From the NCBI GenBank assembly GCA_024304875.1, contig JAMWZF010000002.1, positions 1-38,408 of the forward strand: a stretch of 38,408 nt of DNA. The letters are read 5' to 3'. Every line of letters starts with the position of its first letter. The first letter of the stretch is position 1. Below are positions 1 through 38,408 of this stretch, piece by piece. The DNA is from Paracoccaceae bacterium. Its GTDB lineage: Bacteria; Pseudomonadota; Alphaproteobacteria; Rhodobacterales; Rhodobacteraceae. The notes beneath the pieces are model-generated. The model was not told the DNA's origin and did no database searches. It worked only from the letters and a program-made list of their open reading frames with translations. The position numbers and the translations under genes were made by a program.

Positions 1-45
1 AGGCCTTCTGATGGGTCGGCCCGTGCCGGACCCAGGTGATCCAGG

Positions 46-570
46 TCACGGCAGCGATCCTTTCAGGACCAGCGGCAATCCGGCCATGACCGTCACCACC
101 AGATCCGCCTCGGCCGCCACCGCCTGGTTGAGCCGGCCCTGCGCCTGCGCGAAGGCGCGGGTCACGGGGTCCATCGCCACCCCGCCGAGGCCGATCTCGT
201 TCGAGACCACGACGACGGGGGCCGGGCAGCGGGCGAGGTCACCGAGGAAGACGCCGGACCCCTCCGCGGGCTCGCCTCCTGCCTCGATCCAGGCCGCGAG
301 CCAGAGAGTGGCGCAGTCCAGCAGAACGATTGAGCCGGGGTCCATCGCGGCAAGGGCGCTGCCGATCCTGTGCCCGGTCTCGACAAGGTGCCAGTCTACA
401 CCGCGCCGCGCGGCATGGGCGGCAACCTTGGCGGCCATCTCGGTGTCCCGCACCTCGGCCGTCGCGACGTAGACCGGTGGCCGCCCACACGACAGGACGA
501 AGGCTTCGGACCAGGCCGATTTGCCCGAGGCGACACCGCCAAGAACGAGTGTGCGATTAGGCAAAGTCAA
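46..570 (-). CDS. cobU: Bifunctional adenosylcobinamide kinase/adenosylcobinamide-phosphate guanylyltransferase
   Basis: ORF MTLPNRTLVLGGVASGKSAWSEAF.. with P-loop GGVASGKS and VVVVSNEIGLGGVAMDPVTRAF..GRLNQAVAAEADLVV typical of CobU/CobP. Confidence 0.93.
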   Translation of the reverse strand: MTLPNRTLVLGGVASGKSAWSEAFVLSCGRPPVYVATAEVRDTEMAAKVAAHAARRGVDWHLVETGHRIGSALAAMDPGSIVLLDCATLWLAAWIEAGGEPAEGSGVFLGDLARCPAPVVVVSNEIGLGGVAMDPVTRAFAQAQGRLNQAVAAEADLVVTVMAGLPLVLKGSLP

Positions 571-682
571 CTGTGCGCAACCTCATGGAACCGAATTTGG
601 GAACCGGACGGCGGGGTTATGCGTATCTCACCCATAGAACGTGGGGAAGCGTGCTCTACGCAGACGATAGGGAGATGGCCGA

Positions 683-1561
683 ATGGCTTTCGATGGAATG
701 ACCGACCAGACTCTGCCGCGCCAGGCAATGAAGGCTGAACTTCTCGATGCCGAGACCGAAAGCAAGCTCGCCTATGCCTGGCGGGACCACCGCGACGAAG
801 CGGCCCTTCACCGGCTGATCAACGCCTACATGCGTCTAGCTATCTCGATGGCCTCGAAGTTCAAGCGTTACGGCGCCCCGATGAACGATCTCATCCAGGA
901 AGCGGGCCTTGGCCTCATGAAGGCCGCCGACCGGTTCGACCCCGATCGCGGCGTCCGGTTCTCGACCTACGCCGTCTGGTGGATCAAGGCCTCGATCCAG
1001 GACTACGTGATGCGCAACTGGTCGATGGTTCGGACCGGCTCGACCTCCTCGCAGAAGTCGCTGTTCTTCAACATGCGCCGGGTCCAGGCCCGGATCGAGC
1101 GCGAGGCCCAGGCCGCGGGCGAGCAGATCGACCGGCACAAGATGCGCGAGATGATCGCCAAGGAAGTGGGCGTGCCCCTCGCCGACGTCGAGATGATGGA
1201 AGGACGCCTGTCCGGCTCCGACTTCTCGCTGAACGCCACCCAGTCGACCGACGAGGATGGCCGCGAGTGGATCGACGCGCTCGAGGACGAAGGCACCCAG
1301 GCCTCCGAGCATGTCGAGAATAGCCACGACACGGCCACCCTGCGCCAGTGGCTCTCGACCGCCCTCGCCGTGCTGAACGAACGCGAGCGGTTCATCGTCC
1401 GCGAGCGCAAGTTGCGCGATGCGCCACGCACGCTTGAAAGCCTCGGCAACGAGCTTGGCCTGTCGAAGGAGCGGGTCCGCCAGCTCGAGGCCGCCGCCTT
1501 CGGCAAGATGCGCAAGTCTCTCGAAGGACAGAGCCAGGAGGTCCACCACTTCCTGCAATGA
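683..1561 (+). CDS. rpoH: RNA polymerase sigma factor, RpoH (sigma-32) family
   Basis: Sigma-70 region 2 (RLAISMASKFKRYGAPMNDLIQEAGLGLMKAADRFDPDRGVRFSTYAVWWIKASIQDYVMRNWSMVR) and region 4 (LESLGNELGLSKERVRQLEAAAFGKMRK). Confidence 0.93.
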   Translation: MAFDGMTDQTLPRQAMKAELLDAETESKLAYAWRDHRDEAALHRLINAYMRLAISMASKFKRYGAPMNDLIQEAGLGLMKAADRFDPDRGVRFSTYAVWWIKASIQDYVMRNWSMVRTGSTSSQKSLFFNMRRVQARIEREAQAAGEQIDRHKMREMIAKEVGVPLADVEMMEGRLSGSDFSLNATQSTDEDGREWIDALEDEGTQASEHVENSHDTATLRQWLSTALAVLNERERFIVRERKLRDAPRTLESLGNELGLSKERVRQLEAAAFGKMRKSLEGQSQEVHHFLQ

Positions 1562-2346
1562 GGAAGCTCGCCCTTCTTCTGACCCTCTTCATCGTCCCTC
1601 CGGCCGCCAGCCGGGGGGACGATCTGTTCGAGCTGATCGCGGCCGGGGCCGACATCTACGTCCTGGGCGAGACGCACGACAATCCGGATCACCACGCCCG
1701 GCAGGCAGAAGTGTTGACGGCTCTCGATCCTTCCGCCGTGGTGTTCGAAATGCTGACCGCGGATCAGGCCCGCACCGCCAATGCCGCCGGCGGCGTCGAT
1801 CCCGAGGCGGTCGGCTGGGCCGAGAGCGGCTGGCCGCCCTTCGATCTCTACGCGCCCGTGTTCGGCGCCGCCGCCGGTCGCCCGCATTACGGCGCGCAGG
1901 TCCCGCGAGACGTGGCGCGGCAGGCCATGACGGACGGCATCCTGGAGAGCTTCGACGGCGATGCGGCCCTTTTCGGCCTCGACACGCCGCTGCCCGAGGC
2001 CGAGCTGGATGCCCGCCTCGCCCATCAGGCGGAGGTGCATTGCGACGCCCTGCCCGAGGAGATGCTTCCCGCGATGGTCGACATCCAGCGCCTGCGCGAC
2101 GCCGAGCTGGCCCGGCAGGCCCTCGCCGCCCTGGACGACACCGGCGGGCCGGTGGTGGTCATCACCGGCAACGGCCACGCCAGGACCGACTGGGGGATGC
2201 CGGCCCTGATCGCCCGCGCCCGGCCCGACGCGAACGTCTTCGTCCTCGGACAGGCCGAGGAGGGCGCCGAGCCGGAGGGCGGCTTCGACCTCGTGCTGAC
2301 CTCTCCCGCAGCCGCGCGAGAGGACCCCTGCGCCGCCTTCCGCTAG
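1558..2346 (+). CDS. ChaN family (haem-binding uptake/Tiki-like) lipoprotein
   Basis: N-terminal signal-like sequence, YVLGETHDNPDHHARQ and VVFEMLTADQ motifs; ATGA overlap with rpoH-like gene. Confidence 0.8.
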   Translation: MRKLALLLTLFIVPPAASRGDDLFELIAAGADIYVLGETHDNPDHHARQAEVLTALDPSAVVFEMLTADQARTANAAGGVDPEAVGWAESGWPPFDLYAPVFGAAAGRPHYGAQVPRDVARQAMTDGILESFDGDAALFGLDTPLPEAELDARLAHQAEVHCDALPEEMLPAMVDIQRLRDAELARQALAALDDTGGPVVVITGNGHARTDWGMPALIARARPDANVFVLGQAEEGAEPEGGFDLVLTSPAAAREDPCAAFR

Positions 2347-2425
2347 AGCCCGCCCTTTGCATTCCCCAAGCCCCGGCCTAGTCTCCCGCCGGGGCGGCGG
2401 CCCCTTGGATGAGAAGAGGCGGGCC

Positions 2426-3100
2426 ATGCTGGCAGGCAAGCGGATACTCCTGATCATCGGCGGCGGCATCGCGGCCTACAAGGCGCTGGACCTGATCCGG
2501 CGGCTGCGGGACGCGGGCGCCGGGGTCACGCCCGTCCTGACCCGCGCCGCAACCGAATTCGTCACCCCCCTCTCCGCCTCGGCGCTGGCAGGCGAGAAGG
2601 TCTACCAGGACCTCTTCGACCTCACCGACGAGGCCGAGATGGGCCATATCGAGCTGAGCCGCGCCGCCGACCTGATCGTCGTCGCCCCGGCCACCGCCGA
2701 CCTCATGGCCAAGATGGCCCAGGGCCACGCCGACGACCTTGCCTCCACCCTCCTCATGGCCACTGACAAGCGCGTCCTGATCGCCCCCGCGATGAATGTC
2801 CGCATGTGGGAGCATCCCGCGACCCGCCGCAACCTCGCCACCCTGCAGGGTGACGGCATCCTCACCGTCGGCCCGGACGAAGGCCCCATGGCCTGCGGTG
2901 AGTTCGGCTACGGGCGCATGGCCGAGGTCCCCGCCATCGTCGCCGCCGCCCGCGCCGCGTCCCGCCAGGCCGCGGCGGTGCCGATCCGGGGCAGGGTGAC
3001 GCGGTACATCAGATCAGTTGCAGCTGCTGCGGCTCGGGCGCGAAGCGGGCGCGGAGGTTCGCGTCGTCCAGCGCCCGCGCCGTCCATCCGGCGCAGGTGA
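2426..3100 (+). pseudogene. coaBC: Truncated coaBC: only the CoaC (phosphopantothenoylcysteine decarboxylase) flavoprotein domain is present
   Basis: MLAGKRILLIIGGGIAAYKALDLIRRL...VVAPATADLMAKMAQGHADDLASTLLMA...APAMNVRMWEHPATRRNL...GPMACGEFGYGRMAEV, then unrelated sequence; the CoaB domain is absent. Confidence 0.8.
2908..3009 (-). pseudogene. 5' remnant of the uracil-DNA-glycosylase-like (UdgX/TIGR03915-type) partner of the radical SAM gene
   Basis: ATG at 3009-3007 overlaps the radical SAM stop (TGATG); reads MYRVTLPRIGTAAAWRDAARA.. and then runs antisense into coaBC to a TAG at 2910-2908. Confidence 0.6.
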
Positions 3101-4277
3101 CGAAGCTTCTGGCCGACTTCATGTTGGCGCCCATGCGGGCGAGGTCCTCGTACCGAAGGGTCCGGTGCCGCCGTGTCGACAGGATCCGCCCCACCGTCTT
3201 GGTTCCGAAGCCGGGCACCCGGAGGAGCAGCGCCTTCTCGGCCCGCATCACGTCGACCGGGAAGAGGTGCCGGTTCTTCAGCGCCCAGGCCAGCTTGGGG
3301 TCGATGTCGAGGTCGAGGTTGCCGCCCGTGCCCCCCGCCGCGATCTCGCCCACGTCGAAGCCGTAGAACCGCAGCAGCCAGTCGGCCTGGTAGAGCCGGT
3401 GCTCGCGGATCAGCGGCGGCTTGATGAGGGGCAGCTTGGCCGCGCTGTCGGGAATCGGCGAGAAGGCGGAGTAGTAGACCCGCCCCAGCTTGTAGTCGCC
3501 GTAAAGCATCGTGGCCCGGGTCAGGATCGTGGTGTCGTCCGCCCCGTCGGCGCCGACGATCATCTGGGTGGACTGGCCCGCCGGGGCGAACGTCGCGGGC
3601 CGCTTGCCGGTGTGGCTCCGGTCCCGGCTGGCCTCGCGCAGTTGCCGGACGCTGCCCATGGCGGCCCGGATCTGGACCGGGTTCTTCTCGGGGGCGAGGT
3701 CGGAGACGGCGGCGTCGGTCGGAAGCTCCACGTTGATCGACAGCCGGTCGGCGTATTTTCCCGCCGCCTCGATCAGCTCGGGCGCCGCATCGGGGATCGT
3801 CTTGAGGTGGATGTAGCCGCGGAAGTTCTCCTCCTCCCTCAGTTTGCGGGCGATCTCGACCATCTGCGCCATGGTGTCGTCCGGGCTGCGGATGATGCCG
3901 GAGGAGAGGAACAGCCCCTCGATGTAGTTGCGCCGGTAGAACGAGAGGGTGAGCTGCACCACCTCGTCCACGCTGAACCGCGCCCGGGTCGTGTTGGAGG
4001 ACACCCGGTTCACGCAGTAGGCGCAGTCGTAGATGCAGAAGTTGGTCATCAGGATCTTGAGCAGGCTGATGCAGCGCCCGTCCGGCGCGTAGGCGTGGCA
4101 GATGCCGCTTCCCCCCGTAGACCCGAGCCCCTTGCCGTCCCGGCTGTCCCTCCGGGTCGAGCCGGAGGAGGCGCAGGAGGCGTCGTAGCGTGCGGCGTCG
4201 GAGAGGATCGCCAGCTTGTCCTGGAGGGTGCGCTGTACCATGAATGTTCTTTTAATGTTCTCGTCTCCGCCCGGCAA
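3009..4277 (-). CDS. Putative DNA modification/repair radical SAM protein
   Basis: CxxxYCxNRxxx cluster motif (NFCIYDCAYCVNRVSSNTTRARFS) and C-terminal helix-hairpin-helix-like VPGFGTKTVGRILSTRRHRTLRYEDL; start may be internal (MVQRTLQDKL..). Confidence 0.88.
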   Translation of the reverse strand: MPGGDENIKRTFMVQRTLQDKLAILSDAARYDASCASSGSTRRDSRDGKGLGSTGGSGICHAYAPDGRCISLLKILMTNFCIYDCAYCVNRVSSNTTRARFSVDEVVQLTLSFYRRNYIEGLFLSSGIIRSPDDTMAQMVEIARKLREEENFRGYIHLKTIPDAAPELIEAAGKYADRLSINVELPTDAAVSDLAPEKNPVQIRAAMGSVRQLREASRDRSHTGKRPATFAPAGQSTQMIVGADGADDTTILTRATMLYGDYKLGRVYYSAFSPIPDSAAKLPLIKPPLIREHRLYQADWLLRFYGFDVGEIAAGGTGGNLDLDIDPKLAWALKNRHLFPVDVMRAEKALLLRVPGFGTKTVGRILSTRRHRTLRYEDLARMGANMKSARSFVTCAGWTARALDDANLRARFAPEPQQLQLI

Positions 4278-4397
4278 GTCACGCCGAGGTGAGGCGTGGC
4301 CTTTCCGCGACGGCGCGCCGATTTGCGCAGGGCCCGGCTGTCCGGGTCCGGTTGGGATCGGCTATGGCGGCGGGGTGACGACAGGACGGGGCCCGCG

Positions 4398-4874
4398 ATG
4401 AGTGGCAGGAGAATGACAGGGTGGGGCTGGCGCGCCCTTGCCCTTGCCGGTTTCATCACCCTGCCCGGCGGCGCCGTTCGGGCCGATCCGGATCTGGTCA
4501 CGATCCTGGGCGGGTCCTACCACGTCGGAGCGCCCGGGGCCTTCGAGACCTTCACGCCCGGCGTCTTCCTGACCTGGCAGTACCCCGCCGTCGATCTCTC
4601 CGCCGGGATCTACCGCAACAGCTATGGCCGGGTCTCGGTCGCCGCGACGGTGGACCATGCGGTCTACGACACCGACTGGGTGACGATCGCCGGGTTCGCG
4701 GGACTGAGCCACTACCCGCAGGAGGGGCGGACCCTGGCCCGGAGCGTGGGCGACGTGGTGCCGATCGGCGGGTTGCGGCTGCGGGTGGGGCACGCGCTGG
4801 TGACCGTGATCCCGTCGGACAGCGCATCCATCGACGCCATCGTGACCCTCGGCTTTACCTTCGAGGTGAACTGA
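4398..4874 (+). CDS. Hypothetical exported protein, probably outer-membrane beta-barrel-like
   Basis: Signal peptide-like MTGWGWRALALAGFITLPGGAVRADP and alternating beta-strand-rich mature part ending ..VTLGFTFEVN. Confidence 0.55.
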   Translation: MSGRRMTGWGWRALALAGFITLPGGAVRADPDLVTILGGSYHVGAPGAFETFTPGVFLTWQYPAVDLSAGIYRNSYGRVSVAATVDHAVYDTDWVTIAGFAGLSHYPQEGRTLARSVGDVVPIGGLRLRVGHALVTVIPSDSASIDAIVTLGFTFEVN

Positions 4875-4928
4875 CCAAGCCGGACTTTCGCATTGCGCCG
4901 CGCAAGCGCTGTCGCTAGACGGGTCGGC

Positions 4929-5018
4929 GGAGACGTGGCCGAGTGGTCGAAGGCGCTCCCCTGCTAAGGGAGTAGGCGGGAAACCGTCTCGAGGGTTCGA
5001 ATCCCTTCGTCTCCGCCA
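4929..5018 (+). tRNA. tRNA-Ser (anticodon GCT)
   Basis: GGAGACG...CGTCTCC acceptor stem, long variable arm, anticodon loop ctGCTaa, T-loop GGTTCGAATCC, encoded G-CCA. Confidence 0.95.
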
Positions 5019-5356
5019 CCGACTAAGCCATTGTTATTAAATACAAAAATGACACTGAACTTGTCTGGACCTTTCCGGGACTTGGCGACCCCTGACTCAG
5101 CTAGAGACCTGTAATCTCTCGCAAAACATCCCTCCAAACCGTCCCGCGTCTCTCGCCTGCTGGAGAGTCGGAGCGCTTTTGCGACTTCCACTAGAGCAGG
5201 GCCCGGCAGTAGGTCGTTCCGGAGTTGGAATTTTCACTCCCTTTCAATGCTTTGACCTATCGATCCGGACGCCGTCCGAAGGACTATAGGAGAACAATGT
5301 AAGTGGAATGGGCGGCGCTTGGGATCTTGCCCGCTCGCGGACACCGTCGGGACTGA

Positions 5357-7000
5357 TCAGCCCGCGAGCCGTTCGAACAGTCGCCGTTGGGTATCCCAGT
5401 CGGCCGGCAGTTCGTGGGTCTTGATCCATTCGGAGGTGAGGGCCACGGGCTGGAGGCCGCGGGTGATCCGGGCCAGGAGGTCCGGGGCGAGAAAGGCGAG
5501 CGGGATCATCTGGCGAATGCGGCTAGTGGCAATGCCCTCGAACTCGGCGATGGCGCCCAGGGTCTCGCCGCGGAGCAGCCGTTCGTGCCAGCTCCGGGCG
5601 GCGCGGATGTTGGCGAGGAGGATGGGGTCGGGGGAGCCGCCACGCGCGCCGAGAACAAGCCGCGCTTCAGCCCCGCGGCGACGCAGGGTGATGGCCTGTT
5701 GCAGAACAAGAGCGTCAGGATCCAGGCTGGTCTCCGCAATACCGATCCGTGTCGCCAGCGCTGCCGGATCAAGGGTCGCGGTCAGACTGGTCGGAGAGAG
5801 CCGGACGCCGGCGATCAATGTTGCAAGATCGTCCATGCAGTCGCTGCTGGCCACCGTCACCAGTGCGGCAGCAACTCTGGGCAATGCCGCAGGCGACATC
5901 TCCGGCAGCAGTCGCGCGGCCAGGTCCGGATCTCGCAAATGCCCCGTCATCACCTCGGCAACCGCCCCCTCGATCACTCGGGCAGGGAGGCGCCAAGCCC
6001 CCGGATGGTCCTTTGCCAGCCCGGTGATCAGCCGACGGGAGACATAGTAGCGATGCCGGACCTGACCTTTGCGACAGTGGCTCGGCGTCATCGCATCGCC
6101 GGTCTCGTCCATAAGCTTGCCGCAGAGCGGGGCTTTGGCCGGTGGTCCAGCGGGCCCACGGGGCCGGGCAGCCTCGTCGGACAACATCTGCTGGAGTGCA
6201 TCGAAGGTCTCCGGATCGATGATGGCCGCATGCTGGCCTTCATAGACATCCCGGTGATGCCGGATGCGTCCGGCATAGATCGGATTGATCAGCAGGCGGT
6301 GCACATCGGCCTTGCCGAAAGGATGACCACCGACCGTCCGGCCCGAGGAATAGGTTCTAAGCCGGGTGCGATACCCACGGTCCTCGGCGATCTCGGTCAC
6401 GCGCCGGAGGCTCCGATGCTCGGCATAGAGCGCGAAGAGATCGCGCACCACGTCGGCCTCGTCCTCGACGATGCTGAGGCTCCGCCCCTCGGGGGCGTAG
6501 CCAAGCGGCACCGCACCGCCCATCCAGAGACCCTTGCGCTTGGAGGCGCGGATCTTGTCGCGGATCCGCTCGGCGGTGACCTCCCGTTCGAACTGGGCGA
6601 AGGAGAGCAGCATGTTCAACGTCAGCCGCCCCATGCTGGTGGCGGTGTTGAAGCTCTGGGTGACCGAGACAAAGCTGGCCCCTGCGGCGTCGAGCCGGTC
6701 CACGATGCGGGCGAAGTCCGAGAGCGAGCGGGTGAGCCGGTCGATCTTGTAGACCACGATGAGATCGACGCGTCCGGCGTCGACCTCGGCGAGGAGCGAT
6801 TGCAGGGCGGGTCGGTCGAGAGTGCCGCCGGACAGGCCGCCATCATCGTAGCGGGCCGGCAGCAGCTTCCAGCCCTCGGCGGTCTGGCTGGCGACATAGG
6901 CGGCGCACGCCTCGTGCTGGGCATCAAGAGAGTTGAAGTCCTGCTCCAGACCCTCTTCGGAGGACTTGCGGGTGTAGATGGCGCAGCGGACCCGGCTCAT
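5357..7000 (-). CDS. Large serine recombinase family protein (resolvase + recombinase domains)
   Basis: CAIYTRKSSEEGLEQDFNSLDAQHEAC, DLIVVYKIDRLTRSLSDF, LTLNMLLSFAQFEREVTAERIRDKI. Confidence 0.93.
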   Translation of the reverse strand: MSRVRCAIYTRKSSEEGLEQDFNSLDAQHEACAAYVASQTAEGWKLLPARYDDGGLSGGTLDRPALQSLLAEVDAGRVDLIVVYKIDRLTRSLSDFARIVDRLDAAGASFVSVTQSFNTATSMGRLTLNMLLSFAQFEREVTAERIRDKIRASKRKGLWMGGAVPLGYAPEGRSLSIVEDEADVVRDLFALYAEHRSLRRVTEIAEDRGYRTRLRTYSSGRTVGGHPFGKADVHRLLINPIYAGRIRHHRDVYEGQHAAIIDPETFDALQQMLSDEAARPRGPAGPPAKAPLCGKLMDETGDAMTPSHCRKGQVRHRYYVSRRLITGLAKDHPGAWRLPARVIEGAVAEVMTGHLRDPDLAARLLPEMSPAALPRVAAALVTVASSDCMDDLATLIAGVRLSPTSLTATLDPAALATRIGIAETSLDPDALVLQQAITLRRRGAEARLVLGARGGSPDPILLANIRAARSWHERLLRGETLGAIAEFEGIATSRIRQMIPLAFLAPDLLARITRGLQPVALTSEWIKTHELPADWDTQRRLFERLAG

Positions 7001-7596
7001 GGGGTTACCTCCTGTGCGTCGGGAGCCGAGACGATGTTCCTGCCCGCGTCGCCGGGGTCGGGAATGGGCCCTTCAAACGCGTCTTCAACCGGTGTTGAAG
7101 GCGCGTCCGCTGGCGCCTTCGAGACACTCTGCCCTGCCGAACCCCGGGTGGTCAGGCCGAAGAACCGCGGCCCCGACCAATGCGCCCCGGTGATCTCCCT
7201 TGCGATGGCGCTGAGAGACGGCCAGGTCTTGCCGACCATCCGAAAGCCGCCGTCGATCACCTCGACATCGTATCGACGTCCGTTCCACTCGCGGACCAGC
7301 CGGGCTCCGACCGGCAGGAGGGCCGAGGCAGGAGTGCCGCCACAGCTGGTTGCCGAACCTGCTCTACGCAAGGCCCGAAGCACGGCCTTATCCGGTCTGC
7401 CGTGCCGGCGGCACTGCAGCTCGTAGGCGAGGGCGCGCTGCAGGATGGGGAGGGACAGGCTCTTCGGCGGCGAGGCGCGGTGCAGCTGTCGCCAATGGGC
7501 AAGAAGCTGCTCCCGATCCATGTCCTCGATCATCGTATGATCGGGCAGGGGGCCGGGATCGACCCCCTGGGAGATGCGATTGGTGAAGCGCGCCAT
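6997..7596 (-). CDS. DUF2924 domain-containing protein
   Basis: LPILQRALAYELQCRRHG, PVGARLVREWNGRRYDVEVIDGGFRMVGKTWPSLSAIAREITGAHWSGPRFFGL. Confidence 0.85.
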   Translation of the reverse strand: MARFTNRISQGVDPGPLPDHTMIEDMDREQLLAHWRQLHRASPPKSLSLPILQRALAYELQCRRHGRPDKAVLRALRRAGSATSCGGTPASALLPVGARLVREWNGRRYDVEVIDGGFRMVGKTWPSLSAIAREITGAHWSGPRFFGLTTRGSAGQSVSKAPADAPSTPVEDAFEGPIPDPGDAGRNIVSAPDAQEVTP

Positions 7597-7597
7597 C

Positions 7598-7972
7598 TCA
7601 GGACGCCGGATAGACAGCCGGCCCGGCAGGCGCGGGATCGGTAAGGACAGGCTCGTCCGCCCTCAACACTTCGACGGCGCGCTTCGCACCTGCGGTCGCG
7701 CCCGCTGGCACCAGTTGGTAGGTCGTCGCTCCGCCGGCAGACTTGCCAACCTCGATCTGATGACCCGCCTTCCGGAGGCGGCTTATTGCGGCCCGGACCG
7801 TATGGGCCTGCCAGCCTAACTGCGTGCAGAGCACTGTGACGGTCGGAGGGCGTTTGCGCTGCAATGCCTTCAACAGCACCTCCGACTTGGTCGGTGTCTT
7901 CTTGGGGGTGCCCGACGGTTGCGCGTCGGCCGTGTCCGGGCGCGCCTGGGTGTTGGTCGGTTGGTTGGACAT
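7598..7972 (-). CDS. DUF3489 domain-containing protein
   Basis: TPTKSEVLLKALQRKRPPTVTVLCTQLGWQAHTVRAAISRLRKAGHQIEVGKSAGGATTYQL; likely start at 7972 (MSNQPTN..). Confidence 0.82.
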   Translation of the reverse strand: MSNQPTNTQARPDTADAQPSGTPKKTPTKSEVLLKALQRKRPPTVTVLCTQLGWQAHTVRAAISRLRKAGHQIEVGKSAGGATTYQLVPAGATAGAKRAVEVLRADEPVLTDPAPAGPAVYPAS

Positions 7973-8217
7973 TTTGTTGTCTCCTTGGCTCGGCAGGCGA
8001 CCATCGCCTGCTACCGAGACAGGCCCGGCAGGGCGGGCGAGGTGGCTTGGGGAGCGTCGGCAGTACCGCTTCCTTGCGAGCAATTGTCCAGTCGGATTGC
8101 GTCGTCCACATTGCCGGAGAAAGCGTCAGTTTCGTTGAGGTAACGGCATTGGCCGTCGTGGTCAGTTTGATGCGGGTTGCAGAGCGTCCTGCCGGACTCT
8201 CTGCGTGTTATTCGCGG

Positions 8218-10226
8218 TTTTCGATCCACGCCCCCGTGGTGGGGGCGACGGCCACCGATACCGAATGCTGCGCGACCGAGTAGTTTCGATCCACGCCCCC
8301 GTGGTGGGGGCGACACCTGATCGCCGCCATCGCCGCCTTCTTCAAAGGTTTCGATCCACGCCCCCGTGGTGGGGGCGACGTGCCATCCGGGCCAACCGTG
8401 ACGGATGTTCCCGTTTCGATCCACGCCCCCGTGGTGGGGGCGACAGGTCCCACGCCACGTCCGGGGCGTCCTCGTAGTGTTTCGATCCACGCCCCCGTGG
8501 TGGGGGCGACGGTCGCTATGACGCGGTCGTTCGCGGGTGCTCGGGTTTCAATCCACGCCCCCGTGGTGGGGGCGACCGGCATTTCGGCGGCGTCCGTCAC
8601 CGTCACGATGGTTTCGATCCACGCCCCCGTGGTGGGGGCGACCAACCGAGTTTCCGGCGTTGTCAGCATCGACGTGTTTCGATCCACGCCCCCGTGGTGG
8701 GGGCGACTTGCCCGGATCGCGTCTCGGCTTCCACCGGGCCGGTTTCGATGCACGCCCCCGTGGTGGGGGCGACTGCCGCCGCCGGACGACGGGCGGGCGC
8801 TCTGGCGGTTTCGATCCACGCCCCCGTGGTGGGGGCGACCGAAGGCGGCGTGATTGACCAGCAGGTCACGCTCGTTTCGATCCACGCCCCCGTGGTGGGG
8901 GCGACGTCTTCGGCATTTGGCAGCGCTGGAGGCGCACGAGTTTCGATCCACGCCCCCGTGGTGGGGGCGACCTGGGCGGCGCGGAACCACGTTGCCGATG
9001 AAATGTTTCGATCCACGCCCCCGTGGTGGGGGCGACCGCTCTGCCGAACGCTGGCGGGCGACAAGCTGCTGTTTCGATCCACGCCCCCGTGGTGGGGGCG
9101 ACGTCGTTTAGCTGGCCATCAGCCCCAGCAGGAACGGTTTCGATCCACGCCCCCGTGGTGGGGGCGACCCGGTCAACATGGCGGACGGTGCGGAAGGGCT
9201 TACGTTTCGATCCACGCCCCCGTGGTGGGGGCGACTCCGGATCGCGGCATAGAGGTCCGCCTTGAGGGCGTTTCGATCCACGCCCCCGTGGTGGGGGCGA
9301 CCGGTCTTGTTCAGCATCAGGTCCGTCATGCGCCGGTTTCGATCCACGCCCCCGTGGTGGGGGCGACAGGTGGTCATCGGGCCAGCGTCTGCCGCCACTG
9401 GTTTCGATCCACGCCCCCGTGGTGGGGGCGACGAGTTCGCAGGCGCTTGTCAGTGCGGCGTTGGGGTTTCGATCCACGCCCCCGTGGTGGGGGCGACCTT
9501 CATCCGGGCCTCCTTAGGTTTGCGTGTAGTTGTTTCGATCCACGCCCCCGTGGTGGGGGCGACGTGGGTCGGGGCGTGGACGGACTCGTGGTTCATGTTT
9601 CGATCCACGCCCCCGTGGTGGGGGCGACCTGCTGCTGCTCCTCCGGCGTCATGTCCTCCAGGGGTTTCGATCCACGCCCCCGTGGTGGGGGCGACATTGC
9701 CCCCTTCGTAGAGGGCTGGGGAAGGTGAAGTTTCGATCCACGCCCCCGTGGTGGGGGCGACTTCCGGTGGTCCGCTCACCGACCCCGTGATCGGTTGTTT
9801 CGATCCACGCCCCCGTGGTGGGGGCGACGGAGACCGGGGGCGTGACGTTATCACACTATGAGGTTTCGATCCACGCCCCCGTGGTGGGGGCGACGGTTCC
9901 GGCTCGGCGTGATGGACGACGGGCTGATGTTTCGATCCACGCCCCCGTGGTGGGGGCGACAAGGACACCGCTATCGAGGTCGGCGGCTTCGACATGTTTC
10001 GATCCACGCCCCCGTGGTGGGGGCGACATCCCGAACCACGCCGGAGTATTCGCAGGCAACCAGTTTCGATCCACGCCCCCGTGGTGGGGGCGACATGTGA
10101 CCGTCCGCCCACCTGTGCCGTCCTGCGTGTTTCGATCCACGCCCCCGTGGTGGGGGCGACCTGGTGTCAGACCCGCCGTGCGCATCAGCTTGTTGTTTCG
10201 ATCCACGCCCCCGTGGTGGGGGCGAC
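8218..10226 (-). CRISPR. Type I-C CRISPR array, 31 repeats/30 spacers; 32-bp repeat GTCGCCCCCACCACGGGGGCGTGGATCGAAAC (minus-strand orientation), spacers 33-36 bp
   Basis: Counted by hand: repeat units (plus-strand GTTTCGATCCACGCCCCCGTGGTGGGGGCGAC) begin at 8218, 8283, 8348, 8413, 8479, 8545 ... 10129, 10195. Variants: 8218 (first base T), 8545 (GTTTCAATCC), 8742 (GATGCACG). Orientation from cas operon position and repeat 3' end GGATCGAAAC. Confidence 0.99.
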
Positions 10227-10402
10227 TTTGTCTGATTAACCTGTTCAAAGAACGCAGAAAATTCCGGCCGGTTTGCGAAACGCTCGTCTGTCCGGAATTT
10301 TCCGCTTCAAAGTGCCACGAGTTCAGGCTCAAGTCACTGAAATCCCTTGACTGCGAACATCCCTGGCCAATGGCGTCCACTGATGGTTCGCAGCTAGAGG
10401 CT
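10227..10402 (-). promoter_or_regulatory. CRISPR leader
   Basis: Non-coding gap between the cas2 stop and the leader-proximal repeat; A/T-richer than surroundings; contains an 11-bp inverted repeat GAAAATTCCGG/CCGGAATTTTC. Confidence 0.8.
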
Positions 10403-10693
10403 TCACATGATCAATGGCCCGTCCATGTCGGTCGCGGGTTTCGTGCCGATATGTTCGACCCGGCGACGCCACTCCTTGCCGAGCATGTAGAAGCGCAGGG
10501 AATCGCGCTCGGGGTCGATGATCTCGACTAGACGGGCGCGCAGGGCCGTCCATTGGGCGGGGTCCAGGTCACATTCAAAGACGGAGAACTGGACCCGTTG
10601 CCCCCAATCCTCGCAGGCCCGTGCAACCCTGCGCAGACGACGTCTGCCGGGTGCATCTTCGGTGGACACGTCATAGGTGACAAGGACCATCAT
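10403..10693 (-). CDS. cas2: CRISPR-associated endonuclease Cas2
   Basis: [50 protein letters not shown] track start (10867) lies inside cas1, so real start is about 10690/10693. Confidence 0.95.
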
Positions 10694-10712
10694 TGCCGCG
10701 CCCCCGAAACGA

Positions 10713-11744
10713 TCAACCCCAAAGCCAGCCGACGTAGTCCGACACATCACCCCGAAGATGCCTGGCAAGGAGTTGGGACTGGACTTGCAGTACGAGGCCA
10801 AGAGGAATTCGTTCATCAAGCCAGGGGTGGCGAAGTTCGGTGCGCTTTCGGCCCTGCCATTCAACAAGAACGAGCTTGCGGCCTACATCGGTAAGAAGCA
10901 CCGCCCCGGTTTCCTCGCGCCGCAGGTGCATCGGCCGGATTTGTTTGCGGTTGATGAGGGACAGCGCCACCCGGTCGCACAGCGGTGCCCTGATTTCCTC
11001 CATCAAGTCGAGCGCCAAGCTCATGCGTCCGGGCCGGTCCCGGTGGAGAAAGCCCATCTGAGGGTCGAGACCATGGACTTCGCAGGCCGCCCGGGCGTCC
11101 AGAGCCGCTAGGGCATAGAGAAACGACAGCAGCGCGTTCACAGGGTCCCTAGGCGGGCGGCGGTTGCGGCCAGAAAAGACAAATTCGGCGCTGTCGTTTC
11201 GGATCAGGTTCGGGAAGGCCGACCAGTAGGCCTGCGCCCCTTCGCCTTCGCAGCCGCGCAGAATGTCTAGATCCGGGGCATCGAGAGCCAGGCGGGCAGC
11301 GCTATGAAGTCGGAGTTGTGCATTGTTCACCGTTTCGGCGTCGTCGTCATCGCCGTAGTCGCGCAGGTGGCGGCGCAGCAGCGCACGTTGGTTCGCGAGC
11401 TTGGCGGCAACAATGGCGCGCGCCACGGGCAGGGCAGAGACCGGGTCGACCGTTGCCCGATGCTGGGCCCGGCGCAGCAGCACATTGCCGGTCTGGGGGC
11501 CTTCGAGCCGCCCGGCAAGCTTGCCAGAATAGGTCAGCCAGGCAACAGAGGTGCCGGTCTCGGCGGCGTGGGCCATGAGATCGCGGGACATCGAGGTTTC
11601 GCCAAAGAGCACGATCTGGCTCAGCAGATGGGCCGGCACACGACTGCGGCTGATGCCGTCGATTTCGACGGAGACAGTCTCGCCGTCCTTTCGGAGAAAC
11701 GACCCTTCGGTCGTTATGTAGAGCGTGTTGAGGAGACGCTTCAT
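10713..11744 (-). CDS. cas1: Type I-C CRISPR-associated endonuclease Cas1
   Basis: [30 protein letters not shown]..; [66 protein letters not shown]. Confidence 0.97.
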
Positions 11745-12364
11745 TCCGGTACCCCGGCGCGACCCAGGCGTAGGGCCATCCAATCGGGCCCGGTGTCGCG
11801 TGGGGCTTCGGGGCGGCAGAGGTCGGACATCGAGCAGGCCTCGCATCGGCGCGCGTCGTAGACCGGCGGCGGCAGTGTCCCGGACATGATGGCCGCCCTT
11901 GCCTCCTTGACGACAGTCAAGGTGAGTTGGCGCAGGTCGCTGTCCATCGCGACCTTTTTGCGCCGCCGGCTGCGGCCGTAGAACAGGGCCCCTTCGGGTA
12001 CGGCTACACAGGTCATTTCTTCGAGGCAGAGGGCCTGAGCGCAGAGCTGAACCTCGTCGGCTCGGTGCGCCTTTGGCCGCCCGCGCTTGTATTCCACGGG
12101 GTAGGCAATGCCATCCGTAAATTCGACTACATCCGCCACCCCATGCAATCCGTGCTCCTCCGAGGCCACCTGGACCGACCGCAGGACCCGTGCACCGTCC
12201 CGGCTATCCGGATGTCCGGCGTCGACCCTTTCGTGCAGCACCCGCCCTTCGGCAGTCAGTCGGTTTTCATCCCAGAGCCTCTCGACATGGATTAGTGCAG
12301 ATTGCCGTGGGCAAAAAAGCCAGTGCTGGAGCGCCGAGAGGGGGAGGCTGTCACCAGGGTTCAT
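11741..12364 (-). CDS. cas4: CRISPR-associated exonuclease Cas4
   Basis: LPLSALQHWLFCPRQSALIHVERLW, YPVEYKRGRPK, CEACSMSDLCRP. Confidence 0.96.
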   Translation of the reverse strand: MNPGDSLPLSALQHWLFCPRQSALIHVERLWDENRLTAEGRVLHERVDAGHPDSRDGARVLRSVQVASEEHGLHGVADVVEFTDGIAYPVEYKRGRPKAHRADEVQLCAQALCLEEMTCVAVPEGALFYGRSRRRKKVAMDSDLRQLTLTVVKEARAAIMSGTLPPPVYDARRCEACSMSDLCRPEAPRDTGPDWMALRLGRAGVPE

Positions 12365-13271
12365 GCAGGGTGACGCCGGGCGGCAAGTCTATGTCGTCCA
12401 CCTCGATCCGGTAGTCGGAATAGGACCGCGCTGGGGGATGGTTGTGCAACCGCTTGTCGCCCGGGTCAAAGACCTCTCCATCCGCCATTCGGCTGACCTT
12501 GACCCTTTCGAAAAGCCGGTGGGCCTGGGCGTTGCCAAGATCGCTGTCATGCCGGAACGCGATCAGCCTTCGTGATGCCATCATCCCGCGTGATGCGGAA
12601 CGGTCGAGGTCGAGCATGTCGCGCAGTGCGGTCCAGAACAGGTCCAAGTCGTCTTCGGAGAACCCGGTGCGCTGCGCCAGCTTTGCGTTGATGAAGCCGT
12701 GCAACCGGTAAAGCCCGTAGGGCACCACGTGCTTGCGGCCCATGGTGCGTTCCTTGTCGCGGTCTTCTTCCTTTGTGACTGAGGATCGGGTGATGGAGAC
12801 TTCGAGTGGCATAATGGCTTCTTCGGAGCGGGCGAAGGTCAGCTGCACCGGGCCACGCACCTGGCCTGCGTTTACCCCCGTCGACATGACGGCGCCGAAT
12901 GTCCGGATGTCCCAGAAGTTGGCGCACATCCAGTCAGTCAGCCCGCGTGCCTCGGCATCCGCCTTGGGGAGCCTCTTGTACTGATCCTTGCCGGTTCCGG
13001 TCGGCTCGGTCCCCGTGGCTTTCCAGGCCTCCTCGTGCGCTTCGTTCAGGACCGACCGTTCGGTGAAGTAAATTCGGTGTGGCGCCTGGTTGCCATGAGC
13101 CTCGGCCACGTAGTTGCGCAGCTTTCGCTTGACGGACACGTCGGTCATCAGGCCTTGGTTGGTTTCGGGGTCCATCCGGGGCATGTTGCCGGCGTCAGGG
13201 TCGCCGTTGGGGTTGCCGTTTTCCACGTCCATGAACAGGACAAAGTCCCAGCGATTGGTCAGGCCGGTCAT
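12351..13271 (-). CDS. cas7: Type I-C Cascade subunit Cas7 (Csd2)
   Basis: NRWDFVLFMDVENGNPNGDPDAGNMPRMDPETNQGLMTDVSVKRKLRNYV; RGPVQLTFARSEEAIMPLEVSITR. Confidence 0.97.
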   Translation of the reverse strand: MTGLTNRWDFVLFMDVENGNPNGDPDAGNMPRMDPETNQGLMTDVSVKRKLRNYVAEAHGNQAPHRIYFTERSVLNEAHEEAWKATGTEPTGTGKDQYKRLPKADAEARGLTDWMCANFWDIRTFGAVMSTGVNAGQVRGPVQLTFARSEEAIMPLEVSITRSSVTKEEDRDKERTMGRKHVVPYGLYRLHGFINAKLAQRTGFSEDDLDLFWTALRDMLDLDRSASRGMMASRRLIAFRHDSDLGNAQAHRLFERVKVSRMADGEVFDPGDKRLHNHPPARSYSDYRIEVDDIDLPPGVTLHEPW

Positions 13272-15067
13272 TCGGCATCCTCCGTGTCGTCGGTGTCGAT
13301 CAGCGGTTCGGCTGCGTCCTCGGCTTTGGTGTAGAAGGCCGACATCTGGTGGTAGAAGCCGATGAAGAAACGTCCCTGTTCTTCGAGTGGCAGGGCCGAG
13401 GGAAGGTTTCCGCCGCCGGGCAGCAGGCTCAGGATCGCACTTATAGCGCGGTCTGCCTTGACTCCCGACCCGGCTTTTTGCCCGCCCGCCTTGTGCATGG
13501 CCGCCAAGTTGTGTTCGTAGCCCCGCATCAGCACCGGGAAGACCCGGGCAGGGGTGGCCGAAGCGGAGGCCATGTATTTCGCGCGCAGGCTCGCGCCCCG
13601 CTCCTGATAGCTGCGCTCGGCATAGGCGTAGGCGGCAAAGAGCCGCCCCAGCAGGTAGGCCGGTTCTTCGGTTTTTTCGTCCAGGGACACGGGCACCTCC
13701 AAATTAAGGTTGCGTTTCAGAACGGCGCGGATCATCGCCGCGCGGCGGCCGTCCAGGTTGCCGTGGCGGGCGCGGTCGGGTTCACCTTCTACCCGTAGTC
13801 GGCCGATGACTGCGGGCAGCAGCGTGGCAGGGTAAGGGTCTTGGGTCAGGATGGCGCGCATCAGCTCGCCGCCCAGCTTGGCCGGGATGTTCTTCTCATC
13901 GCGCTGTGCCGCAAGATCATAGAGCAAAGCCCAGGGTTTCGGCGGCACCGCAATACCGTCCCGCTGAAACGGTGAGGGCCCGATTGAACAGTCATCCCAA
14001 AACCGGCGGGCGGCGCGGGCCAGGTCTCCCACCGTTCCGGGCAGCCAATAGCGCACCGAAAGGCGGGCCGCGTTGGGCGCGAGTCCCAAGACATAGAACC
14101 GGGTGGCGGGGGTCAGCACCTCATCAGGGCGCGGTTGGCCCTCGGCAAGGGCCGTAAGCCGGGCGGCAAGTTCGTTCTCTGCCTTGCCATCCTGGCCACT
14201 CGCGCTGGCGAATATCGCGGACATGGCGTTCTCGGCAGCCTCCTCGCCCGCTCCTGACGCCCAGAACACCACCGTGTCGCCGCCGATTCGCAGATTGTTG
14301 CCCGAGCCACGCGCAAGAAGCGCGTTCAGCGCGGTGCCGTAGGCGAAAGCGGCGGCCTCGGACACCGGGGCGTTGTCGCCCTGTTTCTTGCCGTGTGAGG
14401 TTTCCGCATCGTTGTTGAACGACACCAGCGACGCGCCGGAGGATTGGGCCCCCATGACGCCCTTGACGGTGGGATGCAGCCTTGCGACGGGCGCCCGATT
14501 GCCGGTGACAAGGCACATTACCTCACCCTCGCCCCCGTGGTCGAGAAGCACCCTGGCGGCGGGCAGGTCATGCAGGAACTTGCCCCGGTCCAGTCGAAAC
14601 ACCAGGTTCTGGTCCACCAGCGCAGCGGCGTCGGGGAAATCAGCGAACCTCTCCGGGTCCCAGGATTCGCAATACAGGCGCAGGGCCACCAGGTCCGGGT
14701 CTATGGCCTCGGCCAGTAGGTCAATATGGGCGGCGCGGAAGGCCGCATGTTCCGCAGCGGTGCGTTTGCCCTGACCTGGCCCCTCCTCTGTTGCGGTGAT
14801 GCCGAGGGTATAGGCTGACTTGTCCCAAAAGAAGTTTGGCTTAATGCCAGCGGTTCTTTTGACTGCGGCGGGAACGGCAACAGGACGTGGCATCAGTTTC
14901 TTGCCCTTGTCATCGGGCGTCAGGAAACTGACGAATTCCGCCACAGTGCCGTCCTCTCGCAGGGTGATGACCCCTCCGATGTTCTCAGTTGAAAAGCCGG
15001 GGGAGGGCCATTCGGCGTCTTCGGCGCGGCGCTCGTAGAGCGCGGCTAGTTCTTGCAGGACGCTCAC
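13268..15067 (-). CDS. cas8c: Type I-C Cascade large subunit Cas8c (Csd1)
   Basis: [55 protein letters not shown]; likely GTG start at 15067 right after the cas5 stop. Confidence 0.95.
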
Positions 15068-15738
15068 ACCGCTGCCCCCTGGGCCAGGCATTTTCGCACG
15101 TCGATCACACCGCCCTGCATCCGCGCTCGGTAGAACACCGAGACCCGGTCATTAGCGTAGTCGATGTCATGCAGCATCCAGCCAAGATCGCGGTCCTGCT
15201 CGGCCGGGGGCAGGGCAGTCTCGGGGAAGCCCCCGACAAGTTCGAAATCCGCCGGAAATTCGCGTACGCCCAGGCAGGGCTGATGGAAACATTGGCCCTT
15301 CTCGGCCCGGCGTCGGAACATCTCGGCGTGTTTGCCGGGGTTGTCCTCGGCTCCGGCTTTTTCGGTCATCTCGAAATGCGCCTCGATCCCGTATGCGACA
15401 TTCACCAGGCACAGCATGGCGCGCTGCTGTCGGTCTTCGTCAACGGCAAGGGAAAGGCCGCTGAGATGCCCCGATTTCATTGCCGATTTCGCCTTGGTCA
15501 CGGGTATCTTGGAGGCCACCTCGTTGCGGCGGAAGGTTTCAAAGCGGATCGGCTCAAGGATATGAAGCCGGTCGATCACCCAGCGGATCGCCGGTTTCCA
15601 GTGGATCGCCTCCAGAATGCCACGGGCGGCAGAGGGGGTAATCACGTCGTAGGAGACACGTTCGACCTTCATCTCTGGCCGGGTGAAACAGGCGTTGCGC
15701 CCTCGGACGAGAAGTCGAACTCCGGTCATGGGCGGCAT
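15064..15738 (-). CDS. cas5c: Type I-C Cas5c (pre-crRNA processing endonuclease)
   Basis: [48 protein letters not shown]; alternative start at 15729. Confidence 0.96.
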
Positions 15739-15755
15739 CCAATTGAATGCCGCCC
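15730..15755 (-). promoter_or_regulatory. Hairpin over the cas5c start: GGGCGGCAT-TCAATTGG-ATGCCGCCC
   Basis: Perfect 9-bp inverted repeat; the 3' arm begins with the cas5c ATG (15738-15736). Confidence 0.6.
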
Positions 15756-15760
15756 AGTGT

Positions 15761-15834
15761 GCAGGACAAGGTCTGCTACAAGAAACAAGATTGGGTTTCG
15801 ATCCACGTTGCTCATCAGAAGAACCTTAGCAACG
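15761..15834 (-). ncRNA. Candidate CreA-like (crRNA-like) RNA: pseudo-repeat hairpin + 11-nt handle + about 34-nt pseudo-spacer
   Basis: Minus strand: CGTTGCT-AAGGTTCTTCTGATG-AGCAACG-TGGATCGAAAC-CCAATCTTGTTTCTTGTAGCAGACCTTGTCCTGC. The last 13 nt of the CRISPR repeat (CGTGGATCGAAAC, 15807-15795) are perfect; 7-bp stem abuts the handle exactly as in the CRISPR repeat. Confidence 0.75.
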
Positions 15835-15898
15835 ACGAGATGAGATATGCTAGACCCAGTACGAGTCGCAGCCATCTGTCAAAGTTACTCCATCTCAT
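15815..15898 (-). CDS. Candidate CreT-like mini-ORF, 27 aa: [27 protein letters not shown]
   Basis: ATG at 15898-15896, AGGAG SD 7 nt upstream (15910-15906), stop TGA at 15817-15815; lies directly upstream of and overlaps the crRNA-like element. Confidence 0.6.
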
Positions 15899-15909
15899 AA
15901 CAAGTCTCC

Positions 15910-15946
15910 TTCCCAATATTTTTCCTTGTGTAGACTTGTCATTCAT
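15910..15946 (+). promoter_or_regulatory. Predicted Cascade target (TTC PAM 15910-15912 + protospacer-like sequence) over the SD/5'UTR of the mini-ORF; -10-like TATTAT on the minus strand at 15950-15945
   Basis: TTC-CCAATATTTTTCCTTGT vs pseudo-spacer CCAATCTTGTTTCTTGT: identical at 14 of 17 positions, mismatches at 6, 9, 12 (and 18). Confidence 0.7.
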
Positions 15947-16006
15947 AATATCCGATCGGGCTGTTGCGAAAACAGAGTGCGACGCGTCGAGATGTCAAGG
16001 ACCTTC

Positions 16007-18229
16007 CTAGAAAACCCCGCCCAGCACGCCCAAGTCAGAGACGGCCACCCCGGCGCGGTCATCGTAGTGTTCGGTCCCGATCAGCAGGGCGAATTGGTCG
16101 CCAAATCTGTCCGGGGAGAACCATTCAACCAGCCCAGTGTCCCGCAGTTGCTGCCAAAGCTTGAATGGCAGGTTGACCGTATGAGGCCGCAGCAGGCGGG
16201 CCAGGGCGCCAGGACTGCCATACCGCGCCTTTTCCAACTGGTCCGGATCGACGCCGAAGTGGCCGTCGACCACCGTTATCGTTGGTTGGCCGTCATCGAT
16301 GATGCGGAAGGCGGCTTCAAGTTTCTCGAAATGGCACTCTGGACCCCAAGCGCCAATCGAATTCAGAATACCCGTCGTCTTGACAGCGGTTCCCACCGTC
16401 CTGCTGTCGAGCGCCGCCGCGCCATAGGTGTCCCACAGCTTATGGAAATAGAGACTGACCGCGTCCCGGCCGATCGGATCACCACCGCCGATTTCAGCGA
16501 GCGTCTTTCGACCAATTTCGGCAAATTGTTCCAGAGCCGGCGGCGGGTCGTGCTCCGGGCGGAAAACCTCGACCCTGCCAACACCGGGCAGCTTGCCCTC
16601 TCGGTTGCAACGGCCCGCTGCCTGCGCGATGGCGTCGATCCCGGCGGCGGCGCGCAGGACAACGGGGAAATCCACGTCCACCCCGGCTTCGATCAAGGAC
16701 GTCGAAATCAGCCGCACGGGGCTGCCATCCTTTAGCCGATGGCGGACCTCGTTCAGCACCGCGGTCCTATGTGACGGGGTCATCAGCGTGCTGAGATGGC
16801 AGGCACCGGGTGCGTCTCTGACAGCGTCGAACAGCATTCGCGCCTGCATCCGGTTGTCCACGATCAAGAGCGCCCGCGGTTCGGATCGCATCCTTTCGGC
16901 CAGGGCGGCGTCGCTCATCTCGCCGACGTCCCGCACCTCGACCCGCCGCAGCCGATTGAACAACGCGTCGGGGTCCGGGGCGATTTCTCGGGCTCCGGTC
17001 AGCGCCTCGGGCGCCGGAAACCCACCTTCGGCAGTCAGGGAGGGTTGTGTCGCGGTGGACAGGACAATGCTGCAACCGTAGCCGTCGATCAACTCGCTGA
17101 GGGCCGCAAGGCAGGGCCGCAGGAGAGGCAGGGGCAGCGTCTGCGCCTCGTCCAGGACCACAACTGACCCTGCAATTGCCGGCAGTTTCCGACAGCGCTT
17201 CTTGCGGGCGGCGTAGAGGCTTTCGAAGAACTGTACGGATGTCGTGACCACCACCGGCACGTCCCAGCTGGCGCCCATGATGCTGCGCTGTTCTTCTTCG
17301 CTTTCGTCTTCTCCGGCCCAATCTGCATTTGTATGGTGTTCAAGAACAGCCTCGTCTCCCAAGACCTCCCGAAAGACACTGGCTGTCTGTTCAATGATCG
17401 AGGTGAAGGGTATCACATAGATCAGACGTCGCAGCCCGTGGCGCAGGGCGTGGTCCAGACCGAACGCCATAGAGGTCAGTGTCTTGCCCCCACCTGTCGG
17501 CACGGTCAGGGTGAACAGCCCCGGCGATTGCTGCGCCACGTCGCGGGCATGGGCCAGGATCTGACGCCGCATGACATTGATGTCGCTGCCTCCCGTCATT
17601 GCGGCCATGTGCCTGTCGAATTTGCTGCGCATGATTTCGGTCAGCTCTGTGGGTCGCCGAGTTGTCTCCTTGTGTGCAATTGCGTCGTAGAAGGCCGCAG
17701 TCTCCCGGTCGTCGGCGTCGGTTAAAGCACCATACAGCATGCGCACCAAAAACTGGAGCCGGAATGGCCTATTCCTCCTAGACGCCGGTTCCGTCAGCCG
17801 ACCGGGCAAGGTGATCGTAGGTACGTCACACCAATCCGGCAGAACTAGCCTTTCGGCTGCTTCGATACGCCGCCGCAACCGGTCCGGATCGGGCAGGCGC
17901 CCGTGATGTCCGGCGATAGTTCCGGCTAGGAGCAGCGCCGCGCCGCCCATGTCATGGAGGACACGAGCACCCTCTCCGGAATGGGAAACGTCGCTTCGGG
18001 CACCCTTCAAACTTGGGCGGAGCTTAGCCTGAAATTCAGGTTTTAATTTGCCTAAGTCATGTAGCATGCCCAATACGCGCCCGATATCCCCGGCTCCAAA
18101 GGAATCGGCCCTGCGTTCTGTAGCTCTTGCCACATTAACTGAATGGGTTTCCAGAGATTCCCATTCGGCCTCTGGTCGCCCGGGAACGCTATGGGCAAAT
18201 GCCTTCAATCGACTCTGATCCACTCGCAT
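16007..18229 (-). CDS. cas3: Type I-C CRISPR-associated helicase/HD nuclease Cas3
   Basis: HSVNVARAT..LGMLHDLGKLKPEFQ, AGHHGRLPD (HD domain), VPTGGGKTLTSMAFGLDHAL, VVVLDEAQTLP, STSLIEAGVDVDFP..QAAGRCNREG; start probably 18229 or 18244 rather than 18412. Confidence 0.96.
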   Translation of the reverse strand: MRVDQSRLKAFAHSVPGRPEAEWESLETHSVNVARATERRADSFGAGDIGRVLGMLHDLGKLKPEFQAKLRPSLKGARSDVSHSGEGARVLHDMGGAALLLAGTIAGHHGRLPDPDRLRRRIEAAERLVLPDWCDVPTITLPGRLTEPASRRNRPFRLQFLVRMLYGALTDADDRETAAFYDAIAHKETTRRPTELTEIMRSKFDRHMAAMTGGSDINVMRRQILAHARDVAQQSPGLFTLTVPTGGGKTLTSMAFGLDHALRHGLRRLIYVIPFTSIIEQTASVFREVLGDEAVLEHHTNADWAGEDESEEEQRSIMGASWDVPVVVTTSVQFFESLYAARKKRCRKLPAIAGSVVVLDEAQTLPLPLLRPCLAALSELIDGYGCSIVLSTATQPSLTAEGGFPAPEALTGAREIAPDPDALFNRLRRVEVRDVGEMSDAALAERMRSEPRALLIVDNRMQARMLFDAVRDAPGACHLSTLMTPSHRTAVLNEVRHRLKDGSPVRLISTSLIEAGVDVDFPVVLRAAAGIDAIAQAAGRCNREGKLPGVGRVEVFRPEHDPPPALEQFAEIGRKTLAEIGGGDPIGRDAVSLYFHKLWDTYGAAALDSRTVGTAVKTTGILNSIGAWGPECHFEKLEAAFRIIDDGQPTITVVDGHFGVDPDQLEKARYGSPGALARLLRPHTVNLPFKLWQQLRDTGLVEWFSPDRFGDQFALLIGTEHYDDRAGVAVSDLGVLGGVF

Positions 18230-18391
18230 GGTCTTCCCTACCATCGACTTTTTATTCTCACCACTAATTGGAATTCCCGTGCTCTGTGCAATAGAGAACT
18301 TCAGCAACACGGGCTCTGTCGCAAGAACCGGGTGATAGCTGAGGCTCTCCGTTTCCCTGTCGAAGTTAACCCCACAGCTTCCGTGACGGCT

Positions 18392-18513
18392 AAACTGCCA
18401 TGAAAACGGCAAGGCGCGTGCGCATCTGATCGTGGCTGCAGTATTGTAAGCGTTTCACCGATGCGTCCTTGACCGCAAGGTTCATCCCTTCGACCTACTG
18501 TTGGTCCCCTCAG
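18392..18513 (-). pseudogene. Relic of an IS481-like/rve-family transposase C-terminal region
   Basis: Minus-strand translation VEGMNLAVKDASVKRLQYCSHDQMRTRLAVFMAV* resembles the conserved VERMNRTIKDATVKRFxYxSHDQLRxHLxxFxAAYN motif; upstream in-frame TAG and probable frameshift. Confidence 0.65.
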
Positions 18514-18570
18514 GGAGCGCCGGGGTGCCGACAAGTTGTCGAGCGGCCTCGTGGTCATTGACTAATCCAA

Positions 18571-18588
18571 GTGTATACGTTTATACAC
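18571..18588. promoter_or_regulatory. Probable GntR-type operator GTGTATACGTTTATACAC
   Basis: 7-bp inverted repeat GTGTATA/TATACAC upstream of tctC; shares GTATAC core with three other intergenic sites. Confidence 0.55.
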
Positions 18589-18721
18589 AGACGTATTCTG
18601 AGCGGTGGGAGGATCTGGTATGGATGCAAGACGACGCGTCGGTGCCGGGCAGCCGCGAGGGTAAAGGGGCGAGTGCCCGGTCTACCGGACCGGAACCCCG
18701 CCCGGCACATGGGAGGAAAAA

Positions 18722-19699
18722 ATGAGCCGTATGTCACTAGCCAAAATTGGACTCGCTGCGGGCCTGACAGCCGCAGCCGCCACCACAGCAATTGCGCAAG
18801 ATTTCCCGAACGAACCGGTAACCCTTACGGTTCCTTTCTCGCCCGGTGGGTCCAACGACATCGTCGCTCGACAACTTGGCCTGCAGTTGTCAGAGCAATG
18901 GGGTCAGCCCGTTGTAGTTGAGAACCGCCCCGGTGGCGGCGCCACGATCGGCTCGGCTCATCTTGCCCAGCAGGACCCGGACGGGTACAACATCATGATT
19001 GCCTCGGTGACGTTCACCATGAACGCCGCCGTGCGTGACGATCTGCCCTTTGATCCGCGCGCCGACTTCACACCTATTGCCCTGATCGGACAGGTGCCGC
19101 TGGTGATCGGAGCCAAGCCCGACATCGAAGCAACGGAGCCTGAGGCCTTCTTCGACTATATCCGCTCCAACGACGACCTCAGCTACGGGGCCACTGGCGT
19201 CGGGTCGATCCAGCATTTCGCGGGGGAGCTGCTAAACCAGGCCGTCGGGTCTAACGTGCAGGTGGTTCAGTACCCGGGTGGCGGCCCCGCCATGACTGAC
19301 GTCATGGGCGGCTTCATCGAGTACTCGATCGGGTCGATGACACAGATGCTGCCGCAGGTGGAGGCGGGCAACATCACGCCCATCGCCATCACCAGTCTCG
19401 AGCGGTCTGACGCCATGCCCGACACGCCGACACTGGCGGAGAGTGGTCTTGACGATTTCGAGGTCATCCAATGGTGGGCAATCCTCGGCCCGGCAGGCAT
19501 GGATGAGGCTCGTGTCGAAGAATTGAATTCCGCGATCAACGAGGTACTCGAGACTGAGCAATTCGCCGAGTTCCTCGCCAATGACGGCGGCACCCCGCGG
19601 CCGATGAGCGCGCAGGAGACCGCGGATTTCATGGCCATGAATTTCGACCGCTGGGTCGAGGTCGCCGAACAGGCTGGTATGAAGGACCAGGCTGAGTAA
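18722..19699 (+). CDS. tctC: Tripartite tricarboxylate transporter substrate-binding protein (TctC/Bug family)
   Basis: FPNEPVTLTVPFSPGGSNDIVARQLGLQLSEQWGQPVVVENRPGGGATIGS.. Confidence 0.95.
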   Translation: MSRMSLAKIGLAAGLTAAAATTAIAQDFPNEPVTLTVPFSPGGSNDIVARQLGLQLSEQWGQPVVVENRPGGGATIGSAHLAQQDPDGYNIMIASVTFTMNAAVRDDLPFDPRADFTPIALIGQVPLVIGAKPDIEATEPEAFFDYIRSNDDLSYGATGVGSIQHFAGELLNQAVGSNVQVVQYPGGGPAMTDVMGGFIEYSIGSMTQMLPQVEAGNITPIAITSLERSDAMPDTPTLAESGLDDFEVIQWWAILGPAGMDEARVEELNSAINEVLETEQFAEFLANDGGTPRPMSAQETADFMAMNFDRWVEVAEQAGMKDQAE

Positions 19700-19824
19700 A
19701 GCCCAATTGCAAGACGCCCCCGGATGCAGTTTCGGGGGCGTCCTTCTTTCAGCTTCCGCGTTTACATCGGAACTGACACCAATAGGGGGCGGTCTGCCGC
19801 CCGATCCATCAGGGGAAATTTTCC

Positions 19825-20271
19825 ATGCCGCGGATCGATCCGGTCGAGGCAATGTCGGGCCTTCTGGTCCTGGCCCTTGGCGCCTTCTTCTACTTCGGGT
19901 CGATGGGCTACCCCATGGGAACAATCGGCCGGATGGGCCCCGGCTTCGTGCCGCATTGGCTCGGCGCGCTGTCCATGTTCCTCGGTGCGGTGATCCTGCT
20001 GTCTAGCCTGAGAACCAATGAGCCGGCACCCGATCTATATTGGCGGCCACTCGTCGCCGTCCTCGCCTCCATTGGAGCCTTCGCGTTGCTGCTGCCCCGC
20101 ATTGGCCTTGTCGGCGCGGCGCTGGTTACGGCCGCGATCTCGATCCTCGCTAACCGCGAGGCAGGTTGGCGGATGCTGGCTATAACCTCGGCCGCCATCG
20201 CGCTTATTTGCTGGGTCCTCTTCGTACTGCTTCTGCGTCTACCGATCCCGGCCTTCTGGTGGGACCTCTGA
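19825..20271 (+). CDS. tctB: Tripartite tricarboxylate transporter TctB family protein
   Basis: Small 4-TM protein between tctC and tctA; YPMGTIGRMGPGFVPHWLGALSMFLGAVIL. Confidence 0.88.
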   Translation: MPRIDPVEAMSGLLVLALGAFFYFGSMGYPMGTIGRMGPGFVPHWLGALSMFLGAVILLSSLRTNEPAPDLYWRPLVAVLASIGAFALLLPRIGLVGAALVTAAISILANREAGWRMLAITSAAIALICWVLFVLLLRLPIPAFWWDL

Positions 20272-20272
20272 G

Positions 20273-21799
20273 ATGGACATCTGGGCCAATATCGCGAGCG
20301 GCTTCGACGTCGCCTTCTCGTCGCAGAACCTGATGTACTGCTTTCTAGGGGTCTTTCTAGGGACGTTTTTTGGTGCGCTGCCCGGGATCGGGTCGCTTGC
20401 GGCGGTCTCGATGCTGCTGCCAATCACCTTCTACCTCGACCCGACCACGGCGCTCGTCATGCTGGGCGGGGTCTACTACGGGGCGGAGTACGGCGGGTCG
20501 ACGTCCTCGATCCTGCTCAACCTGCCGGGCACACCGTCGAATGCCGTCACCTGCCTCGACGGCTACCCGATGACCCAGCAGGGGCGGTCAGGCGTCGCCC
20601 TCTTCGCCACCACGATCGCCAGCTTCTTTGGCGGTACCTTCGGCATCCTAATGCTCTACTCACTGGCGCCGCTGATCGTGCAATGGGCACTGCAATTCGG
20701 ACCGGCGGAGTATTTCGCCATCATGGTCTTCGGCCTCGTCGCAGCCGCGACGGTGACCCAAGACGCGCCGGCTAAAGGCCTAGCCATGGTCGTCGCGGGA
20801 ATGATGCTCGGTACGATCGGGGCGGACCTGAACACCGGCATTGCCCGTTTCACCTTCGGCTACTTCGAGCTTCACGAAGGGATCAGCTTCATTGCCTTGG
20901 CGATGGGCCTGTTCGGGGTGAGTGAGGTGATACTATCGATCGGACACAAGATCGACAAACCCTTCATCCAGGCGGTGACCTTCCGGTCCATGATCCCCCG
21001 CCGGGACGAAGTGCGCCGGTCCGGGATGCCGATGCTGCGCGGCGCGGGGCTCGGCGCCTTCTTCGGCGCGCTGCCGGGGACCGGTCCCTCCATCGCCACC
21101 TTCATCGGCTATGCCATTGAGAAGCGTCTGTCCAGGCACCCCGAGGAATTCGGAAAGGGCGCGATTGAAGGCATCATGTCGCCCGAAAGCGCCAACAACG
21201 CCGCCGTCCAGTCGGCCTTCATCCCGACCATGACCCTGGGCATCCCAGGCAGCGCCACGATGGCCGTCATGATGGGTGCGCTGCTGATTCACGGCATTCA
21301 GCCAGGTCCGCAACTGATGCAGGAGAATCCTGACATCTTCTGGGGTCTTGCCGCGAGCTTTTGGATTGGCAACGTGATGCTGCTGGTCCTCAACATTCCG
21401 CTGATCGGCGTCTGGGTCCGACTGCTCAAGATTCCCTACGGCATCCTCTACCCGGCGGTACTATGCTTCATCTGCATCGGCGTCTACACGGTGCGGACCA
21501 GCGCTTTCGACGTCGTGCTTGTCCTTCTCTTCGGTTTTGCGGGCTTTGTCCTGCGTCTGCTTCGCTTCGAGCTGGCGCCGCTGCTGATCGGTTTCATCCT
21601 CGGACCGATGGTTGAGGAGAACTTCAAGCGGGCGATGCTAATCTACCGCGGCGACTTCACCGAGTTTCTGACCAGACCGATCAGCGGTTCCCTACTAGCA
21701 TTGACCGCCCTGCTCCTAGTCTGGACGACGTGGGTGATCTTGCGCGACAGCCGCAGGAAGCGGCCGGTGGACCACCCGATGGGCGAGGCGGATGACTAG
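20273..21799 (+). CDS. tctA: Tripartite tricarboxylate transporter permease TctA
   Basis: FLGTFFGALPGIGSLAAVSMLLPITFYLDPTTALVMLGGVYYGAEYGGSTSSILLNLPGTPSNAVTCLDGYPM. Confidence 0.97.
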   Translation: MDIWANIASGFDVAFSSQNLMYCFLGVFLGTFFGALPGIGSLAAVSMLLPITFYLDPTTALVMLGGVYYGAEYGGSTSSILLNLPGTPSNAVTCLDGYPMTQQGRSGVALFATTIASFFGGTFGILMLYSLAPLIVQWALQFGPAEYFAIMVFGLVAAATVTQDAPAKGLAMVVAGMMLGTIGADLNTGIARFTFGYFELHEGISFIALAMGLFGVSEVILSIGHKIDKPFIQAVTFRSMIPRRDEVRRSGMPMLRGAGLGAFFGALPGTGPSIATFIGYAIEKRLSRHPEEFGKGAIEGIMSPESANNAAVQSAFIPTMTLGIPGSATMAVMMGALLIHGIQPGPQLMQENPDIFWGLAASFWIGNVMLLVLNIPLIGVWVRLLKIPYGILYPAVLCFICIGVYTVRTSAFDVVLVLLFGFAGFVLRLLRFELAPLLIGFILGPMVEENFKRAMLIYRGDFTEFLTRPISGSLLALTALLLVWTTWVILRDSRRKRPVDHPMGEADD

Positions 21800-21808
21800 G
21801 AGGCTTTC

Positions 21809-22573
21809 ATGCAGATCGATCTGACCGGACGCACTGCCCTGATCACTGGGGCGAGCAAGGGCCTCGGCCTCGCCATGGCCCGTCGGTTGGCCAGCTCGCG
21901 GGCCAACGTGGTGATGCTGGCGCGCGGTAAGGGCGACCTCGAGACCGCGGCGGCGGACATCCCGTCTGCCCATCCCATTGCCTGCGACATCACCGACGAG
22001 GCCGCCCGCGACGCTGCCATTGCCGAGGCGCTTGATTGGTTCGGCACCATCGACATCCTCGTCAACAATGCCGGGTCGTCCCAGCGCGGACCGATCGAGG
22101 ACGCCACGCGCGACCGGATGATCGAGGACATGGACCTCAAGCTCTACGCGCCGCTCGAGCTCACCCGCGCCGTCCTTCCGGGGATGAAGGCGCAGCGGTG
22201 GGGGCGCGTGCTGAACGTCACGGCGGTGGTCGGCAAGGCGCCGAATGCAGACAGCCTGCCCACCTCGGTCAGCCGGGGCGCGGGGATCACCATGACCAAG
22301 GCGCTGTCTAGGGAACTGGCTCCCTGGAACATCCTCGTCAACGCGCTCTGCGTCGGTAAGATCAAGTCCGGCCAGTGGGAACGCCGGTTCGCCGCCTCGG
22401 GACAGGACGATTACGAGAACTTCCTGAAACCCACCGCCGATACTGTCCCCCTGAAGCGATTGGGCGAGGCGGAGGAATTCGCCAATGTCGCCTGTTTCCT
22501 CGCCTCTGATGCGGCGTCCTACGTGACGGGCACCGCGATCAACGTGGACGGCGGATTGTGCGCGGTGACGTGA
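21809..22573 (+). CDS. SDR family NAD(P)-dependent oxidoreductase
   Basis: TALITGASKGLGLAMARRLA, DILVNNAGSSQRG, C-terminal ASYVTGTAINVDGGLCAVT. Confidence 0.9.
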   Translation: MQIDLTGRTALITGASKGLGLAMARRLASSRANVVMLARGKGDLETAAADIPSAHPIACDITDEAARDAAIAEALDWFGTIDILVNNAGSSQRGPIEDATRDRMIEDMDLKLYAPLELTRAVLPGMKAQRWGRVLNVTAVVGKAPNADSLPTSVSRGAGITMTKALSRELAPWNILVNALCVGKIKSGQWERRFAASGQDDYENFLKPTADTVPLKRLGEAEEFANVACFLASDAASYVTGTAINVDGGLCAVT

Positions 22574-23136
22574 CAGGTCCGCCAGCCGGCGCAACGACAG
22601 AGACCACACTCGGCGCGATGTTCCGCTGCTGGCTGCTGATCGGCGTGACCGGTTTCGGCGGCGTGCTGCCCGTCGTGGTTCACGAGCTGGTCACGCGGCG
22701 CCGCTGGATCACGCACGAGGAATTTTCCGAAGTCCTCGCCGTCTGCCAGATCCTCCCGGGGCCGAACATCGTCAACATCTCGGTTATCTTCGGAATGCGG
22801 ATCGCCGGCTGGGCCGGGGCGATGGCTTGCTTGGGCGGGCTTCTCCTCTTGCCGGTCATCATCGCGCTGACCCTTGCCATCATCTATTCCGGCGTGGCCG
22901 ACGTGCCTGCGGTGCAGCGGGCGACGGGGACCATCGCCTCTGCCGCGGCTGGGCTTCTGATCGCCGTCGCCCTACGGCTATTCTGGCCGCAACGCGGTAA
23001 TCCCATCGCATGGGGCATCGGCGCGCTTGTCATCGCATTGGTGATCGGCTTCCGGGTCCCGCTGATCTGGGTGATCCTCGGCTGCGCGCCGCTGTCCATC
23101 GGCCTCTACCTCTGGAAGGCGCGGACCCATGTCTGA
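22558..23136 (+). CDS. Chromate transporter (short-chain CHR family, first half)
   Basis: GVTGFGGVLPVVVHELVTRRRWITHEEFSEVLAVCQILPGPNIVNISVIFG. Confidence 0.88.
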   Translation: MRGDVTGPPAGATTETTLGAMFRCWLLIGVTGFGGVLPVVVHELVTRRRWITHEEFSEVLAVCQILPGPNIVNISVIFGMRIAGWAGAMACLGGLLLLPVIIALTLAIIYSGVADVPAVQRATGTIASAAAGLLIAVALRLFWPQRGNPIAWGIGALVIALVIGFRVPLIWVILGCAPLSIGLYLWKARTHV

Positions 23137-23653
23137 CCAGCTGATCGACCTCCTCGGCCAGATGGTGATCCAGAGCCTGCTGGCCATCGGCGGGATCAAC
23201 GTGATCCTGGGCGAATTGCAGCGGGTGCTGGTGGTCGAGAACGGCTGGCTGACGGCGCAGGAGTTCACCTCGCTCTTCGCCCTGGCGCAGGCCTCGCCTG
23301 GGCCGAACACCCTGTTCGTCACGCTGATCGGTTGGCGGTTGTTCGGGATCGGCGGCGGGCTGGCGGCGACGGCGGTCTTCGTCGCGCCGTCAATCATCAT
23401 CGGGGCCATCGTCGCCCGCGCCTGGACGCGCTGGTCTGAGACGCGCTGGTTCGTGGTCCTGCGCCGGGGGCTGGTGCCGATGACTGTGGGGCTGGTGGTG
23501 TCGAGTGCGATCCTGCTGACGCTCGCGGCGGCGAGCGGGCCGATCTCGTGGGTCATCACCGCGGCGGCGGCGGCCCTGTCGCTGACCACCCGCCTACCAC
23601 CGGTGGCCATTCTCGCCATTGCCGCCGTGGTGGGCGTGGCCGGGCTAGGCTAG
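23129..23653 (+). CDS. Chromate transporter (short-chain CHR family, second half)
   Basis: QSLLAIGGINVILGELQRVLVVENGWLTAQEFTSLFALAQASPGPNTLFVTLIGW. Confidence 0.88.
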   Translation: MSDQLIDLLGQMVIQSLLAIGGINVILGELQRVLVVENGWLTAQEFTSLFALAQASPGPNTLFVTLIGWRLFGIGGGLAATAVFVAPSIIIGAIVARAWTRWSETRWFVVLRRGLVPMTVGLVVSSAILLTLAAASGPISWVITAAAAALSLTTRLPPVAILAIAAVVGVAGLG

Positions 23654-24433
23654 CGCCTCCTTCAGCCCGTCGGTCCAGGCCTTGGCCGCCGACGACAGGA
23701 AGCCGATGTCGGTCTGCGTGGTCAGGAACCGCGCGCCCTTGCGGATCGCGTTTGCCTGCCGCTCGACGCTGCGGTTGCCGCCGCAGCCCGCGACGATGCC
23801 CTTGGCCGCACAGGCCGCGTTCACCCGTTCCTGCGCGGCGACGATGCGCGGATCGTCGAACTGCCCTGGGATGCCCATGTTCACGAGAAGGTCGTTGGTG
23901 CCGACGTGGATCACGTCGACGCCCTTCACCGCTGCGATCTCTTCAACGTTCTCGAGCCCCTCGACGGTCTCGACCATGACCACAACAAGCGTCGCCGCGT
24001 TCATCTGCGGTATGGCCTCGGACAGGGGGACGGCGCCGAAGTCGAACATCGGGTAGCCGCCGGTGACCGACCGCTTGCCGAGGGGCGCGAATTTGCAGGT
24101 GTCGACGGCCTTCTGCGCCTCGGCCGCGTTGGCGATGTCGGGGTAGACGATCCCGGTGACGCAGTTGTCGAGCAGGAGCGAGACATCCGGATCGTCGATG
24201 GACCGGACACGGACCACCGGGGCGATCCCGATCTCCACCGCCGTCTGCGCCATGTTGGACAGGGTCTCGGCGTTGAAGATCGAGTGCTGGATGTCGATGA
24301 ACAGGAAGTCGTGCCCGGTGCTCTTGGCGATGCGGGCGATGTCGGGGGTCCGGGACAGCCGGACGCTCATTCCGAGCGCTGGCTCTCCTTTCGCCAGTTT
24401 CGCCTTCAGCGGATTGTCGAAGGTCGGTGCCAT
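23645..24433 (-). CDS. HpcH/HpaI aldolase/citrate lyase family protein
   Basis: HDFLFIDIQHSIFNAETLSNMAQTAVEIGIAPVVRVRS..; VVVMVETVEGLENVEEIAAVKGVDVIHVGTNDLLVNMG. Confidence 0.9.
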   Translation of the reverse strand: MAPTFDNPLKAKLAKGEPALGMSVRLSRTPDIARIAKSTGHDFLFIDIQHSIFNAETLSNMAQTAVEIGIAPVVRVRSIDDPDVSLLLDNCVTGIVYPDIANAAEAQKAVDTCKFAPLGKRSVTGGYPMFDFGAVPLSEAIPQMNAATLVVVMVETVEGLENVEEIAAVKGVDVIHVGTNDLLVNMGIPGQFDDPRIVAAQERVNAACAAKGIVAGCGGNRSVERQANAIRKGARFLTTQTDIGFLSSAAKAWTDGLKEALA

Positions 24434-24454
24434 GTCAGTCCTCCCTATGGCCGG

Positions 24455-25627
24455 TCAGGCTTCGTCCAGAACGCGGCTCAGGATGCCGTCGCCCATGTCC
24501 CCGTCCCGCATCAGTCGCTTGCCGATCAGGTCGCGCAGCGTCTCGGATGTCCCGCCGCCAAGGGTGCCGTAGCGCACGCCTCGGTAGTGCCGGCTGACGA
24601 GGTATTCGTCTGTGAACCCGTAGCCGCCGTGGACCTGCACCGCCTCGGAGGTCACGCGCAGGGCCATCTCGTTGTTGAAGATCTTTGCCGTCGCAGCGAG
24701 GAACGGGTCGGGGAAGGGGTTGGCGCTGGCGCAGGCCCGGTAGAGCAATCCGCGCCCGGCCTCGATGTCCTTGTACATGTCCGCCAGCTTCCAGCGCATC
24801 CCCTGGAAGTCGCCGATGGCGCGGCCGAAGGCGGTGCGTTCCTGGGCGAAGGCCAGCGCGGCGTCGAAGGCCCCCTCGGCCAGGCCGAGCGAGATGGAGG
24901 GGTTGAGGCAGCGCTGGGTGTTGAAGGCGTTCAGCAGCTTCTTCATGCCGTTGCCGTCGATGACGAGGTTCTCGCGCGGGAGCTCCACGTTCTCGAAACG
25001 GACCTCGTGCAGGTATTCGCCGCCCATGGTGTGGTAGTTGCCGGTGACCGACAGGCCCTCGGTGCTGCCGGGGATCAGGACGCAGCCGATGCCCTCGTGG
25101 CCCGGCACGTCGTTGACCCGGGTGAAGACGACGAACATCGCCGCCTCCGGCGCGCGCGAGATCAGGGTCTTTACCCCGTTCACCACGACACGGTCGTCCT
25201 TGACGCAGGTGTTCGTCTTGTAGTTGGCGACATCGGTGCCGGCGTGCGGCTCGGTCATGCAGACGGCGAGGATGTTCTCGCCGGTAACGACACCGGGAAG
25301 AATCGCCTCCTTGATGCTGTCCGGCGCGTAGGTCGAGATGACGCGGCACTGCACCCCGACCTCGCCCAGCACGGCCATGGCGGTGACGTAGCAGCCCTTG
25401 GCGATCTCCTCGAGGACGAGGGCAGTGTCCATGACCGGCAGGCCGAGGCCGCCGTATTCCTCGGGGACCGACATGCCGAGAACGCCGATCTCGGCCAGTT
25501 CCTTCATGTTGTCCCAGGGAAAGGTGCCGTCCATCCACTTCAGGCCCCGGTCGATGAATTTGCCTTGGGTCAGTTCGCGGACGGTGCCCACCATGGCCCG
25601 TTGTTCGTCGGTGAAGGTCGGTTTCAT
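24455..25627 (-). CDS. Acyl-CoA dehydrogenase family protein
   Basis: MKPTFTDEQRAMVGTVRELTQGKFI; CMTEPHAGTDVANYKTNTCVKDD; YGGYGFTDEY-like VHGGYGFTDEYLVSRHYRGVRYGTLGGGTSETLRDLI; start at 25627, not 26155. Confidence 0.92.
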   Translation of the reverse strand: MKPTFTDEQRAMVGTVRELTQGKFIDRGLKWMDGTFPWDNMKELAEIGVLGMSVPEEYGGLGLPVMDTALVLEEIAKGCYVTAMAVLGEVGVQCRVISTYAPDSIKEAILPGVVTGENILAVCMTEPHAGTDVANYKTNTCVKDDRVVVNGVKTLISRAPEAAMFVVFTRVNDVPGHEGIGCVLIPGSTEGLSVTGNYHTMGGEYLHEVRFENVELPRENLVIDGNGMKKLLNAFNTQRCLNPSISLGLAEGAFDAALAFAQERTAFGRAIGDFQGMRWKLADMYKDIEAGRGLLYRACASANPFPDPFLAATAKIFNNEMALRVTSEAVQVHGGYGFTDEYLVSRHYRGVRYGTLGGGTSETLRDLIGKRLMRDGDMGDGILSRVLDEA

Positions 25628-26520
25628 GCTGTCTCTTTCTGGAGGTCTTGGGCCACCCGGTCGACGAGCGGCGGGATGGCGCGGAAGACGTGGACGCCGG
25701 CGGACTGGAGCGCCTCGGCCTTGCTTTCGAAGGTGCCCTTGCCGCCGCTGACGATGGCGCCGGCATGGCCCATGGTCTTGCCCTCGGGCGCGGCCGAGCC
25801 GGCGAGAATGGCGTAGACCGGCTTGCCCAGCGGCTCTTGCGACAGACGGGCGGCGAGGTCCTCTTCCTCGGTGCCGCCGATCTCTCCGACGATGACGACG
25901 GCCCGGGTGGGGGCGTGATCGCGGAAGAGCGGGACGAGGTCGGCGAACCGGGTGCCCTTGATCGCGTCGCCGCCGACCCCGATCCAGGCCGACTGGCCGA
26001 GGCCGCGGGATTTCAGCCGCAGGGCGGTTTCGTAGGACAGCGTCCCGCTCTTGGACCAGAGCGCGATGGGGCCGGGGGCGAGGCAGGCGTCGGGCAGGAA
26101 GCCCAGCTTGCACCGCCCGGGCACGGCCAGCCCGGGAGAGGAGGCACCGGTCCATTCGGCGCCGTGTTCGCGAATCAGCGCATGAAGGTGCATGGCGTCA
26201 CGCACCGGCATCCCCTCGGTCACCGTCACGATCAGCCGCACTCCGGCTTCGAGAGCCTCGCGCGCGGCGGGCAGGACGGACATCGGCGGCACCATCGGCA
26301 GGGTGACCCGCGCGCCGGTGGCCGCTACGGCGTCGGCGCAGGTGGCGAAGATGGGCACGCCGTCCTGCACCTCTCCGCCCGCCTTGGGCGAGATTCCGGC
26401 GACGATGTTGGTGCCGTGACGCAGCATCAGCTTGATGTGCTGGCGGGCGGCGCGGCCGGTGGCACCCTGGACCATAACGGGCACCTGCGGCGCGGCGGGG
26501 TCGATCAGGTGCTCAAGCAT
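25624..26520 (-). CDS. Succinyl-CoA synthetase alpha subunit-like (CoA ligase, SucD/MtkB-like)
   Basis: VQGATGRAARQHIKLMLRHGTNIVAGISPKAGG; IALWSKSGTLSYETALRL; VVIVGEIGGTEEEDLAARL; APEGKTMGHAGAIV. Confidence 0.88.
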   Translation of the reverse strand: MLEHLIDPAAPQVPVMVQGATGRAARQHIKLMLRHGTNIVAGISPKAGGEVQDGVPIFATCADAVAATGARVTLPMVPPMSVLPAAREALEAGVRLIVTVTEGMPVRDAMHLHALIREHGAEWTGASSPGLAVPGRCKLGFLPDACLAPGPIALWSKSGTLSYETALRLKSRGLGQSAWIGVGGDAIKGTRFADLVPLFRDHAPTRAVVIVGEIGGTEEEDLAARLSQEPLGKPVYAILAGSAAPEGKTMGHAGAIVSGGKGTFESKAEALQSAGVHVFRAIPPLVDRVAQDLQKETA

Positions 26521-27667
26521 CGGCCACCTCCGGTGCGGCACAGAGGGCGATTGCGCGGTCGAGGTCCCGCTCGAGGATCAGGTTGCGACCCGAGGAGCGC
26601 AGGATCGCATCCGCCTGGTCCTGCCCGTTCCCGACAAGGCGCACGACCAGCGGCACCGGGACCTCGCCCAGCTCGTCCAGCGCCTTGAGCAGGAGCCCGG
26701 CGAATTCGCCTAGCTCGGTGATGCCCGCGAAGATGTTGACGAGGATGCAGTTGAGGTTCGGTCCCTCCAGCACCCGCCGGATGTTTTCGACCAGCCGGGC
26801 CGGGTCGCCCCGCATCCCGCCGGAGCGGATGTCGCAGAAGTTGTAGGGTTTCAGCCCGCGCGCGGTCATCTCGTCGATCAGCTGCATGGACAGGCCTGCG
26901 CCGGTAGTGACGAGGCCGATCTCGCCCTCCGGGTCCACCACGACAAGGTCGAAACCGTTGTCCCGCTTGAAGATCGCCTCGGGGTAGGCGTCGGCCCGGT
27001 CGTCGAGAAGGGCGGTCAGGCCCGGTTGGCGGGGCAGGGCGCCCTCGTCCACGTCCATGCGGACGTCGCCGGCGATCCAGCTGCCGTCGGCCCGCAGGAA
27101 CAGGGGGTTCAGCTCGATCAGCGTGGCGTCGAGATCGAGCCAGGCGGCGATCAGGTGGGCGCCCGCCTCGGTGACGGCGCGGGCGGCATTGGCGGGCAGA
27201 GCCCCGGCCACCTCGGACAGCGCCTCGGACAGGGAGGTAAGCTCGGGCCGGGTCCGGCGGCGGTGGATCGCTGTCTCGGCCTGTGCCTCGATTTCGACCC
27301 CACCCTCGGCGGAGGCCATCACCACGACCTCGGCGGTTGCCGGGTCGAGGACAAGGCCAAAATAGAGTTCCTGCGCCTCCGGCACGGCCTCCTCGATCCG
27401 CAGTTCCCGGACCGGAAATCCCTTGATGGTCAGGGCGCAGATATCGTTCGCCGCCTCTTCCAGCCCGGCCCGGCCCTGCACGACGCGCACGCCGCCCGCC
27501 ATGCCACGCCCGCCGACAGGGACCTGCGCCTTGACGACCCAGGGGCCGTCGCCCGTGGGCTCGGGCATAGTGCCCGCCGCTACAAGTACACCGCGGGGAA
27601 CGGTCAGTCCCCGCTTGCCCAGGAGCACTTTCGCATCGTGTTCGAGAAGTAGGATTTTCGCCTCCAC
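26513..27667 (-). CDS. Succinyl-CoA synthetase beta subunit-like (CoA ligase, SucC/MtkA-like)
   Basis: LLEHDAKVLLGKRGLTVPRG; WVVKAQVPVGGRGMAGGV; IELNPLFLRADGSWIAGDVRMDVDE; NIFAGITELGEFAGLLL; GTG start at 27667 inferred. Confidence 0.87.
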   Translation of the reverse strand: MEAKILLLEHDAKVLLGKRGLTVPRGVLVAAGTMPEPTGDGPWVVKAQVPVGGRGMAGGVRVVQGRAGLEEAANDICALTIKGFPVRELRIEEAVPEAQELYFGLVLDPATAEVVVMASAEGGVEIEAQAETAIHRRRTRPELTSLSEALSEVAGALPANAARAVTEAGAHLIAAWLDLDATLIELNPLFLRADGSWIAGDVRMDVDEGALPRQPGLTALLDDRADAYPEAIFKRDNGFDLVVVDPEGEIGLVTTGAGLSMQLIDEMTARGLKPYNFCDIRSGGMRGDPARLVENIRRVLEGPNLNCILVNIFAGITELGEFAGLLLKALDELGEVPVPLVVRLVGNGQDQADAILRSSGRNLILERDLDRAIALCAAPEVADA

Positions 27668-27707
27668 CGCTATCGACCGGATCGTTGATCGACATCTATG
27701 CATCCGT

Positions 27708-27717
27708 CTGTATACAG
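27708..27717. promoter_or_regulatory. Probable GntR-type operator CTGTATACAG
   Basis: Perfect palindrome in the divergent intergenic region between the CoA-ligase gene and ldh-type gene. Confidence 0.5.
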
Positions 27718-27761
27718 TTGTGTCCAAGACGTCAAACAACCAGCACTCGAGGGAGAGAAGT

Positions 27762-28832
27762 ATGACCGACGCAGCCAGCGTGAACCTGCGCGCAGACGAG
27801 GCAACGGCCTTTGCAGCCGGGCTCTTGCAGTCCTCCGGCGTGCCGGAAGAGGACGCAGGGATCGCCGCTTCGGCGCTTGTCCGGGCGGACCTACGGGGAA
27901 TCGACACGCATGGGATCGTCCGGCTTCCGGGCTACCTGAGCCGCCTCGACAAGGGGCTGGTGACGGCGGCGCCGCAGCTGACCTTCGAGCGCATCGCGCC
28001 GTCCGTCGCCCGGCTCGACGGCCAGGATGGTCTTGGCTTCGTGATCGCCAGCCGGGCGATCGACGAAGCGGTGACCATTGCGCAGGACGCCGGCATCGCC
28101 CTCGTCGGCGTGCGCAACTCAACACATTTCGGCATGGCGGCGACCTACCTGCTGAAGGCGGTCGAAGCTGGATGCCTCGCCCTCGTCTTCACCAACGCCT
28201 CGCGCGCCCTCCCGCCCTGGGGCGGAACCGAAGAGCTGTTCGGGACCAGCCCCTTCGCCGCCGCCGCGCCGAATGCCGGCGGGCTGCCCTTCATCCTCGA
28301 CATGGCGCCGACCGTCGTGGCCCGGGGCAAGATCCGCAAGGCCGCCCGCGAGGGCCGCGCCATCCCCGACACATGGGCGTTGGACGGCGAGGGCAGACCC
28401 ACGACCGACCCCGAGGCGGCGCTGAAGGGCACCCTTCTGCCAATTGGCGGACCCAAGGGCGCGGGGCTGTCGATGCTGATGGACATCCTCTGCGGGGTCC
28501 TGACCGGGGCACGGTTCGCAGGGGATGTTGGGGACCAGTACAAGAACTTCGACCGCCCGCAGGGGGTGGGCCATTTCATCTTGGTGATGAAGCCCGACCT
28601 CTTCATCTCGACCGACGACTTCACCGCGCGGATGGCCGAACTGGTCGACACCGTGAAGGCGAATCCCAAGGCCGACGGCGTTGAGGAGATCTTCATGCCG
28701 GGCGAACCCGAGTCACTGGTCGAGGCGGCGCGGCGGTCGGAGGGTATCCCCTACCGGCGGGTGGACCTGGAGCCGCTCGCGGAAATCGCGCGGGGCAGGG
28801 GTGTGGCCCTGCCTAAAGCCCTGTCTGCCTAG
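27762..28832 (+). CDS. Ldh family (malate/L-lactate/ureidoglycolate) oxidoreductase
   Basis: RADLRGIDTHGIVRLPGYLSRLDKG; GVRNSTHFGMAATYLLKA; GTSPFAAAAPNAGGLPFILDMAPTVVARGKIRKAAREGR. Confidence 0.93.
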   Translation: MTDAASVNLRADEATAFAAGLLQSSGVPEEDAGIAASALVRADLRGIDTHGIVRLPGYLSRLDKGLVTAAPQLTFERIAPSVARLDGQDGLGFVIASRAIDEAVTIAQDAGIALVGVRNSTHFGMAATYLLKAVEAGCLALVFTNASRALPPWGGTEELFGTSPFAAAAPNAGGLPFILDMAPTVVARGKIRKAAREGRAIPDTWALDGEGRPTTDPEAALKGTLLPIGGPKGAGLSMLMDILCGVLTGARFAGDVGDQYKNFDRPQGVGHFILVMKPDLFISTDDFTARMAELVDTVKANPKADGVEEIFMPGEPESLVEAARRSEGIPYRRVDLEPLAEIARGRGVALPKALSA

Positions 28833-29455
28833 TAGCGGAACATCATCCCCAGCCGCGTGTCCCGGGCTTTCCGGATGTGTTCGCGGGCGTGCTGCTCGGC
28901 GGCTTCGGGGTCGCGCTTCTCGATCGCCTCGAGGATCGCATTGTGCTCGACCACGGAGTCGCTCTGCCGGTTCTCGACCATGAAGGTTGTGTTGGGCATC
29001 AGCATCAGCGTGTCGTGCATCCCCGCGAGGAGGTTCAGCAGGTGCTTGTTGTGCGCCGCCTCGTAGATCGCGTCATGGAAAGCGCGGTTGAGCTGCGCGA
29101 CACGGGGCGGGTCGTCCTCGCAGGCGGCGAAGGCCTCGGCGATGTGCTGCATCGAATAGAGGTCGCTGGGCGAGGCATGTTGCGCCGCGAAGCGGGCCGC
29201 CGCCCCCTCGAGAAGTTCGCGGATGGCATAGAGTTCGAGCACCCCGGCGCGGTCCATCTGCGTCACTGATAGCCCCGAGGCGGTCATCTCGAGAAGGCCG
29301 CGTTCCTGCAGCCGCGACAGGGCCTCGCGCACGGGGGTCCGGCTGACCTGGAAAGCCTTGGCCACGTCCTCGGCCCGGATCCTGTCCCCCGGCTTGTACT
29401 TGCCTAGGCGCAATCCCTCCATGAAGTCCGCGTAAACCTGTTGTGAGATCGACAT
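28829..29455 (-). CDS. GntR family transcriptional regulator (FCD domain)
   Basis: YKPGDRIRAEDVAKAFQVSRTPVREALSRLQERGLLEM; C-terminal FCD-type helical domain; start MSISQQVY.. at 29455. Confidence 0.93.
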   Translation of the reverse strand: MSISQQVYADFMEGLRLGKYKPGDRIRAEDVAKAFQVSRTPVREALSRLQERGLLEMTASGLSVTQMDRAGVLELYAIRELLEGAAARFAAQHASPSDLYSMQHIAEAFAACEDDPPRVAQLNRAFHDAIYEAAHNKHLLNLLAGMHDTLMLMPNTTFMVENRQSDSVVEHNAILEAIEKRDPEAAEQHAREHIRKARDTRLGMMFRY

Positions 29456-29606
29456 AGGCCGATGATCCTTTGTTCCGGGCGTCAACCACAGGGCGCAGGT
29501 CCCGGTGCCGCTACAATCGTCGAGGGCCTTGGCTTTAACAGCAATTCCGGGTCCGGGCAAATACACAGGATCCGCGGGGAGCGTTTTGCGTCACGTTGTA
29601 GACAAG

Positions 29607-29614
29607 CGTATACG
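29607..29614. promoter_or_regulatory. Candidate GntR-type half/degenerate operator CGTATACG
   Basis: GTATAC core upstream of the 2-hydroxyacid dehydrogenase and divergent gntR. Confidence 0.4.
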
Positions 29615-29693
29615 GGTGGATAATATTAAACGCTAAGTGCGACGGCAAATTCGGTCGCACGCTTCTTACAGCTCCGCAGACAGCAGGTACTCT

Positions 29694-30671
29694 ATGTCAT
29701 CGCTCACCCTCGGCATAATCGACCCGTTCCATCCCGCCATCCTCGACGAGATCCGGAGGGCGGCGCCGAACGACTGGACGCTGTCGGTCACCGAGGGCCC
29801 CACCAACGAGGCGCGGGCCGTCGCCCTCGCCGGGGCCGACATGGCCTTCGTCATGGCAACGCCGATGCCGCGCACCCTCTTGGAGGCCGCGCCCAGACTG
29901 CGCTTTATCCAGAAGCTGGGGGCCGGAGTCGACCGGATCGACAGCGCCTATTGCGCAGAGGCGGGCATCGGCCTCGCCCGGCTCCAGGCTGGCAACAACA
30001 TACCTGTGGCCGAGCACACGATGCTCTTGATGCTCGCCGCCTGCCGGAATCTTCCTTGGCTCGACGCCCAAACTCGGGCCGGGGCCTGGGACAAGGAACA
30101 GGTGCGTGGCCGGAACCTGCAACTGCATGGCAAGACCGTCGGCATCGTCGGCTTCGGCGCCATCGGACGACAGGTGGCACGGCTCCTGGCGGGGTGGGGC
30201 GTGACGCTGGTCTACTACGATCCTGTCCGGGCGGGCGCGGAGGACGAGGCGGAGTTCGGGGCGGCCTACCGCGACCTCGACGCGCTCCTCGCCGAGGCGG
30301 ACGTGGTCACGCTGCACCTGCCGCTTCTGCCGCAGACCTCCAACCTGCTGGACGCCGCCCGGCTGGACGCGATGAAGCCCGGTGCGATCCTCGTCAACGC
30401 CGCGCGGGGCGGGCTGGTGGACGAGGCGGCGCTGGTGGACCGGCTGCGCTCGGGCCATATCCACGCCGCCGGGATCGATGCCTTCGCGACCGAGCCGCCG
30501 CTCGGCAGCCCGCTACTGGACCTGCCCAACACCATCGTGACGCCGCATTGCGCGGGGGGGACGGTCGAAAACTTCGCCCTGGTCGCCGAGCGGGGCGTGG
30601 CCAATATTCAAAGGGTTCTCGCCGGTGAGCCGCTGGACCTGGCCGAACTGGTGGTGCCGCCGCGCAGGTAA
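29694..30671 (+). CDS. D-2-hydroxyacid dehydrogenase family protein
   Basis: GKTVGIVGFGAIGRQVARLLAGWG; GAILVNAARGGLVDEAALVDRLRSGHIHAAGIDAFATEPP. Confidence 0.93.
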   Translation: MSSLTLGIIDPFHPAILDEIRRAAPNDWTLSVTEGPTNEARAVALAGADMAFVMATPMPRTLLEAAPRLRFIQKLGAGVDRIDSAYCAEAGIGLARLQAGNNIPVAEHTMLLMLAACRNLPWLDAQTRAGAWDKEQVRGRNLQLHGKTVGIVGFGAIGRQVARLLAGWGVTLVYYDPVRAGAEDEAEFGAAYRDLDALLAEADVVTLHLPLLPQTSNLLDAARLDAMKPGAILVNAARGGLVDEAALVDRLRSGHIHAAGIDAFATEPPLGSPLLDLPNTIVTPHCAGGTVENFALVAERGVANIQRVLAGEPLDLAELVVPPRR

Positions 30672-30705
30672 GCCGCCGGCCTGCCCTTGACCTCTCTGGA
30701 TGCGA

Positions 30706-30722
30706 CTGTATACAGACGTATA
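30706..30722. promoter_or_regulatory. Probable GntR-type operator CTGTATACAGACGTATA
   Basis: Perfect CTGTATACAG palindrome upstream of the TPP-enzyme/tcuAB unit. Confidence 0.5.
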
Positions 30723-30779
30723 ACCACGGACGCGCGGTGAAGAGTAAGCGCCGCCCGCCGCCATTTCAGGGAGGGCCAG

Positions 30780-32390
30780 ATGGCAACCACGGTCGAAGTC
30801 CTTGCGGACGCATTCAAGGAATCTGGCACCAACTTCATCGTGGGGCACCCCGGCGGTGAATCCGTGGAACTGATGGAGGCGGCTCGCGTGCGGGATATGC
30901 GCTTCATCCTGATGAAGCAGGAAGTCGCCGGCGCGATGATGGCCGCGACATGGGGCGACATCACCGGCAGCCCGGGCGTCTGCCTGTCGACCCGTGGTCC
31001 CGGCGCCGCCAACATGGTGAACGGCGTCGCGCACGCTTCGCTCGACCGGGCGCCGCTGATCGTCCTGACCGACCGCTATTCCACGCCAGAGCATGAAACG
31101 GGCCTCCGCCAGCGCATCGACCACCTCGCCATGATGGCGCCGCTGGTCAAATGGGGTACCACACTCGACGCCCGCGTCGTGCGCACCCAGGTCGCCCGCG
31201 CCATGCGGACCACGACCGCCCCGGCCCCAGGCCCGGTGCAGTTCGACATCCCCCAGAGCGAGACCAAGAAGGAGGCCGGCGAGCTGAAGATGGCTCCGCC
31301 GCTGATGCCGGAGGCGGCCTATGCCGATCCCGACCGCGCGGGCCTCAAACGGATCAAGGACAAGATCAACGCTGCCAGCAAGCCGATCCTGCTGGCCGGC
31401 ATGGGCGTCCTCTGGGACCGCGCCTCGGACGAACTCGTGGCCCTGGCCGAACGGCTCGGCGCGCCGGTCCTGACCACCTCCAAGGTCAAGGGCGCGATCC
31501 CCGAGGATCACCCCCTCCGGGCCGGCTGCATCATCGGCGGCCTGATCGAGCGCAAGCTAGTGAACGAGGCCGACCTCATCATCACGCTCGGGCTCGACGG
31601 GATCGAGCTTCAGCCGAAACCCTGGCCCTACACGCTTCCCGTTGTGGCCCTGTCCAACACCATGGCCCTCGACGCGCTTGTCCCGGCCGAGTTCGAGGTG
31701 CTGGGCAACCTCAAGGCGCTGATGCACGCGCTGGCCGAGGACTGCGCCGAGGGGCAGGGCTGGGGTGAACCTGCAGCCAAGACCTTCCGCGACGATGTGG
31801 TCCAGGCGCTGAACACGCCGTCCAAGGGCCTCTCGCCGCAGCGGGCGATGGAGGTCTGCCGCGCCGTCCTGCCGCGCGACACGATCGCGACCTGTGACGC
31901 GGGGGCGAGCCGCCTTCTGGTGGTCCAGAAATGGCAGAGCTACGGCCCCCGCGAATTCCTGACCTCGAACGGTCTCGGCTCCATGGGCTACGCCGTTCCC
32001 GGCGCCCTCGGCGCGCGGATGGCCCATCCGGACCGGCCCGTGGTCGCCTTCACCGGCGACGGTGGCTTCATGATGGCGGTGGCCGAGCTTCAGACCGCGG
32101 TGCGCGAGAAGCTCCCGATCACCGTGGTCGTCCTCGACGACGAGGAGATCGGCCTGATCCGCATCAAGCAGGAGATCAAGGGCATCGGCAAATACGGCGT
32201 CGGCATCGGCGGCATGGACTGGGAAAGCCTCGCCCGCGGCTTCGGCGCGGAGGGCGTGACCGTCCATACCGAGAACGAGCTGCAGGACGCGTTGTCCAAG
32301 GCCAAGCACACCGACCAGGTCACTGTCATCGCCGTCAAGATCGATGGTTCGGGCTATGTCGACCAGTTCAACGCCCTGCGCGAGCTGTGA
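30780..32390 (+). CDS. Thiamine pyrophosphate-dependent enzyme (acetolactate synthase large subunit-like)
   Basis: VGHPGGESVELMEAARVRDMRFILMKQEVAGAMMAATWGDITGSPGVCLSTRGPGAANMVNGVAHA; GDGGFMMAVAELQTAVREKLPITVVVLDD. Confidence 0.92.
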   Translation: MATTVEVLADAFKESGTNFIVGHPGGESVELMEAARVRDMRFILMKQEVAGAMMAATWGDITGSPGVCLSTRGPGAANMVNGVAHASLDRAPLIVLTDRYSTPEHETGLRQRIDHLAMMAPLVKWGTTLDARVVRTQVARAMRTTTAPAPGPVQFDIPQSETKKEAGELKMAPPLMPEAAYADPDRAGLKRIKDKINAASKPILLAGMGVLWDRASDELVALAERLGAPVLTTSKVKGAIPEDHPLRAGCIIGGLIERKLVNEADLIITLGLDGIELQPKPWPYTLPVVALSNTMALDALVPAEFEVLGNLKALMHALAEDCAEGQGWGEPAAKTFRDDVVQALNTPSKGLSPQRAMEVCRAVLPRDTIATCDAGASRLLVVQKWQSYGPREFLTSNGLGSMGYAVPGALGARMAHPDRPVVAFTGDGGFMMAVAELQTAVREKLPITVVVLDDEEIGLIRIKQEIKGIGKYGVGIGGMDWESLARGFGAEGVTVHTENELQDALSKAKHTDQVTVIAVKIDGSGYVDQFNALREL

Positions 32391-32396
32391 ACCGCC

Positions 32397-33824
32397 ATGG
32401 GAAAGGCGAACGGACATGCCCCGGAGATCCCGGACCTGCCCACCCGCTATGACGTGATCGTGGTTGGGGGGGGCAATGCCGCCCTCTGCGCCGCAATCAC
32501 CGCTCGGCGGGACGGGGCCAGCGTCCTCGTCCTCGAGGCCGCCAACAAGTTCTACCGGGGCGGCAACACCCGGCACACCCGCAACCTGCGCTGCGCCCAT
32601 GACGAGGGGAACGAGATCCTGACCGGCCCCTACCCGGTGGACGAGTTCATGGACGACCTGATGCGCGTGACGAAGGGCCAGACCGACGAGGACCTCGCCC
32701 GCTTCACGCTCGAGGAAAGTAAGGGCCTCTGGGACTGGATGAACGGCGCCGGGGTCCGGTTCCAACAGCCGCTGGGCGGCACCCTTGGGCTGGGCCGGAC
32801 CAACGCCTTCTTCCTCGGCGGCGGCCGGGCGATGCTGAATGCCCTCTATCGCACGGCGGAGGGGCTGGGCGTCGACATCCGCTACGAGGCCGCCGTCACG
32901 GACATCGACATCGAGAACGGCTTCTTCAAATCCGTGGTGGTAGAGGCGGCGGACGGGACCTTCCGCGCCCACGGACGCGCCCTCGTTACCGCGTCGGGCG
33001 GGTTCGAGAGCAACATCGAGTGGCTCAAGGAATACTGGGGCGAGCGGGCCGAGAACTTCCTGATCCGGGGCACCTCGAACAATCGGGGGTCCATCCTCCG
33101 GCTGCTGCTGGACAAGGGGATCGAGCCGGTGGGCGATCCGACCCAGTGCCATGCCGTGGCCATCGACGCCCGCAGCCCCAAGTTCGACGGCGGCATCGTC
33201 ACCCGGCTCGACTGCATCGTCTTCGGCATCGTGATGAACAACCGGTGCGAGAGGTTCTACGACGAGGGCGAGGATTTCTGGCCCAAGCGCTATGCCATTT
33301 GGGGCCGGCTCGTCGCGGACCAGCCGGACCAGATCGCCTACATCGTCTTCGACGACAAGAGCATGGGCAGCTTCATGCCCTCGGTCTATCCTGCGATCGA
33401 GGCGCAGACGCTCGAGGTGCTGGCGGGCAAGCTGGAGCTGGACCCCGTGAAATTCACCGCCACGGTGACCGAGTTCAACGGCGCCGTGCGCGAGGGCCAT
33501 TTCGACACCGACATCCACGACGAATGCCACACCGAGGGACTCGATCCGCCCAAGAGCCACTGGGCCCGGAAGATCGACCGCGCCCCATTCTACGCCTACC
33601 CGGTCCGGCCCGGTATCACCTTCACCTACCTCGGCACCCGCGTGAACCGCGAGGCCAAGGTGTTGATGCAGGGCGGCACACCTTCGGCGAACATCTTCGC
33701 CGCTGGAGAGATCATGGCCGGCAACGTGCTGGGGCAGGGCTATCTTGCCGGGATCGGCATGACCATTGGGGCGGTTTGGGGCCGCCTCGCCGGAGAAGGA
33801 GCCGCGCGCCATGCACGCAACTGA
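32397..33824 (+). CDS. tcuA: FAD-dependent tricarballylate dehydrogenase TcuA-like
   Basis: YDVIVVGGGNAALCAAITARRDGASVLVLEAANKFYRGGNTRHTRNLRCAHD; SANIFAAGEIMAGNVLGQGYLAGIGMTIGAVWGR. Confidence 0.92.
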   Translation: MGKANGHAPEIPDLPTRYDVIVVGGGNAALCAAITARRDGASVLVLEAANKFYRGGNTRHTRNLRCAHDEGNEILTGPYPVDEFMDDLMRVTKGQTDEDLARFTLEESKGLWDWMNGAGVRFQQPLGGTLGLGRTNAFFLGGGRAMLNALYRTAEGLGVDIRYEAAVTDIDIENGFFKSVVVEAADGTFRAHGRALVTASGGFESNIEWLKEYWGERAENFLIRGTSNNRGSILRLLLDKGIEPVGDPTQCHAVAIDARSPKFDGGIVTRLDCIVFGIVMNNRCERFYDEGEDFWPKRYAIWGRLVADQPDQIAYIVFDDKSMGSFMPSVYPAIEAQTLEVLAGKLELDPVKFTATVTEFNGAVREGHFDTDIHDECHTEGLDPPKSHWARKIDRAPFYAYPVRPGITFTYLGTRVNREAKVLMQGGTPSANIFAAGEIMAGNVLGQGYLAGIGMTIGAVWGRLAGEGAARHARN

Positions 33825-34965
33825 CGCCCTGACCGAAGCCGACCGGCAGATCACCATCTGCAACGCCTGCCGCTACTGCGAGGGGCTCTGTGCCGTCTTT
33901 CCGGCGCTCGAGATGAACCGGCATTTCGCGGACGGCGACCTCAACTACCTCGCCAACCTCTGTCACAACTGTGGCGCCTGCTACCACGACTGCCAGTTCT
34001 CGCCGCCGCATGAGTTCGTGGTGAACATCCCCCAGGTTCTGGCCGAGGTCCGCAACGACAGCTATGGACAATACGCTTGGCCCCGCGCCCTGGCCCCGGT
34101 CTTTGCCCGCAACGGCGTGCTGATCGCCTGCCTGCTGGCGCTGTCCGTGGCCGTGTTCCTGATCGGGATGATCTCGCTCAACGACCCCGGCGCGCTCTGG
34201 ACGGCGCATACCGCGCCCGAGGGGTTCTATGCCCTGATGCCCCATACCGCGATGGTCTGGATTTTCGGCACTGTCTTTCTCTTTGCCATGCTCGCCCTCG
34301 CCATGGGGGTCCGCAACTTCTGGCGCGACACGAACGCGGCGAACATGGTGGATGCCGATGCGCCCTCGGTCTGGCAGGCGCTGAAGGACGCCGGCTCCCT
34401 GCGCTACCTCGACGGGGGCGGCGTCGGCTGCTTCAACGAGGACGACGCGCCCGACGATAACCGTCGCCTCTGGCATCACCTCACGTTCTACGGCTTCCTG
34501 CTGTGCTTCGCCGCGACCTCCATGGGCACCGTCTATCACTACGTTTTCGGCTGGCCCGCGCCCTATGCGTGGTGGGATATTCCGCCGCTCCTCGGCATCG
34601 CGGGCGGGCTCATGCTGACCGCCGGGACCTGGGGCCTGCTGAAGGCCAAGCGCCAGCGCCTATCGGCTTTGAAGGACGAGCGGATGACGGGCATGGACGT
34701 CGCTTTCACCTTGATGCTGCTGCTGACCGCCGTGACCGGCCTTCTGCTGCGGTTCCTCGGCGAGACGCCCCTGATGGGCCCGCTCCTTGCTGTGCACCTC
34801 GGCGTGGTCCTCGCCCTCTTCATGTCGATGCCCTACGGCAAGTTCGTTCACGGCATCTACCGCACCGCCGCGCTCTGCCGCTACGCGATGGCAAGGCGTC
34901 ACGGGCTGCGGCAGGCGTCCAAGGCCGAGCCCAAGGCCACCGACGCGGCGGCGGCGCGGGGATGA
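33811..34965 (+). CDS. tcuB: Tricarballylate utilization 4Fe-4S protein TcuB-like
   Basis: ICNACRYCEGLCAVFPALEMNRHFADGDLNYLANLCHNCGACYHDCQFSPPHEFVVNIPQ; multiple TM helices. Confidence 0.93.
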   Translation: MHATDALTEADRQITICNACRYCEGLCAVFPALEMNRHFADGDLNYLANLCHNCGACYHDCQFSPPHEFVVNIPQVLAEVRNDSYGQYAWPRALAPVFARNGVLIACLLALSVAVFLIGMISLNDPGALWTAHTAPEGFYALMPHTAMVWIFGTVFLFAMLALAMGVRNFWRDTNAANMVDADAPSVWQALKDAGSLRYLDGGGVGCFNEDDAPDDNRRLWHHLTFYGFLLCFAATSMGTVYHYVFGWPAPYAWWDIPPLLGIAGGLMLTAGTWGLLKAKRQRLSALKDERMTGMDVAFTLMLLLTAVTGLLLRFLGETPLMGPLLAVHLGVVLALFMSMPYGKFVHGIYRTAALCRYAMARRHGLRQASKAEPKATDAAAARG

Positions 34966-36317
34966 CCCGGCCCTACCGGATCGCGGCGGGCGCGGGCTTT
35001 GCCGACGACCGCATCGAGCCGGCGGTCGAGATCGCCGAGGCCGGGGCCGCCGATGTCCTGGTCTTCGAATGCCTCGCCGAACGGACCGTCGCGCGCGAGG
35101 TCATTGCCCGGCGTGAGGACCCCACAAAGGGCTTCAACCCGCTTCTGCGCGACCGGATGCGCGCGGTGCTCCCCGCCTGCGCGAGGGGCGGCATCCGCAT
35201 CGTCAGCAACATGGGCGGCGCGAACCCCGTCGCGGCTGCGAGGGCCACGGTCGAGGAGGCGGCGGCCCACGGACTGACCGACCTGCGTTGCGTCGCCGTG
35301 ACCGGTGACGAGGTGACGAATCTGGTTCGTGCCCGCCCGGACCTGATCCTGACAGAGAGCGGCGACCCGGTGGAGGCGATCCTGCCAGACCTCGTCTCGG
35401 CCAACGCCTACCTCGGGACAGAGTCGGTGCTGATGGGGCTGGAGACCGGGGCCGATGTCGTCTTGACGGGCCGGGTCGCCGATCCCTCCCTTTTTCTCGC
35501 GCCCGCCATGCACCACTACGGCTGGGCCGAGGGCGACCTGCCCCGGATTGCGGCCGGGACCCTCATGGGTCACCTCATGGAGTGCGGCAACCAGCTGACA
35601 GGGGGATGTTTTGCCGACCCAACACGGCCGGAGAAGCAGGTGCCGGACATGGCGAACATCGGCTTTCCAATCGCCGAGATCGGACCGGACGGGGCGCTGA
35701 CCCTGACGAAGTTGCCGGGCACCGGGGGACGATTGGACCGGATGACCGCAACCGAGCAACTGCTCTACGAGATGCACGACCCTGCCGCATACATCACGCC
35801 CGACTGTGTGCTGGACGTAACCGGTGTGGCCTTTCACGACGACGGCGACGACCGTGTGCGGGTAACAGGCGCGGCGGCAGAACCCCGGCCTGACAGTCTC
35901 AAGGTCCTCTGCGCCTATGCCGACGGCTACATCGGCGAGGGCCAGGTCGGTTATGCGGGCGTCGGCGCAGTGGAGCGGGCCGAACTGGCCGCGAAGGTGG
36001 TGCAAGACCGGCTGAAACGCCGGGGCTTCACTTACGATGAGATGCGGGTGGACTTGATCGGCTGCACCTCGCTGCACGGGCCGGGGGCAGGGCCCTCCGA
36101 CCCCTACGAGGTCCGCCTGAGGATCGCGGCTCGCACGCAAATCCGCGCCGCCGCTCAAGCTGTCGGCTTCGAGGTCAGGGCAATGCACGTCAATGGCCCG
36201 ACCGGTGGCGGCGGCGGTTCTAAGCCGGAAGTGCGGGAAGTGATGGCGGTTCAATCTGTTTTCCTGCCGCGGGATCTGGTAACACCGCAGGTCACGGTAC
36301 TTGGAGTGCAGGGATGA
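34962..36317 (+). CDS. DUF1446/acyclic terpene utilization AtuA family protein
   Basis: YRIAAGAGFADDRIEPAVEIAEAGAADVLVFECLAERTVAREV; RIVSNMGGANPVAAA; GHLMECGNQLTGGCFADP. Confidence 0.92.
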   Translation: MTRPYRIAAGAGFADDRIEPAVEIAEAGAADVLVFECLAERTVAREVIARREDPTKGFNPLLRDRMRAVLPACARGGIRIVSNMGGANPVAAARATVEEAAAHGLTDLRCVAVTGDEVTNLVRARPDLILTESGDPVEAILPDLVSANAYLGTESVLMGLETGADVVLTGRVADPSLFLAPAMHHYGWAEGDLPRIAAGTLMGHLMECGNQLTGGCFADPTRPEKQVPDMANIGFPIAEIGPDGALTLTKLPGTGGRLDRMTATEQLLYEMHDPAAYITPDCVLDVTGVAFHDDGDDRVRVTGAAAEPRPDSLKVLCAYADGYIGEGQVGYAGVGAVERAELAAKVVQDRLKRRGFTYDEMRVDLIGCTSLHGPGAGPSDPYEVRLRIAARTQIRAAAQAVGFEVRAMHVNGPTGGGGGSKPEVREVMAVQSVFLPRDLVTPQVTVLGVQG

Positions 36318-36631
36318 CACGGGTTCACGACCTCGGGCATGCCCGCGCGGGCGACAAGGGCAATATCTCGAACATCTCCGTCACCGCCTACGACGCGGCG
36401 GCCTGGGACCGCCTGCGCCGGGACCTGACGGCGGAGCGGGTCGCGGCGATTTTCGCCGCCATCGGCGCGGGGCCGGTCACGCGCTACGAACTGCCCCGGC
36501 TTCACGCGCTGAATTTCGTGATCCAGAATGCCCTCGGCGGCGGCGTCAGCCGCTCGCTGTCCATCGACCCGCACGGCAAGAGCCTGAGCACCCTGATGCT
36601 GACGATCGAACTGCCGGAGGAGACGCCATGA
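36314..36631 (+). CDS. AtuA-like ferredoxin-fold domain protein
   Basis: DLGHARAGDKGNISNISVTAYDAAAWDRLRRDLTAERVAA..; LPRLHALNFVIQNALGGGVSRSLSIDPHGKSLS. Confidence 0.9.
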   Translation: MTRVHDLGHARAGDKGNISNISVTAYDAAAWDRLRRDLTAERVAAIFAAIGAGPVTRYELPRLHALNFVIQNALGGGVSRSLSIDPHGKSLSTLMLTIELPEETP

Positions 36632-37578
36632 AGATCGCCGTGCTGGACGACTACCTCGGCCTTTCGGAGCGCTTCGCGGGTTGGGGCGACATGGCCTCCG
36701 GTGTCACCGTCTTCCGCGCGCCGATGACCGGCGACCTGGTGGAAACGCTTGCTTCCTTCGACGTCATCTGCGCCATGCGCGAGCGGACGCCGCTGCCTGC
36801 CGACCTGATCGCGCGACTGCCGAACCTGAAGCTCATCGTCACCACCGGAATGCGCAACGCCGCCATCGCGGTGGCCGAGGCGAAGGACCGGGGCATCACC
36901 GTCAGCGGCACCGCCAGCCGGACGACTGCGACCTCACATCTCGCCATGACCCTGATCCTCGCCGCCACGCGCGGGCTCTATCCCAATGCGCGGTCGGTCG
37001 AAGCGGGCGGCTGGCAGGCCCCGGCGGGCCGGGACCTGCACGGGCTGACGCTTGGTCTGATCGGCCTCGGGCGGCTCGGAGCCGCCGTCGCTGCGCTGGC
37101 CCGGCCCTTCGGCATGGAGATCGTCGCGTGGAGCGAGAACCTGACCGACGCACGCTGCCACGAGGTGGGCGTGCAGCGGGTGGCCAGCCTGACGGACCTC
37201 ATGGCCCGCGCCGACGTCGCCTCGATCCACCTCGTCCTGTCGGACAGGAGCAAGGGGCTCGTCGGGGCCGAGGCGCTGGCGGCGGCGAAACTTGATGCGG
37301 TGCTGGTCAACACCTCCCGTGGTCCGATCATCGACACGCCCGCCCTGCTGGACGCACTCCGGACCGACCGGCTGGGCTGTGCGGCGCTCGATGTTTTCGA
37401 CGCCGAACCGCTGCCCGCCGACCACCCCCTGCGTGACGAGGAACTGATACGGCGAGGCAAGCTGCTGCTCACCCCCCACATCGGCTACGGCGCGCTCCGG
37501 ACCTACGAGTTGATGTACCGGGAGACAGGGGAGGCGGTGCACGCCTTCGCCGCCGGCTCGCCGATCCGCACGCTCTAG
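36628..37578 (+). CDS. D-2-hydroxyacid dehydrogenase family protein
   Basis: LTLGLIGLGRLGAAVAALARPFGMEIVAWSENL; DAVLVNTSRGPIIDTPALLDALRTDRLGCAALDVFDAEPLP. Confidence 0.94.
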   Translation: MKIAVLDDYLGLSERFAGWGDMASGVTVFRAPMTGDLVETLASFDVICAMRERTPLPADLIARLPNLKLIVTTGMRNAAIAVAEAKDRGITVSGTASRTTATSHLAMTLILAATRGLYPNARSVEAGGWQAPAGRDLHGLTLGLIGLGRLGAAVAALARPFGMEIVAWSENLTDARCHEVGVQRVASLTDLMARADVASIHLVLSDRSKGLVGAEALAAAKLDAVLVNTSRGPIIDTPALLDALRTDRLGCAALDVFDAEPLPADHPLRDEELIRRGKLLLTPHIGYGALRTYELMYRETGEAVHAFAAGSPIRTL

Positions 37579-38408
37579 AGCTTCATCGCGAAGGGATCGC
37601 GTTCCTCTTCGCTGAGGTCGATCATCACGTTCTTGACCTTGGTGTATTCGCGCAGAGTCTGGATCGCCCTTTCCCGGCCGACGCCCGACTGCTTGGTGCC
37701 GCCGAAGGGCGCCCCGACGAAGGACGCTCGGTAGGTGTTGACCCAGACCACACCCGACTCCACCGCCCGCGCCATCCGGTGCGCGCGGCGGATGTCGTTG
37801 GTCCAGATGCCCGCGGCCAAGCCGAAGTCGGTGGCATTGGCGATCCGCACCGCCTCCGCCTCGTCCTCGAAGGGGAGGATGCAGAGGACAGGGCCGAAGA
37901 CCTCTTCCCGCAAGACTGACAGGTCGGGGCCGGCGTTCACGATGACTGTCGGCTGGATGAAGAACCCGTTCTCCAGGCCCTCGCCCATGGCCGCGTCGCC
38001 GCCGATGGCGACCTCGGCCCCCTCTGCCTTTGCCGCTGCGATGACGCCGAGGATGCGATCGAACTGGGCGCGGTTGGCGACGGGGCCCATCTCGGTCGCC
38101 GTGTCGAGGGGGTTGCCGAGGCGGATGGTGCCGACCTTCTCCAGCACCGCCGCGCAGACCTCGTCGTAGACGCTCCGCTCCACCAGCAGGCGTGAGCCGG
38201 CGATGCAGGTCTGGCCCGAGGCGCCAAAGATGCCGGCCACTGCCCCGATCACCGCGGCCTTCAGGTCCGCGTCGGCAAAGATGATGTTGGGGGACTTGCC
38301 CCCAAGCTCGGTCGTCACTGGCACCAGCCGCTCGGCCGCTGCGGTAAGGATCTTGCGGGCGGTGACGATGCCGCCGGTAAAGCTGATCTTGGCGATCTTC
38401 GGGCTGTC
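37575..38408 (-). CDS. Aldehyde dehydrogenase family protein (5' end beyond window)
   Basis: ELGGKSPNIIFADADLKAAV, SGQTCIAGSRLLVERSVYDE, EEVFGPVLCILPFEDEAEAVRIANATDFGLAAGIWTND; reading frame stays open to the window edge (..FTGGIVTARKILTAAAERLVPVTTELGGK). Confidence 0.95.
   Translation of the reverse strand, partial: DSPKIAKISFTGGIVTARKILTAAAERLVPVTTELGGKSPNIIFADADLKAAVIGAVAGIFGASGQTCIAGSRLLVERSVYDEVCAAVLEKVGTIRLGNPLDTATEMGPVANRAQFDRILGVIAAAKAEGAEVAIGGDAAMGEGLENGFFIQPTVIVNAGPDLSVLREEVFGPVLCILPFEDEAEAVRIANATDFGLAAGIWTNDIRRAHRMARAVESGVVWVNTYRASFVGAPFGGTKQSGVGRERAIQTLREYTKVKNVMIDLSEEERDPFAMKL

What the first reader, a model, noticed from the sequence alone, without database searches (positions are those of the whole stretch)
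15795..15834. Degenerate CRISPR repeat with covaried stem: different sequence, same structure
CRISPR repeat (minus strand): GT-CGCCCCC-ACCAC-GGGGGCG-TGGATCGAAAC. Element at 15834-15795: CGTTGCT-(15 nt)-AGCAACG-TGGATCGAAAC. Both have a perfect 7-bp stem closing with C-G/G-C exactly adjacent to the 11-nt handle, though the inner stem sequence is different. This is what one expects if Cas5c processing is under selection; a random repeat fragment would not keep a stem.
Basis: seen in the sequence. Interest (0 to 1): 0.85.

Follow-up and report, generated by a model that had tools for sequence, protein, structure and literature searches.

The report
CRISPR-guided toxin switch, type I-C
Between two CRISPR genes of this bacterium lies a decayed mini-CRISPR whose guide RNA appears to aim the cell's own CRISPR machine at a nearby promoter and so silence a tiny toxin-like peptide gene, which would punish any cell whose CRISPR system is lost or blocked.

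Summary
In detail: at 15834-15795 (minus strand) an ectopic CRISPR repeat keeps the 11-nt handle of the type I-C array and a perfect 7-bp stem of different sequence. The handle is followed by a guide whose first 17 nt match, beside a TTC PAM, a site about 120 nt upstream in the same cas3-cas5 gap (mismatches at 6, 9, 12), the only exact site in the genome. In 127 type I-C loci, consensus handles occur in 0 of 74 short gaps and 28 of 53 long gaps. In 26 loci guide and target match at 1-5, 7-11 and 13-14 while 6 and 12 are at chance, the CreA/Cascade seed pattern, and guide and target co-vary between relatives. Between them usually sits a short ORF with a Shine-Dalgarno and a hydrophobic or amphipathic product (27 aa here), conserved at protein level in one family. 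Best reading: a CreTA-like, CRISPR-repressed toxin-antitoxin of type I-C. Characterised toxins of this kind act as RNA or as a KilA-N protein; a peptide toxin would be a new variant. Some loci (L105-L107) lack the ORF and look like pure CreR autorepressors. Processing, repression and toxicity are untested.

The parts
15913..15946 (+). Target (protospacer) of the guide; PAM TTC at 15910-15912; nt 15913-15929 pair with guide positions 1-17 except 6, 9, 12
   Evidence: Score 23 of 25 in own gap; 1 of 1482 swapped pairs reaches 22; only exact site in the genome for PAM plus guide masked at 6, 9, 12
15915..15942 (-). Promoter-like site ATGACA-16-AATATT inside the target (candidate creT/cas5 promoter; another -10-like TATTAT lies just upstream at about 15945-15950)
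   Evidence: Consensus scan only, 1 found against 0.3 expected; not evidence of function by itself
15906..15911 (-). Shine-Dalgarno AAGGAG of the small ORF, overlapping the complement of the PAM
   Evidence: Sequence; duplex energy with anti-SD about -8 kcal/mol (which subtracts 1 for ATG)
15815..15898 (-). Small ORF, candidate cre[28 protein letters not shown] (27 aa plus stop); stop codon lies in the loop of the psiR1 stem
   Evidence: SD-led hydrophobic ORF in 1 of 500 shuffles; gapless end-to-end similarity to the ORF of L005 (shuffle p<=0.001)
15806..15834 (-). psiR1 stem-loop (7 bp, arms 15834-15828 and 15812-15806, loop 15 nt)
15795..15805 (-). psiR1 handle TGGATCGAAAC, identical to the array repeat 3' end
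15761..15794 (-). Guide (psi-spacer) CCAATCTTGTTTCTTGTAGCAGACCTTGTCCTGC; 5' 17 nt (15794-15778) are the pairing part
15729..15756 (-). Hairpin TGGGCGGCATTC-AATT-GGATGCCGCCCA, a psiR2-like second stem without handle; overlaps the start of cas5c
   Evidence: z -4.85, 0 of 200 shuffles fold as well; 20 of 26 loci have a significant hairpin downstream of the guide
15064..15738 (-). cas5c (repeat nuclease and Cascade subunit); true start probably 15729
   Evidence: TIGR01876, E 8.3e-50; homologues align from residue 4-6
16007..18412 (-). cas3 (ORF from TTG; HD and helicase)
   Evidence: TIGR01596, TIGR01587
10403..15091 (-). cas8c, cas7c, cas4, cas1c, cas2
   Evidence: TIGR01863, TIGR02589, TIGR00372, TIGR03640, TIGR01573
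8218..10226 (-). Main CRISPR array, repeat GTCGCCCCCACCACGGGGGCGTGGATCGAAAC

Best explanation
A CreTA-like, CRISPR-repressed toxin-antitoxin module of a type I-C system. Shown in sequence: a mini-CRISPR (psiR1, guide, hairpin psiR2) next to cas5c; a guide whose 5' 17 nt match a TTC-flanked site in the same gap with the Cascade seed pattern; and an SD-led 27-aa ORF between target and guide. Inferred: Cas5c releases the guide at the base of the stems; Cascade (Cas5c-Cas8c-Cas7) loaded with it binds the target, which covers the promoter or 5' leader and reaches the ribosome site of the ORF, and blocks transcription; pairing ends at about nt 17, too short for Cas3 cleavage. If Cascade is lost, mutated or held by an anti-CRISPR, repression ends and the ORF is expressed; its product, more likely the peptide than the RNA, harms the cell, perhaps at the membrane. 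The same promoter probably also feeds cas5-8-7-4-1-2, so the guide may set cas expression as well.
For: Ectopic handle only in long gaps: 28 of 53 against 0 of 74. Guide-target match in own gap 24 of 39 at score >=20 against 3 of 1482 swapped pairs; match at positions 6 and 12 at chance (0.31, 0.19) while 1-5 and 7-11 are 0.85-1.0, the same seed as CreA (PMC8501985). Guide and target change in step in L105/L106/L107 and L017/L018/L152. Unique target in the genome. SD-led hydrophobic ORFs between target and guide in 11 of 20 loci against 0.8 in shuffles. Peptide of L017/L018/L152 conserved with third-position divergence, NG86 dN 0.26-0.40, dS saturated above 2. psiR1 keeps handle and stem, psiR2 keeps a hairpin, as described for CreA repeats (PMC9458426). 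Same arrangement of mini-ORF with SD downstream of a guide target in the I-F CreTA (PMC10097628).
Against: No toxicity, transcription or processing data. Position 9 of the window seed is mismatched, a position that was essential in H. hubeiense CreA (PMC8501985). The window peptide has only weak pairwise homologues (E 0.04). About half of the 53 long gaps lack a recognisable guide, and 13 of 39 handle-bearing loci lack a clear TTC target. In known CreTs the mini-ORF acts as RNA, not protein (PMC10097628). The target may equally serve cas autorepression.
Confidence: 0.66

Rival explanations
1. CreR-type autorepression only: the guide directs Cascade to repress the promoter of cas5-8-7-4-1-2, adjusting cas expression to crRNA supply and anti-CRISPRs; the small ORF is incidental or a leader peptide.
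For: cas5-cas2 follow on the same strand with no terminator-like site in between. L105, L106 and L107 have target, -35-like TTGACG and guide only 84 nt apart with no ORF. CreR is reported as widespread in type I systems (PMC12737573).
Against: SD-led ORFs occur in 14 of 20 loci with room against 2.6 in shuffles, 11 with a hydrophobic product against 0.8, and one ORF family is under amino-acid selection. A pure regulator does not need a 70-200 nt insert with such an ORF.
Confidence: 0.25
2. The toxin acts as RNA, as in characterised CreTA: the mini-ORF transcript sequesters a tRNA or initiation components and the peptide is a by-product.
For: All characterised CreT mini-ORFs act as RNA, shown by synonymous mutation (PMC10097628; PMC8501985). 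The strong SD fits the known mechanism.
Against: ORFs here are 26-69 codons rather than 4-11, share hydrophobic or amphipathic composition across unrelated sequences, and in L017/L018/L152 third codon positions diverge (10-11 of 31 identical) while the peptide is kept.
Confidence: 0.25
3. Relic or mimic: a decayed array remnant, or a solitary anti-CRISPR repeat (Racr/SRU-like), with no guide function.
For: The repeat is strongly degenerate outside the handle; the window stem is not thermodynamically exceptional by itself (z -1.21); RacrIC1 shows that I-C repeat mimics exist (PMC10651486).
Against: Recurrence at one place in dozens of loci, guide-target covariation and the seed periodicity; it lies inside the host cas operon.
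Confidence: 0.04

Closest known systems
CreTA (CRISPR-regulated toxin-antitoxin; type I-B haloarchaea and type I-F Acinetobacter; type VIII TA)
   Same: Mini-CRISPR between cas genes; psiR1 with kept handle, degenerate psiR2; guide pairing at 1-5 and 7-11 with a PAM-flanked site near the promoter of an SD-led mini-ORF; TTC PAM as in I-B.
   Different: Type I-C, so Cas5c and not Cas6 would process it; ORFs of 26-69 codons with hydrophobic products, one family under amino-acid selection, whereas characterised CreTs are RNA toxins with mini-ORFs of 4-11 codons; here the ORF ends inside the psiR1 stem-loop.
CreR (crRNA-like RNA that autorepresses cas operons, type I and V-A)
   Same: Same guide anatomy; cas5-cas2 lie downstream of the targeted site; ORF-less relatives L105-L107 look like CreR.
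   Different: In the window and most long-gap loci a small ORF sits between target and guide.
CrePA (CRISPR-repressed protein toxin CreP with KilA-N domain)
   Same: A translated toxin repressed by Cascade with a CreA guide is the logic proposed here.
   Different: No KilA-N or other known domain; products of 26-69 aa, not a domain-sized protein.
Racr / solitary repeat units
   Same: A single CRISPR repeat-like unit outside an array; a I-C example, RacrIC1, exists (PMC10651486).
   Different: Here in the host cas operon, with a guide and a matching target; no sign of mobile-element origin.

Membership tests
CreTA | Repeat-like psiR next to cas genes with conserved handle | tested here: met
CreTA | Guide with partial (seed) complementarity to a PAM-flanked site near the toxin promoter | tested here: met
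   9 of 10 seed positions plus 13-17, TTC PAM; unique in genome; group-level swap control. Exact promoter not established
CreTA | Second degenerate repeat (psiR2) in most members | tested here: met
   Hairpin z -4.85 in the window, 20 of 26 loci; handle lost, so structure only
CreTA | SD-led mini-ORF downstream of the target | tested here: met
CreTA | CreT is toxic, as RNA | not testable with these tools
   Needs expression with synonymous and frameshift variants; amino-acid-level conservation points to a peptide instead
CreTA | Cascade plus CreA represses creT; loss of cas is harmful | not testable with these tools
   No expression data
CreR | Guide targets the promoter of the cas operon | tested here: inconclusive
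   cas5-cas2 downstream without a terminator-like site; transcription start unknown
CreR | No toxin gene coupled | tested here: not met
   An ORF with toxin-like features is present in the window (toxicity unproven); the feature is met in L105-L107
CrePA | KilA-N domain protein toxin | tested here: not met
   No Pfam or NCBIfam family above cut-off
Racr / solitary repeat unit | Phage- or plasmid-borne repeat, not associated with cas genes | tested here: not met
   Inside the host cas operon

The most novel reading that the evidence does not exclude
A family of CRISPR-repressed toxin-antitoxins in type I-C in which the toxin is a short membrane-active peptide; in the window and some relatives its stop codon lies inside the loop of the guide's own processing stem, so that translating the toxin could compete with Cas5c maturation of its antitoxin guide. 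The same gap serves as a pure CreR autorepressor in other clades.
Probability: 0.35. Interest if true: 0.68.

Novelty: new variant of a known kind. Interest (0 to 1): 0.56.

Why it matters
Type I-C is among the commonest CRISPR subtypes, and none of the CreTA/CreR papers I could read mentions it. If right, about a fifth of the I-C loci sampled (26 of 127 with guide plus target) hold a built-in guard that punishes loss or anti-CRISPR inhibition of Cascade. That would help explain the persistence of these systems, matter for their use as editors or repressors, and offer an anti-CRISPR sensor. Dozens of independent guide-target pairs give a natural test of how little Cascade pairing suffices for repression without cleavage, and of whether CreT-like toxins can be peptides.

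Tried and rejected
Nearest-relative comparison failed: the closest Cas5c relatives (L003/L021, L022; 82-84% identity) have a 90-nt gap without the element, and L020 has a handle without a detectable target. The genus holds only this genome. Rfam has no family here. Pfam gives only a sub-threshold YgaP-like TM hit to the window peptide (E 0.043, below cut-off), which I treat as hydrophobicity. A first ORF control missed the window because its start lies too near the target edge; repeated with 20 nt more for loci and shuffles alike. An intrinsic terminator at the 15729-15756 hairpin is not supported (no terminator-like site); a translational role at the cas5c start remains possible. The systematic survey of crRNA-like elements that I recall (Shmakov et al. 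2023, NAR) is not held, so I do not know whether it lists I-C examples; the Science 2021, Cell Host Microbe 2023 and Nat Chem Biol 2025 papers of the CreTA/CreR/CrePA group were known to me only through citations.

Full report
What was claimed and what is there. The window holds a complete type I-C operon on the minus strand: cas3 (to 16007), cas5c, cas8c, cas7c, cas4, cas1c, cas2, and the main array at 8218-10226. The claimed element lies in the 268-nt gap between cas3 and cas5c. The handle TGGATCGAAAC is exact and is its only copy outside the array; 0.02 copies are expected by chance in the window. The 7-bp stem with a 15-nt loop abutting it is real and was not reached in 100 shuffles, although the folding energy of the whole element is unremarkable (z -1.21).

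The guide. After the handle comes CCAATCTTGTTTCTTGTAGCAGACC. On the plus strand at 15910 the gap reads TTC CCAATATTTTTCCTTGT: a TTC PAM (the established I-C PAM, from general knowledge) and 14 of 17 matches, with mismatches at 6, 9 and 12. In the whole genome held this is the only exact site for the PAM plus the guide masked at 6, 9 and 12. In type I Cascade every sixth guide base is flipped out (general knowledge), and in the two characterised haloarchaeal CreA RNAs the required pairing is 1-5 and 7-11 with 6 and 12 free (PMC8501985). The window departs from that rule at position 9.

Homologous loci. I collected Cas5c loci: 136 unique loci in the main analysis, 127 with a measurable cas3-cas5 gap. 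Gaps are of two kinds: 74 shorter than 170 nt, none with a consensus handle, and 53 longer, 28 of them with one. For 39 long-gap loci with a handle (one substitution allowed), the best TTC-flanked match of the guide within its own gap scored 20 or more (of 25) in 24; among 1482 swapped guide/gap pairs 3 did. Over the 26 loci scoring 18 or more, matches per position are 0.88-1.0 at 1-5, 0.85-0.96 at 7-11 and 0.92 at 13-14, but 0.31 at 6 and 0.19 at 12, and they fall towards chance after 17. Positions 6 and 12 were not scored, so their drop is not built in; a recent duplication would match there too. Choosing the best site inflates the scored positions somewhat; the swap control measures that effect. 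Two further loci (L038, L083) match fully beside TTT instead of TTC.

Co-variation. In relatives of one genus the guides TGATGTTTTTG (L107) and TGGCAATCTTG (L106) face targets TGATGATTTTG and TGGCAATCTTG, changed in step. L017, L018 and L152, which share a peptide family, have three different guides, each matched to its own target. This is the strongest evidence that pairing is under selection.

Repeat structure. A stem abutting the handle is significant in 16 of 31 loci, and stem sequences differ widely (CACAGCCGA/TCGGCTGTG in L010, CGTGTGATTGG/CCGATCACACG in L005, CGACCGGTG/TGCCGGTCG in L106) while the handle is kept. A second significant hairpin follows the guide in 20 of 26 loci, mostly 21-38 nt after the handle; in the window it is a 12-bp stem with z -4.85. 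This is the pattern described for CreA, where psiR1 keeps the Cas5-binding handle and psiR2 loses it (PMC9458426), here in a system where Cas5c, not Cas6, cuts the repeat.

The small ORF. Between target and guide lies [27 protein letters not shown] (15898-15815), with AAGGAG seven bases before its ATG. It ends in the loop of psiR1. In 20 loci with room for it, 11 have an SD-led ORF with a hydrophobic product against 0.8 in shuffles (maximum 3 in 100 rounds); for the window alone 1 of 500 shuffles does. Products differ between clades. The window peptide aligns end to end without gaps with that of L005 (38% identity, shuffle p<=0.001; BLAST E 0.04, so weak alone), and L005 resembles L026 (E 8e-4) and L010. 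L017, L018 and L152 encode clear homologues (MRVFPPKPSRMLEIGLECLALALRLVLKLLP, MNLKPPKPSSTIEMLLECLALALRIALKFFP, MNFRPPKPPPATEALLECIALALRLALKLLQ), with 20-26 of 31 identities at first and second codon positions but only 10-11 of 31 at third positions, dN 0.26-0.40 and saturated dS. Selection there acts on the amino acids. Several of these peptides, the window's included, would form amphipathic helices with net positive charge, as membrane-acting small toxins do (inference).

Mechanism. Cas5c would release the guide; Cascade would occupy 15913-15946, over the promoter candidate ATGACA-16-AATATT and up to the SD, and keep the ORF silent. Loss of Cascade would free it. As cas5-cas2 follow on the same strand, the guide may also hold down cas expression. 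In H. hispanica, removal of the creTA region cut downstream cas transcription by 72-93% (PMC9458426), so a promoter shared between such a module and cas genes has precedent. Shown: anatomy, conservation, covariation. Inferred: processing, repression, toxicity, the toxin's target.

Relation to the known. It works like CreTA and meets its sequence criteria. It is not filed as a proven member because toxicity and repression are untested, and it departs in subtype, processing nuclease and likely nature of the toxin. L105-L107 show that the same site can carry a CreR-like device without ORF. D. vulgaris Hildenborough, a model I-C system, has a 13-nt gap and no module. I found no paper in the held library that describes CreTA or CreR in type I-C, but key papers are not held, so priority is not established.

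Noticed in passing
window 15729-15738 (-): The cas5c ORF opens at 15738 (MPPMTGVRL), but homologues align from residue 4-6, so the true start is probably the ATG at 15729. That start sits at the edge of the 12-bp psiR2-like hairpin with no clear Shine-Dalgarno, so hairpin processing might affect cas5c translation.
   Followed up: partly
L105, L106, L107 (gap before cas5c): Guide and target with a TTGACG -35-like hexamer but no ORF in the 84 nt between target and handle: a likely pure CreR autorepressor at the same position.
   Followed up: partly
L059:5636-5945 (Shinella daejeonensis): The ectopic repeat has the same sequence as the array repeat, guide-target pairing is weaker (8 of 10) and the ORF between looks interrupted by a TGA: possibly a module with a broken toxin.
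   Followed up: no
L038 (Inquilinus limosus) and L083 (Pararhodospirillum oryzae): Guide matches all 10 seed positions of a site in its own gap, but beside TTT rather than TTC: possibly a different PAM tolerance.
   Followed up: no
L033, L041, L096, L038: Target lies on the coding strand (same strand as the guide) instead of the opposite one, so strand orientation of the target is not fixed.
   Followed up: no
L070:5461-5688 (Chelonobacter oris): A 75-aa soluble-looking ORF with a Shine-Dalgarno (MSKNQHVVPHPEGWAVKGDGNAKATAVYSTQEKAISRAEEIARNQKSDTKVHGLDGRIRAGNSYGNDPHPPKDKK) lies between target and guide, unlike the hydrophobic peptides elsewhere: another cargo may be repressed there.
   Followed up: no
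window 18722-21799 (+): Divergent genes upstream of cas3 that read like a tripartite tricarboxylate transporter (TctC-, TctB-, TctA-like); not checked against any library.
   Followed up: no

What the first reader, a model, noticed from the sequence alone, without database searches (positions are those of the whole stretch)
15815..15898. 27-aa hydrophobic mini-ORF with strong SD and AGA as second codon
[27 protein letters not shown]: basic/aromatic N-terminus followed by a leucine-rich hydrophobic stretch, like small membrane-active toxins. The codons AGA (2 and 8) and AGG (25) are unusual next to neighbouring genes that mostly use CGN for arginine, so rare-tRNA sequestration (as reported for a CreT) is an alternative mode of action. 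The stop codon sits within the loop of the crRNA-like hairpin, physically tying the ORF to the RNA.
Basis: partly seen in the sequence, partly recalled or inferred. Interest (0 to 1): 0.85.

Follow-up and report, generated by a model that had tools for sequence, protein, structure and literature searches.

The report
CRISPR-guarded membrane-peptide toxin, type I-C
A tiny gene for a 27-residue membrane-like peptide sits inside a bacterial CRISPR immune locus next to a decayed CRISPR repeat whose guide matches the small gene's own start region, so the CRISPR machinery probably keeps a toxin silent and releases it if that machinery is lost or blocked.

Summary
In detail: a 27-codon ORF ([27 protein letters not shown], 15815-15898, minus strand) with a strong SD lies between cas3 and cas5c of a type I-C locus, and its stop codon is in the loop of a repeat-like hairpin. 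The hairpin is an ectopic repeat. It keeps GTCG and the last 12 nt of the CRISPR repeat exactly, has a rewritten but fully paired stem, and is followed by a 34-nt guide. That guide matches DNA over the ORF's SD/5' region with a TTC PAM (14 of 15 scored positions; 0 of 5000 shuffles). This is CreTA-type architecture. About 30 other type I-C loci carry equivalents in the same gap. Their guide-target matches stop near nt 17 and skip positions 6, 12 and 18, the type I Cascade pairing pattern. Relatives show selection on the peptide (dN/dS about 0.15; two families), and the AGA second codon is not conserved. So the peptide reading is favoured over tRNA sequestration. Most likely this is a type I-C, CRISPR-repressed toxin-antitoxin with a small hydrophobic peptide toxin, between CreTA and CrePA and without their defining toxins. 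Toxicity and expression are untested. It is a new variant of a known kind.

The parts
15815..15898 (-). Mini-ORF (candidate toxin, creT/creP-like): [27 protein letters not shown], stop TGA inside the psiR1 loop
15906..15911 (-). Shine-Dalgarno AAGGAG, 7 nt before ATG; the PAM complement GAA overlaps it
15910..15912 (+). TTC PAM of the guide's target
15913..15946 (+). Protospacer-like target of psiS; pairing in the first 17 nt (15913-15929), mismatched at positions 6, 9, 12; covers the 5' region and a promoter-like pair (ATGACA-16-AATATT, 15942-15915)
15795..15836 (-). psiR1, ectopic degenerate CRISPR repeat: GTCG, 7-bp rewritten stem, enlarged loop, exact 12-nt end GTGGATCGAAAC
15761..15794 (-). 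psiS, guide of the putative CreA RNA (CCAATCTTGTTTCTTGTAGCAGACC...)
15729..15756 (-). psiR2-like 12-bp hairpin TGGGCGGCATTC-AATT-GGATGCCGCCCA; overlaps the cas5c start
16007..18412 (-). cas3 (type I-C) upstream of the module
15064..15738 (-). cas5c (crRNA-processing subunit in type I-C); start could be 15738 or 15729
13268..15091 (-). cas8c
12351..13271 (-). cas7c
11741..12364 (-). cas4
10713..11846 (-). cas1 (ORF as listed; the Cas1 profile starts at residue 35-38)
10403..10867 (-). cas2 (ORF as listed; the Cas2 profile starts at residue 59)
8215..10226 (-). CRISPR array (approximate ends), repeat GTCGCCCCCACCACGGGGGCGTGGATCGAAAC

Best explanation
A type I-C CRISPR-repressed toxin-antitoxin module. 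Cas5c cuts the ectopic mini-array psiR1-psiS-psiR2 into a crRNA-like RNA (CreA). Cascade loaded with CreA binds the TTC-flanked target over the mini-ORF's promoter/5' region and blocks its transcription; the 17-nt pairing is probably too short to recruit Cas3 for cutting. If Cascade is lost, mutated or inhibited by an anti-CRISPR, the mini-ORF is expressed from its strong SD and the 27-residue hydrophobic, basic peptide damages the inner membrane, stopping growth. This makes the CRISPR locus addictive and anti-CRISPR carriers self-limiting. Shown by sequence: full-length effector genes, ectopic repeat, guide, PAM, target, SD, ORF, equivalents in many loci, and peptide-level selection in homologous sets. 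Inferred: CreA transcription and processing, repression, toxicity and membrane target.
For: I-C cas3-5c-8c-7c-4-1-2 all present as open frames. The repeat end is unique outside the array. The own target scores 14/15 with a TTC PAM, 0/5000 shuffles. Across loci, 28 of 39 have an own TTC target scoring at least 11/15, against 4 of 1476 foreign guide/region pairs. With the target chosen on nt 1-5 and 7-11 only, nt 13-17 match 93/93/71/79/64% but nt 6, 12, 18 match 32/21/32% and nt 19 onward mostly near chance. A second hairpin exceeds the null 95% in 32 of 38 loci in which one was found (40 scanned). Peptides: L003/L017/L124 19/31 identical, dN/dS about 0.15, most changes at third positions; L050/L075 18/26, differences 8/2/17 by codon position. 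The window peptide resembles L006 (2/400 shuffles). SD-led hydrophobic ORFs exceed shuffles (Fisher p 1.4e-10, window 0.007).
Against: No expression or toxicity data. In this locus the target lies further downstream than in most relatives (94 nt after the cas3 stop against about 10-50), and its promoter is not resolved. The window ORF's nearest peptide match is only 38% identical, so selection on this very copy is not measured. Several loci with the guide and target have no SD-led ORF. The two closest Cas5c relatives in cultured strains (L023, L024) lack the module.
Confidence: 0.68

Rival explanations
1. CreTA proper: the transcript is toxic as RNA by sequestering rare Arg tRNAs at AGA codons 2 and 8 and AGG 25, with the peptide irrelevant.
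For: Strong SD; all four Arg codons rare; known CreT uses AGA after the start (PMC8501985).
Against: No consecutive rare pair; codon 2 not conserved; purifying selection on the peptide in homologous sets; codon relaxation is general, GC3 0.58.
Confidence: 0.1
2. CreR-like autorepression: the guide represses a promoter that feeds cas5c-8c-7c, and the mini-ORF is an incidental leader ORF.
For: No terminator-like site between the ORF and cas5c; same-strand order; relatives L109-L111 have guide and target but no SD-led ORF; CreR known in I-B, I-E, V-A (PMC13131331).
Against: Conserved hydrophobic or basic peptides with substitutions concentrated at third codon positions; different peptide families in the same position suggest cargo, not a leader.
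Confidence: 0.17
3. Decaying remnant: a CRISPR-derived scar no longer functional in this genome.
For: Patchy presence; close relatives L023/L024 lack it; the peptide is diverged.
Against: Guide-target pairing with PAM kept at 14/15, stem fully compensated, handle exact, ORF and SD intact.
Confidence: 0.05

Closest known systems
CreTA (CRISPR-regulated toxin-antitoxin RNA pair; haloarchaeal type I-B, type I-F Acinetobacter; PMC8501985, PMC9458426, PMC10097628)
   Same: Sits inside the cas locus; degenerate repeats flank a guide partly complementary to the small gene's start region with a correct PAM; mini-ORF with a strong SD.
   Different: Type I-C (no Cas6; Cas5c processes); gap cas3-cas5c; the candidate toxin appears to be a selected hydrophobic peptide rather than a toxic RNA.
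CrePA (protein toxin with KilA-N domain repressed by CreA; described in PMC12737573)
   Same: Protein toxin transcriptionally repressed by Cascade-CreA.
   Different: 27-residue membrane-like peptide, no KilA-N domain; no test of anti-CRISPR triggering.
CreR (Cas-regulating RNA; types I-B, I-E, V-A per PMC13131331)
   Same: Ectopic repeat and guide with partial promoter complementarity.
   Different: The target lies at a small ORF with its own SD rather than plainly at a cas promoter.
Small hydrophobic type I toxins (Ldr/Ibs/TisB class, from general knowledge)
   Same: Short, basic, one hydrophobic helix.
   Different: No antisense RNA was sought or seen; the antitoxin would be a crRNA-like guide.

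Membership tests
CreTA | Located within a CRISPR-cas locus | tested here: met
   Between cas3 and cas5c
CreTA | creA: degenerate repeat(s) keeping the Cas-binding handle | tested here: met
   GTGGATCGAAAC exact, 7-bp compensated stem; psiR2-like hairpin
CreTA | Guide partly complementary to the creT start region with the subtype's PAM | tested here: met
   14/15 with TTC; 0/5000 shuffles
CreTA | Earlier modules surround cas6 / CreA processed by Cas6 | tested here: not met
   I-C locus without cas6; module beside cas5c (PMC10097628). The I-F modules of that paper also sit elsewhere (cas3-csy1)
CreTA | Toxin acts as RNA (in archaeal CreT, paired rare codons after the start) | tested here: not met
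   No consecutive rare pair; codon 2 not conserved; peptide under purifying selection in relatives. Sequence-level test only
CreTA | Toxicity on loss of Cascade | not testable with these tools
   Needs bench work
CrePA | Protein toxin gene repressed by CreA-Cascade | tested here: inconclusive
   Architecture and peptide selection fit; repression not measured
CrePA | KilA-N domain toxin | tested here: not met
   27 aa, no Pfam/NCBIfam/PHROG family above cut-off
CreR | Guide targets the promoter of the cas operon | tested here: inconclusive
   Target is at the mini-ORF start; no terminator-like site before cas5c
Type I TA (hydrophobic toxin with antisense RNA) | Overlapping antisense RNA antitoxin | not tested
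   No antisense promoter analysis beyond the simple scan

The most novel reading that the evidence does not exclude
Type I-C loci across Proteobacteria carry a common regulatory chassis (cas3, target, toxin ORF, psiR1-psiS-psiR2, cas5c) with interchangeable small toxins: short hydrophobic helices, peptides with a C-terminal membrane stretch, and a basic MRRRR..IEIELDLEPI family. It would be a large, unannotated class of CRISPR-guarded peptide toxins that punish loss or anti-CRISPR inhibition of I-C Cascade.
Probability: 0.55. Interest if true: 0.85.

Novelty: new variant of a known kind. Interest (0 to 1): 0.74.

Why it matters
A December 2025 review (PMC12737573) asks whether CreTA-like mechanisms exist widely in other CRISPR types and whether CRISPR-repressed toxins with other cellular targets exist. 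This locus and its relatives point to both in type I-C, a subtype without Cas6, with a testable membrane-peptide toxin. It could also give selectable reporters for anti-CRISPRs against I-C. The position-specific pairing pattern (nt 6, 12, 18 free, stop at 17) is a practical rule for finding more such modules.

Tried and rejected
Rfam on the window: only a tRNA. Pfam/NCBIfam/PHROGs on the peptides: nothing above cut-off; a sub-threshold YgaP-like TM hit for the window peptide, E 0.043. Profile search for the L003/L017/L124 peptide in 387 family genomes: only the two known loci were strong; the four weaker hits inspected shared an unrelated conserved open frame (usually 55 aa), not homologs. P0001 in 387 genomes: own locus plus weak hits, two of which looked YgaP/DUF2892-like by eye. 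Match of the psiR handle to each host's own array: only partly consistent in the 5 of 11 loci with an array in reach. Direct repeats of the tRNA end in the window, as att sites: none. The Shmakov 2023 survey of standalone repeats (known from memory) is not held in the library, so it is unknown whether it lists I-C cases.

Full report
Observation. The 27-codon ORF is real and lies on the minus strand at 15815-15898, in the 268-nt gap between cas3 (16007-18412) and cas5c (15064-15738) of a type I-C locus whose cas genes are all recognised by family profiles. Its SD is AAGGAG, 7 nt before ATG. Its four Arg codons are AGA, AGA, CGA and AGG, rare in the window's coding sequences (AGA 1.17 per 1000), but its third positions are relaxed generally (GC3 0.58 against 0.79). 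An SD-led ORF this hydrophobic arises in 0.7% of shuffles of its segment.

The repeat-like hairpin. The array repeat is GTCGCCCCCACCACGGGGGCGTGGATCGAAAC. The sequence overlapping the ORF's end is GTCGTTGCT-aaggttcttctgatg-AGCAACGTGGATCGAAAC (15836-15795): same first four and last twelve bases, all seven stem pairs kept although the arms differ, and a loop enlarged from 5 to 15 nt that contains the stop codon. CGTGGATCGAAAC occurs 29 times in the 3.6-Mb assembly: 28 in the array and once here. The conserved 3' part corresponds to the 5' handle left by Cas5c in type I-C (established knowledge). A 12-bp hairpin starts 38 nt further on (15756-15729), about where a second repeat would begin.

The guide and its target. 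The bases after the handle, CCAATCTTGTTTCTTGT, match the plus strand at 15913-15929, CCAATATTTTTCCTTGT, preceded by TTC at 15910-15912, the type I-C PAM (established knowledge; also the trinucleotide most often found before the best match when no PAM is required). The score over positions 1-17 without 6 and 12 is 14 of 15; no shuffled region of 5000 reaches it. PAM and target cover the SD/5' region and a promoter-like pair; the real promoter is unresolved, since a TTGACA just after cas3 is an alternative.

Relatives. Cas5c homologs were collected from the species-genome collection and from family, order, class and genus samples. Cas3-cas5c gaps are mostly either under about 190 nt or 190-860 nt, and 39 of the 53 loci with a gap of 150-900 nt hold an ectopic handle. 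The handle threshold alone is loose: 278 of 2650 shuffles reach it, so the guide-target test carries the weight. In 28 of the 39, the locus's own guide finds a TTC-flanked match of at least 11/15 in its own gap region, against 4 of 1476 foreign combinations. Choosing targets only on positions 1-5 and 7-11 leaves later positions untouched by selection: positions 13-17 match at 93, 93, 71, 79 and 64%, positions 6, 12 and 18 at 32, 21 and 32%, and positions from 19 on mostly near chance. Type I Cascade flips out every sixth guide base (established knowledge), so this is the pattern of working but short Cascade guides. Two more reverse-oriented loci (L118, L120) match 15/15 with a GTC or GCC in the PAM place. 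Many targets sit just upstream of a -35-like TTGAC. Loci come from Alpha-, Beta- and Gammaproteobacteria, including Azotobacter vinelandii (L078), Delftia (L060), Halomonas (L091) and Pannonibacter (L057).

The peptides. Short hydrophobic ORFs recur: L006 MSLRNLEQLLRLAYWLCRVIGELLRW, L011, L028, L057, L069 and the homologous trio L003/L017/L124 (16 of 31 columns invariant). In the trio, nucleotide differences by codon position are 11/7/20, 8/9/21 and 10/5/21, and dN/dS is about 0.15-0.18 where dS is measurable (saturated in one pair). A second, basic family (L050/L075) differs 8/2/17 by codon position. The window peptide aligns without gaps to L006 (38% identical, 2 of 400 shuffles as good). 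AGA as second codon is shared only with L003 and is not kept in L003's own homologs. These facts favour a functional peptide; they do not prove toxicity. Eleven of 32 loci tested had no SD-led ORF of 15-75 codons, and some of those may be CreR-like regulators or carry RNA toxins.

Comparison. It works like CreTA (guide plus partial complementarity to the small gene's start region) and, in toxin nature, like CrePA. It fails the defining toxin features tested for each: no paired rare codons or RNA-toxin signature, and no KilA-N domain. It sits beside cas5c, not cas6; the I-F paper states that earlier creTA genes surround cas6 of type I or III loci (PMC10097628). A library search for CreTA together with type I-C found no paper describing such a module. 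The standalone-repeat survey that might list I-C cases is not held, so priority is not certain.

Verdict. RNA-guided repression of this mini-ORF's start region by the I-C effector is strongly supported by sequence. A peptide toxin is the best reading of the cargo, with CreR-like autorepression as the main rival.

Noticed in passing
L013, L016, L083, L102 (and L053, L067, L084), cas3-cas5c gap: In place of the repeat module these gaps seem to hold a 100-120 aa ORF with a GIY-YIG-like look (NGKIYVGSDLTD...YNRRP) judged by eye (L067/L084 only from partial sequence); two of them match no Pfam family and no strong ectopic handle is present.
   Followed up: partly
L014, L048, L050, L075, L118, L120: The same module in reverse orientation in the gap; L118/L120 guides match 15/15 with GTC/GCC in the PAM place.
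   Followed up: partly
L109-L111: Ectopic repeat, guide and target in a 193-195-nt gap without an SD-led ORF; candidates for CreR-like autorepression.
   Followed up: no
window 15729-15756: The psiR2-like hairpin overlaps the cas5c start; if Cas5c cuts at its base, it would cut its own mRNA just before ATGACC.
   Followed up: no
window 4929-7000: tRNA-Ser(GCT) followed by an ORF that looks like a serine recombinase, 1 kb before the CRISPR locus, suggests a mobile island; no direct repeat of the tRNA end was found in the window.
   Followed up: partly
window 15815-15898: The peptide faintly resembles the first helix of YgaP-like/DUF2892 membrane domains (Pfam E 0.043, below cut-off), a possible origin.
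   Followed up: partly
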